Positions 1-64,000 of a DNA stretch of 64,000 nucleotides are shown here, piece by piece (the stretch's first letter is position 1; every line of letters starts with the position of its first letter). The position numbers were made by a program, and so were the translations under genes. This DNA comes from Solibacillus sp. FSL H8-0538. GTDB taxonomy: Bacteria > Bacillota > Bacilli > Bacillales_A > Planococcaceae. The notes beneath the pieces were generated by a model, which made no database searches, was not told the origin of the DNA, and saw only the letters and a list, made by a program, of their open reading frames with translations. The stretch spans positions 2,471,001-2,535,000 of the forward strand of contig NZ_JBBOPI010000001.1 of NCBI RefSeq assembly GCF_038003525.1, given 5' to 3'.

Positions 1-336
1 CTTAATTTTGCCGAGCTTCGTTACTCCATCGACAAGCATCGCCACTTCTTCACTAAATTCGCGCACTAAATCCTCACGCGTCACAGTCGTATCTTCTACG
101 ACATCATGAAGGAAGCCTGCCGCGACCGTTTCAGGGTCCATTTGCAACTCAGCTAAAATACCGGCTACTTGAACCGGGTGAATAATATAGGGTTCTCCAG
201 AGCTTCGGAACTGCTCTTTATGAGATTCTTTCGCTACCTCATACGCTTTTACGACAAAGGCAACATGTTCATCATTCATATACGATTTGACGAGCTCGAA
301 AACATCTTCGGGCGCCAATATTTGTTCTTTCGCCAT
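1..336 (-). CDS. relA: RelA/SpoT-type (p)ppGpp synthetase/hydrolase, N-terminal part, cut by window edge
   Basis: This is the first 112 codons of a bifunctional alarmone synthetase/hydrolase; the rest lies beyond base 1. It starts MAKEQILAPEDVFELVKSYM behind AAGGTGG at an 8-nt spacing. The visible part is the start of the HD hydrolase domain, with RSSGEPYIIHPVQVAGILAE followed by AAGFLHDVVEDTTVT, where the HD pair and the ED residues bind the catalytic metal. Members of this family make (p)ppGpp from ATP and GDP/GTP during amino-acid starvation and degrade it otherwise. It follows apt on the same strand, the order seen in Bacillus subtilis. The synthetase, TGS and ACT domains are not visible, so a complete enzyme is inferred. 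Confidence 0.93.
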   Translation of the reverse strand, partial: MAKEQILAPEDVFELVKSYMNDEHVAFVVKAYEVAKESHKEQFRSSGEPYIIHPVQVAGILAELQMDPETVAAGFLHDVVEDTTVTREDLVREFSEEVAMLVDGVTKLGKIK

Positions 337-384
337 AGTTTGTCCACCTTGTTAAGTAATTTTTTCACATTAGATATAACCTTA

Positions 385-414
385 ATTGTATAAAAAACAT
401 GTACAAATTGTAAA
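385..414 (-). promoter_or_regulatory. Putative sigma-A promoter for relA
   Basis: On the minus strand TTTACA (409-414) and TACAAT (385-390) are separated by 18 bp, about 50 bp before the relA start. It sits between the apt terminator and relA, consistent with relA having its own promoter. Confidence 0.45.
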
Positions 415-469
415 GATAGGGGCAAATTTAGTTTTCTAAAAAAGAGAAATATGTAAAATATATGAACGA

Positions 470-505
470 AAAAGCCTCATTCGTAACTATTTGCAGAATG
501 AGGCC
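470..505 (-). terminator. Intrinsic terminator after apt
   Basis: A perfect 9-bp stem, GCCTCATTC with GAATGAGGC, is followed on the minus strand by TTTTTCGTT just past the apt stop. It separates apt from relA. Confidence 0.85.
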
Positions 506-512
506 AGAAAAA

Positions 513-1025
513 TTAATATTGGATTAAAGTTTTTATTGGGTAGCCACCGATTTTCCCGCGTCCGTTAAGCTCCATTAATTCGATGATGAACGCGGCACCA
601 ACTACTACGCCACCAAGTTGCTCGATTAGGCGAACTGTCGCTTCAACGGTACCACCAGTTGCAAGTAAATCATCACAGATTAATACTTTTTGGCCTGGCT
701 TGATTGCATCTTTGTGCATTGTTAATGTGTCTGTACCGTATTCAAGACCATAGTCCGCTGAGATTACTTCACGTGGAAGTTTGCCTGGCTTACGTACTGG
801 TGCGAAGCCAATTTCAAGAGCATAGGCAACTGGGCAGCCAATAATGAAACCGCGCGCTTCAGGTCCTACGATAATTTCAGCGCCAACTTCTTGTGCGTAC
901 TTCACGATTTCATCAGTCGTATATTTGTAGGCTGGGCCGTTATCCATAATTGTTGTAATGTCCTTGAAGCTGATTCCTTCTTTAGGCCAGTTCTCAACCG
1001 TTGTTACGTATTGCTTTAAATCCAT
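513..1025 (-). CDS. apt: Adenine phosphoribosyltransferase
   Basis: This 170-residue purine-salvage enzyme converts adenine and PRPP to AMP and pyrophosphate in the cytoplasm. The type I PRTase PRPP loop [13 protein letters not shown] is at about residues 114-126, and the APRT signature [10 protein letters not shown] is at 54-63. Length matches the family. The start sits behind GAGGAGGACAAAGAA. It lies 13 bp downstream of recJ, so the two are probably co-transcribed, and it ends at a strong terminator. Confidence 0.97.
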
Positions 1026-1038
1026 TTCTTTGTCCTCC

Positions 1039-3360
1039 TCAAGAACTCACTCGTTCATCAAACCATTGTTTTAACTCTATATAAGTTGCATATAAAAGCT
1101 TCTGCTCTAATTCAATTTGTTCTGAACGCATTTTGTACGACGGTGCCTCAGATAACCCCTTTTTTGGTGCATTTTCGACAACAGTCGTCAAACCATTCTC
1201 TATTTTAACAAATCCCAGCTCAAAAAACACCTTTGTCATAAACTTAATTACATCAATATTTAGTCCAATATGTTGTGATAATTGTACAATATGCTGTTTT
1301 AAGTTAAAGGTCGGACGTTTCTTTAAAAATCCATAATACCAACTAAAGTGCTCACGCGTTGGCATTCCGTTAAAATATTGAGAGCTTGGCGTATAAAAAT
1401 GCGCATAAATTCGGTTTGGTTTCACCGTTTTTAAGAGTCCTTCTAACAATTGAACATTTAGTGGCAGATCGAGTAAAACGATATTTTGACCAACGCGCGC
1501 GAATGCTTGTTCATTTTGTATGAGTACTATTTCTGTTCCAATTGCCTTCTCGTAATGCGCTACTGTAGCTTCCTCAAACGCAATAAAATCCGTTTGCTCT
1601 ACAGGAACTTTCGCGAGCCAGTTCGTCAATTGGCTTTTGCCACGAAAATCAAATAGCTGCCATTCCATCACTTGAACATCCTGAATCATAAACTGTGGCT
1701 TTTTTTTGCCTTGCCACTCGTTAATTTGCAAATCCCCTACAAAGGACGTATTCACATCGTACGAAATTTCATTGTGTAAATAGCCTTTCCCAAAGCCGAT
1801 TGCATCAATCGCTCCGTATGCATCTTCCAGCTCCATTTTTAAATGATTTTCCGCCGCACCAATTTTACGCATTGATTTCACCTTAACATTTTGAAGCGCG
1901 AACATTGGCTTTTCAAAATCCGCACCAAATGGACCCAGCTTGCGAATATCCTCAATAGCATCCACTGTAACTTCACTTAGCTCTACAGGTACATCAACTA
2001 CGAGCTTTTGTACAAGTTGATCTTCTGTTAAACAAGCCTCAGCCTGCATGTGTAGACGGCTGCGAAGCTCATCAACGTGGTCTAACGGCAATGTCATCCC
2101 CGCCGCCATCGGATGCCCACCAAAATGCGGTAGAATATCACGGTTTTTTGCAAGTTCATCATACAGATGGAAGCCTTCAATACTACGGGCTGAGCCTTTA
2201 GCCGTACCCTTTTCACGATCTATCGATAAAATAATCGTCGGACGATAATACTTTTCTACAAGACGGGACGCGACAATTCCAACAACGCCTGCATTCCAGC
2301 CTTCCTGCGCAACAACTAATACGAGATGGTCTTTAATTGCAGGATCACTTTCAATGAGTGCGACTGCTTCTTCAGTAATGCTATTGACAATATCCTTGCG
2401 CTCGGCATTATTATCATTTAACTGCTTGGCCAATTGCTTCGCCTGAGCACTATCCTCGCTCATCAAGAATTGAACACCTGGTGCTGCACTGCCTAAACGA
2501 CCAATGGCATTTAAGCGCGGTCCAAAATAAAAACCGATTGTCTCTTCGTTAATATCTTTTTGCGTGGCGCCTGAAACATCACTAATCGCCTGTACCCAAG
2601 GATTTTGTGAACGCCGTAAATGCTTTATTCCTTGCTGCACTAAATAACGATTTTCACCAACTAAAGGTACTAAGTCCGCAATTGTACCAATCGCTACATA
2701 TTCAAACAAATGATCCGGTACTTCACCATACAGTGCATGCGCTAGCTTAAAGGCAACCCCTACCCCTGCTAGCTCACCGAACGGATAATGCCCTTCTGGA
2801 ACACGTGGGTGTAAAATTACATCCGCATCCGGCAGTACTTCTCCAGCTTCATGGTGGTCTGTCACAATAACATCCATGCCTAGCTCTTTTGCTACGCGAA
2901 TCGGATCAATGCCACTAATTCCATTATCCACTGTAATGATTAACTGCACACCATTCGCATGAGCCTCTCGGAATAACTCCTCATTCGGTCCGTAGCCATG
3001 TGTAAAACGATTCGGGATGACAAAATCGACATCTGCCCCTAAATCAAGCAACACGTTTAGCATGACGGTAGTACTAGTAATGCCGTCCGCGTCGTAATCC
3101 CCGTATACTAGTATCTTTTCACCTGCGTCCAGTGATTGCTCAATACGTGCAACTGCTTCACGCATACCTTGCATTAAATACGGATCATGTAATTGCTGTG
3201 GATCCAGTTTTAATAATGCTTGCGCTTGTTCTACTGTTTCACAGCCTCTTGCTACTAAAATCTTGGCCGCAATAATAGAAATTGATAATGCATCTTGAAG
3301 CATTTTGACGGTAGCTTCATCCGGTTTTTGTATAACCCATTTTTTCGTTGATGCGATCAT
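1039..3360 (-). CDS. recJ: Single-stranded-DNA-specific 5'-3' exonuclease RecJ
   Basis: This 773-residue protein belongs to the DHH phosphoesterase family. Motif [10 protein letters not shown] is at residues 88-97, TDHHEAGE near 167-174 and the DHHA1-type GGHPMAAGM near 415; together these hold the metal-binding Asp/His residues. RecJ degrades single-stranded DNA 5' to 3' in recombination and mismatch or base-excision repair. The C-terminal ~200 residues form the extension usual in Bacillus RecJ. AGGAAGTG precedes the ATG. It lies upstream of apt and downstream of secDF, as in B. subtilis. Confidence 0.96.
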
Positions 3361-3550
3361 TTTTTCACTTCCTCATGCTCTCCATTATACAAAATTTTCG
3401 TGGGATACTGTCATAAAATCTCTTTTCTATCCTTTCATAAAAGCGAGCAAACTACTTAGTAGGTTAGTAGCTTGCATCCTACCGCTTCCTCTTTAGTAAC
3501 CTAGACTAAGTACGTTACCTAGTTCACCTAGACCTTTTTACATGAATAAC

Positions 3551-3614
3551 ATTAGAAAGACACAACTCGCCCAAAATAGAGCGAGTTCATGTCCCTAGTT
3601 ATCCACTGAAAAAA
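3551..3614 (+). repeat. Type 1 palindromic repeat, copy a (shortened)
   Basis: The copy begins ATTAGAAAGACAC and contains hairpin A (AACTCGC and GCGAGTT arms). It then jumps to TTATCCACTG and an A-run, so only the right arm of hairpin B survives. It lies just downstream of the secDF terminator, in the gap before recJ. Confidence 0.7.
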
Positions 3615-3648
3615 AAGCAAGATATGCTACATGTGCATATCTTGCTTT
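3608..3648 (-). terminator. Intrinsic terminator after secDF
   Basis: A 13-bp perfect stem, AAGCAAGATATGC with its complement around an 7-nt loop, is followed on the minus strand by a run of eight T. It lies 12 bp after the secDF stop. Confidence 0.9.
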
Positions 3649-3659
3649 GAAACCTATTT

Positions 3660-5927
3660 TTATACTTGTGGCTCGTCTGAACCCCATGATTTCTTCTCTT
3701 TTTTCACAACTGAACCGCCAGTTTTGTTCATTTGACGTACTTTTAATGAGTACCAAACTTGTGCTGCGATACAGATTGAAGAGTACATACCTGTTACTAA
3801 ACCAATTAGTAATGCGATTGAGAAGTTTTGAATTGATGGTGCACCTAAGAAAATAAGCGCAATAACTACGATGATTACTGTTAATACGGTATTAACAGAG
3901 CGTCCCATCGTTTGACGAAGTGACTTGTTCACAATGTTTGCAAGCTCTTCTTTTGTCGTAATCTTTTCGTGGTGTTCAATGTTTTCACGAATTCGGTCAA
4001 ATGTAACGATTGTATCATTAATTGAGTAACCAACGATTGTTAGCACCGCCGCGATAAACGTAATGTCTACTTCTAAACGAAGGAAACTGAAAATAGCAAC
4101 CATGAAGAATACGTCGTGAAGAAGTGAAAGAATCGCACCTAAGCCCATGCGCCATTCAAAGCGAATTGCTACATAAATAATAATACCAAGTGCTGCTAAT
4201 GCTAATGCATACATCGCATTTTTTGCTAGTTCTTCCCCAACTTGTGAAGAAACTGTGCTTAAGGTTGGATCATGTCCGTAAGTTTTTAATACGTCTGCTT
4301 TAAAGTCCAACACTTCTTGCTGCGTGAAGTCTTCTTTATAACGTAATACAGCCGTATTTTTTTCTTCTCCAGAAATAACAACATCATCTGTTGGCAAGCC
4401 AATTTCATCAACGTATTTAATAATCTCTTCTTGCGTCAATTCTTGATTTGCTTGAATTTCAACACGTGTACCACTTGAGAAGTCAATCCCTAAGTTCAAG
4501 CGGAATACACCTAAAATAATAGCGCCGACAATACAAATGACCATCGAAGCTGCGTAAAACTTTTTGCGGTTTCTCACAAAGTCTAGTCGATCAAATTTGG
4601 TTGTTAACTCTAATGTTGTCACATTCTCTTCAGGCTTATGTTGTTTTGATTTCGCAATTCCAAACCAAGATGGGTTATTGAAGTAACCACTTTTTACAAG
4701 AAGGCCTAGTAAGACACGCGACCCCCATACAGCTGTTACAAAGCTAAGTAAAATTGAAATAATTAACGTCGTTGCGAATCCTTTAACTGAGCTTGTACCA
4801 AAGTAGAATAATACAACAGCTGCAAGTAAAGTAGTTAACTGTGCATCAATAATCGCTGTTAACGATGATTTCGAGCCGAAGTGGAATGCTTCTTTTACCG
4901 AATGTCCAACGCGCAATTCCTCACGAATACGCTCTGCTGTCAGGATATTCGCATCTACTGCCATCCCAATACCTAATACGATTGCGGCAATTCCCGGTAA
5001 TGTCAATACCGCATTAATACCGTTGAATACTGCAAGTACCAAGAATGTGAATACTGTTAATGTAATAATAGAAATAAAACCTGGTAGGCGGTAGTATAGT
5101 AACATAAATACAAAAATTATTATTACACCGACAATACCAGCAAATACTGTACTTGTTAATGCTTCTTCACCAAACTGTGCACCCACAGAAGTTGAATAAA
5201 TTTCTGTTAGTTTAACAGGTAATGACCCAGCATTTAAGACAGAAGCGAAATTTTTCGTTTCTTCTACAGTGAAGTTACCTGAAATCATTACGTCTGTTGT
5301 ATTTAAAACTTGTGTTACGGAAGCGGCTGATTCAAATTTTGGTTTAGGTTTCGTAGCTTCTTCTGCATATGAATCTACGCCTTCTTCAAAGTCTAACCAA
5401 ACTACTAGTAAATTACGACCTTCACCCATGCTCATTACTTTTTGTGTTACTTCTGCAAATTTCGCAGCGTCTTTTAATGTTAACGTAACAATTGGTTGAT
5501 TTTGTTGGTCAAATGAAGCAGATGCCCCACCTTCTTTTAAATCCTTACCATCTAATAAAATATTATTATCTACATCACGGAATGTTAAGTTGGCTGTACT
5601 TGATAATAGCTCGCGGGCTGATGACTGATCGTCTAGTCCGGCTAACTGTACGCGAATACGATCTTCACCCTCAACTTCAATACTTGGCTCACTTACACCA
5701 AATTCATTAATACGATTATCTAATGCAGTTGTCGTATCTGCTAATACAGCAGGAGTAACATCCTGTCCATCTACAAGAGATTCAACTTCATAAAGAACTT
5801 CAAATCCACCTTGTAAGTCAAGCCCTAGTTTTACATCATCTAAAACTTTTTGTACCGTCGTTCCCATTCCTGTAAATAGCAACGCTACTACAAGTACGAA
5901 CGTAATAATACGGTTTGCTAATTTCAT
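3660..5927 (-). CDS. secDF: Fused SecD-SecF protein translocase subunit
   Basis: This 755-residue, probably 12-helix membrane protein is a SecD-SecF fusion, the arrangement typical of Bacillus. The SecD part has GLDLQGG at residues 35-41 after the first membrane helix and a long extracytoplasmic region to about residue 250. The helical block around GIGMAVDANILTAERI follows. The SecF part starts near residue 465 with LGIDFSSGTRVEI. SecDF uses proton flow to help release and pull preproteins after SecYEG-SecA transport. The gene has its own terminator and is flanked by comN and recJ, as in B. subtilis. Confidence 0.97.
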   Translation of the reverse strand: MKLANRIITFVLVVALLFTGMGTTVQKVLDDVKLGLDLQGGFEVLYEVESLVDGQDVTPAVLADTTTALDNRINEFGVSEPSIEVEGEDRIRVQLAGLDDQSSARELLSSTANLTFRDVDNNILLDGKDLKEGGASASFDQQNQPIVTLTLKDAAKFAEVTQKVMSMGEGRNLLVVWLDFEEGVDSYAEEATKPKPKFESAASVTQVLNTTDVMISGNFTVEETKNFASVLNAGSLPVKLTEIYSTSVGAQFGEEALTSTVFAGIVGVIIIFVFMLLYYRLPGFISIITLTVFTFLVLAVFNGINAVLTLPGIAAIVLGIGMAVDANILTAERIREELRVGHSVKEAFHFGSKSSLTAIIDAQLTTLLAAVVLFYFGTSSVKGFATTLIISILLSFVTAVWGSRVLLGLLVKSGYFNNPSWFGIAKSKQHKPEENVTTLELTTKFDRLDFVRNRKKFYAASMVICIVGAIILGVFRLNLGIDFSSGTRVEIQANQELTQEEIIKYVDEIGLPTDDVVISGEEKNTAVLRYKEDFTQQEVLDFKADVLKTYGHDPTLSTVSSQVGEELAKNAMYALALAALGIIIYVAIRFEWRMGLGAILSLLHDVFFMVAIFSFLRLEVDITFIAAVLTIVGYSINDTIVTFDRIRENIEHHEKITTKEELANIVNKSLRQTMGRSVNTVLTVIIVVIALIFLGAPSIQNFSIALLIGLVTGMYSSICIAAQVWYSLKVRQMNKTGGSVVKKEKKSWGSDEPQV

Positions 5928-6157
5928 TTGTAAATCCTCCTCAAATTTGTGCGAAAAATACGCACTAGAAAAAGCGCTAAAGTTGCGCCATTTCGATAGA
6001 CTATGTAGCTAAAACAAAAACATACCATTTAATACTAACGCACTTATCAATCGGTTATATATTAATGGCAGATTCCTAAAAAGTGCAATAAACCTATTAT
6101 GAAACACGATGCACTAACTGTCAAATTAATACTATAGTCATCCGTTCATTTTACCAT

Positions 6158-6487
6158 TTATTCCATATTCACTTTTTCGAGATTGGGCCCAGGATTTAAC
6201 AATGCCTTCAATTCATCTTCTGTAATGCCAACAAGTTGAGGTTGCTCCTTCAAGTCATTGATTTGGTCATAACTAACAATTTCAGACGGTGAAACACTAT
6301 AAATGGTTGCAACAATTTCATACAAATGCAAGTCTTCAATCTTCACCTTGCGCCATTTTTTTTTAATACAGTAGCGCCACAGGTCGTCCTTTGAAATAGC
6401 ATTGTAGTCATAATACCTAAATTCTTCAATCTTGCTGTTAAGGACAAGTTGAACTTGCTCGTATAGCGTTTGATACGGAATTGCCAT
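6158..6487 (-). CDS. comN: ComN-like post-transcriptional regulator
   Basis: This 109-residue cytoplasmic protein has no membrane segments. Its sequence, with ALLNPG near the end and an N-terminal helical half (YQTLYEQVQLVLNSKIEEF), resembles B. subtilis ComN (YrzD). ComN promotes comE mRNA accumulation and localises with DivIVA. Assignment rests on resemblance from memory plus identical position between spoVB and secDF. It starts behind GAGGTGATCC and is separated from secDF by about 230 bp in which I see no gene. It is divergent from spoVB. Confidence 0.75.
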   Translation of the reverse strand: MAIPYQTLYEQVQLVLNSKIEEFRYYDYNAISKDDLWRYCIKKKWRKVKIEDLHLYEIVATIYSVSPSEIVSYDQINDLKEQPQLVGITEDELKALLNPGPNLEKVNME

Positions 6488-6581
6488 TATGGATCACCTC
6501 TAACTCAAAGTTTTAACCATTGACCTTCATGCATACAAATATTGTATATGAAATTTCGGTAAATGAGAAGGGATTGAACGA

Positions 6582-8087
6582 GTGGGTTCATTCATAAAAG
6601 GAACTATTTTTTTAATGTTCGTAATTTTTTTATCAAAATTATTCGGATTTGTGTACCGTATGCAGTTTATGCGGATTGCGGGGGAAGAAGCGGTTGGCCT
6701 TTATATGACTTCTTACCCGACCTTTATTTTTTTTATTTCGCTCATCCAATTAGGTGTTCCAATTGCAGTAGCTAAAATAATTGCTGAGTATCGTGCAAAA
6801 GGACAAGAGGTAAAGATTCAGGCCATCATGAAAACTTCCCTTCGCATCTCTTCTATCGCTATTTTAGTGTTATTACCTATTATTGCACTAGGTATTCCTT
6901 TTATTGCGGATACACTTTTGCATAATCATGCTATCGTCTATACACTTTATATTGGACTCTGCACCGTTCCAATCGTCATTTATTCAAGTTTGTTTAAGGC
7001 CTATTTACAAGGGCTTGCGAATATTGCTCCAACTGCTTGGGCGCAAATGTTTGAGCAGCTTGTCCGAATTGCACTCATTATGTGGATGCTTCCATACATC
7101 GTTTCGCCAACTAATCCAGCTCTTACAGCTGCTTATGCTATGGCTATTACCGGCGTTGGTGAAGTCTTTTCTTTGCTCTTTTTGTATTGGCATTATATTA
7201 AGGCAAAAAGAAAGATGCGCAAATCATCGTCTGAAAGCTACCCTGCTAAACCGATTTTCGCCATCGCTATCCCTTCTGCAGGCAGTAAATTATTCGGTAC
7301 GTTTACATGGTTTTTAGAACCAATAATTTTTTTAAAGGCACTCACTGTATCTGGAATCGCTGCCTCAGCGGCTACAACGTTATATGGCATCATTTCAGGC
7401 GTTCACATTCCACTATTGCTGTTTCCAGCTTTTATTCCCAGCGCTCTTGCTATCGTGTTAATTCCAGCCGTTAGCGATGCCGTAGCCCGAAAAAACTATA
7501 ATTTATTAAATTCGCGAATTTCTTTGTCTCTGCGGCTATCTTCATTAATCGGCTGTATCGCGGCTACATTCTTTTTCCTACACGGAGATGAATTAACAAT
7601 GACACTCTTTCATTTAGAAGAAAATCGAGGATATATGAAAATTTTAGCGCCCATTTTTTATTTTTATTATATTCAAAGTCCGTTACATTCGATTTTACAA
7701 GCAGTGGACGAGGCGCGTGCAGCGATGATGAATTCTGTTTACGGAGGGATTGGCAAGCTCTTTATTTTATTCGTACTTGCCTCTCAACCATTTATTCAAG
7801 AACGTGGGGCTATTATCGCAATCGGGTTTGGCGTATTAATTACGTCCTTTTTGCATATTGCTTCTATTCGCCAACACCAACGCATTTCGATTGGGTTCCG
7901 CATTTTCGCCGTTCCGTATTTTATCTTTATTGTTACTAGCTATATTCAACCGTTTTTGACAACAGAGATGACACTAGTGATGAGTAGCTGTATGACGTTA
8001 GCCATTCTCTCACTGCTCTTACTTGCTACAAGACAAATCCGGTTGGAAGATTTGCGCTACTTGCGTTCAATTTTTTCGCGCCTTTAA
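6582..8087 (+). CDS. spoVB: Stage V sporulation protein B, MOP-family flippase
   Basis: This 501-residue polytopic membrane protein has roughly 14 hydrophobic segments. It belongs to the polysaccharide/lipid exporter branch of the MOP superfamily. SpoVB is needed for spore cortex synthesis and is thought to flip peptidoglycan lipid precursor in the forespore membranes. N-terminal FLSKLFGFVYRMQFMRIAG is typical. I use the GTG at 6582 because GAGAAGGGA precedes it by 8 bp. It is one of the few plus-strand genes, placed as in B. subtilis, and its last 21 bp overlap the convergent downstream gene. Confidence 0.93.
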   Translation: MGSFIKGTIFLMFVIFLSKLFGFVYRMQFMRIAGEEAVGLYMTSYPTFIFFISLIQLGVPIAVAKIIAEYRAKGQEVKIQAIMKTSLRISSIAILVLLPIIALGIPFIADTLLHNHAIVYTLYIGLCTVPIVIYSSLFKAYLQGLANIAPTAWAQMFEQLVRIALIMWMLPYIVSPTNPALTAAYAMAITGVGEVFSLLFLYWHYIKAKRKMRKSSSESYPAKPIFAIAIPSAGSKLFGTFTWFLEPIIFLKALTVSGIAASAATTLYGIISGVHIPLLLFPAFIPSALAIVLIPAVSDAVARKNYNLLNSRISLSLRLSSLIGCIAATFFFLHGDELTMTLFHLEENRGYMKILAPIFYFYYIQSPLHSILQAVDEARAAMMNSVYGGIGKLFILFVLASQPFIQERGAIIAIGFGVLITSFLHIASIRQHQRISIGFRIFAVPYFIFIVTSYIQPFLTTEMTLVMSSCMTLAILSLLLLATRQIRLEDLRYLRSIFSRL

Positions 8088-8708
8088 TTGGACATGGAGC
8101 TGACCATTTTCATAGCTACAGTAAAAAATTTGAGCTACATCATAATAGCCAATAGCGTGCAACTCCTGTTCAAGCCATTCTTGGTCTCGTCGCAGCAGCT
8201 TTAAATGCCGAGCATCCACATAGCCATCAAGTATAAGTGGGAGAACATACGGTGAATCATCTTTTAAATAAACCGACAGCTTGCCAGACTGCTCTAAAAA
8301 GGCACAAGCAACGGATTGCACCGAACTCACTCCTTGCTCGCGTAGTTGCTGAAATAAATCGTCTAAATTATACCGCTGTTTTCTCATTTCGTGCTCAAGT
8401 ATAAGCCCATTTTCTACAATCATGGAGGGGTCACCGTCAATAATATCTCGTAGTTTTTTGATTCTCAATAATAGGACTGAATTAATATATTGGATCCCAA
8501 ATAAAATAAGAATCGGTAAAATATCCTTCCAAAAATTTTTATGTACATCATCAAGTGCAAATGCAGCAACCTCTGCCATGAGCACAAAGACTGCTAAATC
8601 TAAAATACTTAATTCGCCTACTTCGCGTTTGCCCATTAGCCGAAACACAAGCAGCACAATAATATATACAAATACTGTACGAGAAATAATAAGCATATAA
8701 TCATTCAT
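8067..8708 (-). CDS. YetF/DUF421-family membrane protein (YrbG position)
   Basis: The 213-residue protein has three N-terminal membrane helices (residues about 5-75). A soluble domain follows, containing DGDPSMIVENGLILEHEMRK, a hallmark of the DUF421/YetF family. The role of this family is poorly known; some members affect spore germination or envelope properties. I prefer the ATG at 8708 over the GTG 9 bp upstream because AAAGAGGTG lies 6 bp before it. The position next to spoVB matches B. subtilis yrbG. Its 3' end overlaps spoVB by 21 bp in convergent orientation. Confidence 0.82.
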   Translation of the reverse strand: MNDYMLIISRTVFVYIIVLLVFRLMGKREVGELSILDLAVFVLMAEVAAFALDDVHKNFWKDILPILILFGIQYINSVLLLRIKKLRDIIDGDPSMIVENGLILEHEMRKQRYNLDDLFQQLREQGVSSVQSVACAFLEQSGKLSVYLKDDSPYVLPLILDGYVDARHLKLLRRDQEWLEQELHAIGYYDVAQIFYCSYENGQLHVQLKARKN

Positions 8709-8763
8709 CGTTAGCACCTCTTTTTACTTCATTGTGGGCAGTTTTCTGAATCACTATGCAGGT

Positions 8764-8800
8764 AAAATAAAAAAGCTTACCACTAATCGGGTAAGCTTCT
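8764..8800 (-). terminator. Intrinsic terminator after yajC
   Basis: The 8-bp stem AAGCTTAC/GTAAGCTT is followed on the minus strand by TTTTTTATTTT, 4 bp after the yajC stop. It closes the ruvAB-queA-tgt-yajC run. Confidence 0.88.
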
Positions 8801-8803
8801 TTA

Positions 8804-9067
8804 TTATGCGTTATCTAAAACGCGTCCTATTGCTTGACGCTCGAATTTCAAACGTGTATTTCCTTCAACTTTAATGTAAATTACTGTATCTTCTACCGCA
8901 TCTACTTCTCCGTGAAGTCCACCTACTGTTACAACGCGGTCACCACGTTTTAAACCAGTTTGCATAGCAACCGTAGCTTTTTGACGTTTTTGTTGTGGAC
9001 GGATGAGGATAAACCACATCGCAATAAACATAATAATAATAGGAGCAAAGCCTAATATTTGATCCAT
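8804..9067 (-). CDS. yajC: Preprotein translocase subunit YajC
   Basis: The 87-residue protein has one N-terminal membrane helix (residues about 5-20, FAPIIIMFIAMWFILIRPQQ). A basic stretch follows, then a small soluble domain with GDRVVTVGGLHGEV. YajC associates with SecDF in the translocase. Length and the RPQQKR motif are typical. It is downstream of tgt, the common arrangement in Firmicutes and beyond. It starts behind GGAGGAAATTCA. Confidence 0.95.
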   Translation of the reverse strand: MDQILGFAPIIIMFIAMWFILIRPQQKRQKATVAMQTGLKRGDRVVTVGGLHGEVDAVEDTVIYIKVEGNTRLKFERQAIGRVLDNA

Positions 9068-9202
9068 AATTGAATTTCCTCCTTTCTCTTTCTCACTACA
9101 TAAGTATAGTATAAATGACTTCTAAAATGCGATGGAATCATGAATTTTTTTGTAAAAAAATCAAAAATTTCTACGCAATGACGAAATTCACTATAAGATG
9201 CA

Positions 9203-10417
<1,215 letters not shown>

Positions 10418-11455
10418 TTAACGCTTTGGTCGAATGAACATCGCATCTCCAAAGCTAAAGAAGCGGTACTTCTCTTCAACTGCTTTATGATAAGCATTTA
10501 AAATGGTATCTTTCCCCGCCAATGCACTTACTAACATAACTAACGTCGACTTCGGTAAATGGAAGTTCGTAATAAGCCCATCAATTGCTTTGTAGTCATA
10601 GCCTGGGTAAATAAAAATATTTGTCCATCCTTGTGCCGCAATGATTTTTCCATCGTTATTAGATGCAACTGTTTCTAATGTACGTGTTGAAGTCGTACCA
10701 ACTGAAATGACCTTGCCGCCGCTATTCTTTGTCCGATTGATTACTTCAGCTGTTTCTGCCGTAACACTGTAAAATTCTGAGTGCATATCATGCTCTTCAA
10801 TCGAATCTACACTTACTGGACGGAATGTACCAAGTCCAACGTGTAATGTGACAAAGGTAACTTCCACACCTTTTGCGCGAATGGCTTCAAGAAGTGGCTC
10901 TGTAAAGTGTAACCCTGCTGTAGGCGCTGCTGCTGATCCACGCTCTTTTGCATACACAGTTTGATAACGTTCCTGGTCTTCTAATTTTTCACGAATATAA
11001 GGAGGCAGTGGCATTTCACCAAGCTGCTCTAATATTTCATAAAAAATACCGTCATAGCTAAATTTGAAAAGACGGCCACCGTGATCAAGCTCTCCCGTAC
11101 AAGTAGCAGTTAGTAAGCCTTCACCAAATGTGACAACTGTTCCTATTTTTACACGTTTCGCAGGCTTGACAAGTGTTTCCCACTCTTCATCAATAGTTTG
11201 CTTTAATAATAGTAGTTCAATGTTGGCTCCCGTTTCTCCCTTCACGCCCATTAGACGTGCTGGTAGTACACGTGTGTCGTTTAAAACGAGGCAATCACCT
11301 GCATTTAGTTCATCTATAATATGACCAAAATGATGATGCTCCAATTCCATTGTATGTGGATTCACAAGCATTAAACGGCTCGCTGTACGGTCCAATAATG
11401 GTGTCTGTGCAATTAATTCCTCTGGTAAATGAAAATCAAAATCTTCTACTTTCAC
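10418..11455 (-). CDS. queA: S-adenosylmethionine:tRNA ribosyltransferase-isomerase
   Basis: The 345-residue enzyme transfers and isomerises the ribosyl group of SAM onto preQ1 in tRNA to make epoxyqueuosine. It begins [19 protein letters not shown], the normal QueA start. It contains [26 protein letters not shown] and [14 protein letters not shown], all family signatures. It lies 15 bp after ruvB and about 70 bp before tgt, forming a queuosine pair inside a conserved repair and tRNA operon. Confidence 0.97.
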
Positions 11456-11470
11456 AATAAAAACTTCCTT

Positions 11471-12478
11471 CTATTCATTTTGTGATGGCAATTCATAGCC
11501 AAAATGCGAATAACATAAATCTGTTGCAACTCGACCTCTTGGCGTACGTTGAATAAAACCAATTTGCATTAAGTAAGGCTCGTACACATCTTCAATCGTA
11601 ATGCGTTCTTCACCGATAGAAGCCGCTAGTGCATCTAAACCGACTGGACCGCCACCGAAACGTTCAATCATTGCTTGTATCAGCTTATGGTCAATATGGT
11701 CAAGCCCGCGTGGATCCACTTGCAGCAGCCCAAGTGCCTGCTCCGCTAAGCCGAGCGTCACAGAACCGTCGCCAAGCACCTGTGCATAATCACGCACACG
11801 CTTCAGTAAACGGTTTGCAATACGCGGTGTCCCACGAGAACGGCGGGCAAGCTCATACGCCGCCTGCGCGTTGATTTCCACCTCAAATAACTGCCCTGTA
11901 CGCATTACAATATTAGCTAAAGCCTCTTCATCATAATATTCTAAGCGTGCTAACACACCAAAGCGGTCACGTAGCGGAGCAGAAAGCGCACCTGCACGCG
12001 TAGTGGCACCGACTAACGTAAAGGGGGGCAAGTCCAAACGAATCGAACGTGCTTCTGGACCTTTTCCGACAACAATGTCTAAACAGAAATCTTCCATTGC
12101 TGCGTACAATACTTCTTCAATGGCACGCGGTAGACGATGAATTTCATCAATAAATAATACATCACCCGGCTCAAGTGAACTAAGAATCGCTGCTAAATCT
12201 CCAGGACGTTCAATTGCAGGGCCGCTCGTCATTTTGACGTTGACGCCCATTTCATTGGCGATGACAACAGCTAACGTTGTTTTTCCTAATCCAGGTGGTC
12301 CATAAAGAAGTACATGGTCAAGACTTTCCTGACGAAGTTTTGCGGCTTCAATAAAAATTTTCAAGTTTTCCTTTACCTGATGCTGTCCAATATATTGCGA
12401 AAGACGTTGCGGACGAAGGGAAAGCTCCAACTGCTCATCTAATTGATCAGCCTCACTTGAAAGTACGCGGTCTGCCAT
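11471..12478 (-). CDS. ruvB: Holliday junction branch-migration ATPase RuvB
   Basis: The 335-residue AAA+ motor of the RuvAB complex migrates Holliday junctions. Walker [12 protein letters not shown] is near residues 61-71 and Walker B FIDEIHRL near 109-116. The sensor region is [19 protein letters not shown], and the C-terminal winged helix includes the [10 protein letters not shown] signature. Length is typical. It is 18 bp downstream of ruvA and probably translated from the same message. Confidence 0.98.
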
Positions 12479-12496
12479 TTTGTATTACTCCCTTCT

Positions 12497-13117
12497 TTAC
12501 TTCATTTTCAGTAATAGCTTTAAAGCGTGTTTCATATACGCATCTGTTGTTGTAAGGGTGTCGTCCTCATCTAGTTGCCCTTTAATTTTCACTAATTCTC
12601 TTTCTGAGTAGCCAAGTGCTGTCAGAGCAAGCATTGCTTCTTCAAGCTCATGCTTGTTCGGGTTTACACCAAATAGTGGTAGCTCTTCTTCCGTACTCGG
12701 TAATAAGACGGCATCAAGTAGCGTTCCTAGCTTGCCTTTTAAATCGAGGATCATTTGGCGCGCTGTTTTCTTCCCAACACCTGGGAACTTCACTAAAAAC
12801 GTCTCGTCTTCCATTTCGATTGCAGTAATGACCTGGGACGGATTACCACTTGCTAGTATTGCTAGTGCACCTTTAGGACCGATGCCAGATACTTGAATTA
12901 ACTTGCGGAAAAGCTCGCGCTGTTCTAAATTCATAAAACCAAACAATTGCTGTGCATCCTCACGCACATGCATATAAACAAAAATTTGCTGCTCGTTATT
13001 ACTAGCACGAAACGCAAATGGATTTGGCGTATATAGCTGCCACCCAATTCCCTGCTGCTCTAAAACGATATATTCAGGCGTAATACGCGTTACTTGTCCT
13101 TTTAAATAATCATACAT
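12497..13117 (-). CDS. ruvA: Holliday junction DNA-binding subunit RuvA
   Basis: This 206-residue protein recognises Holliday junctions and loads RuvB. Domain I (OB fold) starts MYDYLKGQVTRITPEYIVLE. Domain II has the helix-hairpin-helix motifs (VSGIGPKGALAIL and FPGVGKKTARQMILDLKGKL). A C-terminal domain III contacts RuvB. A longer frame opens at 13132, but the ATG at 13117 has GGGGGA just upstream and gives the normal family start. The bofC gene found upstream of ruvA in B. subtilis is absent. Confidence 0.96.
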   Translation of the reverse strand: MYDYLKGQVTRITPEYIVLEQQGIGWQLYTPNPFAFRASNNEQQIFVYMHVREDAQQLFGFMNLEQRELFRKLIQVSGIGPKGALAILASGNPSQVITAIEMEDETFLVKFPGVGKKTARQMILDLKGKLGTLLDAVLLPSTEEELPLFGVNPNKHELEEAMLALTALGYSERELVKIKGQLDEDDTLTTTDAYMKHALKLLLKMK

Positions 13118-13193
13118 AAAAATCCCCCACATTCACCGCTTTTGATTATAGCATACTGTTTACCTAAATCCCCGAACAACGCTGATTTTTGCC

Positions 13194-13281
13194 ATTAGAA
13201 AGACACATCTCGCCACAAAACAGGGCGAGATGAAGTACTTTATTATGTGATGAAGAAAAAATACTTTCTTAACCACTAAAA
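13194..13281 (+). repeat. Type 1 palindromic repeat, copy b
   Basis: ATTAGAAAGACAC is followed by hairpin A (ATCTCGCC with GGCGAGAT). The TATTATGTGATGAAG spacer and hairpin B right arm CTTTCTTAACCAC with an A-run come next. Hairpin A differs from copy e by an A-T to T-A swap that keeps the pair. It fills the gap between ruvA and the terminator of the upstream gene. Confidence 0.75.
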
Positions 13282-13309
13282 GAAAGACCGCCTCATACGA
13301 AGACGGTCA
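13278..13309 (-). terminator. Intrinsic terminator after the kinase-like gene
   Basis: GACCGTCT pairs with AGGCGGTC around a 7-nt loop (one G-T pair). It is followed on the minus strand by TTTCTTTTAG. It lies 35 bp after the gene stop and touches repeat copy b. Confidence 0.65.
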
Positions 13310-13343
13310 CATTTATTTTACCATAAATATAGGGCGTTTCCTA

Positions 13344-14189
13344 TCACACGGACACCGATTGGATGGCATACTGCAGCCTTGACCAATTTGCCAGTGCTTC
13401 TTTTGTGAACGGTAGTAAAAACTGACATAGTGGCTCACGCTGCTCCTCCTCTACCCTCAAAACGTATAACGCCTCTCGCATTACTTCATTTGGATACAAT
13501 AAATACGGAAGCTTTGGCTTTGTAATACTTAAGTACTCATGCTCATTCAGCAAACTTTTTAATTGATAGCCTACATTTGGCAAAGCACGCTGTAACCATA
13601 AAATCATTTCGTCCGATGCATGCCCTAATGCCGCCAAGTCAAAATCAATCAACTTCGGCACATCAGTCTGACTTAGTAATATATTATGATGCACAATATC
13701 TCCGTGTAATAGCGTTAGCTTTTCAGCTGGTGGTCGGAGCTTGCGAATTTCCTTTAATGACAATAACGCAATATTCACAATCATTTCATAATCTCTACCT
13801 AGAAGCGCAGTAAGCTTCGCTTCATGCTGGATAAACCGATTTAACCGCACTGTCCATTTCTCGATTAATGAATAGCTCGGAAGTAGCGGTTCTTTCTCCC
13901 AGTTAATTGGCTCATTTGTTTCATGTAATGCTTGTAAGCACAGAATTGCTTGCAATCGGTCGCCTCGGTCATCATAATTTGCACTTGTCGCTATGTGCCA
14001 AGGTTGAATGATTGTCTGCTTATCTTGGTTTGGTTGCAAGGGAATACTGTACGGAAAATCAATACTGGTAAGACGTTTATGAATCATGCGCACTTTTTCC
14101 GCAACATGTTGATGATTATAATATTTTACAAAATACGCACCCTTTTCACTGTCCCACTTCCAACAGTTCTCTTTAATTAACAGTGCCAT
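13344..14189 (-). CDS. Kinase-like (APH/CotS-YsxE family) protein next to safA
   Basis: The 281-residue protein has a phosphotransferase/protein-kinase-like C-lobe with LLHGDIVHHNILL near residue 190 (catalytic HGD...N) and LIDFDLAALGHASDE (metal-binding D). Such proteins phosphorylate small molecules or, as CotS, YutH and YsxE, sit in the spore coat. I start at the ATG at 14189, which overlaps the last 13 bp of safA. A longer frame exists upstream but is only the antisense-like reading of safA repeats. No Shine-Dalgarno is visible, so translational coupling to safA is likely. A coat-associated role is inference from location. Confidence 0.72.
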   Translation of the reverse strand: MALLIKENCWKWDSEKGAYFVKYYNHQHVAEKVRMIHKRLTSIDFPYSIPLQPNQDKQTIIQPWHIATSANYDDRGDRLQAILCLQALHETNEPINWEKEPLLPSYSLIEKWTVRLNRFIQHEAKLTALLGRDYEMIVNIALLSLKEIRKLRPPAEKLTLLHGDIVHHNILLSQTDVPKLIDFDLAALGHASDEMILWLQRALPNVGYQLKSLLNEHEYLSITKPKLPYLLYPNEVMREALYVLRVEEEQREPLCQFLLPFTKEALANWSRLQYAIQSVSV

Positions 14190-15034
14190 TGCTGTGAGTG
14201 TGGAGGCATCATGTGCGGAGGCATTGGCATCATGTGCATAGGATACGGGCTCATTTGAGGCATTTGGTGGCAAGGATTTGTCGCGTGTTCAATTTGGCGG
14301 ATTTCATTATAATAATTTTGCACTTGTTGTTCTTTGTCAGAGCATTTTTGGCAACCTGTAGACTCTTCTCGCTGAAGTGGTGCTACATACTGCGGCTGCT
14401 CGTCTGTCCGTATCCCGTGACAGCAGGAGCAAAAATGCATCGGCATCGGCATCGGCATTGGCATTGGCATTGGCTGCGGATAAAACTGTGGATGCATGGC
14501 TGGTTGCTGAATATATATATGCGGCATTTCAAATTGCGGCTGCATTTGGGGCATCATTTGCGGTTGTGGTTGTGGTTGCACTGGCATTGGAGGTGGCATC
14601 ATCGGCTGTGCTGGTGCCTGCATGATAGACTGCTCAATGGTTGGCGCGAAATTAACATGCGTTTGCTGCCATTGTGGCATTTGTTGTGGCATTGGCATGG
14701 GTTGTGGCATTGGCATGGGTTGTGGCATTGGCATTGGCTGTGGCATTGGTGGCATCTGTGGCTGAAAATAAATATCCCCTTGCCAAGTAGGCATTTCTGG
14801 AGTGAAACTCGGTTTCATCTCCTCCTTTACAACATGTGGAGTTTTTGGAGCTTCCTTCACTTTCTCCTTTTTAGCAGCCGCTGCCGCCTCAGGTAAAAAA
14901 ATTTCCATGCCGGGTACAATATAATCCGGGTTTGCTAAATGATTGTTTAAACGTTTTAATTCATCAAAGCCAATGGAATACTGCTTGGCAATCTTCCATA
15001 ATGTATCGCCCTTTTGTACAATATGAATACGCAC
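14177..15034 (-). CDS. safA: Spore coat morphogenetic LysM protein SafA
   Basis: The 285-residue protein opens with a LysM domain, residues 2-49 (IHIVQKGDTLWKIAKQYSIG...NPDYIVPGMEIFLP), very like B. subtilis SafA. SafA is the inner-coat hub recruited by SpoVID. The middle and C-terminal parts are low complexity, rich in Met, Pro and Gln, with about four PMPMPQ units near residues 95-120 and a PMPMPM run near 190-200. Cysteine clusters FCSCCHG and GCQKCSD follow. It uses GTG behind AAAAGGGGGAAG. CATATGATA just upstream (15057-15065) fits a sigma-E/K -10 element, but no good -35 is seen. Confidence 0.88.
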   Translation of the reverse strand: MRIHIVQKGDTLWKIAKQYSIGFDELKRLNNHLANPDYIVPGMEIFLPEAAAAAKKEKVKEAPKTPHVVKEEMKPSFTPEMPTWQGDIYFQPQMPPMPQPMPMPQPMPMPQPMPMPQQMPQWQQTHVNFAPTIEQSIMQAPAQPMMPPPMPVQPQPQPQMMPQMQPQFEMPHIYIQQPAMHPQFYPQPMPMPMPMPMPMHFCSCCHGIRTDEQPQYVAPLQREESTGCQKCSDKEQQVQNYYNEIRQIEHATNPCHQMPQMSPYPMHMMPMPPHMMPPHSQQWHC

Positions 15035-15176
15035 GAACTTCCCCCTTTTCTCGCTTTATCATATGTAGGAAAAACGAAACGGACACAAAACTTTTCGCCG
15101 ATTCATTTCACCCTATGTGATACACTATGTTTACAGAAGTTGTCTATATACACGGAAATCTACATGAGGTGATCAA

Positions 15177-15707
15177 ATGAAGAAAATGTTAGGGGAAGAA
15201 CGTCGATACGAGCTGCTCACATTATTAAAAAATGCTGGTCGCCCTGTTACTGGAACAGATTTGGCTAAGCATACTAATGTATCGCGTCAGGTGATTGTTA
15301 ATGATATGAATTTATTAAAAGCACGCAATGAGCCGATTATCGCAACAAGCCAGGGCTATTTATATATGAAGCTAGAAGATACAAAACAGATGTTTGAAAG
15401 AAAAATTGTTTGTATGCATACAGCTGAACAAGCAAAAGAAGAGATGTATATGGTTGTTGATTGTGGTGTTACGTTAAAAAATGTCATCGTTGAGCATCCG
15501 GTTTATGGAGAAATTACCGCGTCCATTATGGTCTCGAACCGATTAGAGGTAGAAAACTTCATCCAACGTGTAGAGGAAACGAACGCAAGCTTCCTATCTG
15601 TACTCACACAGGGTACTCATTTACACGTCATTTCTGCACCTTCAGAGCAACTGTTGGATCGTGCCGAGAGATTACTACGTGAAAAAGGTTTTTTAATTGA
15701 AGGGTAA
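15177..15707 (+). CDS. nadR: Niacin-responsive transcription repressor NadR/NiaR (YrxA)
   Basis: This 176-residue regulator has an N-terminal winged helix (RYELLTLLKNAGRPVTGTDL, then VSRQVIVNDMNLLKAR, residues 9-49). The C-terminal 3H ligand domain has its conserved histidines (CMHTAEQ, VIVEHPVYGEI and GTHLHVISAP). It represses NAD synthesis and niacin transport genes when niacin is present. GAGGTGATCAA precedes the ATG. In B. subtilis the divergent neighbours are nifS-nadBCA; here they are replaced by safA on one side and opp on the other, so its targets must lie elsewhere. Confidence 0.92.
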   Translation: MKKMLGEERRYELLTLLKNAGRPVTGTDLAKHTNVSRQVIVNDMNLLKARNEPIIATSQGYLYMKLEDTKQMFERKIVCMHTAEQAKEEMYMVVDCGVTLKNVIVEHPVYGEITASIMVSNRLEVENFIQRVEETNASFLSVLTQGTHLHVISAPSEQLLDRAERLLREKGFLIEG

Positions 15708-15713
15708 AGTAAA

Positions 15714-15746
15714 AAGGGGATATTCGAAAAATTCGAACATCCCCCT
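15714..15746. terminator. Bidirectional terminator between nadR and oppF
   Basis: GGGGAT and ATCCCC flank TTCGA/TTCGAA inner pairs, giving a near-perfect hairpin with A-run on one side and TTAATTATT on the other. It lies between convergent nadR and oppF stops. Confidence 0.75.
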
Positions 15747-15786
15747 TAATTATTGACATGGTCGAACCAATGACCTTGTCGATTTT

Positions 15787-16692
15787 TTATTTCCAACGAG
15801 CGATTTGACTTTGCGAACCGAATACAAAATGATTCGGCGAAACTTCATAAGAGATACACTCTTCTGTTGTCTCTTCATGATTATATGGAATACGCTGACG
15901 TTGACGCTCTGACATAGGATCAGGCAATGGCACCGCAGATAATAATGATTTCGTATATGGGTGTACAGGTTTATTGTAAATCTCATCAGCTGGGCCAAGC
16001 TCCACAATTCGTCCACGGTGCATGACAGCTATGCGGTCACTAATATATTTGACCATCGATAAATCATGCGCAATAAATAAGTATGTTAAATTACGTTCTT
16101 TTTGTAACTCCTTTAATAAATTGACGACTTGCGCTTGAATCGATACATCTAGTGCAGAAATGGGTTCGTCCGCAATAATGAAGCTTGGATTTAAACTTAA
16201 TGCACGTGCAATCCCAATACGTTGGCGCTGACCGCCTGAAAATTCATGTGCATAACGAGTTGCATGCTCCCGATTTAATCCAACTGCCTCTAACAGCTCC
16301 CCTATTTTTTTTTTACGCTCCGCTTTGTTTTTATAGAGACCGTGAATTTTAAACGATTCACCAATAACTTCACCCGCTGTCATACGCGGGTTCAATGATG
16401 CATATGGATCTTGGAAAATCATTTGCATTTCTCGGTTAAACTGCTTCAATTCTTGTTTCGATTTTGACGCGTGAATATTTTGCCCTTTAAACAAAATTTC
16501 ACCTTCTGTAATATCATATAACCTTATAATGGATCGACCTGTTGTTGACTTACCGCATCCGGATTCTCCGACAAGTCCTAGCGTTTCTCCTTCATAAACA
16601 TCAAAGCTAATGCCATCTACAGCTTTAGTCGGTTGTTTAGTGGAGCCAAAATATTGTTTTAAACCTTTTACTTCTAAAATTTTATTAACCAT
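15787..16692 (-). CDS. oppF: Oligopeptide ABC transporter ATP-binding protein OppF
   Basis: The 301-residue ATPase energises peptide import together with OppD. Walker [18 protein letters not shown] is near residue 40, ABC signature [17 protein letters not shown] near 155 and Walker [13 protein letters not shown] near 178. The C-terminal oligopeptide-type tail is without the CxxxxRC cluster, as I recall for Bacillus OppF. Its start overlaps the oppD stop by 8 bp. It is the last gene of the operon. Confidence 0.94.
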
Positions 16693-17737
16693 GCACGCCT
16701 ACCTCCTTTAAATAGCCATCAATGCGTTTTAATACCTCTTGCGGAATTGGAATTTGAGGCGCGTCCGGATGTAGTAACCATGTTTTCGCATAATGCGTTT
16801 CTGATACTTTAAACAAAGGAGGCTCTTGCTCGTAATCAATTGCTAAAGCAAATTCATTTCTTGGGGCAAACGCATCTCCTTTTGGCGGATCAATTAAGTT
16901 CGGTGGCGAGCCTGGGATTGTACGTAATAGCTCATTTGAATTATTATTTAAATCTGGCATTGATCCAAGCAGTCCCCATGTATAAGGATGACGTGGATTG
17001 TAAAAAATCTCGTTAACGGTACCATACTCCACAATTTGACCCGCATACATAACGGCAACACGGTCAGCTACATTTGCAACAACTCCTAGATCATGAGTAA
17101 TGAATATAATCGATGTATTACGCTTTTTTTGAATCTCTTTCATTAGTTCTAAAATTTGCGCTTGGATCGTTACATCTAACGCAGTCGTCGGTTCATCGGC
17201 TATTAACAATTTTGGATCTGCTGCAAGCGCAATGGCAATGACAACACGTTGACGCATCCCACCTGAAAATTCATGTGGATATTGCTTATACCGTTTTTCT
17301 GGGAACGGAATCCCTACTTGATCCAGTAACTCGATTGCACGCGCTTTAGCTTCTTCACGCGAAACTTTTTTATGTTTTAAAATGACTTCCGTAATTTGAC
17401 TTCCGACTTTCATGGTCGGGTTTAACGCCGTCATTGGATCTTGGAAGATCATCGCCATTTCATTCCCGCGAATTTTCATCATTTCTTTTTCTGTAAACGG
17501 AATAAGGTCACGTCCATTAAATATAATTTCACCTTCTGCATAAACGCCTGGCGGTTGTGGTATTAATTTGATTAACGCGTTACTTGTAACACTTTTTCCC
17601 GAGCCGGATTCACCAACAATCGCAAGCGTTTCTCCTTCGTAAACTTCGAAGTTTACACCACGAACAGCTTGAACAACCCCTGCATAGGTTTTAAAGTTTA
17701 TTCTTAAATTTTTTACCTCTAGTATTTTGCTCTTCAT
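16685..17737 (-). CDS. oppD: Oligopeptide ABC transporter ATP-binding protein OppD
   Basis: The 350-residue ATPase is the partner of OppF. It carries Walker [16 protein letters not shown] near residue 40, signature [17 protein letters not shown] near 155 and [18 protein letters not shown] near 180. The C-terminal extension [20 protein letters not shown] is typical of peptide transporters. Two adjacent ATGs and an upstream GTG could start it. The second ATG (17737) has AAGGTG at the best spacing, 6 bp. It follows oppC by 14 bp. Confidence 0.94.
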
Positions 17738-17751
17738 CATGTACACCTTCT

Positions 17752-18687
17752 TTATTTACGTAGTTTTGGGTCTAATGCATCACGTAATCCATCACCTACA
17801 GCATTAAACGCGAAAATTGTTAATGAAATAAATACTGCTGGGAAAAATAAACGCCATGGGTAAGCAACAAGTGCTTTGTTCCCTTCAGCTGCCATTGTCC
17901 CCCAACTTGCCCTTGGTGCTGGTACACCGAGACCTAAATAACTTAAAAATGCTTCTGTAAAAATAGCAAGCGGAATCGTTAGCGTCATTGTTACTAAAAT
18001 CGCGCCCAGTGCATTCGGGATTAAATGGCGAATAATTAAATGGCTTGTATTTGCACCAAGTGTTCTCGCAGCAAGAACGTATTCTTGGTTTTTAATCGAT
18101 AATACTTCCCCGCGAACAATACGAGCCATGTTCACCCAACCTGTAATGCAAAGCGCAATAATCATCGGTACTAAGCCTGGCTCCATAACAACTACTAATA
18201 TAATTACTACAAGTAAATATGGAACCGCTGTTAATACATCCGCAAACCGCATCATAATGTTATCTACACGTTCACCAGCTAAACCTGAAATACTGCCCCA
18301 TAAAACGCCGATAATTAAATCAATAACCGCGGCTGTAATCCCGATAAATAGGGAAATTCGTGCCCCTGCCCACACACGAACGAACATATCGCGTCCTAAA
18401 TCATCGGTTCCAAACCAGTGGGCTGCAGAAGGTGCTGCATTATAAATACCTAATTGCTCTTTATAGCTATACTGTGACAACATTGGTACAAAAGTAGCCA
18501 TCAGTGTAATAATTACTAATAGGATAACCCCAATTATGGCTAATTTATTTTGCGAGAAGCGAAGAATAACTTCCTTCCAAAACGATACGGACTTTTTGCT
18601 AAGTTTATCATTTTCCTCATGGCGAGGCCCCACGACATTAAACATCTCTGGTGCAAATTTAGATAATTCTATTTTGTTCTGCGTCAT
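17752..18687 (-). CDS. oppC: Oligopeptide ABC transporter permease OppC
   Basis: The 311-residue inner permease has a long cytoplasmic N-terminus (about 40 residues), a first helix IIGVILLVIITLMATFV and four to five more helices. The ABC-permease EAA loop is near residues 205-235 (YVLAARTLGANTSHLIIRHL). The periplasm-facing AAPSAAHWFGTDDLGRDMF stretch is diagnostic of the OppC/DppC family. It overlaps oppB by one base, so the two are translationally coupled. Confidence 0.95.
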   Translation of the reverse strand: MTQNKIELSKFAPEMFNVVGPRHEENDKLSKKSVSFWKEVILRFSQNKLAIIGVILLVIITLMATFVPMLSQYSYKEQLGIYNAAPSAAHWFGTDDLGRDMFVRVWAGARISLFIGITAAVIDLIIGVLWGSISGLAGERVDNIMMRFADVLTAVPYLLVVIILVVVMEPGLVPMIIALCITGWVNMARIVRGEVLSIKNQEYVLAARTLGANTSHLIIRHLIPNALGAILVTMTLTIPLAIFTEAFLSYLGLGVPAPRASWGTMAAEGNKALVAYPWRLFFPAVFISLTIFAFNAVGDGLRDALDPKLRK

Positions 18688-19616
18688 TATTTTTTCGCCC
18701 CTTTCAGCTTAATGCGAGGATCAATGACACTGTATAAAATATCGACAATAAATACCGCTACTAATAGAATGATTGAGTAAAACACCGTCGTTCCCATGAT
18801 GACTGTGTAATCACGGTTCGTAATACTTGTGACGAAGTGTCTCCCTAAACCTGGGATCGCGAAAATTTGCTCAATAATGAAACTACCTGTCACAACTCCT
18901 GCTGTTAAAGGTCCTAAATATGTGACAACGGGCAATAGTGCATTACGTAAAGTATGTCGGTATACAGTTGTCCATTTGCCAATCCCTTTTGCACGGGCCA
19001 TTTTTACATACTCACTATGGTTTTGCTCCAGCATGCTTGAACGGGTCAGTTTCGCAATAAAGCCCATATGTGTAATCGCAATAGCGAATGCCGGTAAAAC
19101 ACTATATTTATATCCTTTCCATCCGCTAACTGGGAATATTTTATACTCGTGAGCTAAATAATATTGAAGCAGTCCGGCTAAAATGAACGATGGTACAGAA
19201 ATACCGAGTATTGCAATAACTGTTGCCGCATAGTCTGGTAATCGATTATGGTAAATCGCAGAAATTACACCAAGTAAAACACCAAGACCTATTGCCAACA
19301 ACATCGCCTGTATCCCTAATGTTAAGGAAATCGGGAAGCTTTCAGAAATGATGTCATTTGTCGAACGTCCCTTATATTTCATCGATTCACCGAAATCAAA
19401 CTTAGCCGTATCGATTAAATAATCCTTATATTGAATATACCAAGGATTATCCAAGCCATATTTAGCATTCAACTGTGCTTCAATTTGAGGCGGAAAATTA
19501 CGTTCACTAGCAAATGGGCTACCAGGTGCTAACTTCATTAAGAAAAATGTTGCTGTTACGATGATAAAGAGCGCTAAAAGTATATATCCAAGCCGCTTAA
19601 TAATATAGTTTAGCAA
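18687..19616 (-). CDS. oppB: Oligopeptide ABC transporter permease OppB
   Basis: The 309-residue permease has six predicted membrane helices. The first is YILLALFIIVTATFFLMKLA, followed by the OppB-type PGSPFASERN. The EAA loop YVKMARAKGIGKWTTVYRHT is near residue 205. It forms the membrane channel with OppC. A GGGGGG-containing site precedes the start. A hairpin terminator lies between it and oppA, so it is probably expressed less than the binding protein. Confidence 0.95.
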   Translation of the reverse strand: MLNYIIKRLGYILLALFIIVTATFFLMKLAPGSPFASERNFPPQIEAQLNAKYGLDNPWYIQYKDYLIDTAKFDFGESMKYKGRSTNDIISESFPISLTLGIQAMLLAIGLGVLLGVISAIYHNRLPDYAATVIAILGISVPSFILAGLLQYYLAHEYKIFPVSGWKGYKYSVLPAFAIAITHMGFIAKLTRSSMLEQNHSEYVKMARAKGIGKWTTVYRHTLRNALLPVVTYLGPLTAGVVTGSFIIEQIFAIPGLGRHFVTSITNRDYTVIMGTTVFYSIILLVAVFIVDILYSVIDPRIKLKGAKK

Positions 19617-19647
19617 TGGAACCCCCCCTTATATTTACTCGATTTAG

Positions 19648-19692
19648 GAAAAAAGGCTGCTTAGTCTCGATTACTCGATTCGTAAGCAGCCC
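19648..19692 (-). terminator. Intercistronic terminator between oppA and oppB
   Basis: GGCTGCTTA pairs with TAAGCAGCC around a 19-nt internally paired loop (CGAGTAATCG). It is followed by TTTTTTCC on the minus strand. Partial readthrough would give much OppA and less transporter, as is usual for binding-protein operons. Confidence 0.8.
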
Positions 19693-19723
19693 TGGTACAA
19701 TTACGCTCTAAAAACTAATGCTT

Positions 19724-21385
19724 CTATTTAGTGATGTCTACGTATTTTAAGTTAATATTACCAAGAGCGTCTGGTTGCATATTTGAAACGTAGTCTTTCT
19801 TGACAAAAAGGTTTGTGTAGAAATAAATTGGTGCTACTGGGTATTCCGAAACCATGATTGCTTCGGCTTGTTTTAATAAATCGATACGTGCCGCAGGATC
19901 CGTTTCAGTAATCGATTTTTTTAGCAGTGCACTATACTCTGCATTTTCCCAACCTGTATCATTGTTTCCGTTGTCAGCTGAATTGTATTGCTCTAAGAAT
20001 GTATAAGCATCGTTGTAGTCAGCAATCCAACCCATACGACCAATTTGATAATCATACGTGTTTAATTTTTCTAGGTAAACTTGCCACTCCGCATTATCTA
20101 AAGTGACGTTAATACCTAAGTTTTTGCTCCAACCTTCTTGGATAAATTGAGCGATTGCAGAGTGTGCTTCGCTTGTATTGAAAGATAGTTTTAGATTAAG
20201 TTCACTTGCATTTGCTAAACCAAGTTCTTTTAAACCTAATTCTAAAGCTTTTTTCGCTTCTTCAAGATCATTGTCTTTAAAGTATCCTTCATCATCACCA
20301 AAGCCGCTAACTGCATTTGGAACAATTCCTAGAGCAACATCTTGTTGACCTTTAGTAATATTTTTAATTAAATTCGTACGGTCGATTGCTAAAGTTAATG
20401 CTTTACGGATGTTTACGTTAGCCATAAATTTATCTGTTGTGTTGAATTTGTACCAGTAAATACCTGAGTATTCCGCTGCTTGTAATGCCCCATCCGCTCG
20501 TAGACGTTCGATTGCATCAAGCGCAATTGTACCGTATGGAGTACCTAGGTAATCCACTTCACCCGCTTCGAACATCGTCATTTCAGTTGCCTCAGATTCA
20601 ACCATAGCGATATTTACTTTATCAAGTTTTACGTTAGCAGCATCCCAATATTGGTCACTTTTCTCTAATGTAAGTGAACCACTATGTTGCCACTCCTTTA
20701 GAATGAAAGCACCGTTTGATACATAACCTTCTGCTTCTGTGTACCAGTTTGGATTCGCTTCCACTGTTGCACGGTGTAAAGGATAGAATGTTTTAAATGC
20801 AGTTAATTCTAAGAAGTATGGTGTTGGTGCTTCTAACGTTACTTCGATTGTTTTTTCATCGACAACGTTAATCCCTAAATCATCCGCAGAACCTTCGCCT
20901 AGATTATAAGCTTCAGCTCCTTTGATTGGATATAACATTGATGCATATTCAGAAGCATTCTCAGGATTTAAAGCGAATTCCCAAGCAAATGCAAAGTCGT
21001 CAGCAGTTACAGCATCGCCGTTAGACCATTTTGCATCACGTAAAGTGAATGTATAAGTTAGTAAATCTTCACTCACTACAACATTTTCAGCAGCTGCATT
21101 TACTGGCTCACCGTCTACCATTGTTGTTAAACCTTCAAAAATGTTTTCTAACAATGCACCCGATGTTGTATCTGTAGCTAATTGCGGATGTAATGCAGGT
21201 GGTTCAGAAGGAATTAATAAGTTGATTTCCTTTGGGCCCGTTGATTCTTCAGTAGTAGTGGTGCTAGTATCTTCTGTGTTTGTTGATGCATCATCAGTTG
21301 TTTCTTCTCCACCAGAGTTACATGCAGCTAGCAATACAGCAAATACTAGTAGCATGAAACTTAACAAAAACTTGTTATTCTTCAT
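19724..21385 (-). CDS. oppA: Oligopeptide-binding lipoprotein OppA
   Basis: The 553-residue extracellular solute-binding protein (family 5) captures peptides for OppBCDF. The signal peptide KFLLSFMLLVFAVLLAAC ends in lipobox LAAC, so Cys is lipidated. A Ser/Thr/Asp/Glu-rich linker with TSTTTTEES follows. Family-5 features include YTFTLRDAKWSNGDAVTADD and, near the C-terminus, YQIGRMGWIADYNDAYTFLE. I take the ATG at 21385 rather than 21394 because AAGGGGGAT is 7-8 bp before it. The A-B-C-D-F order matches the B. subtilis opp (spo0K) operon, which feeds signalling peptides for competence and sporulation. Confidence 0.94.
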   Translation of the reverse strand: MKNNKFLLSFMLLVFAVLLAACNSGGEETTDDASTNTEDTSTTTTEESTGPKEINLLIPSEPPALHPQLATDTTSGALLENIFEGLTTMVDGEPVNAAAENVVVSEDLLTYTFTLRDAKWSNGDAVTADDFAFAWEFALNPENASEYASMLYPIKGAEAYNLGEGSADDLGINVVDEKTIEVTLEAPTPYFLELTAFKTFYPLHRATVEANPNWYTEAEGYVSNGAFILKEWQHSGSLTLEKSDQYWDAANVKLDKVNIAMVESEATEMTMFEAGEVDYLGTPYGTIALDAIERLRADGALQAAEYSGIYWYKFNTTDKFMANVNIRKALTLAIDRTNLIKNITKGQQDVALGIVPNAVSGFGDDEGYFKDNDLEEAKKALELGLKELGLANASELNLKLSFNTSEAHSAIAQFIQEGWSKNLGINVTLDNAEWQVYLEKLNTYDYQIGRMGWIADYNDAYTFLEQYNSADNGNNDTGWENAEYSALLKKSITETDPAARIDLLKQAEAIMVSEYPVAPIYFYTNLFVKKDYVSNMQPDALGNINLKYVDITK

Positions 21386-21750
21386 AAAAAACATCCCCCT
21401 TGTAATTTTCTTTGTTATCTCAGTCTTCTTAATTTTCAGAAAACCGATAACGTGTATTTTAATATATCAAATATTCTTGGAAATATAAAGAAGAAATATG
21501 AATTTACGAGAAAAACTACACAAATTGTACTACTAGTCATTATCGAAATTCTATTTTTCAAATATTGATAGTGACATGAACAGGATGTTTTTGATAGCTT
21601 AGGTGTACTTATAGAAACGATTGTAACTTGTATAATTACAAGTAGTCATGAGGTTGAAAGTTACATAGGAGAATGTTGGAGTCGGAAAGAAAGATGTCTC
21701 TGATGCAGCAGGAATTACGGTGTTGGATATTAGTGGCTCTAAGTGGGAAC
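21386..21750. other. Gene-free region upstream of oppA
   Basis: This AT-rich stretch should contain the oppA promoter, but I found no convincing -35/-10 pair. A plus-strand frame opens at 21673, but it runs into the type 2 repeat and has no recognisable product. A small inverted repeat (ACTTGTA/TACAAGT) lies near 21626-21644. Confidence 0.5.
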
Positions 21751-21900
21751 AAAAGCGCTGTAGAATCCGAAGTGAAGGCGCTCTTTACCTTTGCCCGTGG
21801 ACTGACCGCGACCTCGAGGGGCTGGCGCTTTCGCCTAGACGTTACATTTACATAATTAAATGTTACTCACAAGGCGAAATATTATTATTTCCTTAACAAC
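21751..21900 (+). repeat. Type 2 structured repeat, copy i (5' part deleted)
   Basis: The copy starts AAAAGCGCTG and shares CCGAAGTGAAGGCGCTCTTT, GACCTCGAGGGGC and GCGCTTTCGCCTAGACG with copy ii. The segment between the left arm and CCGAAG is missing, so only a 7-bp AAAGCGC/GCGCTTT closing helix can form. Bases 21841-21900 match 41941-42000 at 47 of 60 positions, so the repeat unit includes this AT-rich tail. Confidence 0.8.
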
Positions 21901-21904
21901 AAGC

Positions 21905-21942
21905 AAAAAGCACTCGATGCAATATCGCATCGAGTGCTTTTA
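21905..21942. terminator. Strong bidirectional hairpin terminator
   Basis: A 14-bp perfect stem, AAAGCACTCGATGC with its complement around a 6-nt loop, has A-run and T-run flanks in both directions. It follows the type 2 copy immediately and lies about 175 bp beyond the stop of the DCC-family gene, for which it may serve. The 21943-22115 stretch contains nothing else I recognise. Confidence 0.8.
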
Positions 21943-22115
21943 CTCATGTAAACTATGTTACAAAACAAGGCCACATTCTAGAGCCACAAATAACTTAATC
22001 TAACTAAAATCATAAAGTTTTTATCAAAGTTACCATTCACAGGTAGCTCTACTATTACCATAAAGAAAATTCAATTGATAGGGATTTTTTATTTTCACGG
22101 AAAATAACATTTATT

Positions 22116-22505
22116 TCATAAAAATCGACTTCGTTGCTCTGAGGATGGTATCATACAACTTTCCTTTTTCCCAAACCATCGATATCGATTGCGCGCAAAA
22201 ATATTATAGGTTACATCACGTATTGCTAATGGAATAATTATCGCAACATAACAACAGCGCCAGACACCTTGTAAGCGCCGTGCAATTTTTAATGCAGCGG
22301 TTGATCTGATATAGGCATGTTCCTGTTCTATCAGTATCAAACTATCTATAGACGGGGAAATACCGTATTGCAAGACAAGTTGTCGTCCAATATCACTTTG
22401 TAAAGAAGCAAATCGAAAATAGCCAGGCGCATCACGTTTAATGATAAACTGCACGCTCGCATTACAAAAATTGCATTCTCCGTCAAATAAAATAATACCA
22501 CCCAT
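22116..22505 (-). CDS. DCC-family thiol-disulfide oxidoreductase-like protein (DUF393)
   Basis: The 129-residue protein has ILFDGECNFCNASVQF at residues 4-19, the DxxCxxC motif that names the DCC family. ALKIARRL and RDVTYNIFARNRYRWFG, also typical, follow. The family is thioredoxin-like, and its exact role is not established. I use the ATG at 22505 (GAGGTG 7 bp upstream) rather than the GTG at 22514. It begins 10 bp after the pheA stop, so it is probably co-transcribed with pheA. Confidence 0.85.
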   Translation of the reverse strand: MGGIILFDGECNFCNASVQFIIKRDAPGYFRFASLQSDIGRQLVLQYGISPSIDSLILIEQEHAYIRSTAALKIARRLQGVWRCCYVAIIIPLAIRDVTYNIFARNRYRWFGKKESCMIPSSEQRSRFL

Positions 22506-22515
22506 CTGCTTCACC

Positions 22516-23388
22516 TCATTCTGGTGTTACATATGTAAAGTATGTACCGAGCGATTTCACGGTGCAGCCAAGTGCCTGCAGCTCTTCTACAGCACCTTTC
22601 ATCATCGCATCTTCCTCATCTGCTAACACGTCCACAATAAAGAAATAATCGCCTAGTCCTGTTTTTAACGGGCGCGATTCGATTTTACTTAAATTTAGTT
22701 TGCGCCATGCAAAAACAGATAGTACTTGGTGGAGCGCTCCCGAAACGTCCGTTGGTAATGTCACCATAAAAGTAGTTTTCGGCTGCCCTTGTGAATTTTC
22801 GATCGCATGACGACTGTTTTGCTTCGATAACACGAAAAAGCGCGTATGATTAAAATGGAAATCATGAATATTTTCTTGTGCAATAAATAAATCATATTTC
22901 TCAGCCGCTGATGCATTTCCAACTGCAGCGATGCATTCTTCCGGTGCTTCCGATACTAATTTCGCTGCCGCCGCTGTTGAAGAATACTGATTTAATGGAA
23001 CCTTAGCGAAATTATAAAATAAATATTTATGACATTGTGCGAGCGCATGCGGATGTGAATAAATACCGGTAATACTTTGCCAATCCTCTGCATATTTTTT
23101 ATGTACTAATAAATGCTGCTGAATTTTTGACAAAACTTCTGCCGTCACATATAACTCTGCCTCGTGAAATAAATAATCCACTGTTAGAGGCACAGATCCT
23201 TCTAGTGCATTTTCAATTGGCACGATTGCTAAATCTACCTTCCCTTCAGCAACTGCTTCAATACACTCTGGAATCGATGCATAGGGAACATGCCATTCAT
23301 TCGGAAATAATCCCTTCGTTGCTAAATATGTAAACGACGCCTCTGGACCTAAATAGGCAATTCTTTTTTCCCATGTTTGTGCTGACAT
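22516..23388 (-). CDS. pheA: Prephenate dehydratase
   Basis: The 290-residue enzyme converts prephenate to phenylpyruvate for phenylalanine synthesis. The catalytic region begins RIAYLGPEASFTYLATKGLF and contains the NHTRFFVL motif with the key Thr near residue 173. A C-terminal ACT domain (about 200-285) with the ESRP motif binds phenylalanine for feedback control. It is downstream of pheB, but a terminator lies in the 94-bp gap. Confidence 0.96.
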   Translation of the reverse strand: MSAQTWEKRIAYLGPEASFTYLATKGLFPNEWHVPYASIPECIEAVAEGKVDLAIVPIENALEGSVPLTVDYLFHEAELYVTAEVLSKIQQHLLVHKKYAEDWQSITGIYSHPHALAQCHKYLFYNFAKVPLNQYSSTAAAAKLVSEAPEECIAAVGNASAAEKYDLFIAQENIHDFHFNHTRFFVLSKQNSRHAIENSQGQPKTTFMVTLPTDVSGALHQVLSVFAWRKLNLSKIESRPLKTGLGDYFFIVDVLADEEDAMMKGAVEELQALGCTVKSLGTYFTYVTPE

Positions 23389-23444
23389 ACAGGAAGCCTC
23401 CCTCCGAAATAACTACCATTTCTTAATTTTCAGTTAACTTAAAT

Positions 23445-23473
23445 TAAAAAGAAAGAGCGTAAATTACGCTCTA
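23445..23473 (-). terminator. Intrinsic terminator after pheB
   Basis: AGAGCGTAA pairs with TTACGCTCT and is followed on the minus strand by TTCTTTTTAATTT, 10 bp after the pheB stop. It would limit readthrough into pheA. Confidence 0.8.
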
Positions 23474-23482
23474 CTCTTTTTC

Positions 23483-23938
23483 CTAAAATGCACCTGAGCT
23501 AATCACTTCTGCAGATTCTACAAAATCTAAACGTTTTAACAACTGCAATAAATCATCTAAGTCAAGCGTCATACTTGTCACATCAAGTGACAATGTAACG
23601 TTCGCACGCCCCTGAATCGGAATTGTCTGATGAATTGTCAACACGTTGCAATGTGCTTCTGTAATCGTTTCAAGTAGCTTCGCTAAAGTACCTTTTCGAT
23701 CTTGCAATTGAATGAACACAGTTAAAATACGCTCTTGAACAATCGAGTGAAAAGGAAAAACGGCATCACGATATTTATAGAAGGCGCTTCGCGACAAATC
23801 AACCTCTTTCACGGCATCCCAAATCGAAGCAACAGAACCGTTTTGCAGCAACAGTTTTGCTTCTAATGTTTTTTGCATTGCGTCAGTTAATACGTCTTCA
23901 CGCACTAAATAATATCGTTGATTCGCAACGTCTTTCAT
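23483..23938 (-). CDS. pheB: ACT-domain protein PheB
   Basis: The 151-residue protein has an N-terminal DNA-binding-like region (about residues 30-65, with VKEVDLSRSAFYKYRDAVFP). A C-terminal ACT domain (about 75-148) includes DRKGTLAKLLETI. It matches the PheB/YsxJ-type ACT protein always found beside pheA and obg in Bacilli. A role in aromatic amino-acid regulation is supposed for the family but not proven. AGGGGGGAAATT precedes the ATG. Confidence 0.88.
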   Translation of the reverse strand: MKDVANQRYYLVREDVLTDAMQKTLEAKLLLQNGSVASIWDAVKEVDLSRSAFYKYRDAVFPFHSIVQERILTVFIQLQDRKGTLAKLLETITEAHCNVLTIHQTIPIQGRANVTLSLDVTSMTLDLDDLLQLLKRLDFVESAEVISSGAF

Positions 23939-23959
23939 AATTTCCCCCCTAGGTGTGTC

Positions 23960-25249
23960 TTAATCTACAAAGTCAAATTCGAATTCGAGTAAGCGAACTG
24001 TATCGCCATTTGTTGCCCCACGCTCACGAAGTGCTTCGTCAACACCCATTGCACGTAATTGACGAGCAAAACGACGAATACCATCTTCACGGCTGAAGTC
24101 GGTCATTTTGAATAGGCGTTCAATTGAGTCACCAGATAATATGAATGAACCATCATCATCACGTGTAACCATATACCCATCACTTTGCTTCGTATGTTTA
24201 TAAAGAACTGTTGCATCAGACTCTTCTTCTTCTACATGACTTAATGAGAACTCTGGTGTTACTTCTAGTAAGTCTGCAATTTCAAATAATACAGGCTTTA
24301 ACCCTTGACGAGAAACAGCTGATACAGGGAATACTTTTACATCATCGCCCACTTTTTTAAGGAACTCTTGTAAATTTTCTTCCGCACCAGGCATGTCCAT
24401 TTTATTTGCTACAACAATTTGTGGGCGCTCTGTCAAACGTAAGTTGTATTGTTTTAATTCTTCATTAATAACAAGATAATCCTCATACGGGTCGCGGCCT
24501 TCCATTCCAGACATATCGATTACATGAACAATTACTCGTGTACGCTCGATATGACGAAGAAATTGCATACCAAGACCTACACCTTGGTGAGCGCCTTCAA
24601 TAAGTCCTGGAAGATCGGCCATTGCGAAGCTTCGGTGATCATCCGTTTCAACCATACCTAAGTTCGGTACGATTGTTGTAAAATGGTAAGAACCGATTTT
24701 TGGTTTTGCAGCAGATACAACTGATAGTAATGTTGATTTCCCAACAGAAGGGAATCCTACAAGACCTACATCTGCTAAAACTTTTAATTCTAATATAACA
24801 TCTAATTCCTCACCTGGCTCACCTTTTTCAGCTAGTTCTGGTGCTGGATTTGATGGTGTAGCAAAACGTGAGTTTCCGCGTCCACCGCGGCCTGCTTTTG
24901 CGATAATCGCTTGTTGCCCATGCTCAACTAAATCAGCAATAACTGTTTTTGTTTCTGCATTTATGACAACTGTTCCAGGTGGTACTTTTACGATTAGGTC
25001 ATCTGCTCGTCTACCATGCATCCCTTTACTCATTCCGTGTTCACCACGGTCAGCTTTGAAAATGCGTTTATAACGGAAGTCCATTAACGTACGTAAGCCT
25101 TCTTCTACTTCAAATACTACGTTCCCACCACGTGCACCATCGCCACCTGCTGGACCACCATTCGGTACAAATTTTTCGCGACGGAAGGCTACCATACCGT
25201 CCCCACCGTCTCCACCTCTTACATAAACCTTGACGTGATCTACAAACAT
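23960..25249 (-). CDS. obgE: Obg GTPase
   Basis: The 429-residue essential ribosome-associated GTPase is linked to the stress response and sporulation. The glycine-rich Obg fold spans residues 1-157. The G domain follows, with [11 protein letters not shown] (G1), [12 protein letters not shown] (G3) and NKMDMPG (G4). An OCT domain occupies about residues 350-429. It starts 5 bp after the spo0B stop, the conserved spo0B-obg pair. Length is normal. Confidence 0.97.
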
Positions 25250-25254
25250 TTAAT

Positions 25255-25779
25255 TCACTCCAGTTCTAAGCTCAAAATATATTTCCACGATGTATTCGTT
25301 TCTGCATACGTTTGAACATTTAAATTAGTAACTTCTTTATTGAAACGCGGTGCTTCCCACTTTCCTTGTAAATGGAACGTAAGCCAAAACTTCTCCGCGT
25401 CTGATTCGATTTCCACTTGTAACTGTTGCTCCGTATACGGGTCTAAATGGTCATAAACATGAATAACTGTGTTTTCTAAGTATTGTACAATTACCTCATC
25501 AAGCTGTACGTCTTGAGTAGCCGAAATATCACACGTCAGCATCATTTGTATCGCAGGAAAACGCCAACTAAACGTCTGAATCCATTCCACTGTTTGCGGC
25601 AGCTGTAAATTATTTAAACTAGAAAGCATTTTACACTGATTAGAAATATCTTGAATAATGATCTTTGCTTCATCAATTCGTTGTAAATCTAGGTTCATTT
25701 GTATTAAATGTAACTGATTTAAAAAGTCATGATTGGCAAAACGCAATACTTCACTAATGGTTAACGGCCGTTCAGTCAT
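25255..25779 (-). CDS. spo0B: Sporulation phosphorelay phosphotransferase Spo0B
   Basis: The 174-residue protein has the helical H-box LRFANHDFLNQLHLIQMNLD. Its His17 corresponds to the phosphorylated His30 of B. subtilis Spo0B. The rest is weakly conserved and matches the degenerate kinase-like C-terminal domain. Spo0B passes phosphate from Spo0F to Spo0A to start sporulation. I prefer the ATG at 25779 with GGAG 8 bp upstream over the GTG at 25788. It lies between rpmA and obgE as in B. subtilis. Confidence 0.88.
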   Translation of the reverse strand: MTERPLTISEVLRFANHDFLNQLHLIQMNLDLQRIDEAKIIIQDISNQCKMLSSLNNLQLPQTVEWIQTFSWRFPAIQMMLTCDISATQDVQLDEVIVQYLENTVIHVYDHLDPYTEQQLQVEIESDAEKFWLTFHLQGKWEAPRFNKEVTNLNVQTYAETNTSWKYILSLELE

Positions 25780-25970
25780 GTTATTCACTCCAATAAAGTT
25801 ATCTTTACTAGTATAGCAAGTTTCTCATTATTTTTCCCTTAAAACGTAATACAAATGTCGTGCAATAAATACTATAGAAAATTTCAAGTATTCATACATA
25901 GGTAACAACCTAAATCCGCCATACTTTGTGGCAACGGTTGTTTGATCGTCATCACGCCGACCAATACCAC

Positions 25971-26002
25971 ATAAAAAGGACTGCAACGAATGCAGTCCTT
26001 TA
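25971..26002 (-). terminator. Intrinsic terminator after rpmA
   Basis: An 11-bp perfect stem AAAGGACTGCA/TGCAGTCCTTT with a 5-nt loop is followed by TTTTTATG on the minus strand. It ends the rplU-prp-rpmA ribosomal operon before spo0B. Confidence 0.92.
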
Positions 26003-26011
26003 AACTTAAAA

Positions 26012-26311
26012 TTATGCTTCTTGAGCTGTTGGATAAACACTTACTTTTTTCTTGTCGCGACCCATGCGTTCGAATTTAACAACGCCGTCAACTTTAGCGA
26101 AAAGTGTGTCATCACCACCACGGCCTACGTTTGTACCTGGGTAAATTTTTGTACCGCGTTGACGGTAAAGAATTGAACCACCAGTAACGAATTGACCATC
26201 AGCACGTTTAGCGCCAAGGCGTTTAGACTCAGAGTCACGTCCGTTTTTAGTAGAACCTACTCCCTTTTTAGATGCAAAAAGTTGTAAGTCTAATGCTAAT
26301 AATAATTTCAT
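26012..26311 (-). CDS. rpmA: 50S ribosomal protein L27
   Basis: The 99-residue L27 has the Firmicutes N-terminal extension [20 protein letters not shown]. Cleavage between F12 and A13 by the Prp protease exposes the mature N-terminus that reaches the peptidyl-transferase centre. The core has [20 protein letters not shown] and [20 protein letters not shown]. The start overlaps the prp stop by 4 bp, so protease and substrate are coupled. Confidence 0.98.
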
Positions 26312-26664
26312 TTCGTTCCACCTCCTACTTGTTTGTAGTTGATTTGGATATACTGTCCGTAATTTTGCACCATAGAATACACTTGAGCAGTCATTACTTG
26401 GACAATAAATTGTAATTTAGAATCTACAGCTTCCTCAAGATCAGCAGGTAGGTCTACTCGTAAGTAACCGCCACCTTCTGCAGCTTGCTCGATTGCTGGT
26501 TCAATATTTAATAACGCGTAGATTGCATTAACAGTACCAATGGCAATTGTTGATGCGCCTGCACATACTAAATCTTTACCAGACTCATCGTACTCTGCAT
26601 GTCCTGAAAATTCAAAAGCCGATACATGTCTAGTTTCATCATGAACAATCGTTACATTAATCAC
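26308..26664 (-). CDS. prp: Ribosomal-processing cysteine protease Prp
   Basis: The 118-residue YsxB-type protease removes the N-terminal extension of L27. The catalytic pair is visible as His in [11 protein letters not shown] (about residue 22) and Cys in [20 protein letters not shown] (about residue 34). I choose the GTG at 26664 because GAGGTG lies 6 bp upstream and the protein then begins [10 protein letters not shown] like B. subtilis Prp. A GTG 9 bp upstream is also open. It sits between rplU and rpmA, the conserved order. Confidence 0.95.
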
Positions 26665-26683
26665 TTTGTTCACCTCACCTTAA

Positions 26684-26992
26684 TTAAGCGTTGATAGATT
26701 CAACAACTAATTTAGTGTATGGTTGACGGTGACCTTGTTTACGACGGTAGTTCTTTTTCGCTTTAAGTTTGAATACAGTAATTTTCTTTTGTTTGCCTTC
26801 TTTAACAACTTTCGCTGTTACAGTAGCGCCCTCAACAGTTGGAGCTCCAACTTTTACTGTTTCTCCACCTACGAATAAAACTTTATCAAAAGTTACCACT
26901 TCGTCAGCTTCAACACCTAGTTTTTCAACATAGATTTCTTGACCTGCTTCAACTTTGATTTGTTTACCACCAGTTTCGATAATTGCGTACAT
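26684..26992 (-). CDS. rplU: 50S ribosomal protein L21
   Basis: The 102-residue protein begins [20 protein letters not shown] and ends [20 protein letters not shown], the standard L21 termini. It binds 23S rRNA. It is the first gene of the rplU-prp-rpmA operon, which is preceded by a structured L21 leader. GAGGAGGTGCATTTTA precedes the start. Confidence 0.99.
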
Positions 26993-27107
26993 TAAAATGC
27001 ACCTCCTCTTAGACTCAGACTCGCCCGGAATTGCAGGTGACCAATCAATCGGTACTTAAAACCTGTTCAGCGCGGTTGTAGTAGCACGGGTGCTACAAAC
27101 AATAACA
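26993..27107 (-). promoter_or_regulatory. L21 ribosomal-protein leader
   Basis: The 5' untranslated region of rplU contains a hairpin TGTAGCACCCGTGCTACTA. It continues CGCGCTGAACAGGT, ATTGGTCACCTGCAATTC and GGGCGAGTCTGAGTCTAAGA up to the ribosome-binding site. ACAGGT and ACCTGC can pair. Both position and these sequence blocks match my memory of the Firmicutes L21 leader, presumed to be bound by L21 for autoregulation. No covariance model was run. Confidence 0.8.
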
Positions 27108-27112
27108 TTAAA

Positions 27113-27141
27113 ATACTACCACACCGAAACTATCAAGTCAA
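27113..27141 (-). promoter_or_regulatory. Sigma-A promoter of the rplU operon
   Basis: TTGACT (27136-27141) and TAGTAT (27113-27118) are spaced by 17 bp on the minus strand. The -35 element overlaps the last codons of spoIVFB. Confidence 0.8.
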
Positions 27142-27741
27142 CCTGTTCATTACAACTTTTTGAAATGCTGAACGGTATTTTCGGATTCTCCACTCACCTA
27201 TTACTTTGCTCCATAAAAAGAGACTTAACACAGCTAGGGACGCAGAGCGTGGTAGCATTAGCAATGTTACTACAACTATTATAGTAAGAAAACAAACTGA
27301 AAGCGATAAAAACGTCTCATAAACTTTCGCTTTCGGCCACAATACTAATAGTCCGTTACAAAGAATTTTCCCACCATCTAGCGGCCAAATCGGTAATAAA
27401 TTTAATAACAATAATATACGCTGAATATTAAATAACGGCTGACCGACTAAAGGTGGTAGTAACAATGTTAGCAGCATCCCTAAAACTGTTGCAAGTGGAC
27501 CACCTAACGCAATGATGAGCCACTTATAAGGCTCCACTGTCCCTTCATGCTCTACCGTAATTTCTCCTCCGTACGGCATAATAATACAGCGCTTCACCTT
27601 TACGTTAACGTATCGAGCCGCGAGTAGATGCCCTATTTCGTGCCACACTAACGACAGAATAATAAAGCTGTATACCGCCAAATTCCCCGTGACCGCAATG
27701 CCCATCAATACGACTAAAAACAGTGGATGGATGCGAATCAT
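27133..27741 (-). CDS. spoIVFB: SpoIVFB site-2-type intramembrane metalloprotease, no CBS domain
   Basis: The 202-residue polytopic protein carries HEIGH (H34-E35-H38) and LLPIWPLDGGK with the third zinc ligand D122. These are the active-site motifs of the family that cleaves pro-sigma-K in the mother cell. It starts right after spoIVFA (1-bp gap). B. subtilis SpoIVFB continues for about 85 residues with a CBS domain, whereas this protein stops after WRIRKYRSAFQKVVMNRLT, just after the last helix. The space that would encode CBS holds the rplU promoter, so this is not a frameshift. The start could use GTG or ATG context; ATG is used. Confidence 0.92.
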   Translation of the reverse strand: MIRIHPLFLVVLMGIAVTGNLAVYSFIILSLVWHEIGHLLAARYVNVKVKRCIIMPYGGEITVEHEGTVEPYKWLIIALGGPLATVLGMLLTLLLPPLVGQPLFNIQRILLLLNLLPIWPLDGGKILCNGLLVLWPKAKVYETFLSLSVCFLTIIVVVTLLMLPRSASLAVLSLFLWSKVIGEWRIRKYRSAFQKVVMNRLT

Positions 27742-27742
27742 C

Positions 27743-28288
27743 TTAATTTGCTCTCAGCCATTCAATTGTTTGCTGTAAATTTAAATGGGCTCCATTTTGC
27801 TCAATTTCGATATACAGTTCCCCTTCATCTTTCAAACCAAGCGATGCTCCCTTAGCAACGGATGTATACGGCAGAAGCGACAGTTGGTCCACGAAGCCAA
27901 AAGTTACCGTTGTATCATCATTATAAAATACAGAAATTGTCTTTCCCGTATTCTTCGTATGACCTGTAAAAACAACAAGCCCATGTTCATACGCTATGAT
28001 TGGTACTGTCTCCTCAAAAAACAAAATAAACCCTTTATAATACGGCTTAATCGACACAAACTTAGTAAGATATAAATCGCTTTGATCCTTTGTTACCTCC
28101 ACAGTTTGTTGCTCACGGTCGAAAACCTCACGCAATGTTGTCCGCATCCATTGTAAATCATTCGAGTTATAGACGACCGATTGGACCATACGATCTACCT
28201 TTTCATTTTCTGTATACCGACTGCTGAAAATCGTCACAAAAAGTAAACCGGCTATAAGCCATTTCCATTTTTTCAAGCGACCATCCAT
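27743..28288 (-). CDS. spoIVFA: SpoIVFA, regulator of SpoIVFB (short N-terminus)
   Basis: The 181-residue protein has one membrane helix near residues 10-22 (WLIAGLLFVTIFSS). A degenerate LytM/M23 domain follows (HGLVVFTGHTKNTGKTISVF and PYTSVAKGASLGLK), as in SpoIVFA, which holds SpoIVFB inactive until SpoIVB cuts it. The family's cytoplasmic N-terminal segment of about 70 residues is missing. Two in-frame TAG codons lie just upstream of the ATG, so it is not simply misannotated. The ribosome-binding site is weak (AAAAAGA). Identification rests on LytM remnant and position before spoIVFB. Confidence 0.85.
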   Translation of the reverse strand: MDGRLKKWKWLIAGLLFVTIFSSRYTENEKVDRMVQSVVYNSNDLQWMRTTLREVFDREQQTVEVTKDQSDLYLTKFVSIKPYYKGFILFFEETVPIIAYEHGLVVFTGHTKNTGKTISVFYNDDTTVTFGFVDQLSLLPYTSVAKGASLGLKDEGELYIEIEQNGAHLNLQQTIEWLRAN

Positions 28289-28329
28289 TCTTTTTTTCTA
28301 CTATATGTAACGAGGCAATTTCCGATTCC

Positions 28330-28422
28330 ATTAGAATGACGTATCTCGCCACAAAAGTAGGGGAAGATGAGGTCCTTTATTATGTGGTTGAGAATATTAT
28401 TATTTCTTAGCCGCAAAAAAAA
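28330..28422 (+). repeat. Type 1 palindromic repeat, copy c
   Basis: ATTAGAATGACG is followed by a degraded hairpin A (ATCTCGCC then GGGGAAGAT). The spacer CCTTTATTATGTGG and hairpin B (GTGGTTGAGAATA with TATTTCTTAGCCGC) follow, then eight A that are also the T-tract of the minD terminator. Confidence 0.75.
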
Positions 28423-28459
28423 GCTGAGCAAAAGTGAAAATCCACTTTTAGCTCAGCTC
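28415..28459 (-). terminator. Intrinsic terminator after minD
   Basis: AGCTGAGC pairs with GCTCAGCT, extended by an inner AAAGTG/CACTTT helix. It is followed by eight T on the minus strand. It lies 11 bp after the minD stop and ends the mre-min cluster. Confidence 0.93.
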
Positions 28460-28469
28460 TGTCGTCTAT

Positions 28470-29267
28470 TTACTTAGCAAAAATTGATTTAAATTTAGCT
28501 AGCATTCCTTTTGGTTCATCTTCTAAGATCATTAGTGGTACAGATTCACCTAAAATACGGCGCGCAATATTGCGATAACCTAACGAAGCTTTACTATTTG
28601 GATTCATGACAATCGGTTCGCCTTTGTTTGAAGAACTAATTACGTCCTCACTATCCACAATAATTCCTAAAAGATCAATTGATAAATGCGTTGTTACTTC
28701 TGTAATGTCCATTGAATCACCGCTATTCATTAAGTTTTTACGAATACGGTTAATAATTAGTTTAGGTGGTTCAATATCCTCTTGCTCAAGTAGCCCAATA
28801 ATACGATCCGCATCACGCACAGCAGAAATTTCTGGTGTGGCTACGACAATCGCACGGTCAGCACCTGCTACTGCGTTACGGAAGCCTTGTTCAATCCCAG
28901 CAGGACAATCAATTAATACATAATCAAATTCACGTTTTAATTCGTCTATTAAACTCTTCACTTGCTCTGGTGTGACAGCATTTTTATCCGTCGTTTGAGC
29001 AGCAGGCAATAAAAATAGTTTCTCATCAACACGCTTATCTTTTACAAGCGCCTGCTGGATTTTACAGCGTCCTTCAATAACGTCGACAAGATCGTAAATA
29101 ATACGATTTTCTAGGCCTAAAACAACATCTAAGTTACGTAGACCAATATCAGTATCTACTAAACATACTTTTTTACCTTGAAGAGCCAATGCAGTTCCAA
29201 GATTGGCAGTGGTTGTTGTTTTTCCTACTCCACCTTTTCCTGAAGTTATTACGATTGCTTCACCCAC
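28470..29267 (-). CDS. minD: Septum site-determining ATPase MinD
   Basis: The 265-residue ParA-type ATPase positions MinC at poles. It starts with GEAIVITSGKGGVGKTTTTA containing the deviant Walker A (KGGVGKTT) and has VDTDIGLRNLDVVLG and DCPAGIEQG. The C-terminal amphipathic helix PKGMLAKFKSIFAK binds membrane. I place the start at the GTG at 29267 behind AAGGAGGAAGCTAAT, giving the usual family length. The frame continues in-frame to another GTG at 29354, immediately after the minC stop and with an equally good site, which would add 29 charged residues. Confidence 0.95.
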   Translation of the reverse strand: MGEAIVITSGKGGVGKTTTTANLGTALALQGKKVCLVDTDIGLRNLDVVLGLENRIIYDLVDVIEGRCKIQQALVKDKRVDEKLFLLPAAQTTDKNAVTPEQVKSLIDELKREFDYVLIDCPAGIEQGFRNAVAGADRAIVVATPEISAVRDADRIIGLLEQEDIEPPKLIINRIRKNLMNSGDSMDITEVTTHLSIDLLGIIVDSEDVISSSNKGEPIVMNPNSKASLGYRNIARRILGESVPLMILEDEPKGMLAKFKSIFAK

Positions 29268-29354
29268 ATTAGCTTCCTCCTTTTTCTTTGGAGTTGCTAC
29301 AGGAGTTTGAGAATCTGCTGGCTCTTTTGAGAGTAACGTACTTTCTTCACTCAC

Positions 29355-30023
29355 TTAGCTTCCCCCCTTAAACGTAGTTAGAGATGGTCGAATATTCCTT
29401 ACTTCCTGTACACGGTCATACCTAATCTTTCCGTTTCGATCTAAATATGCACATAGTTGCTCTGTATGCTCTAGCACAAATCGATGCTCATTTATCATTA
29501 CTTCTACACAATCAGCAATTAATACATGTGTTGGCTCAAAGTGTGACGCCGTAATAATGGCTTCTTTACTGCCGAAAACACCCGCATGCACAATTCCCTT
29601 TAGCTTACCTACAATGTAAATATTTCCACCCGCTTCGACACGACCATTTGGATTGACATCACCAATGATAATAATATCTCCTGTTGCACGAACGATTTGG
29701 CCTGATCTGACAATGCCTACATATATATCCGAACGTTGCTCTAATAACCGTTGATTACTTTCATCAACGGTTAATACTTCACTTTGCACTTTCGATACGA
29801 GTAAATTACCGTGGCGTTGTACAATTTGGATCAGTTCTGCTTTTTGTTCGAGTGTGCAGTAACGATTGCCTAAATGTACTTGCACATCGATTTTGCCATC
29901 AATGCTGCCTTCTGAAACTTTTCTTTCTAGTTCTTCTACTAATTCTGCGTAGGCGCACTGGTCATCTAAGCGAAGTACTAGTCCTTCTTTTGTCCCTTTA
30001 ATATGGACGAGCTGTTTTTTCAT
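29355..30023 (-). CDS. minC: Septum site-determining protein MinC
   Basis: The 222-residue FtsZ inhibitor has an N-terminal domain (about 1-100) that acts on FtsZ. A C-terminal beta-helical domain holds VRSGQIVRATGDIIIIGDVN and GNIYIVGKLKGIVHAG, the MinC hallmarks. It partners with MinD encoded directly downstream; the minC stop TAA abuts a possible GTG start of minD. It lies 30 bp after mreD. Confidence 0.95.
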   Translation of the reverse strand: MKKQLVHIKGTKEGLVLRLDDQCAYAELVEELERKVSEGSIDGKIDVQVHLGNRYCTLEQKAELIQIVQRHGNLLVSKVQSEVLTVDESNQRLLEQRSDIYVGIVRSGQIVRATGDIIIIGDVNPNGRVEAGGNIYIVGKLKGIVHAGVFGSKEAIITASHFEPTHVLIADCVEVMINEHRFVLEHTEQLCAYLDRNGKIRYDRVQEVRNIRPSLTTFKGGS

Positions 30024-30053
30024 AACAAAAGTGACACCTCACGCTCCATTAAT

Positions 30054-30581
30054 TTAGGAATTATTACGCGCATGCTGCAACACGCGGGCCTGTATTAAAT
30101 ATTTAAATGCCCAGCCAAGCATAATTAAAAATAAAAAGTTTGCTAAAATAGTTGGAATCAGTCGATTAGACAAAAAAGAATCTAATGGCATTGCCGTAAA
30201 GTTAATTAAAAAGAAAAACTCATACAATACAAATTCCAACAGCGTCATGAGCATAATTGCAAGTACAGTGGAAAACACTAAATGCGGATGTATTCTTTTA
30301 ACGCTCCAGCCTGCAATGAAGCAAACGAGCGGATATAAAACAGAATACAGGCCAATAATATCAATATAAAATACATCGTATAATATACCAAACAATAAGC
30401 CATATAAAATCGCTCGCTTACGGTTATAGTAAATCGCTATAAAGATTAAATATAAAATTAAAAAGCGAGGTACTAAAATAACTGTGTGCTCATTTATTAT
30501 AATTGGAGAAAACATCGCAAATTCCGATTCAAGTAAAAACAATAAAACCGCGATCGCTGGAATAAGAATGCGTACGAACAT
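30054..30581 (-). CDS. mreD: Rod shape-determining protein MreD
   Basis: The 175-residue membrane protein has about five to six helices, beginning ILIPAIAVLLFLLESEFAMF. It contains the MreD-like YGLLFGILYDVFYIDIIGLY. It works with MreC and the RodA/PBP machinery for sidewall growth. Its start overlaps the mreC stop by one base. Confidence 0.93.
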   Translation of the reverse strand: MFVRILIPAIAVLLFLLESEFAMFSPIIINEHTVILVPRFLILYLIFIAIYYNRKRAILYGLLFGILYDVFYIDIIGLYSVLYPLVCFIAGWSVKRIHPHLVFSTVLAIMLMTLLEFVLYEFFFLINFTAMPLDSFLSNRLIPTILANFLFLIMLGWAFKYLIQARVLQHARNNS

Positions 30582-31495
30582 TATTCATCACCTTCAGTTT
30601 CTTCAGATGCACCGTTCGTTAAATCGGTATTCGTTCCATCTCCATCTAAACCATCAATTGTAATGGTTTTACGCTTTGCAACAATGACGTTTTCAAGCAA
30701 TGAAAAGTCCGCTGCAGGTTTTACATAAGCCATTTTTGTTAAACCGAAATCATCCGTCGTTACTTCTGTTACTTCACCTATTAAAATACCTTTCGGAAAA
30801 ATACCTCCAAGGCCAGAAGACACTACTTTTTCTCCAACTTGAATATTTAAGCTCGAATCGATGCGCTTTAATAGTAATTCGTTACGCTCCTCATCATACC
30901 CTTCAATTAATCCATGAATATCTTCTTTTTCTGCTTGAACAATTGCGGATACACGATAATTTTGGTTATTCGTGTAAAGAAGCTCTACTTCAGAAGTGAA
31001 TGGTGTTACAAGGATAATTTTCCCGATGAGACCGCGAGCAGTCATGACAGCCATATTTTTTTCAACGCCATCAGCTGACCCTTTATTTAAAATAATTTTC
31101 TCTTCCCATTGATCAGGGTTTCTCGCAATGACCGTCGCATGAAGTGGACTAAAATCGCTTAAGCTTTCTTCAATGTCGGCCAATTCACGTAATGAAGCAT
31201 TTTCCGACTCCAAAGTATTCACTTCGGATTGTAAAACTGCAAAGTCTTCTAAACGCATTTTAAGGCGCTTATTTTCTTCATACGTATTTAACAGCGCGTC
31301 AATATTGCTAAAAATACCTGTTATGTAGTTCGTTGGCTTCGCTACAATGGATTGTGCAAAGCCAACTGTATCTTTAATAATTTGCTCGGGTAATGTTGCA
31401 TTATGACGATCACGTAGAGAGAAGCTAATCAATGCCACAAGGAAAATCATGCTGACTAATAGTACGATTAATTTCTTATTTGAGAAATGTGGCAT
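30581..31495 (-). CDS. mreC: Rod shape-determining protein MreC
   Basis: The 304-residue bitopic protein has one membrane helix near residues 8-26. A coiled coil follows (about 65-105; KRLKMRLEDFAVLQSEVNTL) with the beta-domain after it (TVIARNPDQW, VMTARGLIGKI and GEKVVSSGLGGIFPKGILIG). The end is an acidic tail. It links MreB to wall synthesis outside the membrane. It lies 12 bp downstream of mreB. Confidence 0.96.
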   Translation of the reverse strand: MPHFSNKKLIVLLVSMIFLVALISFSLRDRHNATLPEQIIKDTVGFAQSIVAKPTNYITGIFSNIDALLNTYEENKRLKMRLEDFAVLQSEVNTLESENASLRELADIEESLSDFSPLHATVIARNPDQWEEKIILNKGSADGVEKNMAVMTARGLIGKIILVTPFTSEVELLYTNNQNYRVSAIVQAEKEDIHGLIEGYDEERNELLLKRIDSSLNIQVGEKVVSSGLGGIFPKGILIGEVTEVTTDDFGLTKMAYVKPAADFSLLENVIVAKRKTITIDGLDGDGTNTDLTNGASEETEGDE

Positions 31496-31507
31496 TGCGA
31501 GTCCTCC

Positions 31508-32524
31508 TTACTTCAATTGTTGTGAGCGAATTAAATCGATATTATCTAACGCTTTACCCGTACCAATCGCTACGCAATCCAGTGGATTCTCTGCGATAAA
31601 TACTGGCATATTTGTTTCGTCACTAATCACTTTATCTAAGTTTCGAAGTAATGCGCCGCCACCTGTTAGAACAATTCCGCGTTCCATAACGTCAGCTGAA
31701 AGCTCTGGTGGTGTTTGTTCTAATGTTTTCTTCACGCCGTCTAAAATTGCCGTGATTGTTTCACGTAATGAGGCTGAAATTTCTTCTGCCGTAATTTCAA
31801 TTGTTTTCGGTAAGCCCGTTAATAGGTCACGTCCACGGATATCCATCGTTTCGTTTACACCTTCTGCACGAGCAGTACCAATTTCTAATTTAATCGCCTC
31901 TGCAGTACGCTCACCGATTGTTAAGTTATACGTTTTGCGGATATAAGCAATAATTGAATTATCCATTGCATCCCCACCAACACGAACGGATTCACTAGTT
32001 ACGATACCACCAAGCGAGATGACTGCAACTTCAGTAGTACCACCACCGATATCAACAACCATCGAACCTGTTGGCTCCCAAACTGGTAAGCTTGCGCCGA
32101 TTGCAGCCGCAAATGGTTCTTCAATTGTGAATGCTTCTTTTGCACCAGCTTGACGAGATGCATCAATAACTGCGCGTTGCTCTACTGACGTAATGCCGTA
32201 TGGTACACAAATCATCACATTTGGTTTTTTCCAGTTTGACCCAGAATTTTTCATTGCTTCTTTTAAATAATATTGAATCATCGCTGTTGTAATATCAAAA
32301 TCTGCAATAACCCCATCTTTCATTGGGCGAATTGCTACGATTGACCCTGGTGTACGACCAATCATATTTTTCGCATCATTACCAACTGCTACGATATCAC
32401 CTGTTTTAGTGTTTTTTGCTACTACTGAAGGCTCGCGTAAAACGATTCCTTTTCCTTTAACAAATACTAATGTATTCGCTGTGCCAAGATCAATCCCGAC
32501 ATCCTTACTTCCAAATCCAAACAA
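31508..32524 (-). CDS. mreB: Rod shape-determining actin-like protein MreB
   Basis: The 338-residue actin-fold ATPase begins [20 protein letters not shown] (phosphate 1 loop). It contains [20 protein letters not shown] (phosphate 2) and [16 protein letters not shown] (adenosine). It guides the rod-shape synthesis machinery along the membrane. First gene of mreBCD-minCD. The ribosome-binding site AAAGGGAG is close by. Length fits MreB rather than a MreBH or Mbl shift, though paralogs cannot be excluded from sequence alone. Confidence 0.96.
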
Positions 32525-32801
32525 ATTGTGTACTCCCTTTCTATATAAGCGATACTATTATTAATTAGCTGCTTAAAATCATACGCCTTATTATAGCGGA
32601 TTATATCAAAAAATTATAGTGTCACATGCACCGTAATTCGACTTATGTCGAACAGAATTTTCGATTTACGCCCACTTTTTCTATTGTATTTCTATTTGAC
32701 GTATGAAACAAATAAAATTATTATGTAAGTTTTTACATTTACGTAACAAACTTAAGACGAGTTGCTGCATAAAAGGTTGCCGCTTGTCATAATTGTCACA
32801 A
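32525..32801. other. Gene-free promoter region between mreB and radC
   Basis: AT-rich and without a supported reading frame. On the minus strand TTGTTA, an 18-bp spacer and CATAAT (about 32725-32760) form a possible mreB promoter. Two closely spaced TATAAT boxes lie near 32590-32620 but have poor -35 partners. No repeat of the type 1 or type 2 families is present. Confidence 0.4.
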
Positions 32802-32837
32802 AGAAAAACCGGTAAACGAAAGAAGCCATTTACCGGA
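32802..32837 (-). terminator. Intrinsic terminator after radC
   Basis: CCGGTAAAT pairs with GTTTACCGG (one G-T pair) around a 10-nt loop. It is followed by TTTTTCTTTG on the minus strand, a few bases after the radC stop. Confidence 0.88.
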
Positions 32838-32843
32838 ATAACT

Positions 32844-33542
32844 TTAAAAATAACCTTTTTCTTTCATACTAATAAATTGATGATCACCTATGATAACATG
32901 ATCTAGTAAATCCACACCAATAATTTGTCCAGCCTCAAATAAACGACTGGTCACATCAATATCTTCCGGGCTCGGTGTTGGCACGCCGCTCGGATGATTA
33001 TGCGCGCAAATAATCGACGCAGCAGAACGTTTCACAGCTTCTCGGAAAATCTCCCTAGGATGCACTATAGAGGCATTTAAACTGCCTACAAAAATCGTCT
33101 GCTTATGTAGCACTTGATTTTTGACGTTTAAAAACAGACAGACAAAATGTTCCTGCGTAAGTGACGTCATTTCCGGCATTAAAAACGATGCTGCATCATC
33201 CGGCGACCTTATTGTAAAGCGTGAATCAGTCTCTTTTTGTGCTAACCTCCGCCCAAGCTCGATTGCCGCGAGTAGCTGAACCGCCTTCGCTTCACCAATT
33301 CCTTTAATAACAACTATTTCCTCTAGTGTAGCATGCTTTAGAGCATGTAATTTTTCGAAATTTGTTAACACTTTGTTAGCTAATGCTAAAACAGATTCCT
33401 GCTTTGTACCAGTACGAAGTAAAATGGCGAGTAGTTCCTGATTGGATAAACTTTGTGCACCTTGTCGGATTAATCTTTCCCGAGGACGATCTGCTTCGTG
33501 CACATCGCGGATTTTCAATTCTGGAAACGGCGTTACTGTCAA
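32844..33542 (-). CDS. radC: RadC-family JAMM domain protein
   Basis: The 232-residue protein has an N-terminal helix-hairpin-helix region (residues about 30-85, VVIKGIGEAKAVQLLAAIEL). A JAMM metalloprotease-like fold follows with HNHPSGVPTPSPEDI near 180. Despite the name, a direct repair role is disputed for the family. The start is TTG at 33542 behind GAGGAAGTG. It is 16 bp after maf and may share its transcript; it ends at a terminator before mreB. Confidence 0.94.
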   Translation of the reverse strand: MTVTPFPELKIRDVHEADRPRERLIRQGAQSLSNQELLAILLRTGTKQESVLALANKVLTNFEKLHALKHATLEEIVVIKGIGEAKAVQLLAAIELGRRLAQKETDSRFTIRSPDDAASFLMPEMTSLTQEHFVCLFLNVKNQVLHKQTIFVGSLNASIVHPREIFREAVKRSAASIICAHNHPSGVPTPSPEDIDVTSRLFEAGQIIGVDLLDHVIIGDHQFISMKEKGYF

Positions 33543-33558
33543 TTACATCACTTCCTCT

Positions 33559-34146
33559 TTAAAGTTTTAGTAGATGTAAAGTAAGCAATGTTTCAACTAA
33601 TGTGGCAAGTGGTAGGCCAACTACATTATTGTAATCTCCTTCAATTCGGTCTACAAGCAGTGCACCGATCGTTTGAATCCCGTAGCCTCCTGCTTTATCA
33701 AAGGGATCACCTGAATGAACATACGCTTCAATTAACGCCGCTGAAACGTCTTTAAAAACGACTGTCGTTTCTTCAACAAAAGTCGTCTCACTGCCGTTCG
33801 GTTGAATAATGGCGACCGCCGTCATTACTTGATGGCGATTATTCGCAAGCGTTTTTAGATGCGAAATGGCTTCTTCATGTGATTTTGGCTTATGCAGTAG
33901 TTTATTGTTGAAAACAACAATCGTATCAGCACCAATAACGGTTTTAGTTGGACAGTTGACCGCAACGTCCCTCGTCTTCAGCAGTGCTACCTCACGTACA
34001 TACTCTTGCACGGAATCGGCGCGCACGCTTGTCTCTTCCACATTACTCGTGACGATGTCAAACGGAATGCCAAGCATGGATAGCAATTCCTTTCGTCTCG
34101 GTGATGCGGACGCTAATACAAATTGTTCTATTGTTGAAAATTTCAT
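33559..34146 (-). CDS. maf: Maf nucleotide pyrophosphatase
   Basis: The 195-residue enzyme starts MKFSTIEQFVLASASPRRKE with the Maf signature SASPRRKELL and has IGADTIVVFNNKLLHKPKS. Maf proteins hydrolyse dTTP, UTP or modified nucleotides and have been tied to septum formation. I use the ATG at 34146 with GGAGGAGG 7 bp upstream; upstream in-frame ATGs lack such a site. Position next to radC matches B. subtilis. Confidence 0.95.
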   Translation of the reverse strand: MKFSTIEQFVLASASPRRKELLSMLGIPFDIVTSNVEETSVRADSVQEYVREVALLKTRDVAVNCPTKTVIGADTIVVFNNKLLHKPKSHEEAISHLKTLANNRHQVMTAVAIIQPNGSETTFVEETTVVFKDVSAALIEAYVHSGDPFDKAGGYGIQTIGALLVDRIEGDYNNVVGLPLATLVETLLTLHLLKL

Positions 34147-34240
34147 TACCATTCCTCCTCCCTCTAATGATAGCCGAGAGAAGCCGATTTGAAAATTGAT
34201 CATAAAAATCACAAAATGAGATTTCCGTCGCTTTCCTGCA

Positions 34241-34849
34241 TCAAAATGCTATTTTCAAGCATTCTAATTGCTCGTAATAATGCGTTAAAGCATGCAATCT
34301 CGTCACCTTCGTATCCTTCGAAAGCTTCGCCACCTCTGTAATGAGCGACTCCCAGCCTTCAGGTAAGGCTGTCATGTCTTCCGTTTTGTCAAAAGAATTA
34401 TTTAACCATTTTTCATTTTTTAAAATACTCGGTAATTTTTGCAAAGACGGCTCTGGACAGCTACTAATGAATGTAAAGGACTTGGAGAAGGACGCAGGGA
34501 CTGTTACCGCAATCGCATCTTCCTTTATACTTGCTATCTTCGACCACACAAAATACTGTCCTTCTACTTCTACAACGGCCGCTTTATTTAGCGTAGGAAA
34601 ACCTGCCATAAACTCAGTTGCCCCTTCAAACGATGAAAAAACACCGTGCTGTGATGCATAAAAGAGTTCCTTCTCTTCAGTTACACTCACATTGTTTTGC
34701 TCATCTACAGGTATTAATTCTCCACTGTCTGTTGCTACTGGAAGTTTAAGTAATACTACAAATAATATGACACCTACTATGCCAGACAGTGTTCCGTACA
34801 GCATGGCACGTAAGACTGCACTTTTACGAAGTGAACGGATAAATAGCAT
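34241..34849 (-). CDS. SPOR-like membrane protein in the spoIIB position
   Basis: The 202-residue protein has a basic N-terminus (FIRSLRKSAVLRAML), one membrane helix (about 20-37) and an extracytoplasmic remainder. FYASQHGVFSSFEGATEFMA followed by VVEVEGQYFVWSKIASIKED resembles a single SPOR repeat, the module that binds denuded septal glycan. B. subtilis SpoIIB has this layout and sits between maf and comC/folC, so this is probably its ortholog. The sequence match is weak and that identity is inference. I use ATG 34849 (AAAGAGGTG 6 bp upstream). Confidence 0.65.
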   Translation of the reverse strand: MLFIRSLRKSAVLRAMLYGTLSGIVGVILFVVLLKLPVATDSGELIPVDEQNNVSVTEEKELFYASQHGVFSSFEGATEFMAGFPTLNKAAVVEVEGQYFVWSKIASIKEDAIAVTVPASFSKSFTFISSCPEPSLQKLPSILKNEKWLNNSFDKTEDMTALPEGWESLITEVAKLSKDTKVTRLHALTHYYEQLECLKIAF

Positions 34850-34889
34850 TAGCAACACCTCTTTTTACTTACCGTAACAAATTATTGAT

Positions 34890-34922
34890 AAAAAAGGACG
34901 AGACTACTGTCGTCTCGTCTTA
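34890..34922 (-). terminator. Intrinsic terminator after the tandem folC genes
   Basis: GACGAGAC pairs with GTCTCGTC around a 7-nt loop and is followed by CTTTTTTATC on the minus strand. It separates folC from the spoIIB-like gene. Confidence 0.85.
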
Positions 34923-34980
34923 AAAATTTTTCACTATATTACTCCTATTTTCATGCTAATTCGTCCGTATACACCAATTT

Positions 34981-36234
34981 TCATCGTACTATTAACTGTT
35001 TTCGAATTTCACTTAATAAATAGAGCGAACCCGTAACAATTCGAACTGTACCCTCTGACATTTGTCGATGTAACATTGGAATACAGTCTTGTACAATCTC
35101 GGTTTCCTCTGCATTACTGATTGCAAGTATTTGCTGAGCATCCATAGCACGGTCGTTATCAAAATCTACAAACGTAAATTTTCTACCTACCCGTTCGAAA
35201 ATGCGTAAAACTGCTTCTACATCTTTGTCCGCTAACATTCCGACTAAAAATTCTATTCGTTTATTCGGAAATTGCTGTTCAATTGTACGTACCAGCATTT
35301 CTGCACTAGCCGGATTATGCGCCCCGTCGAAATACACATTTGGCAAAACTTCTTCAAACCGGCCCGGTACTTTCGCTGCGGCTACCCCTCGTTTAATTGC
35401 TTCCAAATCAATTGCTACCTGCAAGGTATTTGCCACTTCAAAAAAGGCGGTAATCGCAAGTGCCATATTATCTCGTTGATGTGCACCCGGGAGCTGGCGA
35501 TGAAGTCCTTCAACACGAATGCTCATGTCATCATTTGTATAGCTATCACCATTTGCGGCCGTTTGCGCTTCAAACAGATCACCTAATACTAATAACGTGG
35601 CCTTTTTAGCCTTTGCCTCACTCACCATGACCGCCATTGCATGTTGCTGTAAACGCCCGACAACAACAGGTTTACCCTCTTTAATAATTCCCGCTTTATG
35701 TCCGGCAATTTCAGCAATCGTCGTACCTAAAAAATTCGTATGCTCTAGTGCGATGCTTGGAATAACGGAAACAATCGGCGTAATGACATTAGTGCTATCT
35801 TCGCGTCCACCCATGCCCGCTTCGAGTAACACGATATCTACACGTTCATTTTTAAAATGCAAAAATGCCGCGCATGTCAAAAGCTCAAAGTCCGTCAACT
35901 GCCCGCTCAGGCCCGCCTGTTGCATCGTTTGAAAAATACTATTCATTTGCATTGAAGTGATTGGTTGCTCATTAATTTGAATTTGGTCATGCACATCGAT
36001 TATACACGGAGACATAAATTTCCCTACTGTTAATCCGTGCTGACGTGCGATTTGCTCAATAAATGTTAGCGTAGAGCCTTTGCCATTTGTTCCAGCTAAA
36101 TGCACAACCGCCAAGTCCTGTTCCGGGTGACCTAATGCCGCTAATGCCTGCTTCATTGAATCCAATCCAGGCTTAATGATGCGTTCACTTGCCACATGCC
36201 ATTGTTCCTTATAATAATCTAGCATTGGAATCAT
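34981..36234 (-). CDS. folC: Folylpolyglutamate/dihydrofolate synthase, paralog 1
   Basis: The 417-residue Mur-ligase-fold enzyme adds glutamate to folates and can join dihydropteroate to glutamate. P-loop GTNGKGSTLTFIEQI is near residue 48, SPCIIDVHDQIQIN near 75, AGMGGREDSTNVITP near 140, GAHQRDNMALAI near 255 and DGAHNPASAEML near 310. N-terminal KPGLDSMKQALAALGHPEQ is closest to B. subtilis FolC. It overlaps the upstream paralog by 4 bp (ATGA), so both are made together. Confidence 0.92.
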   Translation of the reverse strand: MIPMLDYYKEQWHVASERIIKPGLDSMKQALAALGHPEQDLAVVHLAGTNGKGSTLTFIEQIARQHGLTVGKFMSPCIIDVHDQIQINEQPITSMQMNSIFQTMQQAGLSGQLTDFELLTCAAFLHFKNERVDIVLLEAGMGGREDSTNVITPIVSVIPSIALEHTNFLGTTIAEIAGHKAGIIKEGKPVVVGRLQQHAMAVMVSEAKAKKATLLVLGDLFEAQTAANGDSYTNDDMSIRVEGLHRQLPGAHQRDNMALAITAFFEVANTLQVAIDLEAIKRGVAAAKVPGRFEEVLPNVYFDGAHNPASAEMLVRTIEQQFPNKRIEFLVGMLADKDVEAVLRIFERVGRKFTFVDFDNDRAMDAQQILAISNAEETEIVQDCIPMLHRQMSEGTVRIVTGSLYLLSEIRKQLIVR

Positions 36235-37517
36235 TTCATCATCTCTCCTTTTCGCAGCAAATAACTGCGTACCTCTGCAATGAAATACAACGATCCCGTA
36301 ATAATAAGTAGCTCATCTTTTTCAAGCGCCTCAAGTTGCTGCTCCACAAGTTGTTGCCAATTAGGATTTGAGCGTTTTTTTACATGTTTACTTTGCGCTG
36401 CTAATTGCTCCGCCTTCGCTGCACGCGGAAGCTCAATTTGCGTAAAGTACATCGCAGTTGCCACATCATCCATTAGTGCAATACTGAGTGCATGATCCTT
36501 GTCCTGTAACGCTGCATAAATGAACTTATAACGTTTTTCTGGCTCCGTTTGCTGTAAGGTGTTGATCAGTGCAGTTGTGCCTTCTGAATTATGTGCCCCA
36601 TCTAAAATAACCTGCTCGCTAAAACGTTCGAAACGTCCCTCCCAGCTTGCAGTAGCAAGTGCTTGGCGAATCGTTGCCTCCGAAATTTCAGGGGCAAAAA
36701 GGGTTGCCGCTGTAATGGCTAGTGCTGCATTATGTACTTGATGCCTACCCACCATTTTAAGCGCAAGTTGCTCGTATATTTTATTTTCAAATCGATACGT
36801 AAACATTTGTGAATCACCTTGTAACAAATCCGTTACTTGTATTTGTTTATGCAGTACATAAAAAGGCGCTTCTTCTACTTCCGCCTTCGTTTGAATAACA
36901 GCACGTGCCTCAACATTTTCAACACCAACAACAACAGGCTTCCCTGCTTTAATAATCCCTGCCTTCTCTGCTGCTATGAGCGCATGTGTATTCCCTAACA
37001 TATCCGTATGCTCTAAAGAAATCGTCGTAATAATTGAAACTTCTGGAGTTAACACATTCGTCGAATCTAGACGACCGCCAATACCCGTTTCCATAATGGC
37101 TACATCAATTTCTTCCTGCGCAAAATGTTGGAAAGCAATAAGCGTCACCATTTCAAAGAAGCTCGGAAACTTTCCGTCAAGTTGCGTATTTACTATATGT
37201 GCAATGCGATTTGTATACGTTAAAAACTGCTCATCTGAAATTTGTTGTTTATTTATTGTAATGCGTTCATTTGCACGCTCTAAATGCGGGGATATAAACG
37301 CCCCTACTCGTAAGCCGTGCTGCATTAAAATTTCACGCGTAGCATTCAGCGTCGAGCCTTTGCCGTTTGAGCCGGCGATGTGAATAAATTTCGTACCTCG
37401 CTCTGGATTACCGAGTGCCTTTAAAATAATCTGCGCTAATTCTAATGGCACTCCATTATACATACTCGCCTTTAATGTAAAAATAAAATCTGTGCACTCC
37501 TTCATTGACTGAAACAT
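36231..37517 (-). CDS. folC: Folylpolyglutamate/dihydrofolate synthase, paralog 2
   Basis: The 428-residue second FolC-family enzyme shares all motifs with its neighbour. These are P-loop GSNGKGSTLNATREI near residue 48, SPHLERANERITIN, TGIGGRLDSTNVLTP, GRHQVHNAALAI, LDGAHNSEG and TGSLYFIAEV near the end. The N-terminal segment differs from paralog 1. Both retain the catalytic set, so neither looks degenerate; a split between dihydrofolate synthase and polyglutamylation is possible but not shown. The prepilin-peptidase gene comC, adjacent to folC in B. subtilis, is absent. Confidence 0.9.
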   Translation of the reverse strand: MFQSMKECTDFIFTLKASMYNGVPLELAQIILKALGNPERGTKFIHIAGSNGKGSTLNATREILMQHGLRVGAFISPHLERANERITINKQQISDEQFLTYTNRIAHIVNTQLDGKFPSFFEMVTLIAFQHFAQEEIDVAIMETGIGGRLDSTNVLTPEVSIITTISLEHTDMLGNTHALIAAEKAGIIKAGKPVVVGVENVEARAVIQTKAEVEEAPFYVLHKQIQVTDLLQGDSQMFTYRFENKIYEQLALKMVGRHQVHNAALAITAATLFAPEISEATIRQALATASWEGRFERFSEQVILDGAHNSEGTTALINTLQQTEPEKRYKFIYAALQDKDHALSIALMDDVATAMYFTQIELPRAAKAEQLAAQSKHVKKRSNPNWQQLVEQQLEALEKDELLIITGSLYFIAEVRSYLLRKGEMMK

Positions 37518-37580
37518 TCGAAAACACTCCGTTCGTATATAAAAAGATATAATTTCCTAACCACTAGTTGTTGTAATAAC

Positions 37581-37643
37581 TTAGCTTTTTTGGAGAGGTG
37601 CATTCACGCTAATCTGACTTTCCGCATGAGCCTTCAAGTGCAT
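37581..37643 (-). CDS. Possible 20-residue ORF upstream of folC
   Basis: GAGGAGGTGTTC sits directly before an ATG that opens a 20-residue frame (MHLKAHAESQISVNAPLQKS), ending 63 bp before folC paralog 2. The frame is also open upstream to another ATG at 37682. I recognise no family. It may be a leader peptide, a remnant of the missing comC region, or chance. The strong ribosome-binding site is the only support. Confidence 0.3.
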   Translation of the reverse strand: MHLKAHAESQISVNAPLQKS

Positions 37644-37722
37644 GAACACCTCCTCTTCACGTTCAAGCGGCGTGTGATGCATGAATGCGAATAGCACCAA
37701 TGCAATCTAACAGACCTAACGA

Positions 37723-37813
37723 CTTAGATAGACTCAACTCGACCTAAATAGGGCGAGTTCTTGCCCTTACTTCTGTGGATGAGAAAGGTATATTTTTTCA
37801 CCCACTAAAAAAA
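37723..37813 (+). repeat. Type 1 palindromic repeat, copy d
   Basis: CTTAGATAGACTC is followed by hairpin A (AACTCG...CGAGTT). The spacer GCCCTTACTTCTGTGG and hairpin B left arm GTGGATGAGAAAG with partner TTTTTTCACCCAC come next. The A-run is shared with the T-tract of the valS terminator. Confidence 0.75.
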
Positions 37814-37836
37814 TGCCCTAGATATCTAGGGCATTA
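37805..37836 (-). terminator. Intrinsic terminator after valS
   Basis: A 12-bp perfect palindrome AATGCCCTAGAT/ATCTAGGGCATT is followed by TTTTTTTAG on the minus strand, 7 bp after the valS stop. Confidence 0.92.
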
Positions 37837-37842
37837 CCATTA

Positions 37843-40494
37843 TTACATATTTTTAAGCTCTGCTAAACGTTTTTCAACTGATGCGAATTTTTCTTCATAA
37901 TCCGCTAGTTTTTCGCGCTCAACATTAACAAGTGCTTCTGGTGCTTTTGATACGAATTTTTCGTTTGAAAGCTTACCATTTACTAATTTTACTTCTTTCG
38001 CCCATTTCTCAAGCTCTTTTTCAAGGCGTGCGATTTCTTCCTCTACGTTAATTAAACCTGCAAGAGGTAAGAATAGTTCTGCTCCTGAAACAACAGCTGA
38101 CATTGCCTGTGCTGGCGCTTCAATCCCTTCACCTATTGTTAATGTCTCTGGGTTACAGAATTTTTCGATGTATGCTTTATTTGCTTCAAGTACAGCTGCA
38201 GTTGCCGCATCTTTTGCTGAAATATATAACGGTACTTTTTTACTCATTGGCGTGTTTACTTCCGCACGGATGTTACGTACTGAACGTATAATATCCATAA
38301 GCAGTTGCATATCACCCGCTTCCGCCTTGAAGTTAAAGTCAGGATTTACAGTTGGCCATGCTGCTACTGTAATTGACTCGCCTTGATGTGGTAAGTGTTG
38401 CCAAATTTCTTCTGTAATGAATGGCATGAATGGATGTAGTAAACGCATCGTTTGATCAAGTACGTGCGCAAGTACTGAACGAGTTGTTTTCTTAGCCACT
38501 TCATCTTCACCGTAAAGTGGAAGCTTCGCCATTTCGATATACCAAGAACAGAAATCATCCCAAATGAAATTATAAAGCTCACGGCCCACTTCACCGAACT
38601 CATATTTATCAGCAAGCGTTGTTACGCGGTCAATTGTTTCATTTAAACGAGATAAAATCCATTTATCGGCAGTTGACAAGTCACCAGTTAAATCAATTTC
38701 TTCATAAGTCATGCCATCCATGTTCATTAGAGCGAAACGAGATGCATTCCAAATTTTATTCGCAAAGTTCCAAGTAGCTTCTACTTTTTCAGTTGTGTAA
38801 CGTAAGTCTTGACCTGGAGAAGAACCCGTTGATAAGAAGTAACGTAATGAATCTGCACCGTACTGCTCGATTACTTCCATTGGATCAACACCGTTACCTA
38901 GAGACTTAGACATTTTCCGTCCTTCAGCATCACGAACTAAACCGTGGATTAATACGTCTTTGAATGGACGCTCGCCTGTAAACTCAATTCCTTGGAAGAT
39001 CATACGTGAAACCCAGAAGAAGATGATGTCATAGCCCGTAACAAGTGTGTTCGTTGGGTAGTAGCGTTTGAATAATTCACTTTCTTCGTTTGGCCAGTCC
39101 ATAGTAGAAAATGGCCATAGTGCAGACGAGAACCATGTATCAAGTACGTCTTCATCTTGTGTCCAATTTTCAGCGTCTGCAGGTGCTTCCTTGCCAACGT
39201 AAATTTCACCTGTTTCATTATGATACCAAGCTGGAATTTGGTGACCCCACCATAATTGACGAGAAATACACCAATCACGAATATTTTCCATCCAGCGAGA
39301 GTATGTGTTTTCAAAACGAGAAGGAACGAAATTCACTTTACCTTCTTCGTCTTTTTGTAATTCCAGAGAAGCATCTGCAAGTGGTTGCATTTTAACAAAC
39401 CATTGCGCTGATAGGTATGGCTCAACAACAGCACCTGTACGCTCAGAGTGCCCTACTGAGTGCATATGCTCTTCGATTTTAATTAGGACGCCTGATTCTT
39501 GTAAGTCAGCAACGATTTGCTTACGGCATTCAAAACGGTCCATACCATTGTATTTACCAGCAAGCTCATTCATTGTACCGTCTTCATTCATAACTAAAAT
39601 ACGCTCTAAGTTATGACGGTTACCTACTTCAAAGTCATTCGGGTCATGCGCTGGTGTCATTTTTACTACACCTGTTCCAAATTCCATATCTACGTAGTCA
39701 TCCGCTACGATTGGAATTTCACGGCCTACGATTGGTAGTATTACTGTTTTTCCAATTAGGTGTTGGTAACGCTCGTCATTCGGGTGAACTGCTACACCAG
39801 AGTCTCCTAGCATTGTTTCAGGACGCGTCGTTGCAACTTCTAATTTACCTGAACCATCAGCTAGTGGGTATTCCATATGATAAAACGCACCTTGAACATC
39901 TTCGTGAATTACTTCAATGTCTGATAAAGCCGTTTTTGCTGCAGGATCCCAGTTAATAATGCGCTCGCCGCGGTAAATTAAACCTTTTTCGTATAATTGA
40001 ACGAAAACTGTTTTAACGGCATCTGATAAGCCTTGATCTAATGTAAAACGCTCGCGAGAATAGTCAAGTGCTAGTCCAAGTTTAGACCATTGTTCACGAA
40101 TATGACCTGCATATTCTTCTTTCCATTCCCATGTTTTTTCTAGGAATTTTTCACGACCAAGGTCATAACGAGAAATTCCTTCTTCGCGAAGTTTCGCTTC
40201 TACTTTAGCTTGTGTTGCAATACCAGCGTGGTCCATCCCTGGTAACCAAAGAGCATCATACCCCTGCATGCGCTTCATACGGATTAAGATATCTTGTAAT
40301 GTTGTATCCCACGCATGACCTAAGTGTAATTTCCCTGTTACGTTCGGTGGTGGAATTACGATTGAGTACGGCTTTTTATCGCTTTCTGGCTGTGCTTCAA
40401 AAAACTTCCCTTGTAACCACCATTCATAGCGGCCCGCTTCGATTGCTTGCGGATCATATTTTGTTGGCATTGATAAATCTTGATGTTCTGTCAT
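37843..40494 (-). CDS. valS: Valyl-tRNA synthetase
   Basis: The 883-residue class I synthetase charges tRNA-Val. The HIGH motif is HLGH in [15 protein letters not shown] near residue 50 and KMSKS is in [14 protein letters not shown] near 525. The CP1 editing domain (about 190-350) has [21 protein letters not shown]-terminal coiled-coil arm (about 815-883, [20 protein letters not shown]) is typical of ValRS. It starts behind TAAGGAGGAATTTATA and is controlled by a T-box. Confidence 0.98.
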
Positions 40495-40537
40495 TATAAA
40501 TTCCTCCTTACAAATATTACCTGATTTTAGGCAAATA

Positions 40538-40797
40538 AAAACTCCTATCGTCTCTAAAAAGGACGAAGGAGTTTTAAATTATATTCGCGGTACCACCTTT
40601 ATTCCGAGCACGAAAAGTGGCGCTCAGCTCTTAATTCGGTAACGGTGTTTAACCGGCTTTAGCTACTGTTAGTTCACGAAAGCTGCTCCCAGGCTACATT
40701 CAAATGGTTGCGTTGTAGAAACTTTTCAGCTACCGTTTCTTCTCTAAACAAGCAAAATCATTTTACTCTTCCTAATCTTTGCATCAATTATTTAACT
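40538..40797 (-). promoter_or_regulatory. T-box leader of valS
   Basis: The conserved T-box core AATAAAGGTGGTACCGCG is at 40586-40603 on the minus strand. Upstream, GAGAAGAAACGGTAGCTGAA (AG and GNTG boxes of Stem I) and GAATGTAGCC are visible. The likely specifier GTA, a valine codon, is at 40695-40697. The competing terminator AACTCCTTCGTC/GACGATAGGAGTT with a T-run is at 40538-40576. Uncharged tRNA-Val should stabilise the antiterminator and allow valS expression. Confidence 0.95.
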
Positions 40798-40803
40798 GTT
40801 CAT

Positions 40804-40832
40804 ATTGTATATAACTTAGTCATATTTTTCAA
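40804..40832 (-). promoter_or_regulatory. Sigma-A promoter of valS
   Basis: TTGAAA (40827-40832), a 17-bp spacer and TACAAT (40804-40809) on the minus strand would start the T-box transcript near 40797. Confidence 0.75.
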
Positions 40833-40864
40833 GCGTCAAACCAAATTTAGAAAGGATGTGTATA

Positions 40865-41056
40865 ATGCGCCGAAATTACAATCCGTATTTACTGCCACCT
40901 TGGCTCCGTAAAGTGCGTTTTTATTGCAAGCATATCATTATTCCACTTGCAATTTTTCAAGCAATTCGCACGCTTTTTGTTCCGACGACTGGTGACTTTA
41001 TTTTACTACTCATACTTATTTTCTTTGCGTACTTATTCACGACGGACTTTATTTAG
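40865..41056 (+). CDS. Small membrane protein, 63 residues, unknown
   Basis: This protein has two probable membrane helices (about residues 24-40, IIIPLAIFQAIRTLFV, and 44-62, GDFILLLILIFFAYLF) after a basic N-terminus RRNYNPYLLPPWLRKVRFY. GAAAGGATG lies 8 bp before the ATG; an ATG 9 bp upstream is less well placed. It is one of very few plus-strand genes, divergent from valS and overlapping the 3' end of the spoVID-like gene by 24 bp. I recognise no family; small membrane proteins here could be sporulation genes, which is a guess. Confidence 0.6.
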   Translation: MRRNYNPYLLPPWLRKVRFYCKHIIIPLAIFQAIRTLFVPTTGDFILLLILIFFAYLFTTDFI

Positions 41057-41650
41057 CGTAACATTCAATAAACTATACGCTTCCGCCAGCTCAGCATAAA
41101 AATCATCATGGGCATTTGCAACTTTTTCAGGCTCTGGAGCGAGTATTAATTGGCTACTACTCTCAAGGATCGCTAGTTGCTCAGGCAACTGCTCTGTTAC
41201 ATGATTTGACAACTGTTTTACCACCTGCTCTGGTACGATTTCCTCCACTACAGGCTGTCCCTCAAAGCGGCACGCTACTTGCCACTTAAACGTACAGCCT
41301 GATCCGTCATAAACAAAAAACGATACATCATTTACGTCTAGCGCGAGTTGATTTGTCTCCATTTTTTCTTTCGGTAAGTCCACCTCAAGCGGGAGCGCAT
41401 ATTCAAAATAACCATCTAAATTATTTACATCTAAATGGTCAATAAATATCCCTTCACCTGGATGTACCTCCTTCGTTGGATCAAAACGCACACTTGCCGC
41501 AATATGATAAATGCCTGTTAGCCGAACGGACTCTTCTAACTGTTGTTGCTCCCATTGCGGCGTTATTTGAACCGAAACTACTTCTTCAATCGCACCTAGC
41601 TGTAACGGAAAATCAAACTGTTCTACCATTTCCCAGGCAATTTTTTTCAT
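41033..41650 (-). CDS. SpoVID-like N-terminal domain protein lacking LysM
   Basis: The 205-residue protein resembles the N-terminal domain of the spore-coat morphogen SpoVID. VVSVQITPQWEQQQLEESV, then LTGIYHI, and YALPLEVDLPKEKM match, from memory, the VSELLSISLDP...LTGEY...FPVDITIPKNK pattern. Position between valS and hemL equals that of B. subtilis spoVID. The long acidic middle region and C-terminal LysM domain are absent; it ends in a short helical tail (FYAELAEAYSLLNVTLNKVR) like the SpoIVA-contacting region. The ATG at 41650 follows AGGAGGGAAG, which is buried in a hairpin. Confidence 0.75.
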   Translation of the reverse strand: MKKIAWEMVEQFDFPLQLGAIEEVVSVQITPQWEQQQLEESVRLTGIYHIAASVRFDPTKEVHPGEGIFIDHLDVNNLDGYFEYALPLEVDLPKEKMETNQLALDVNDVSFFVYDGSGCTFKWQVACRFEGQPVVEEIVPEQVVKQLSNHVTEQLPEQLAILESSSQLILAPEPEKVANAHDDFYAELAEAYSLLNVTLNKVRRE

Positions 41651-41652
41651 AG

Positions 41653-41689
41653 TCTTCCCTCCTGTATTAACCTTATGCAGGAGGGAAGA
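41653..41689 (-). promoter_or_regulatory. Hairpin that sequesters the Shine-Dalgarno of the spoVID-like gene
   Basis: On the minus strand TCTTCCCTCCTG and CAGGAGGGAAGA form 12 uninterrupted base pairs around a 13-nt loop, ending 2 bp before the ATG. The whole AGGAGG site is inside the stem. There is no T-run, so it is not a terminator. Confidence 0.75.
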
Positions 41690-41820
41690 AATTATGAGTA
41701 ATTTAGAAAGACACATCGATTCCATATGAATAATAGAGCCATTTCGCCCACGGTTTTTAACAAGGTATAACGCATGTTCCGCCTCTTTGTAGCTATTTAT
41801 AAATTGATTAACAATGAACA

Positions 41821-42000
41821 AAAGCGCTAAAGCGCCTGCTTAGCCCCGACAAGTGCTGGAGAGCCCGAAGTGAAGGCGCTCTCTTTGCCTTCGCCCGAGG
41901 GATAGAAGCGACCTCGAGGGGCAGGCGCTTTAGCCTAGACGTTGCATATACTTTTTTAAAAGTTGTCCACATGGCGAAATTTTATAATTTCCTTAACAAT
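41821..42000 (+). repeat. Type 2 structured repeat, copy ii (most complete)
   Basis: Left arm 41827-41839 and right arm 41921-41933 are a perfect 13-bp inverted repeat. Inside are a GTGAAGGC/GCCTTCGC stem (41870-41877 with 41887-41894, one G-T pair) and a CGAGG/CCTCG stem (41896-41900 with 41912-41916). The core ends GCCTAGACG. A 60-bp AT-rich tail shared with copy i follows, and the unit then abuts type 1 copy e. No reading frame of note. Confidence 0.85.
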
Positions 42001-42091
42001 AAAAAAGACACAACTCGCCCAAAAGCGGGCGAGTTGATGTCCTTACTTATATGGATGGGAAAGTTATCCTTTCTTATCCACCAAGAAAAAA
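42001..42091 (+). repeat. Type 1 palindromic repeat, copy e (best preserved)
   Basis: AAAAAAGACAC, hairpin A (9-bp AACTCGCCC/GGGCGAGTT), spacer GATGTCCTTACTTAT and hairpin B (ATGGATGGGAAAG with CTTTCTTATCCAC), then an A-run next to the hemL stop. On the minus strand hairpin A is followed by GTCTTTTTTATT, so this copy may itself terminate the hem transcript; no other hemL terminator is seen. Confidence 0.85.
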
Positions 42092-42098
42092 TAACAAT

Positions 42099-43388
42099 TT
42101 AGCGTGCAAGCTTTGCAAACACCTTATGGAAAGCTTCTACTGTTTTAGCGATTTGTTCTTCTGTATGTGCAGTTGAGATAAATAAGCCCTCAAATTGTGA
42201 TGGTGGTAGGAAGATTCCTTCTTCCGCCATTAATTTAAAGTATTCCGCAAATAATTCTAAATCAGATGTTTTTGCTGATTCAAAATCTACTACATCTTCA
42301 TTTGTAAAGAAGTAGCCAATCATTGATCCAGCACGGTTTACTGTATGCGGGATATTGTATTTCGTTGCTGCCTCGCGGAAACCAGCTTCAAGTTGGTCTC
42401 CTAACTTCGTGAAGTACATGTACGATTCTTTGTTTAAACGAGATAATGTTTCGTATCCTGCCGTCATTGCAAGCGGATTACCCGATAACGTACCTGCTTG
42501 ATAAATAGGTCCAGATGGGGCAATTTGCTCCATAATTTCACGTTTACCGCCGAATGCTCCTACAGGAAGTCCACCACCGATTACTTTGCCTAAGCAAGTA
42601 AGGTCCGGCTTAATGCCGAAGTATTCTTGTGCACAGCCGTAACCTACACGGAAGCCTGTCATTACTTCATCAAAAATAAGAACCGTCCCGTTTGTTTCTG
42701 TTAATTCGCGTAAGCCTTGGAGGAAGCCTGGTTGTGGTGGCACAACCCCCATATTCCCTGCGACTGGCTCTAAAATAACTGCTGCTAAATCTTTGCCGTA
42801 TTTTTCGAACACAAGTTTCGCTGACTCTAAATCATTGTAAGCAACTGTTAATGTGTTTTTCGCAATATCTGCTGGAACACCAGGGCTATCAGGTAAACCA
42901 AGTGTAGCTACACCAGAACCCGCTTTAATTAATAATGAATCGCCATGACCGTGGTATGAACCTTCGAATTTCAGGATTTTGTCTCGACCAGTATAGCCAC
43001 GAGCTAAGCGTAATGCTGACATTGTTGCCTCTGTACCAGAAGATACAAAACGAATCATTTCAACTGAAGGCAGGCGGTCCATTACAAGCTTTGCTAATTT
43101 ATTTTCAGAAAGTGTTGGCGCACCAAATGAAGCACCTTTTGTTGCTTGCTCCTGGATTGCTGCAACTACTTCAGGATGTGTATGACCTAAAATTAGTGGG
43201 CCCCAAGATAATACATAGTCAATATATTCATTACCATCGATATCTTTAATAACTGCACCGTGACCAGATTCCATGAAGATTGGTTCCATGTTTACTGATT
43301 TGAATGCACGCACTGGGCTGTTTACACCACCTGGCATTAAATCAATTGCTTCTGTAAATGCTTGTTTTGAGTTTTCATATGAACGCAT
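42099..43388 (-). CDS. hemL: Glutamate-1-semialdehyde 2,1-aminomutase
   Basis: The 429-residue PLP enzyme makes 5-aminolevulinate from glutamate semialdehyde. It has [15 protein letters not shown] near residue 18, [16 protein letters not shown] near 116, [10 protein letters not shown] near 244 and the PLP lysine in [17 protein letters not shown] near 267. It starts one base after the hemB stop and is the last gene of the hem operon. Confidence 0.97.
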
Positions 43389-43389
43389 A

Positions 43390-44370
43390 TTATTTCTCCC
43401 CTAACCAACGCGCCACGTCTTTTGCGTGATACGTAATAATTAATTCAGAACCAGCACGCTTCATGCCAAGTAATGTTTCCATTACAACTGATTTTTCATC
43501 AATCCAACCGTTAATTGCTGCCGCCTTCACCATTGCATATTCACCTGAAACATTGTACGCAACAATTGGTAATGGGAAGTTGTTTTTCACATCTCGGATA
43601 ATATCAAGGTAAGCTAAAGCAGGTTTAACAATTAAGAAATCTGCACCCTCTTCAACGTCAGACGTCGCCTCGCGAATTGCTTCCATACGGTTTGATGGAT
43701 CCATTTGGTACGTTTTACGGTCACCAAATTTTGGTGCGCCATCAGCAGCTTCACGGAATGGTCCATAGTAACCCGATGCATATTTAACGGCATAAGACAT
43801 AATTGGAATATGTTCAAAACCAGCTGCATCTAAACCAGCACGTATCGCTGTAACAAAACCGTCCATCATATTAGATGGTGCGATGATGTCTGCGCCCGCT
43901 TCAGCTTGAGAAATCGCAGTTTGCGCAAGAAGATTTAAAGAAGGGTCGTTTAAGATTTTCTCTCCTTCTACTACACCACAATGTCCATGATTTGTAAATT
44001 CACAAAGACAAGTATCTGCGACAACTAACAGCTCCGGGTGACGCTCTTTAATGAAACGTGTCGCCTTTTGAACGATACCATGATCATGGTAAGCGCCAGA
44101 ACCAACCGCATCCTTTTCTGCTGGCAAGCCGAATAAAATAACAGCCGAAATACCTAATGTTACAACTTCATCAATTTCTTCACCTAAATTATCTAAAGAA
44201 AATTGGAAGACACCTGGCATCGAAGAAACTGGATTTTTAATATTTTCGCCTTCAATAACGAAAATCGGGTAAATTAGATCTTCCTTGTGTAAATACGTTT
44301 CTTTCACCAAGGCACGCATACCCGCACTTTGACGAAGACGGCGATGTCTTTGGAAATATAATTCTGTCAT
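43390..44370 (-). CDS. hemB: Delta-aminolevulinic acid dehydratase (porphobilinogen synthase)
   Basis: The 326-residue enzyme condenses two ALA to porphobilinogen. It has the zinc-type cysteine motif [14 protein letters not shown] near residue 120. The first Schiff-base lysine region is [20 protein letters not shown] near 195 and the second is [14 protein letters not shown] near 250. Overlaps hemD by 4 bp. Length is normal. Confidence 0.97.
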
Positions 44371-45122
44371 TGTTTTGTTTCCTCCAATATTAGTTGTTCA
44401 ATTACCGCTTGCATTGTATACGTTTCTGGTTGAACATACACCGACACACCTACTTGTTGTAATGCGCTAGCAGTTATATGGCCAATCGCTGCGGCTTTCA
44501 CTCGGTTCCAGCCAACCATTGGCACGATATTCTCATCAAAAACCTTTACTGCAGATGGGCTAGCAAAAATAACGATGGCCTCCGTTTCTTGCAATGTCCA
44601 AATAAATGGTTCTATAAACTCTCTATTTTCAACCGTTTCATAAACTGTCCATTCTACTACATCAAACGGCAAGCCTTCTTTAATTGTCGGCTTCGCTAAG
44701 CTGCCACGTAAAAATAAGCAACGCGGTGAATCGCCTGCGACTGCAGGAAACTCCTGCACGAACACATCTGCACTAAAAATAGACGGGATAAAGTGAACCG
44801 TAAAGCCTTGCGCTTCTAGTAGCGCAGCCGTTTTAGTTCCAACAGCCGCCACTTTACTATTAATATCAGCTGCTGTTATATGTGCACGATTTATTTTATC
44901 GATAAAAGCCTCTACAGCATTTTGACTCGTAAATATAAGCCAGTTGAAGCTTGCGAACTCGGTGATATGCACATCATCTTCAACCAAATGTTCCTGTATG
45001 CGGATTAAAGGGAAAACGGCAACCGTACCGCCATTTTCCCTTACTTGTTGCTTTACCTCTGTCGTTTTGGCAGAGCCTGTTAGAATAATTGTTTTACCCT
45101 TAAGCGGTAAATTAGTTGGCAT
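44367..45122 (-). CDS. hemD: Uroporphyrinogen-III synthase
   Basis: The 251-residue two-lobed HemD protein closes and inverts ring D of hydroxymethylbilane. Family is poorly conserved; visible features are [14 protein letters not shown] near residue 65, [17 protein letters not shown] near 90, [12 protein letters not shown] near 175 and [16 protein letters not shown] near 200. Location between hemC and hemB confirms the call. Its start overlaps hemC by 11 bp. Confidence 0.93.
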
Positions 45123-46044
45123 CTTGCTCAGCCTTCACTTTTTGGATTAAGTCGAACGCTCCTTGCTCTGTTAACACGCGTGCAACTTCTTTCCCTACTG
45201 CATTCGCATCTGTACCTGATACTGTTTCTTTATAAGCCACTGATGCGTCTGGTGCTGCAACTAAACCTGTAAGCGTGATTTGTTCGCCTTCAACTACTGC
45301 ATACCCGGCGATTGGTACCTGACAGCCGCCATCCATTGCTGCAAGGAAAGAACGCTCTGCATGAGCAGATTGCCAAGTTGAAGCATCTGTCAATTTTGCG
45401 AGCTCGGCAAGTAACTCTGCATCATCTTCGCGACACTCAATTCCTAATGAACCTTGCGCTACTGCTGGTAAGCATACATCGATATCTAAATACTCTGTTA
45501 CCACTTCATCGCTCCATCCAAGACGTTTAAGTCCTGCAGCAGCTAAAATAATGGCATCGTACTCTTCTGTTTCAAGTTTTGCTAAACGTGTATCAACATT
45601 GCCGCGAATCCATTTAATTTCAAGGTCTGGACGAGCTGCAAGTAGCTGTGCGCTACGACGAAGTGAACTTGTCCCAACTACAGCACCTTGCGAAAGGTCT
45701 GCAAATTTTACATGGCCTTTTGAAATGAATGCATCACGTGCATCCTCACGTGGAGGAATACAGCCGATTACTAAGCCTTCTGGTAATACTGCTGGCATAT
45801 CCTTCATTGAGTGTACAGCAAAGTCGATTTCTTTATCATATAGTGCTTGTTCGATTTCTTTAACGAATAAGCCTTTACCGCCTACTTTAGAAAGCTGTAC
45901 GTCTAAAATACGGTCACCTTTTGTTACGATTTCTTTTATTTCAAAATCGAATGGGACACCCGCTGCTTTTAATTCATTAATAAACCAATTCGTTTGCGTT
46001 AATGCTAACTTACTTTTACGTGAACCTACAATAATTTTTCTCAA
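45112..46044 (-). CDS. hemC: Porphobilinogen deaminase (hydroxymethylbilane synthase)
   Basis: The 310-residue enzyme polymerises four porphobilinogens. It begins [19 protein letters not shown], has [15 protein letters not shown] near residue 83, [18 protein letters not shown] and [12 protein letters not shown]. The cofactor-binding cysteine is in [13 protein letters not shown] near 240. It uses TTG at 46044 behind AAAGGT. Third gene in the hem operon. Confidence 0.96.
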
Positions 46045-46062
46045 CCAAATCCGACCTTTCTG

Positions 46063-46890
46063 TTAATACCATAGATGGAAATTTGATAATTTACTGCCTA
46101 GGAAGAAGTTAATGACGACGAGTAAAAATGTATAAATTTGAACCCATGCATACGTCATACCTACCAGCTTTCCATTCCGGTGAAGTAATAAAATTGTTAT
46201 ATAAATAACGGTTAATATAAATGAACCGATAATTTTCACATCGAATACAGATAAACCGTCTAATGTCATTAAAGCCCATTCTAATCCCAATATCAAACTA
46301 ATAAATAGTAAAGGCACCCCGAATAAAATCGAATTACTCATCCAGCTACTCATTTGCTGCAACGAAGGCAAGCGGGACCATAAATTATTAAATTTCTTCT
46401 GTTTTAATATACGATATAAAATTAAATACAGTACGGAAAAAACAAACGACAATGAAAATGCAGCATAAGACACAATGGCAAAGCAAATATGAATAAATAA
46501 CATTTCTGACACGAGCGAATCTACAACATGCTGTGTTGTTTCATTCGGTGCAAATAAATGGATCGTTACAAAGACGAAACCTAATACATTTATGAAAAAC
46601 ACCGGCAAATCTACCCGCGCAATACAATGCAGCACAATCGATAATGTTGTAAGTAACCATGCATAGAAATATACACCTTCAAATAATGATAGTATCGGGA
46701 AGCGCTTTGTCTCAAAGATAAATAATAAAAAAAAGATGGTTTGTAAGGCCCATACGACTGACACTAGCCAAAATGCGATACGGCGGGCTCTTACCTGTTT
46801 ATATAAATAATCGGTAAAATAAAAGACTAAGCTAAGCGCATAAAGAACAACCATCAGTTCATATAGTCTTGCCATCGTTATTTCTGTCAT
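46063..46890 (-). CDS. hemX: HemX/CcsA-like cytochrome assembly membrane protein
   Basis: The 275-residue protein has eight predicted membrane helices of the CcsA/HemX type. VSYAAFSLSFVFSVLYLILY and WALMTLDGLSVFDVKIIGSF are visible. B. subtilis HemX lowers the amount of HemA and sits in the same place. I take ATG 46890 with AAGAAGGG upstream rather than TTG 46896. It is separated from hemA by a strong terminator-like hairpin. Confidence 0.9.
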   Translation of the reverse strand: MTEITMARLYELMVVLYALSLVFYFTDYLYKQVRARRIAFWLVSVVWALQTIFFLLFIFETKRFPILSLFEGVYFYAWLLTTLSIVLHCIARVDLPVFFINVLGFVFVTIHLFAPNETTQHVVDSLVSEMLFIHICFAIVSYAAFSLSFVFSVLYLILYRILKQKKFNNLWSRLPSLQQMSSWMSNSILFGVPLLFISLILGLEWALMTLDGLSVFDVKIIGSFILTVIYITILLLHRNGKLVGMTYAWVQIYTFLLVVINFFLGSKLSNFHLWY

Positions 46891-46949
46891 AAGCAACCCT
46901 TCTTCTTAATTCTAATGAACGTTCCCCTTAAAATGAAATTGTTTATTAT

Positions 46950-47003
46950 AAAAAAAGCGTCTTCAGTATCTATAATTTTATCATATAGATACGAAAACGC
47001 TTA
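46950..47003 (-). terminator. Terminator or attenuator between hemA and hemX
   Basis: A long stem, AAGCGTTTTCGTATCTAT with its near-complement and three mismatches, ends in seven T on the minus strand, 14 bp after the hemA stop. Downstream hem genes must be expressed by readthrough or an unseen promoter. Confidence 0.85.
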
Positions 47004-47016
47004 TTTATTATTTTAG

Positions 47017-48375
47017 CTAATACGATAATCTAGGCTTAACAGACGAGTTACTTTGTATAGTTTGCGTACTTTCTTTTTCAGCTTGTTGCATTAAAACTTC
47101 TTGCTGAACTGCCTCTTCAATATTAAAAATCTGTTGGAATAATTGTAGCTGTTCATTCGCTTCCGAAGAGTTTGCCATTTCCTTTGCTTGAAGAATCGGA
47201 TCCTTCAACAACTGATTTATAATTGATTTCGTATGCTTATTTAAAATTTTGCGTTCACGGTCCGTTAATTCTGGCATTTTGTTTTCAATGCTAACCATTG
47301 TTTCTTCCTGTATGCGAATCGCCTTTTTACGTAATGCAGAAATGACAGGTACAACACCGAGTGTTTTAAACCACTCTTTGAACACTATCACTTCTTCACT
47401 AATCATCTTTGTAATTTCATTTGCTGCTCGTTCACGTTCTGCAAGGTTCGCTTGCACAATCCCTTGTAAATCATCGATATCATATAAAAAGACATTTGGT
47501 AATTCGCCAATTTTCGGATCTAAATCCCGTGGAACAGCGATATCAACCATAAATAACGGATCTGCTTTACGGAGTTTCGCCACATGCTTCATTAAGTCAT
47601 AATCGATAACATAATTTGTAGCACCTGTTGAGCTAATTAAAATATCTGCTTCCAGAAGTGAACATTGTAGCTCGTCCATTGATTTGGCATCTCCTTCAAA
47701 TTTCGAAGCGAGATTTTGCGCCTTTTCAAATGTACGATTAATAACCGTTACTTTTCCTACGCCGTTCCCATAAAGATTTTGAATCGCTAGTTCACCCATT
47801 TTACCAGCACCTAAAATCGCGACGTGCTTGTTTTGTAATGAACCGAAAATCTTTTTCGCTAATTCTACAGCTGCATAAGAAACCGAAACAGCATTTTCTC
47901 CAATGGCTGTTTCGCTATGAGCTCGCTTAGCAAAAGTCACAACTTGCTTAAATAACTGATTGTATACAGTACCCGTTGTACCAATTTCTTGCCCTTGTAA
48001 AAAGCTCTTCTTCACTTGTCCTAAAATTTGCGTTTCTCCTAAGACCATTGAGTCGATTCCTGCCGTTACACGGAATAGATGATTCAGTGTTTCATCTTCC
48101 TCACGAATATATAAGTGTGCTTCAAATTGATCCATCGGAATATTAAACCAATCTGCTAAGAATTGCTTAATGTAAAAACGACCTGTATGCAACTGATCTA
48201 CGACTGCATAAATTTCAGTCCGGTTGCATGTTGAGACAATTACATTTTCTAATATACTTTTTTTCTTTTGAAGCGCAGCCATTGCATTCGGTAAGTCACT
48301 CTCAATAAACGACAGCTTTTCACGAATTTCAACAGGCGCTGTTTTATAATTCAAGCCTACTACTAATGTATGCAT
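47017..48375 (-). CDS. hemA: Glutamyl-tRNA reductase
   Basis: The 452-residue enzyme reduces glutamyl-tRNA to glutamate semialdehyde, the committed heme step. N-terminal [18 protein letters not shown] and [12 protein letters not shown] (catalytic Cys near residue 50) form the catalytic domain. [13 protein letters not shown] is near 115 and NADPH-binding [13 protein letters not shown] near 188. A C-terminal dimerisation helix follows. I choose ATG 48375 to match the family start. First gene of the hem operon, with its own promoter and a PerR-like operator. Confidence 0.97.
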
Positions 48376-48484
48376 GAACCCCCACACCTCACACGTTCTT
48401 AATTCATAAGTTTTATTTTAACATAAAAATGCATTGTTCATTCTAATATTTGTGAACATGCTATGAAATTAACCGTTATTCATT

Positions 48485-48499
48485 TTATAATTATTCTAA
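48485..48499 (-). promoter_or_regulatory. PerR-type operator of hemA
   Basis: TTATAATTATTCTAA matches the PerR box TTATAATnATTATAA at 14 of 15 positions. It lies just downstream of the hemA -10 element, around the expected transcription start. B. subtilis hemA is PerR-regulated, so this is a plausible peroxide/metal control site. Confidence 0.75.
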
Positions 48500-48503
48500 T
48501 GTA

Positions 48504-48532
48504 AGTATAACAAATTACGACTATATTTTCAA
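48504..48532 (-). promoter_or_regulatory. Sigma-A promoter of the hem operon
   Basis: TTGAAA (48527-48532), a 17-bp spacer and TATACT (48504-48509) on the minus strand are near-consensus. The predicted start falls on the PerR box. Confidence 0.85.
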
Positions 48533-48545
48533 TTAAGGATTACTC

Positions 48546-48578
48546 TAAAAAAACTAGCAGGTATATTACCCGCTAGTT
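48546..48578 (-). terminator. Intrinsic terminator after the VWA/SLH gene
   Basis: ACTAGCGGG pairs with CCTGCTAGT (one mismatch) around AATATA-type loop. It is followed by seven T on the minus strand and overlaps the stop codon region. It ends the surface-protein pair just before the hem promoter. Confidence 0.85.
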
Positions 48579-51548
48579 TTTAGCATTTAGTTCCACAGTT
48601 TTTGAAGCAATGATAGTGCCGTTGTTATCGTAAGCTTGAAATTCGACATCCGTATATAAGCTAAACGGTTTAAATTCATTTACGCTACGAGTTAGACGGA
48701 ATGAAGTACTACCGCGATGTTGTAGATCATATGTGACACTACCACCTGTTGTCGTAAAAATTACAGCAACTGCATAGACATTATCACAATGTGTTGCAAT
48801 ACGTGCATCTAATATGACATTTGTTCGACTAATAGTCACGGATGAAACAGTAAATAACGAGTCTCCTGTTAAACAACTCTTATCAGAAACATTTGTGCCA
48901 CATAAAATGCCATTGATGATTGATTGGAACACACCGTGTATATTTTGCACATCGGTTACATTAAAGTATTGACCGCCCGTTTCGGTTGAAATTTTACGCA
49001 ATAAATCTTCTTGTACCTCTTTATACTCTCCAACCGCAACCGTATAGATTTTTACACCTTTTTCTTGTGCTTTTTTTATAGTTTGATCTATTTTTGATTT
49101 AGATGCTTTACCATCTGTTACAAGCACAATTGCTTTCGCCGTAAATTTATCGTCACTTAATTGTATTAATGCTTGTTCTAATGCTTTCGAAATATTTGTT
49201 CCGCCACCGCGACCAACATAATCAAGTAAGCCAGTCGTTGCTGCAACTGTTTCTGCTGCCCCTTGTGTTTCTAATGTCGCATTTGTATTAAAACGATACA
49301 CATAGTTTTTTTCCGCACCAACTTGGCGAATCATTTCTTTAACTTTTTGTGCAATATAGTTGTTTGGATCCGATTTACGAGTAGAACCTGAATGATCTAC
49401 TACATAAGCAACTTCCGCAGCGCCCTTACAAACATTTTGCACAAATTTTGAATTAGTGAATATCTTTTGCGAAAATGATTTTCCTTTTAAATCCGCTAAT
49501 AGTCGCTCATAACGCGAATCCATTGTTTTAATTTTGGCTGTTGCTATTGAATTTCCGTAAATAATATCGTCATAGTACACGACAGCAGATCCAGGGTATC
49601 CTGTATTATTATTGTAATCTGACGTATTTGTATTAAACGACACTGTACGTGTAACACCATTAAAAGTAATTTCAACATCTCCTCGGAAGTCGCGAATTAC
49701 CTGACCTCCTGGAGCAACAACATTGACAATTACTTTCGTGTACCGATCCATTCCTTCTGGACGCTGAGCCAACTCTTCGCCTTGTTTTAGAATAGCAATT
49801 TTAGAAACAGCACCCTCTAGTTTACCAATATACTCTGCAAACTCTTTTTGTAACATATTTTTATCAATTTGGCCTAACTTATCATAAATCGCCTTAATTG
49901 CTTTAACGCTATCCTCATGTACTAATGTTACGTTGTCTGCTTTAGGTAATAAGTTGATTAAATATATAACCGTTGCATGAATGTTCGACTTAAACTGATT
50001 TAAAAAGCTTTCACTCATAATGTCTTGTAAATCATATGTCGGAACACCTTGTTCATTGATTGAATAGTAAACGGTAGCCTTACCGATACCGCCTCCTCCT
50101 TTTTCATCGCCTTCGATCATGTAATCTAAGATTTGTTCAAATAACCAAACCGAAATGATTTGACCACCCAATTTAAGCTCGGCACCATAATATTTGGCGT
50201 CTACCACCTTCACTTCTCCACTTACTAATCCCGTTGTTGGACTTGTAAAGTTCTCATGCTTTGTCCCATTAAATACTTTATTTTCTTCGTCAAAACTTGT
50301 AATTTGAATTAGACTATTTGGTGTCGCATCTTGTAAGGTGCTTACACCAGTAGCATTAGGCAATAATACTTGGGCTGGCGGCGCAATTGGTGGAATTGTT
50401 GGTAGTACATTACCACCTGACCAATCTGGCTGATTTGAATCAAAAACTTCATAGGTAATACGTAGCTCAGCTTTTGGCACATAGCGAACTCCTACTTCAA
50501 TTACTTGACCCTTAAACGTGTAGAAATTCGGGTCATCGTTATTCACTAGCTCAAATCGAATTGTATCTTTATATGATTTTGTTAAAGCTGGTGCTGTAAC
50601 GAATACGTTTAATTCAGGTCCATCGGAAAATACCGTTTTTACTTCCTCACTCTTGGCAGTTCCTGTTTCAGAAAATTTCGCATCCACTTCTGATGTTACT
50701 TTAAACTCTAGTGATGTATCATACGGAATGTCATTGCCATAGCTATCTTTTAATTGAATTGTAATTAGCGATGAATCAACACCATTTGCATTCAGTTCTT
50801 CCGTAGATACCGAAATATCTTTGACTGCTTTATAAATGCTTGGGCGATTTGTTTTATCATCTGTATTCTCACCTGGTGTTGTTGGAAGTTCCACAACACC
50901 ATTTGAAGATTCTACAAAATTCGAAGGTAGCGTAATTTTATTATCGTCCTTTCCAGTAGAAGCACTCGATAGACCTTCTAATGCAATACCACCTTTCTTT
51001 GCAATACGGTACATAAATACCGCCATATCACCGCGCGTAATATTTTTGTTTGGTGAATAGTCCTCATACGTGCGCTTACCTGTAGTTCCCGTCGTAATCT
51101 CGTTAGTATATAAATATTGAACAGCTTGTACTTCTGATAAATCTAGGCCATTCATCGCAGCATAAAGACGCGCAAAATGTCCTCGTGAAACATTGGCATT
51201 ACGTTTTGCAGATACAGATACACCATATAATGGGATATATAAATCACCATAGTACGCATATAACATATCTTTGTCATAGCCGAAGTGATAATTTTTATCT
51301 AACTTTGCAATCATCGTCAGCATTTGCCATTCCGTTACAAGTGTATAAGTTTGGAATTTTCCACCTGAGTATAAATTTAGCAACTCATTTTCAATTGCCC
51401 ATTTTGCTGATTTGTATTTAGCATCGCTCGTTTTAATGTCCGTAATTGTAGTTGATGCTGCTTCTGTTGTCGCAACAGGCATCACCATTGTATACAAAAG
51501 AATGAAACATAAAAGTAAAGCAAAGCCCTTTTTTATCGTTTTCTTCAT
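48573..51548 (-). CDS. Exported von Willebrand factor A protein with N-terminal SLH-like region
   Basis: The 991-residue protein has a signal peptide (residues 1-31, KKGFALLLCFILLYTMVMPV, ending TEA). SLH-like repeats span about 35-195; the last, TTGKRTYEDYSPNKNITRGD, is clearest. An invasin-like immunoglobulin domain (about 240-350) and a Pro-rich linker near 380 follow. A VWA domain is at about 710-880 with an intact MIDAS: D718-x-S720-x-S722, T784 and D812 (VTDGKAS). Tail cysteines (four after residue 880) may pair. Likely wall-anchored by SLH and binding a protein ligand; the ligand is unknown. Second gene of a pair with the SLH gene (11-bp gap). Confidence 0.85.
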   Translation of the reverse strand: MKKTIKKGFALLLCFILLYTMVMPVATTEAASTTITDIKTSDAKYKSAKWAIENELLNLYSGGKFQTYTLVTEWQMLTMIAKLDKNYHFGYDKDMLYAYYGDLYIPLYGVSVSAKRNANVSRGHFARLYAAMNGLDLSEVQAVQYLYTNEITTGTTGKRTYEDYSPNKNITRGDMAVFMYRIAKKGGIALEGLSSASTGKDDNKITLPSNFVESSNGVVELPTTPGENTDDKTNRPSIYKAVKDISVSTEELNANGVDSSLITIQLKDSYGNDIPYDTSLEFKVTSEVDAKFSETGTAKSEEVKTVFSDGPELNVFVTAPALTKSYKDTIRFELVNNDDPNFYTFKGQVIEVGVRYVPKAELRITYEVFDSNQPDWSGGNVLPTIPPIAPPAQVLLPNATGVSTLQDATPNSLIQITSFDEENKVFNGTKHENFTSPTTGLVSGEVKVVDAKYYGAELKLGGQIISVWLFEQILDYMIEGDEKGGGGIGKATVYYSINEQGVPTYDLQDIMSESFLNQFKSNIHATVIYLINLLPKADNVTLVHEDSVKAIKAIYDKLGQIDKNMLQKEFAEYIGKLEGAVSKIAILKQGEELAQRPEGMDRYTKVIVNVVAPGGQVIRDFRGDVEITFNGVTRTVSFNTNTSDYNNNTGYPGSAVVYYDDIIYGNSIATAKIKTMDSRYERLLADLKGKSFSQKIFTNSKFVQNVCKGAAEVAYVVDHSGSTRKSDPNNYIAQKVKEMIRQVGAEKNYVYRFNTNATLETQGAAETVAATTGLLDYVGRGGGTNISKALEQALIQLSDDKFTAKAIVLVTDGKASKSKIDQTIKKAQEKGVKIYTVAVGEYKEVQEDLLRKISTETGGQYFNVTDVQNIHGVFQSIINGILCGTNVSDKSCLTGDSLFTVSSVTISRTNVILDARIATHCDNVYAVAVIFTTTGGSVTYDLQHRGSTSFRLTRSVNEFKPFSLYTDVEFQAYDNNGTIIASKTVELNAKN

Positions 51549-51559
51549 ATAATCGCTCC

Positions 51560-52987
51560 TTAATCGAAGAACAGAATGTCATCACGGAAATTTTGTTTTA
51601 AGTCCGTTTCTAAGTACTCTAAGAAACGGATCATAATGGCTGATGCTTGTGCACGTGTTAATTTATCTTTTGGATTAAATTTTCCATTACTACCTGACAT
51701 TAATCCTAGTTCTGTTATGACATAAATTGAATCCCGTGCATAGTCTGTAATTTTGTAATCATCTTTGTAAATTGTCTTATATCCTGGATCAGGCGCTTTT
51801 CCTTCTAATCCTAATGCACGCACTAAAATCGTTGCTGCTTGTTGACGCGTTAAAAAGCCTTCTGGTTCAAATGTTGTTGAAGTCACACCTTTAATAACAC
51901 CTTTATCAACTGCTGATTTTAAGTAGTTATAATCTTTTGTCGTACTTTTTACATCTTTAAATACGCTTGTTGTTTTTTTCTTCGTCTTTTCTTCTAATAC
52001 ACGAAGGTCAATCGCCTTACCAACCGCTACTGCAAAATCGTAGCGTTGCATCGGTGTATTAGGCGAGAAGAAGTTAGATTGGTCATCTAAAATGCCTAAT
52101 GAATATAGTTTTTCAATGCTTTCTTTTGCCCAGTTTGACGATAAATCACGGAACTTCGGCAATATTAGACGCTCAATTCGTGGCATATATTCGATATCCA
52201 GATCCACTGTACCTGAAGCAGCTGGTAATCCATATGTATATTCAGAAATCGTATCTGCTGAACTAATTACCGCATACCCACCATTAAAACTTGATAACGA
52301 AGATCCATTTTCCTCATAATTTAATGTACGTGATTTAGTTGTAGATACACGGTTCTTCACTGTACCAATTTCACCATTATTAAACACAATTTCATAATCT
52401 GTAATTTGTGTCTCTGTAGCACCCCAGAAGTTTTCGTAGCCTTCATGACGACTATCTACGTTCACTAATACCGTTTGAATATTCGGAGCCTTCCCTACTG
52501 TATACGTTTTACGGGCAATTGCATTTCCTGAATAATAATCAGAAGCGGGACGTTTATCTGTAATCGCACTTTTTGATAATTGATAGTCTGATAAAGTATA
52601 TGTCGAATTACCTACTACAAATTTCTCAGTGAATTTCGTAACCTCGCCTGTAGCCGTACTTTGACCAATTTGATCATAGTTTGTTACTTCTGAAACATAT
52701 GTAAAGTTACGCGTTAGTTTTTCTCCATTTGACCCTGTTAACGTAAATTTATATGTTTCTGTTAGCTTGCCCTTGCTTTCCTTCACTGTAACTGTTGCGT
52801 TTTTACTTGTACCTGTTACTTTAATTGGCTTACCTGAAATAAATACGTATTCCTCATATGTATACTCATTCTTAATACCACCATTTAAATCAATCGTTTG
52901 AGCAGAAACAAATTTAGGAATAGCTAAAATGGAAAGCAATAGAACAGTAAAAACCATTAACAACGGTATTTTTTTATAGTTTTTCAC
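51560..52987 (-). CDS. Exported protein with three C-terminal SLH domains
   Basis: The 475-residue protein has a signal peptide (IPLLMVFTVLLLSILAIPKF, cleavage near residue 30). The unknown beta-rich region spans about 30-275. Three SLH domains follow, near 278-340 (KFRDLSSNWAKESIEKLYSL), 342-400 (KGVIKGVTSTTFEPEGFLTR) and 407-465 (ELGLMSGSNGKFNPKDKLTR). SLH domains bind pyruvylated secondary wall polymer. GTG start behind AGAGGG. The N-terminal part matches nothing I recognise; it could be an S-layer-associated protein or hydrolase partner. Confidence 0.85.
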   Translation of the reverse strand: MKNYKKIPLLMVFTVLLLSILAIPKFVSAQTIDLNGGIKNEYTYEEYVFISGKPIKVTGTSKNATVTVKESKGKLTETYKFTLTGSNGEKLTRNFTYVSEVTNYDQIGQSTATGEVTKFTEKFVVGNSTYTLSDYQLSKSAITDKRPASDYYSGNAIARKTYTVGKAPNIQTVLVNVDSRHEGYENFWGATETQITDYEIVFNNGEIGTVKNRVSTTKSRTLNYEENGSSLSSFNGGYAVISSADTISEYTYGLPAASGTVDLDIEYMPRIERLILPKFRDLSSNWAKESIEKLYSLGILDDQSNFFSPNTPMQRYDFAVAVGKAIDLRVLEEKTKKKTTSVFKDVKSTTKDYNYLKSAVDKGVIKGVTSTTFEPEGFLTRQQAATILVRALGLEGKAPDPGYKTIYKDDYKITDYARDSIYVITELGLMSGSNGKFNPKDKLTRAQASAIMIRFLEYLETDLKQNFRDDILFFD

Positions 52988-53016
52988 GTAGAACAGTCCC
53001 TCTTTTCCTTTAGTTT

Positions 53017-53103
53017 ATTAGAAAGACATGCCTTGCTGAAAATAAGGCAAGTCGGCGTCCTCCTTTTGTTGTATTAAAAGTTTATACTTCTTCACAACGA
53101 AAA
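53017..53103 (+). repeat. Type 1 palindromic repeat, copy f (divergent)
   Basis: ATTAGAAAGACATG is followed by a changed hairpin A (GCCTTGC with GGCAAG). Two pairs differ from copy e on both sides and still pair. The spacer CCTCCTTTTGTTGT and hairpin B remnant AAAAGTTTATACTTCTTCACAAC follow. Lies between the SLH gene and the upstream exported protein. Confidence 0.6.
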
Positions 53104-53106
53104 TGG

Positions 53107-53137
53107 AGATGGCATGTAGGGACCCCTACATGCCTCT
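53107..53137 (-). terminator. Hairpin, probable terminator after the unknown exported protein
   Basis: GGCATGTAGGG pairs perfectly with CCCTACATGCC almost without loop. It lies 6 bp beyond the stop. The following minus-strand sequence CATCTCCATTTTCG is only weakly T-rich, so termination is uncertain. Confidence 0.5.
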
Positions 53138-53142
53138 CTTAA

Positions 53143-54789
53143 TTATTCGTTTACTAAAATTACATGTGTTTCAAGCTCGCTGTTCATTAGCATGACAACC
53201 CGGTCTGAACGTTTCAACTCATTAGGCTGAATGACTTTACCGTTCTTAATAATCATAACTTTTGTTAGTTCTACTTTCGTTTCACCGAAGTATGACCATT
53301 CTCCGCCGTTTATCCACTGGCTAACATCTTTTACATCAATTGAGTTATTGCCAACTTTATCAATTCGTCCTGTTAATGTCAGTTCTGTTCGTGGTTCGTC
53401 CAACATAATATGCATCGCTTGTATATGACCATCTTTCACATAGAAGTAGCCATAATCACCTTCATTAGCTACAAGCTCTGTTTCAGGGAAGATTTTGAAC
53501 GGTTTTGAACCATCAACTACCACTGCATTTGTTGAGTTACTAAACGAGAACACTGGATCACCTTTATATGATTTCCAGAAGTTATTCTCAAATATCTCTA
53601 GTCCATCTAGCTCTACTCTATATGCTTCTAAGTCTGCCAAATAAATTTGACCAAAGTATAGTTTGTGAGATGATAAATTTGGTGAAGTAAAACTATCATT
53701 CGTAATGTTTACGACATGCGCAAATTGGCTACTAGTATTACCGTCCGTTAAAATATAAGCTGTCCCCTTTGAGGCTAATGATGTAGGTTCAACTAAGCGC
53801 CCGTTACGTACTAAAATGGAACCATCATGATAGTAGAAGTTGTTTTTTAAATTTGCAAGCTTAAAATAACCATATTTTGTATTCACTTCAGAAAGTGATT
53901 GGTAGAATGAACGTTCATTTTTAGCTAACACAATAATCTTTGTCACTACTTCTTTACTAAATTGCTTCAATGATACATAATATATTTCGCTATTTTTATA
54001 GTTCTTTAATTGATTTTTAGTAATTTTTTTATTTCCAACATAAATTGATGTACTGTTTGAGAAACCAAATGTATTTATATCCGTTATTACACGTTCACCA
54101 AATAACCAGTTCGTAAACGGATGTGCATTTTTTACTGTAAATTTATTCGACGTCGTATTAACTGTTTGTAAGGTTGCTTTGTATAAATTTTCAACCAAAA
54201 CACCTGTTGCAATTATTTCAATTTCAGATGGAATTGACGTTGATGTGGATGAAAACTTGAGTTTCACACGATCTCCCTCATATAAAGCACTCAAATCGAC
54301 TGTCGAAGAACCTTTAATAAATTCCGTATTGTTATTTATGTAATAAGTTGTATCTCTTCCTTTATCTACCTTCACTTTAACAAACATACCATTTGCATCA
54401 ATTTGTGTAACAACACCTGCTTTTTGCTTACTATTCGTTGTAATCTCACCTTGCTCGACATCCGATGTACCGCGCATCTCTTTTACTTTACGTAAGTTCA
54501 ATGATACAGTCACTTGCATCCCTGCTTTAAATCCATTAATTGTCGTTAAAGTATTATTAATATACAGGCGTGCACTTGAATCGATGTTAAATGTGGACGT
54601 TTTTCCTGCACTATTTTGCAATGTCACCTTGCTTAATGTTTTTTCAACTGTACCATCTTTTAGTTCAATTTCGTTGTATGTAACGTTTACAAATGTGTAT
54701 GTCGTTGATGCTTCAGCTGTTTGACCAAGTGGTATTGCTGCCAAAGCAAAAATAATTGCTATTAAAATTGGTGAAATTTTTCTAAGCAA
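53143..54789 (-). CDS. Unknown exported protein upstream of SLH genes
   Basis: The 548-residue protein has a clear signal peptide LRKISPILIAIIFALAAIPL ending GQTAEA. I choose TTG at 54789 because AAGGAGG lies 8 bp upstream and the signal peptide then begins properly; an ATG frame 33 bp upstream contains that site. No SLH, catalytic or anchoring motif is visible. Several stretches look like repeated beta modules (for example GAGMQVTVSL-type turns, YEGDRVKLKF and SDRVVMLMNSE). It may interact with the neighbouring SLH proteins; function unknown. Confidence 0.7.
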   Translation of the reverse strand: MLRKISPILIAIIFALAAIPLGQTAEASTTYTFVNVTYNEIELKDGTVEKTLSKVTLQNSAGKTSTFNIDSSARLYINNTLTTINGFKAGMQVTVSLNLRKVKEMRGTSDVEQGEITTNSKQKAGVVTQIDANGMFVKVKVDKGRDTTYYINNNTEFIKGSSTVDLSALYEGDRVKLKFSSTSTSIPSEIEIIATGVLVENLYKATLQTVNTTSNKFTVKNAHPFTNWLFGERVITDINTFGFSNSTSIYVGNKKITKNQLKNYKNSEIYYVSLKQFSKEVVTKIIVLAKNERSFYQSLSEVNTKYGYFKLANLKNNFYYHDGSILVRNGRLVEPTSLASKGTAYILTDGNTSSQFAHVVNITNDSFTSPNLSSHKLYFGQIYLADLEAYRVELDGLEIFENNFWKSYKGDPVFSFSNSTNAVVVDGSKPFKIFPETELVANEGDYGYFYVKDGHIQAMHIMLDEPRTELTLTGRIDKVGNNSIDVKDVSQWINGGEWSYFGETKVELTKVMIIKNGKVIQPNELKRSDRVVMLMNSELETHVILVNE

Positions 54790-54990
54790 TTGTTTCGCCT
54801 CCTTAATATTACTCATATGCAATAAATTATATCCAAATAATAACTACAAGTCTCCAATATAAAAGGTTTATTTACCTTCGTATTATTACGCTCATTCCCT
54901 TTCCAAGTATATCAAACTACTCATCTATAACCAAATCATCACTAAAAAAGAAAATAGAGGGAATTTTAAATTACTCATGCACTTCAAAGT

Positions 54991-55164
54991 TCAAGTAGAG
55001 AGGTCGACCATTTGACCAGCAGTTGGATGAGGTGCGTCAATCATTTCTACAATTTGCGCTGAACTTTGTTGCTGAAATTCCACCACCTGTTTTACGATCG
55101 TTAATGAAACATTTTGCATTAATTGTTCTTGATGTAATGAAATTGATAGTGCTGCAATATCCAT
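54991..55164 (-). CDS. YjfB-family putative motility protein, 57 residues
   Basis: The small protein begins MDIAALSISLHQEQLMQNVS and ends PHPTAGQMVDLST. This is the layout of the YjfB motility family (MDI-AL-...-V...DAPHP-G...D), recalled from memory. AGGAGGTGCAACT precedes the ATG. It is transcribed with or just before engB's opposite neighbour; the flanking 54790-54990 stretch holds nothing else I can support. Its cellular role is not established. Confidence 0.7.
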   Translation of the reverse strand: MDIAALSISLHQEQLMQNVSLTIVKQVVEFQQQSSAQIVEMIDAPHPTAGQMVDLST

Positions 55165-55233
55165 AGTTGCACCTCCTAAATTTATTATCGGACAGCACTA
55201 GCATTCATCAAGGTTTTCTCCCATTTTTCGAAA

Positions 55234-55283
55234 ATAAAAAAAGATGTTGCGACTATTTACAAAAGTAAATGTCGAAACATCTT
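55234..55283 (-). terminator. Intrinsic terminator after engB
   Basis: GATGTTTCGACATTTAC and GTAAATAGTCGCAACATC form a long stem with two mismatches. It is followed by TTTTTTTATTTT on the minus strand, 12 bp after engB. Confidence 0.9.
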
Positions 55284-55294
55284 TTCATTATAAA

Positions 55295-55876
55295 CTACAT
55301 ACGACTTTCAATTTCGCCCCATGCTTCATCAAACCCAAGACCTTTTTCAGAGGAGAATACGATGAGTGGATCAGTGGAGTCCATTTCGAGTGTATCTTTA
55401 ACGATTTTTTTATGCTTATCCCATTTTCCTTTAGGGATTTTATCCGCTTTTGTCGCAACGACAATTACGGGAATGTTGTAATGCTTTAAGAAATCATACA
55501 TCATGCAGTCATCCCCAGTTGGTGGGTGACGGAGATCGACAATTAATACGACCGCTTTTAAAATTTCTCGTGCAGTGAAGTAACGTTCAATCATTTTCCC
55601 CCACGCTGCACGCTCAGATTTTGATACTTTTGCATAACCGTAACCTGGTACGTCAACGAAAAACAACTGCTCTTCAATTTTATAGAAGTTTAGTGTTTGC
55701 GTTTTCCCTGGCTTTGACGAAATACGCGCCATTGCCTTACGTCCGATCATACGGTTAATGAATGAAGATTTACCTACGTTTGAGCGCCCAGCAAGCGCAA
55801 ATTCCGGTAGGCCATCCTCTGGGTATTGTTCTGGTCTAACGGCACTAATGACCATTTCGACGTTATGGACTTTCAT
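55295..55876 (-). CDS. engB: Ribosome biogenesis GTPase EngB/YsxC
   Basis: The 193-residue essential GTPase assists large-subunit assembly. G1 is [14 protein letters not shown] near residue 30, G3 [15 protein letters not shown] near 75 and G4 [12 protein letters not shown] near 144. It is only 5 bp after lonA, as in B. subtilis (ysxC). Confidence 0.97.
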
Positions 55877-55881
55877 TTTCC

Positions 55882-58200
55882 TTAAAAACCTCCATCTAGC
55901 GCTAAAGCAAGCACTTCCTCCGCTTGAGACACTAGTTTAAATGTGAGTTGCTCACGAATTGTCTCTGGAATATCATCAATGTCACGTTCATTATCTTTCG
56001 GTAAAATAATTGTCGTTAATCCCGCACGGTGCGCACTTAGTGATTTTTCTTTCAGTCCACCGATTGGTAAAACGCGACCGCGTAAAGTAATTTCACCTGT
56101 CATGCCTACTTCACGTTTAATTGCTTTACCTGTAATTGCTGAAACGATCGCTGTAGCCATAGTAATCCCCGCAGAAGGACCGTCTTTTGGTACAGCACCT
56201 TCAGGAACGTGAATATGAAGATCATGCTGGTCGAAATAACTAGCATCCACCCCTAATTTATGTGTAAGTGAACGCACATACGACAGCGCTGTTTGAGCAG
56301 ATTCCTTCATGACATCGCCAAGCTTCCCTGTAAGTTGAAGTTTCCCTTTTCCTGGTGTTAATGAAACTTCAATTTGTAGCGTATCGCCACCGACTGTTGT
56401 ATAGGCAAGACCGGTTGCAACGCCTACTTGGTTTTCTGTTTCAGCTTGACCGTAACGGAAGCGATGCTTACCAAGCATTTCCTGTAGCACCTTAGAACTT
56501 ACTGTTACTTTCTTTTTCTCACCTGAAACAATTATTTTTGCAGCTTTACGACAAACCGTTGCTACTTGACGTTCTAACCCACGAACGCCAGCCTCACGTG
56601 TATAATAACGAATTAAATCTGTAATCGCTTCGTCCTTTATTACGATGTGTGCTTTTTTCAAGCCGTGCTCTTTCGTTTGCTTAGGAATAAGGTGATTTTT
56701 CGTAATCATTGTTTTCTCTAATTCCGTGTATCCCGCAATTGAAATCACTTCCATACGGTCAAGTAATGGCCCTGGAATTGTGCTTAAATCGTTTGCAGTT
56801 GCAATAAATAATACGTCAGATAAATTGTACGACTCTTCAATATAATGATCACTAAATGTACCATTTTGTTCCGGATCTAGCACTTCGAGCATAGCTGCAG
56901 AAGGGTCCCCACGGAAATCATTCGACATTTTATCGATTTCATCAAGTAAAAATACAGGATTGATCGTACCCGCTTTTTTCATCCCTTGAATAATTCGACC
57001 TGGCATTGCCCCAACATACGTACGGCGATGACCACGAATTTCTGACTCGTCACGAACTCCACCAAGCGAAATACGCACGAATTTGCGATCCAAGCTTTCC
57101 GCAATTGAGCGTGCCAAACTTGTTTTACCAACACCTGGAGGACCCACAAGGCAAAGAATAGGCCCGCGTAATGAATTCATTAATTGACGCACAGAAAGAT
57201 ATTCTAACACGCGCTCCTTCACTTTTTCCAGTCCATCATGATCACGGTCTAAAATTTCTCCAGCAACGGCAATATCAATTCGATCGGTCGTCTTCTTACT
57301 CCAAGGTAGAGATGCAAGCCATTCTACATAATTGCGAATAACGCCACTTTCAGCACTAGCAGCTGGTAATTTTTCGTAGCGGTCTAGTTCTTTCAAAGCA
57401 ACTTTACGAGTCGATTCAGGCATACCTGATGCTTCGATTTTTTTACGAAGATCTGCTACCTCACCTGTTTTTCCGTCGCGATCACCGAGCTCTGTTTGAA
57501 TGGCCTTCATTTGCTCGCGTAGGTAATATTCTTTTTGTGTACGTTCCATTGCTTGCTTTACTTTTGTGCTGATTTTCTTTTCTAAATTCAACACTTCCTG
57601 CTCATCATGCAAACGGATAATTAAATGGTCTAAACGCTTCTTCACATTAAATATCTCTAAAATTTCCTGCTTCTCTGCAACTTTAAAAGGCAAATGAGAT
57701 GAAATCACATCTGCTAAACGCCCTGGCTCTTCAATATCAAGGACCGATTCAATCGTTTCTGTCGTAATTTTATTTGACGATTTAGCATACTTCTCAAAAT
57801 ACGTTAATACAGTACGCATGAGCGCCTCTGTTTCAGCATCCTTGAATGTTTCGTCTTCATGCACTTCAATGTCTACTACTGTAAAATCTTTGTCTTCACG
57901 GTAGTGTAGCATTTTTGCACGGTTGACACCCTCCACTAAAATGCGTAATGTTCCGTTCGGCAATTTTAGCATTTGTTTAACGTGGGCTAGCGTCCCTACT
58001 TTATATAAGTCCTGATTTTCTGGAGCTTCTACTCGCAAATCCTTTTGTGTTGCTAAAAAAATCGTATTATTACTCAACATCGCATGCTCTAGAGCAGCAA
58101 CAGAACGATCTCGTCCAACATCAATATGTAAGACCATTGAAGGGTAAACGAGTAAACCTCTTAAAGGTAATAATGGCATATTATCTTCATTTTTTTTCAC
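55882..58200 (-). CDS. lonA: ATP-dependent protease La
   Basis: The 772-residue LonA protease has an N-terminal substrate domain ([20 protein letters not shown]) and a coiled middle. The AAA+ module carries [15 protein letters not shown] near residue 350. The serine-lysine catalytic pair is in [16 protein letters not shown] (Ser near 672) and [14 protein letters not shown] (Lys near 715). I use GTG 58200 because GGAGGTG is 9 bp upstream and overlaps the alternative GTG 58212. Unlike B. subtilis, no lonB lies between lonA and clpX. Confidence 0.96.
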
Positions 58201-58230
58201 GCGGGTATTCACCTCCGTCCAAGTCTCTTT

Positions 58231-58260
58231 ATAACAACCCGCATCTTTAGTATGTGTAAA
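58231..58260 (-). promoter_or_regulatory. Putative sigma-A promoter of lonA
   Basis: TTTACA (58255-58260), an 18-bp spacer and TGTTAT (58231-58236) lie about 30 bp before the start on the minus strand. No CtsR-like tandem heptad or CIRCE inverted repeat is visible. Confidence 0.5.
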
Positions 58261-58309
58261 AATAAATAGATTATTTGAAACAGCAAGATATGTATCATTT
58301 TACTTGTAA

Positions 58310-58350
58310 GAAAAAGCTGACTTTCGACTTGTACAAGTCTAAGTCAGCTA
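58310..58350 (-). terminator. Intrinsic terminator after clpX
   Basis: AGCTGACTT pairs with AAGTCAGCT around an internal GACTTGTACAAGTC palindrome. It is followed by TTTTTCTTA on the minus strand. Confidence 0.88.
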
Positions 58351-58381
58351 AGTTTAACATGTTACTCATCTAAAAATGTGA

Positions 58382-59650
58382 TTATGCTGATGTTTTTTCA
58401 TTGTCTTTGTTGTATTCTGTACCATCTTCTAGCAATAATTTTGGATTTGCTTTCTCCGTAATTGTCGCTGCTGTAATGACACATTTTTTAATATCCTCAC
58501 GAGACGGTAGTTCAAACATTACATCTAGCATTGTTGATTCAATAATTGAACGTAAGCCACGTGCACCTGTTTTACGTTCGATTGCAAGCTTCGCAATTTC
58601 TACAAGTGCTGCATCTTCAAATTCAAGCTCTACATTATCTAGCTCAAGCATTTTTTGATATTGCTTGGCTAATGCATTTTTAGGCTCAGTTAATATTTGC
58701 ACTAATGCATCTACATTTAACTGTTCTAATGTCGCAAGTATTGGTAAACGTCCGATAAATTCAGGAATTAGACCGAATTTCAGTAGGTCTTCCGGAATTA
58801 ACTGAGACATTAACGTGCCTTCTTCTGCTTCTACTTTGTTTGGATTTGAACCAAAACCAATTACTTTTTCGCCTTGACGACGTTTAATAATTGATTCGAT
58901 ACCATCAAACGCACCACCCACGATAAATAAGATGTTTGATGTGTCGATTTGTAAAAATTCTTGGTGTGGGTGCTTACGTCCGCCTTGTGGAGGAACGCTC
59001 GCCACTGTACCTTCAAGAATTTTAAGTAATGCTTGTTGGACACCTTCACCTGATACATCACGTGTAATTGAAGGATTCTCTGATTTACGAGCGACTTTAT
59101 CGATCTCGTCAATATAAATAATTCCTTTTTCTGCACGTTCAATATCGTAATCTGCCGCTTGAATTAATTTCAGTAGAATGTTTTCAACATCCTCCCCTAC
59201 ATAACCCGCTTCTGTTAAAGAAGTTGCGTCCGCGATTGCGAATGGTACGTTTAAAATACGTGCTAACGTTTGTGCTAATAATGTTTTACCACTACCAGTT
59301 GGTCCGATTAACACAATATTTGATTTTGATAATTCTACATCATCGATTTTTGAGTTTGAATTAATTCGTTTATAGTGATTGTACACAGCAACGGCTAATG
59401 CTTTCTTAGCACGTTCTTGTCCAATTACATATTCACCTAAAATCCCTAAAATTTCCTTCGGCTTCGGAATATCTTTGAACTCGATTTCCTCTTCAATGCC
59501 TAGCTCTTCTACAACGATTTCCGAGCATAACTCGATACATTCGTCACAAATATATACGCCTGGTCCAGCAACCAGTTTACGAACTTGTTCTTGTGGCTTT
59601 CCACAGAAAGAGCATTTTAAATTGCCTTTTTCATCATTAAATTTAAACAA
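58382..59650 (-). CDS. clpX: ATP-dependent Clp protease ATP-binding subunit ClpX
   Basis: The 422-residue unfoldase feeds ClpP. N-terminal zinc domain [15 protein letters not shown] with CDECIELC is at about residues 13-40. Walker [16 protein letters not shown] is near 118 and Walker [14 protein letters not shown] near 180. The IGF-type ClpP loop appears as GFGSN near 268. TTG start behind GGGGTGAAACAAA. It lies between tig and lonA as in most Firmicutes. Confidence 0.97.
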
Positions 59651-59676
59651 TTTGTTTCACCCCTATTCAAGCAACA

Positions 59677-59705
59677 ATCTTACAAGATTATTCAATGTTT
59701 ATCAA
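59677..59705 (-). promoter_or_regulatory. Putative sigma-A promoter of clpX
   Basis: TTGATA (59700-59705), a 17-bp spacer and TAAGAT (59677-59682) lie about 27 bp before the start on the minus strand. Confidence 0.6.
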
Positions 59706-59780
59706 ATAAATTGATTGAAGGATGTTGCTTTATATTGTTTGAGACCTATTATGTATAACTTTAAACTTTAGTAAATGTGA

Positions 59781-59816
59781 TAAAACAAGGCACGGTTTAT
59801 ACCCGTACCTTGTTTC
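59781..59816 (-). terminator. Intrinsic terminator after tig
   Basis: AAACAAGGTACGG pairs with CCGTGCCTTGTTT (one G-T type mismatch) around a 7-nt loop. The minus-strand run after it is TTTATCAC, short but adjacent. Confidence 0.78.
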
Positions 59817-59853
59817 CAATAAACTTAACAATTGTTGCGTTCAGTATTCAATA

Positions 59854-61143
59854 TTACTCAGAGATTTTAGCATTTTCAACTAAAAGCTCTACTGTTTTTT
59901 GAGTACGGATATCGTTCTCAAGAACAGCAGTACCGCCTAAAGCAGTAAGGATTTGCTCGTTTGTCATACCGAATTGAGCAGCCATTTTTTCAAGCTCTAC
60001 GTTAATATCAGCTTCAGTTACTTCGATTGCTTCAGCTTTAGAAATTGCTTCTAAAGTTAAAGAAACGCGTACGCGGTTTTCAGCGTCAGCAGCCATTTGC
60101 TCACGTAAAGCAGCTTCGTCTTGACCAGAGAACTGGAAGTATAACTCAAGGTTCATACCTTGCATTTGTAAGCGTTGACCGAATTCTTGAACCATACGAT
60201 CTACTTCTGTTTTAATCATTGCAGCTGGAATTTCCATTTCAGCATTTTCAGCAGCTTTTTCTACTAATTCATCGCGTAAAGTACCTTCTGATTCAGCTTC
60301 TTTTTGTGCTGCAGTTTGTTCTTTAATTTTTGCGCGTAAAGCTACTAATCCTTCTACTTCTGGATCGATTTCTTTAGCGAACTCGTCGTTTAATTCAGGA
60401 AGAACTTTTGTTTTAACTTCTTTCACTGTTACTTTGAAAGTAGCTTCTTTACCAGCTAATTCAGCAGCATGGTACTCTTCAGGGAAAGTAACAACTACGT
60501 CTTTTGCTTCGCCAGCTTTAACGCCAACTAATTGCTCTTCAAAGCCTGGGATGAATGAACCAGAACCGATTTCTAGTGCGTAATCTTCACCTTTACCACC
60601 TTCGAATGCTTCTTCACCTACGAAACCTTCGAAATCGATTGTAGCAGTGTCGCCAAGGACGATTGCTTCTTCTTCTTTAAGTTCTAATTCAGCTTTTTTA
60701 GCTAATTGTTCTTGGATTTGAGCTTCAACTTCTTCATCCGTTACAGCAGTTGGTAGTTTTGTAACTTCTAAGCCTTTGTAATCACCAAGTTTTGGTTCAG
60801 GTTTCACTGTTACTGTTGCAGTGTACGTGAAGTCTGTACCTTTTGCGAAGTTTTCAGTACCTTCGATTTCTGGGTAATCAACTGGATCAATACCAGCTTC
60901 ATCTAATGCTGTTGGGTATGTTGTATTGATTACGATTTCTAAAGCATCTTGGTATAGCGCTTCTGCACCGTACATTTTTTCGAACATCGGACGAGGCATT
61001 TTCCCTTTACGGAAACCAGGTACGTTAATTTGTTTTACAACCTTTTTGAAAGCTTGATCTAAAGCTTTATCTACTTCTGTTGCAGGTACGTCGATTGTTA
61101 ATAAACCTTGGTTACCTTCTTGTTTTTCCCATTTTACTGACAT
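59854..61143 (-). CDS. tig: Trigger factor
   Basis: The 429-residue ribosome-bound chaperone has the ribosome-binding signature [17 protein letters not shown] near residues 42-58. A PPIase-like domain (about 160-245, [13 protein letters not shown]) and the helical C-terminal arms follow. It folds nascent proteins at the exit tunnel. Length matches family. Own promoter and terminator are visible. Confidence 0.97.
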
Positions 61144-61215
61144 TTATATTACCTCCAAAGTTAGTTTACGTTTGTTAGACAAACCTGTCATTTATACGAT
61201 TTTGACAACCATTTT

Positions 61216-61243
61216 AGTATATCATAGATGAGCAATGTTTCAA
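61216..61243 (-). promoter_or_regulatory. Sigma-A promoter of tig
   Basis: TTGAAA (61238-61243), a 16-bp spacer and TATACT (61216-61221) on the minus strand lie about 70 bp before tig. Confidence 0.7.
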
Positions 61244-61249
61244 CTTTTT

Positions 61250-62245
61250 TCACATATGTTGTAATTCCGTTAGTTTTTCCAACAATTGTATAAATTCAAT
61301 AATATCATAATCCATTTCTTGAATTTTTCCAAACATTGACCGCACAAAATCTACATAGCTCCTTGCTACATCCTCCGTATCAAAGTCTAACCATTCAAAA
61401 GGATAAGTGACAATCGCATGTTTTGCAATTAAATATTGCACCATTTCAAGTGTGGATGGCTCCTGCTCTAATTCTTCTATAATAAGTGCCGAAATCTCCT
61501 CGAACTGTGGCATTTGAGTTGGCAGCTGAAGCTGGGCCGGATTCACCGTCTGCACACGACCAAATTTCCCCATTGTAATTTCCATTGTAACTTCCTGCTC
61601 TACTAATAAAATGAGCACTACACTTTGGATAAATGGATGTGCATCCGGTAGTTCCACAATCGACTTCAGCTCCTGGGCAATCGGACGAATATTAGTCATC
61701 GTCAATTCATGAACAATCATCAACTGTTGCTCTGGAGATTTCTCTAAAAATAACGCAAGCTCAAAGACAGGCTCATCCACTTCTCGGATATTATCTAACC
61801 CGGCTTGCAAACTTTTATTTTCAGCAATTTCGGCATTTAAATTTTTTATTCGCTCAAACTTCTCGATTTGGTCATCCGGAATTTCGCCCTCGTCTATTAA
61901 GGACTCAATAATTTTTTCCACCTGTTTAAATTGGCGGAGTTGCATGCACACCGTCAAATATAATTCCATCGCTTCAAAATACATCGTCGGACCTAAGGCA
62001 AGTAAATCTTCACAAACTTCCTTTGCCTTTTGAAAGGATTTTGCTTCATATAGAGAATAAGCATATACACTCAATGACATCTCATCACCACTTATATATT
62101 GAAAAGCTTCTTCAAATAATTTATTCGCTTCATCAAATTGATAATTTTCCGCCAACTTATGCGCCTCACCGAGTAGACGCTCCGTCGTGCCAGGAAACAA
62201 CACAATATTTTCATGTTTTGTTAAATTCATTTTCTTCTTTTTCAT
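61250..62245 (-). CDS. TPR-repeat protein (YsoA position)
   Basis: The 331-residue soluble protein has tetratricopeptide-type helices in its first ~125 residues (LGEAHKLAENYQFDEANKLF, SVYAYSLYEAKSFQKAKEVC and YFEAMELYLTVCMQLRQFKQ). An alpha-helical remainder follows. B. subtilis ysoA, a TPR protein, sits in the same place next to tig. No enzyme motif is visible. I start at ATG 62245, where GGAG is 8 bp upstream, rather than 62263. Confidence 0.75.
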   Translation of the reverse strand: MKKKKMNLTKHENIVLFPGTTERLLGEAHKLAENYQFDEANKLFEEAFQYISGDEMSLSVYAYSLYEAKSFQKAKEVCEDLLALGPTMYFEAMELYLTVCMQLRQFKQVEKIIESLIDEGEIPDDQIEKFERIKNLNAEIAENKSLQAGLDNIREVDEPVFELALFLEKSPEQQLMIVHELTMTNIRPIAQELKSIVELPDAHPFIQSVVLILLVEQEVTMEITMGKFGRVQTVNPAQLQLPTQMPQFEEISALIIEELEQEPSTLEMVQYLIAKHAIVTYPFEWLDFDTEDVARSYVDFVRSMFGKIQEMDYDIIEFIQLLEKLTELQHM

Positions 62246-62344
62246 GTTACTCACTCCATACAAGATAGATAAACGACCGATTCGCTCTCCATCAATTTTT
62301 CCTTTTTAACATATCAAGGCATATTCCAACAACAATAATAAGAA

Positions 62345-62467
62345 AAGCGCATTCGCGCCCGTTTGCACGCGACAGATGCTTGCGAGCCCGAAGCGAAAGT
62401 AAACGCTCCACCACTTTCGCCCGAGGGATCGAAGCGACCTCGAGCGTGCGGCGCGAATGCCTAGACA
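62345..62467 (+). repeat. Type 2 structured repeat, copy iii (sequence-divergent, structure kept)
   Basis: Arms GCATTCGCGCC (62349-62359) and GGCGCGAATGC (62450-62460) form 11 perfect pairs. GCACGC (62365-62370) and GCGTGC (62444-62449) form 6 more. The inner stem GCGAAAGT/ACTTTCGC (62393-62400 with 62413-62420) has 8 pairs. The shared blocks CGAGCCCGAAG, CGCCCGAGGGAT, GAAGCGACCTCGAG and GCCTAGAC are conserved. The paired arms differ in sequence from copy ii. Confidence 0.85.
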
Positions 62468-62472
62468 TTATC

Positions 62473-62573
62473 AAAAAGTTATACTTTCTTATCTCTTTAG
62501 ATAGGCCTATCTCCCCCCACATAGAGCGAGATTAGATGGTTAAGAACGTTATACTTTGTTAACCACAAAAAAA
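62473..62573 (+). repeat. Type 1 repeat copy g with an extra hairpin-B remnant
   Basis: AAAAAGTTATACTTTCTTATC (62473-62493, shown minus its last base as a hairpin-B half) is followed by a complete but condensed copy. TTTAGATAGG, ATCTC...GAGAT hairpin A, then hairpin B GGTTAAGAACGTTATACTTTGTTAACC with an A-run. The spacer between hairpins is deleted. The rest of the 62246-62723 gap holds only type 2 copy iii and an AT-rich promoter-like stretch. Confidence 0.65.
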
Positions 62574-62723
62574 TTTCTACTCAGTTATTTCGCTATTCAG
62601 AAAAAATGTATATAATGTTAACTAATTACATTTTATATTTTAAACATCCGTGCATTACTATTTTTATAGTTCCCCCACATTGGTCAATTAAATCATATAA
62701 ATGCAATTGGAGGAGAGAAAATC

Positions 62724-63182
62724 ATGGTTTCAGTCTCAGACAAAACATTACTTGAATTTAAATCTCGTTTTGAGCCACCTCTTCAACAGCTTCCTATAAA
62801 TGTTGTTAGTAGAAGTACTGCAATTACAAAAGAAGATGAATACCCCGTACAATTCGAATTTATAACGGACACGTATGTAGATTTTAAAAAGCATCAAGTT
62901 ACTACATACATTACAGAGATTCAAGGCACAATTCCAGGCTCCATTAAAATTAGTGGCTTTGAAATCATTCCCCAGCACTTACACATTAATTGTGAATATG
63001 AAATTTTAAGTATTACAAACAATGAATTACTTGCGCTCCTAAACGATGAAAATCCGATGCTCACTTATAGCGAGTGGCTGCTTGAAGCGATCGAAAATGA
63101 AATTCTTGTGTTAGAAGTAAAAGCGCAAAATAGTCAGCTCGTCGATTGGCCAGTTGGCATAAAGAATGCATATTTCTTATGA
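62724..63182 (+). CDS. Unknown 152-residue protein
   Basis: A plus-strand gene starting behind GGAGGAGAGAAAATC, a strong ribosome-binding site. The product is soluble and acidic, with an N-terminal segment (residues 1-30) followed by an apparent beta-rich domain (YPVQFEFITDTYVDFKKHQV then ITEIQGTIPGSIKISGFEI). A helical segment YSEWLLEAIENEILVLEV follows. No signal peptide, membrane helix or catalytic motif is seen. I do not recognise the family. It stands alone between repeat-bearing gaps. Confidence 0.65.
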   Translation: MVSVSDKTLLEFKSRFEPPLQQLPINVVSRSTAITKEDEYPVQFEFITDTYVDFKKHQVTTYITEIQGTIPGSIKISGFEIIPQHLHINCEYEILSITNNELLALLNDENPMLTYSEWLLEAIENEILVLEVKAQNSQLVDWPVGIKNAYFL

Positions 63183-63212
63183 TTGTCGCTCCATTAAAGC
63201 CGAGTTTTAATA

Positions 63213-63304
63213 CTTAGAAAGACATATCTCACCCCAAAACAGGCCCAGTTGTTCTCCTTTATGACGTGGATGAGAAAGTTATACTTTCTTATCCACCAAA
63301 AAAA
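63213..63304 (+). repeat. Type 1 palindromic repeat, copy h
   Basis: CTTAGAAAGACAT with a degraded hairpin A (ATCTCACC then GGCCCAGTT), the spacer CTCCTTTATGACGTGG and a nearly perfect hairpin B (GTGGATGAGAAAG with CTTTCTTATCCAC), then seven A. It lies between convergent stops of the unknown gene and the metallo-hydrolase gene. Confidence 0.75.
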
Positions 63305-63348
63305 GCCCCCCATACTGAGAGCTTCCAACTAATTCACATCGCTTAGCT

Positions 63349-63999
63349 TTATTGTAAGGAGTTCGCTTTCGCTTCGGCCTTATATTCAGTGCCTTTTACG
63401 CGATATGTTTTTCCATCTGTTGTCACAATAATCGTACCAGACTGTGCCGTTGTATAAATTTTGGAATGGACCGCTTTTAAATTACTTATAACCTTTGAAT
63501 GCGGGTAGCCATACTCATTGTCTTTCCCATAGCTTAAAACCGTAACGTTGGGTTTGACCTTTTGTAAAAAGGCTAGAGAATTACTTGTACTTGACCCATG
63601 TTGTCCGGCCTTCAGTACCGTCGCAGCCACATTATATTTAGCTGCAATGGCTTCTTCCACTTCCACACTAGCGTCACCCGTGAATAAAAACGACACATCG
63701 TTATATGTAACCTTCAGTACAATGGAGGCATCATTCGTACCATATGAATTTGGATTTACGTGGAGAACTTGTACATGTAAGGAAGAATCGAAATTTATTT
63801 TAGTTCCTACTTGAGCATTACTATAGCGTATTTTATTTTGAGCTACTTTATTTAATACTGCTTCATTTGTCGTTGTTAAATGCGCTTTCCCACTATTGAT
63901 AAAATGGTCCACTGGAAATTCGTCAAGTATTGTCAGGAATCCACCAATATGATTGGCATCAGGGTGACTTACAACGACCGTATCAATCCTTTTTATATG
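63349..63999 (-). CDS. ComEC-like metallo-beta-lactamase-fold protein, C-terminal part, cut by window edge
   Basis: The last 216 residues of a secreted or membrane-anchored metallo-hydrolase of the ComEC C-terminal type; the start is beyond base 64000. Visible motifs are VVVSHPDANHIGGF near the window edge (metal site), VSFLFTGDASVEVEEAI, VLKAGQHGSSTSNSLAFL and SYGKDNEYGYPHSKVI. The canonical HxHxDH becomes HxDxNH, so metal binding may differ. The C-terminus ends in a short repeat-like segment with Tyr and Lys. Confidence 0.8.
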   Translation of the reverse strand, partial: HIKRIDTVVVSHPDANHIGGFLTILDEFPVDHFINSGKAHLTTTNEAVLNKVAQNKIRYSNAQVGTKINFDSSLHVQVLHVNPNSYGTNDASIVLKVTYNDVSFLFTGDASVEVEEAIAAKYNVAATVLKAGQHGSSTSNSLAFLQKVKPNVTVLSYGKDNEYGYPHSKVISNLKAVHSKIYTTAQSGTIIVTTDGKTYRVKGTEYKAEAKANSLQ

Positions 64000-64000
64000 T

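Follow-up and report, generated by a model that had tools for sequence, protein, structure and literature searches.

The window analysed here, a stretch of 64,000 nucleotides (64 kb) of a Solibacillus genome, carries eight copies (a to h) of a small hairpin repeat, the type 1 element, together with elements of a second kind, type 2. The range 28330-28459 is made up of type 1 copy c, a T-tract and a terminator hairpin. Read on the minus strand, the end of minD (a gene name checked through its relatives) is followed by the hairpin, eight T residues, the left hairpin B and the right hairpin A of the element; in this gene-strand sense copy c has GCGG at its left end and CTAA at its right end. The features considered are the following:

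28331 to 28414, minus strand: type 1 copy c (cmsearch, 86 bits; bounds partly by analogy with the empty-site junction)
28415 to 28422, minus strand: target T-tract of the minD terminator, an A-run on the plus strand (an A-run is already present in the empty site elsewhere in the genome)
28422 to 28458, minus strand: minD terminator hairpin (-20.9 kcal/mol)
3552 to 3606, minus strand: type 1 copy a, left-end hairpin truncated (cmsearch)
3614 to 3648, minus strand: terminator hairpin beside copy a (-18.8 kcal/mol)
13195 to 13276, minus strand: type 1 copy b (cmsearch)
13286 to 13308, minus strand: hairpin beside copy b (-12.0 kcal/mol)
21747 to 21897, minus strand: shorter form of type 2, downstream of a terminator (bounds by reading)
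37724 to 37805, minus strand: type 1 copy d (cmsearch)
37812 to 37835, minus strand: terminator hairpin beside copy d (-15.0 kcal/mol)
41816 to 41997, minus strand: type 2 element adjoining copy e on its right-end side (bounds by reading)
42000 to 42081, minus strand: type 1 copy e, left end without a hairpin (cmsearch)
53018 to 53098, minus strand: type 1 copy f (cmsearch)
53106 to 53138, minus strand: hairpin beside copy f, behind an interrupted tract (-22.0 kcal/mol)
62385 to 62494, minus strand: element whose left end (GATAAGAAAGTATAAC) is type-1-like and whose body is type-2-like (approximate, by eye; repeat family D6)
62497 to 62566, minus strand: type 1 copy g, degenerate, without a hairpin (33.4 bits)
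63214 to 63296, minus strand: type 1 copy h (cmsearch)

A hairpin of -12 to -22 kcal/mol adjoins five of the eight copies (a, b, c, d and f); none is present at e and g, and that at h is poor (-10.4 kcal/mol over 54 nt). The initial annotation had read the A-run of copies a, c and d as the T-tract of a minus-strand terminator and had placed the end of copy b at a terminator, and the hairpins listed above, with the T-tract lying between hairpin and element in a, c and d, bear out both statements. Copies e and h, described as lying within a few dozen bases of minus-strand stop codons, are found about 18 nt and about 53 nt from such codons (ORFs 42099-43388 and 63349-63912, respectively). The type 2 element at 41816-41997 terminates in the hairpin AGGCGCTTTAGCGCTT (41822-41837) followed by TTGTTC. 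At 62385-62566, the element resembling both types abuts the right end of copy g and may represent a chimera or a stacked pair. The window further contains a T-box leader (40556-40788), a ribosomal L21 leader (27007-27087), a match to Bacillaceae-1 RNA (25894-25960; 36.7 bits at a gathering score of 35) and, inside an ORF at 14437-14776, dense 12-base tandem repeats resembling GGCATTGGCATG (family D1). Rfam models run over copies c and e gave nothing above the gathering score.

The type 1 element is about 83 bp long and occurs in at least 173 copies in the Solibacillus genome. A covariance model built on 12 copies yielded at least 150 matches of at least 58.6 bits in this genome (scores were computed for 150 of 3740 candidates). 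The stretches around these matches contain 173 distinct copies, 167 of them with at least 50 bits, secondary opposite-strand matches and duplicates being left out. Since the exact-core matches at C1:332118, 482700 and 608095 lie outside this set, the total number is higher. On the gene strand, hairpin B forms the left and hairpin A the right part of the element, which ends in hairpin A and TTTCTAA. Two subfamilies, GTGGATAAG and GTAGATAAG, carry the 14-mer GATAAGAAAGTATA, a third one is GTGGTTAAG, and one subfamily has GTTAAG instead of GATAAG. A search for solo ends at loci of the Solibacillus genome gave 56 right and 13 left cores, the latter nearly all variants of the element. A DnaA-box function of hairpin B was considered and rejected: TTATCCAC occurs in one subfamily and the others have TTAACCAC or TTATCTAC. 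At four places (L045:497, L084:2001, L092:2001 and L075:2001) type 1 lies directly upstream of an apparent ribosome-binding site and start codon, with the A-run entering it.

Genome-wide enrichment beside terminators, the absence of which the initial annotation had named as a refutation, is present. By simple scoring, 78 of the 173 copies have a hairpin on the A-run side, as compared with 6/172 on the other side, 5/171 at 300 nt further and 4/173 in shuffled sequence. When folding energy is used, with a threshold of -10 kcal/mol, the hairpin is found at 104 of 155 copies, the corresponding controls being 16/155 (other side), 24/155 (300 nt further) and 11/155 (shuffled); the 155 copies are the 157 with at least 60 bits minus two that failed on arm or flank. 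The adjacency is thus one-sided, and its spacing is regular, with 8 nt between the hairpin base and the element in 56 of 72 clear cases. A stop codon is faced by 91 of the 104 copies with a hairpin, at a median distance of 44 nt from the model end (own ORF calls); in these copies the order is gene, terminator, T-tract, hairpin B and hairpin A, as the initial annotation proposed for the transcripts. No hairpin better than -8 kcal/mol is found at 47 of the 155 copies; most of them have kept the A-rich tract, and copies without a recognisable hairpin contain on average 5.3 A in 7 positions as against 5.9.

The border between element and target DNA can be seen at one locus. A single type 1 copy (L033/L144) is inserted in an IS200 element, of which the two other full copies in the genome (L142 and L143) are free of type 1. 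The empty site reads AAAAGA TAAAATAA GCCGCTTTAGCGG, and in the filled site AAAAGA is followed by TTAGAAAGACAC...CTTATCTAC and then by TAAAATAAGCCGCTTTAGCGG. At this locus the A-run belongs to the target DNA, the insert measures about 83 bp and no target sequence is duplicated. While the T-tract assignment of the initial annotation stands, its description of the run as the terminal part of the element does not hold at this site, where the empty paralogues already possess it. The contrary view, that the A-run is element DNA, had been suggested by copies that have the run but no hairpin, and is ruled out by this empty site, at one locus. Neither here nor across the 155 copies is there a signal of target duplication, and a classic MITE was rejected on these grounds. 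The landing site in IS200 consists of a hairpin and a T-rich tract that run antisense to tnpA; the landing site is accordingly defined by structure rather than by the end of a gene. Taken with the enrichment, the fixed spacing and intact IS91-family transposons of two clades that behave alike (see below), the duplication-free paralogous empty site strongly supports the first of the two options in the initial annotation, namely that type 1 targets terminators on insertion.

The second option was that type 1 forms part of the 3'-end machinery, either as a selected back-up terminator or as an RNA-stability structure downstream of the primary terminator. The order of elements in the 91 copies would suit such a role, as would TGTCTTTCT, which directly follows hairpin A on the minus strand, and a terminator scan (18 sites found, 14.7 expected) picked up hairpin A of copy e as resembling a terminator. 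A back-up role nevertheless appears unlikely, as type 1 is abundant in this genome and nearly absent from the rest of the family. The exact core occurs in 3 of 260 other family genomes, with one copy each in G018, G091 and G252, and all three copies follow a hairpin and T-tract by reading. The model gave weak matches in G013 (two) and G018 (one), of which the G013 match L039 resembles a chance terminator; a more diverged pair of type 1 elements lies at one place (L150 and L152). The pattern search at order level took in the same 261 genomes as that at family level and did not widen the sample. In plasmids and phages, type 1 gave no match by blastn, exact left-hairpin patterns had none in genome and viral contigs (from which records near the window were possibly excluded), and a piece of contig C2 had none in plasmids. 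No type 1 was present in 20 orthologous minD gaps that were read out of 80 fetched; the terminators there are unoccupied and offer no alignable empty junction, and six weak model matches at minD ends (20.8-27.3 bits) look like the terminator itself.

Further points speak against a back-up role. Certain copies lie upstream of start codons, the copy in IS200 is antisense to its gene, and type 2 elements and intact IS91 transposons occupy the same kind of place. Mismatches in the paired arms are mostly decay-like, double changes that keep the pairing are found chiefly at subfamily positions, and mismatches outside the two subfamily positions show no plus-strand preference. An RNA function was also considered on the basis of a G.U asymmetry and rejected: the 157 copies contain 229 G.T and 161 A.C cells, but two subfamily positions account for 117 of the G.T cells, and without these G.T is the rarer of the two. 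Folding with RNA parameters favours the minus strand (the plus strand is lower in 49 of 157), whereas DNA parameters favour neither strand. The terminator-like appearance of hairpin A with TGTCTTTCT would fit the right end of a transposon that resembles its target.

Mobilisation by an enzyme of the IS200/IS605 type (Y1) has to be weighed as well, given that the genome carries three IS200 tnpA copies and a fragment (Y1_Tnp). The IS200/IS605 group likewise has hairpin ends and makes no target duplication. However, the ends of the resident IS200, CCCCCCTGCTATGCCGGGGG and CCACCAGTTATACTGGTGG, share only the short loop AGTTATACT with type 1 (three copies, compared by eye), and one IS200 copy is itself a type 1 target, which leaves this explanation with very little probability.

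Type 2 is a repeat of about 200 bp with at least 40 matches in the Solibacillus genome (40 of 96 candidates scored). A hairpin of -11.8 kcal/mol or better precedes the left end in all 14 copies examined there, as compared with hairpins of -8 or below in 6 of 14 stretches taken 300 nt away; in four of the 14 cases the hairpin is supplied by the right end of a type 1 element, so that elements are stacked at these places. Type 2 has matches in 85 of 261 family genomes and in 11 of 19 genera, copy numbers being lower bounds with three candidates scored per genome. In these relatives, 16 of 20 copies lie behind a hairpin of -8 kcal/mol or below, and 5 of 20 control stretches do (20 of 28 loci were counted, seven being dropped for a poor left end and one as a duplicate). 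On the gene strand most copies end in the hairpin GGCGCTTTAGCGC and the T-rich TTTTGTTC; type 1 and type 2 thus both close with a hairpin and a T-rich stretch of 7-8 nt. In Lysinibacillus fusiformis S4 (L152 5893, plus strand) a type 2 element lies at the minD terminator, the place taken by type 1 in the window, so that the terminator of one gene has served two times as a landing site.

In genome G253, the type 2 left end opens an element of 1590 bp, two identical copies of which lie behind two different terminators. This element encodes an IS91-family transposase of 404 aa (NF033538, 281 bits at a cut-off of 125) with the domains PF04986 (Y2_Tnp) and PF14319 and the motifs HIH and YIGRY. Intact transposases score 281-304 bits, with HxH and YxxxY present in the G253 and G152 proteins, and relatives were found in 11 of 261 family genomes, the Solibacillus genome included. 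Set apart by identity to the query alone and not by a tree, they form clade 1 (48-100% identity: G253, G210 with seven copies, G237, the Solibacillus relic and fragments in G236 and G082) and clade 2 (33-35%: G152 with four copies, G195, G001, G050 and G098). The relic is the one IS91 gene of the Solibacillus genome; it belongs to clade 1, is broken in frame and is part of an element some 1.4 kb long that lies behind a terminator; the preceding gene was taken by eye for sufB. A clade 2 transposase was not found in this genome, and type 1 consequently has no matching enzyme there now.

The ends connect the small repeats with these transposons. In the ISCR naming, as given in the accessible part of PMC13393415, terIS denotes the end that lies towards the transposase promoter and oriIS the opposite one; left and right are used here. 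The left end of type 2, G..TAGGAAATTATAAA and TGTGGATAAC, and its right end AGGCGCTTTAGCGCTTTTGTTC are both as in the intact elements of G210 and G237, whose right end, AGAGGCGCTTTAGCGCTTTTGTTC, is also that of type 2 in the Solibacillus genome. Moreover, type 2 is found in 6 of 6 clade 1 genomes and in 79 of 255 others (p 0.001). Near the left end of clade 1 transposons and of many type 2 copies (L261-L263, L284, L285, L106 and others) lies TGTGGATAA, which resembles a DnaA box. Clade 2 left ends start with (A/C)AAGATAAGAAAGTATA, and in five genomes they have the exact 14-mer GATAAGAAAGTATA in common with the type 1 left end GTGGATAAGAAAGTATAAC; the longest run shared in 5000 shuffles was 12. 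The right ends of type 1 (AAGGACA-stem-TGTCTTTCTAA) and clade 2 (AAGGACC..GGTTTTTCTTA; in G152, AAAGGACC-stem-TTTTTCTTA) are only broadly alike by eye, with a pattern of AAGGAC or AAGGTC, a stem and TTTYTWA. By their ends, type 2 and type 1 look like gene-less derivatives of clade 1 and clade 2, respectively.

The intact transposons occupy sites of the same kind. Among the 15 distinct left ends of clade 1 (15 of 16 rows, one duplicate flank being left out), 13 are preceded by a hairpin of -8 kcal/mol or below, as are 4 of 14 controls. For clade 2 the figures are 5 of 8 and 2 of 7, a weak contrast on hairpin energy alone, since the sites are few and the controls not empty. Of the three clade 2 left ends without such a hairpin, two (L288 and L302) follow the apparent right end of another element. 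At L299, where the row counted is the first of three left ends and not that of its own transposase, the second and third left ends each lie directly behind an apparent element right end. At all 23 sites of both clades, 6-9 of the last 9 bases before the left end are T. Two IS91 copies in G210 (L294 and L307) have the same left flank and different right flanks, perhaps due to a rearrangement or a one-ended event. Outside the family, nine of 40 rows listed from a search of plasmids (2796 records) were sampled, namely five of ten Bacilli rows, three of which represent one insertion site and were counted once, and four from Piscirickettsia. The three Bacilli sites, in Lactobacillales (Pediococcus, Lacticaseibacillus and Enterococcus avium), all follow a hairpin of -13 to -21 kcal/mol; the transposases are about 51% identical to that of G152, and the elements end in a hairpin and TTTTCTTA. 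In the distant comparison with Piscirickettsia, four IS91 copies have 3-5 T in the last 9 bases and a hairpin of -8 or below in one case of four, with the boundary guessed from the point where the copies stop agreeing.

The likeness of the ends to those of IS91 transposons also largely refutes an origin of type 1 as a relic of group IIC intron mobility, in which RNA-based insertion would have occurred at terminators. Such introns do use intrinsic terminators as insertion sites, according to the accessible part of PMC4424553, but the genome has no match to the reverse transcriptase and intron maturase models PF00078 and PF08388, and this origin is hardly credible. Equally improbable is untargeted insertion with survival only in gene-free spots marked by terminators: type 1 copies are mostly intergenic, but the one-sided adjacency, the 8-nt spacing, the landing at element right ends and the A-rich tracts of hairpin-less copies would be left unexplained. 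Selection against insertion in genes could add to the intergenic enrichment, not to one-sidedness or spacing.

We consider it probable, at about 0.82, that the small type 1 repeats belong with the IS91-family transposons (HUH/Y2, rolling-circle) as non-autonomous relatives and land at terminators. Against this count the copies that lack a hairpin, the missing matching mobiliser in this genome, right ends of type 1 and clade 2 that are only broadly alike, the GTTAAG subfamily, the rarity of type 1 in other family genomes, the single locus with a filled and an empty type 1 site, flank controls that also contain hairpins, and the fork split placed by eye (see below). The sequence comparisons are best read as placing both repeats, as non-autonomous members, in an IS91 branch of the Bacilli that targets terminators. 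HUH enzymes cleave single-stranded DNA next to hairpins. As the right end of the element and the target have the same form, a terminator may be mistaken for a right end, and we infer that the target is recognised through this mimicry. The transposase would take a site of hairpin and T-tract for a copy of its own right end, cut the single strand on the 3' side of the T-tract and attach the element there by its left end. With its right end the element provides such a site anew, and further elements can therefore land behind it. The host terminator and its T-tract are left intact, so that landing is probably harmless.

The orientation of the copies suggests a single-strand step in insertion. With a fork split at 1.85 Mb that was placed by eye after the copies had been listed, and gene calls partly based on short ORFs, 96 of 104 hairpin copies agree with the assumed fork as compared with 284 of 373 co-directional long ORFs at the same loci (p 3e-5). 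Of the type 1 copies beside a start codon, 28/33 agree with the assumed fork, whereas gene direction alone predicts 24%, and agreement is seen for 15 of 20 chromosomal copies that lack a hairpin and face a start. Across all copies without a hairpin, agreement (39/45) is no different from the ORF baseline (p 0.12). To judge from this orientation, the target would be used as single-stranded DNA on the lagging-strand template. More specifically, an IS91 branch of the Bacilli might read terminators, as a lagging-strand hairpin with an 8-nt T-tract, as its own right end, the right end being a terminator mimic, with stacking and more than 170 gene-less copies as the outcome; for this full form of the proposal we regard the chances as about even.

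If true, this would be a case of a DNA transposon landing at transcript ends, it would provide a structural rule for target choice by IS91, and it could account for part of the unnamed small hairpin repeats in Bacillales. Hairpins behind terminators may then be transposon ends instead of regulatory RNA, and a tool for inserting DNA behind genes without breaking them is suggested. To our knowledge, safe-site landing at transcript ends is known only from group IIC introns, other elements using tRNA genes. In the titles and abstracts searched, with subscription papers mostly outside, insertion of IS91-family elements or small repeats at intrinsic terminators was unreported, which is weak evidence of novelty.

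Several known systems can be compared. The REP/BIME and GTAG/CGTC repeats (PMC3733652), bcr1 of Bacillus cereus (named in PMC3733652) and the stem-loop families of PMC2267715 are likewise small repeated palindromic intergenic DNA; the accessible parts of these papers give no terminator rule for them. Group IIC introns share the landing at intrinsic terminators (PMC4424553, accessible part) and differ in being RNA-based and dependent on a reverse transcriptase, which was not found in this genome. With Helitrons, as described for Helraiser in the accessible part of PMC4778049, the repeats share the lack of target duplication, a hairpin near the 3' end and AT-rich targets, and at the junction seen with the empty site the final CTAA of type 1 precedes a T. 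Helitrons are, in contrast, eukaryotic and encode a Rep-helicase protein, and terminator targeting is absent from that part of PMC4778049.

The closest likeness is to the IS91 family itself, in the transposase family and in two unlike ends, intact members sharing both ends with type 2 and the left end with type 1. IS91 transposition makes no target duplication, and its targets are the tetranucleotides GAAC/CAAG. The repeats, at about 83 bp for type 1 and about 200 bp for type 2, differ from the family in lacking any gene, and the target here is a hairpin with a T-tract instead of GAAC/CAAG.
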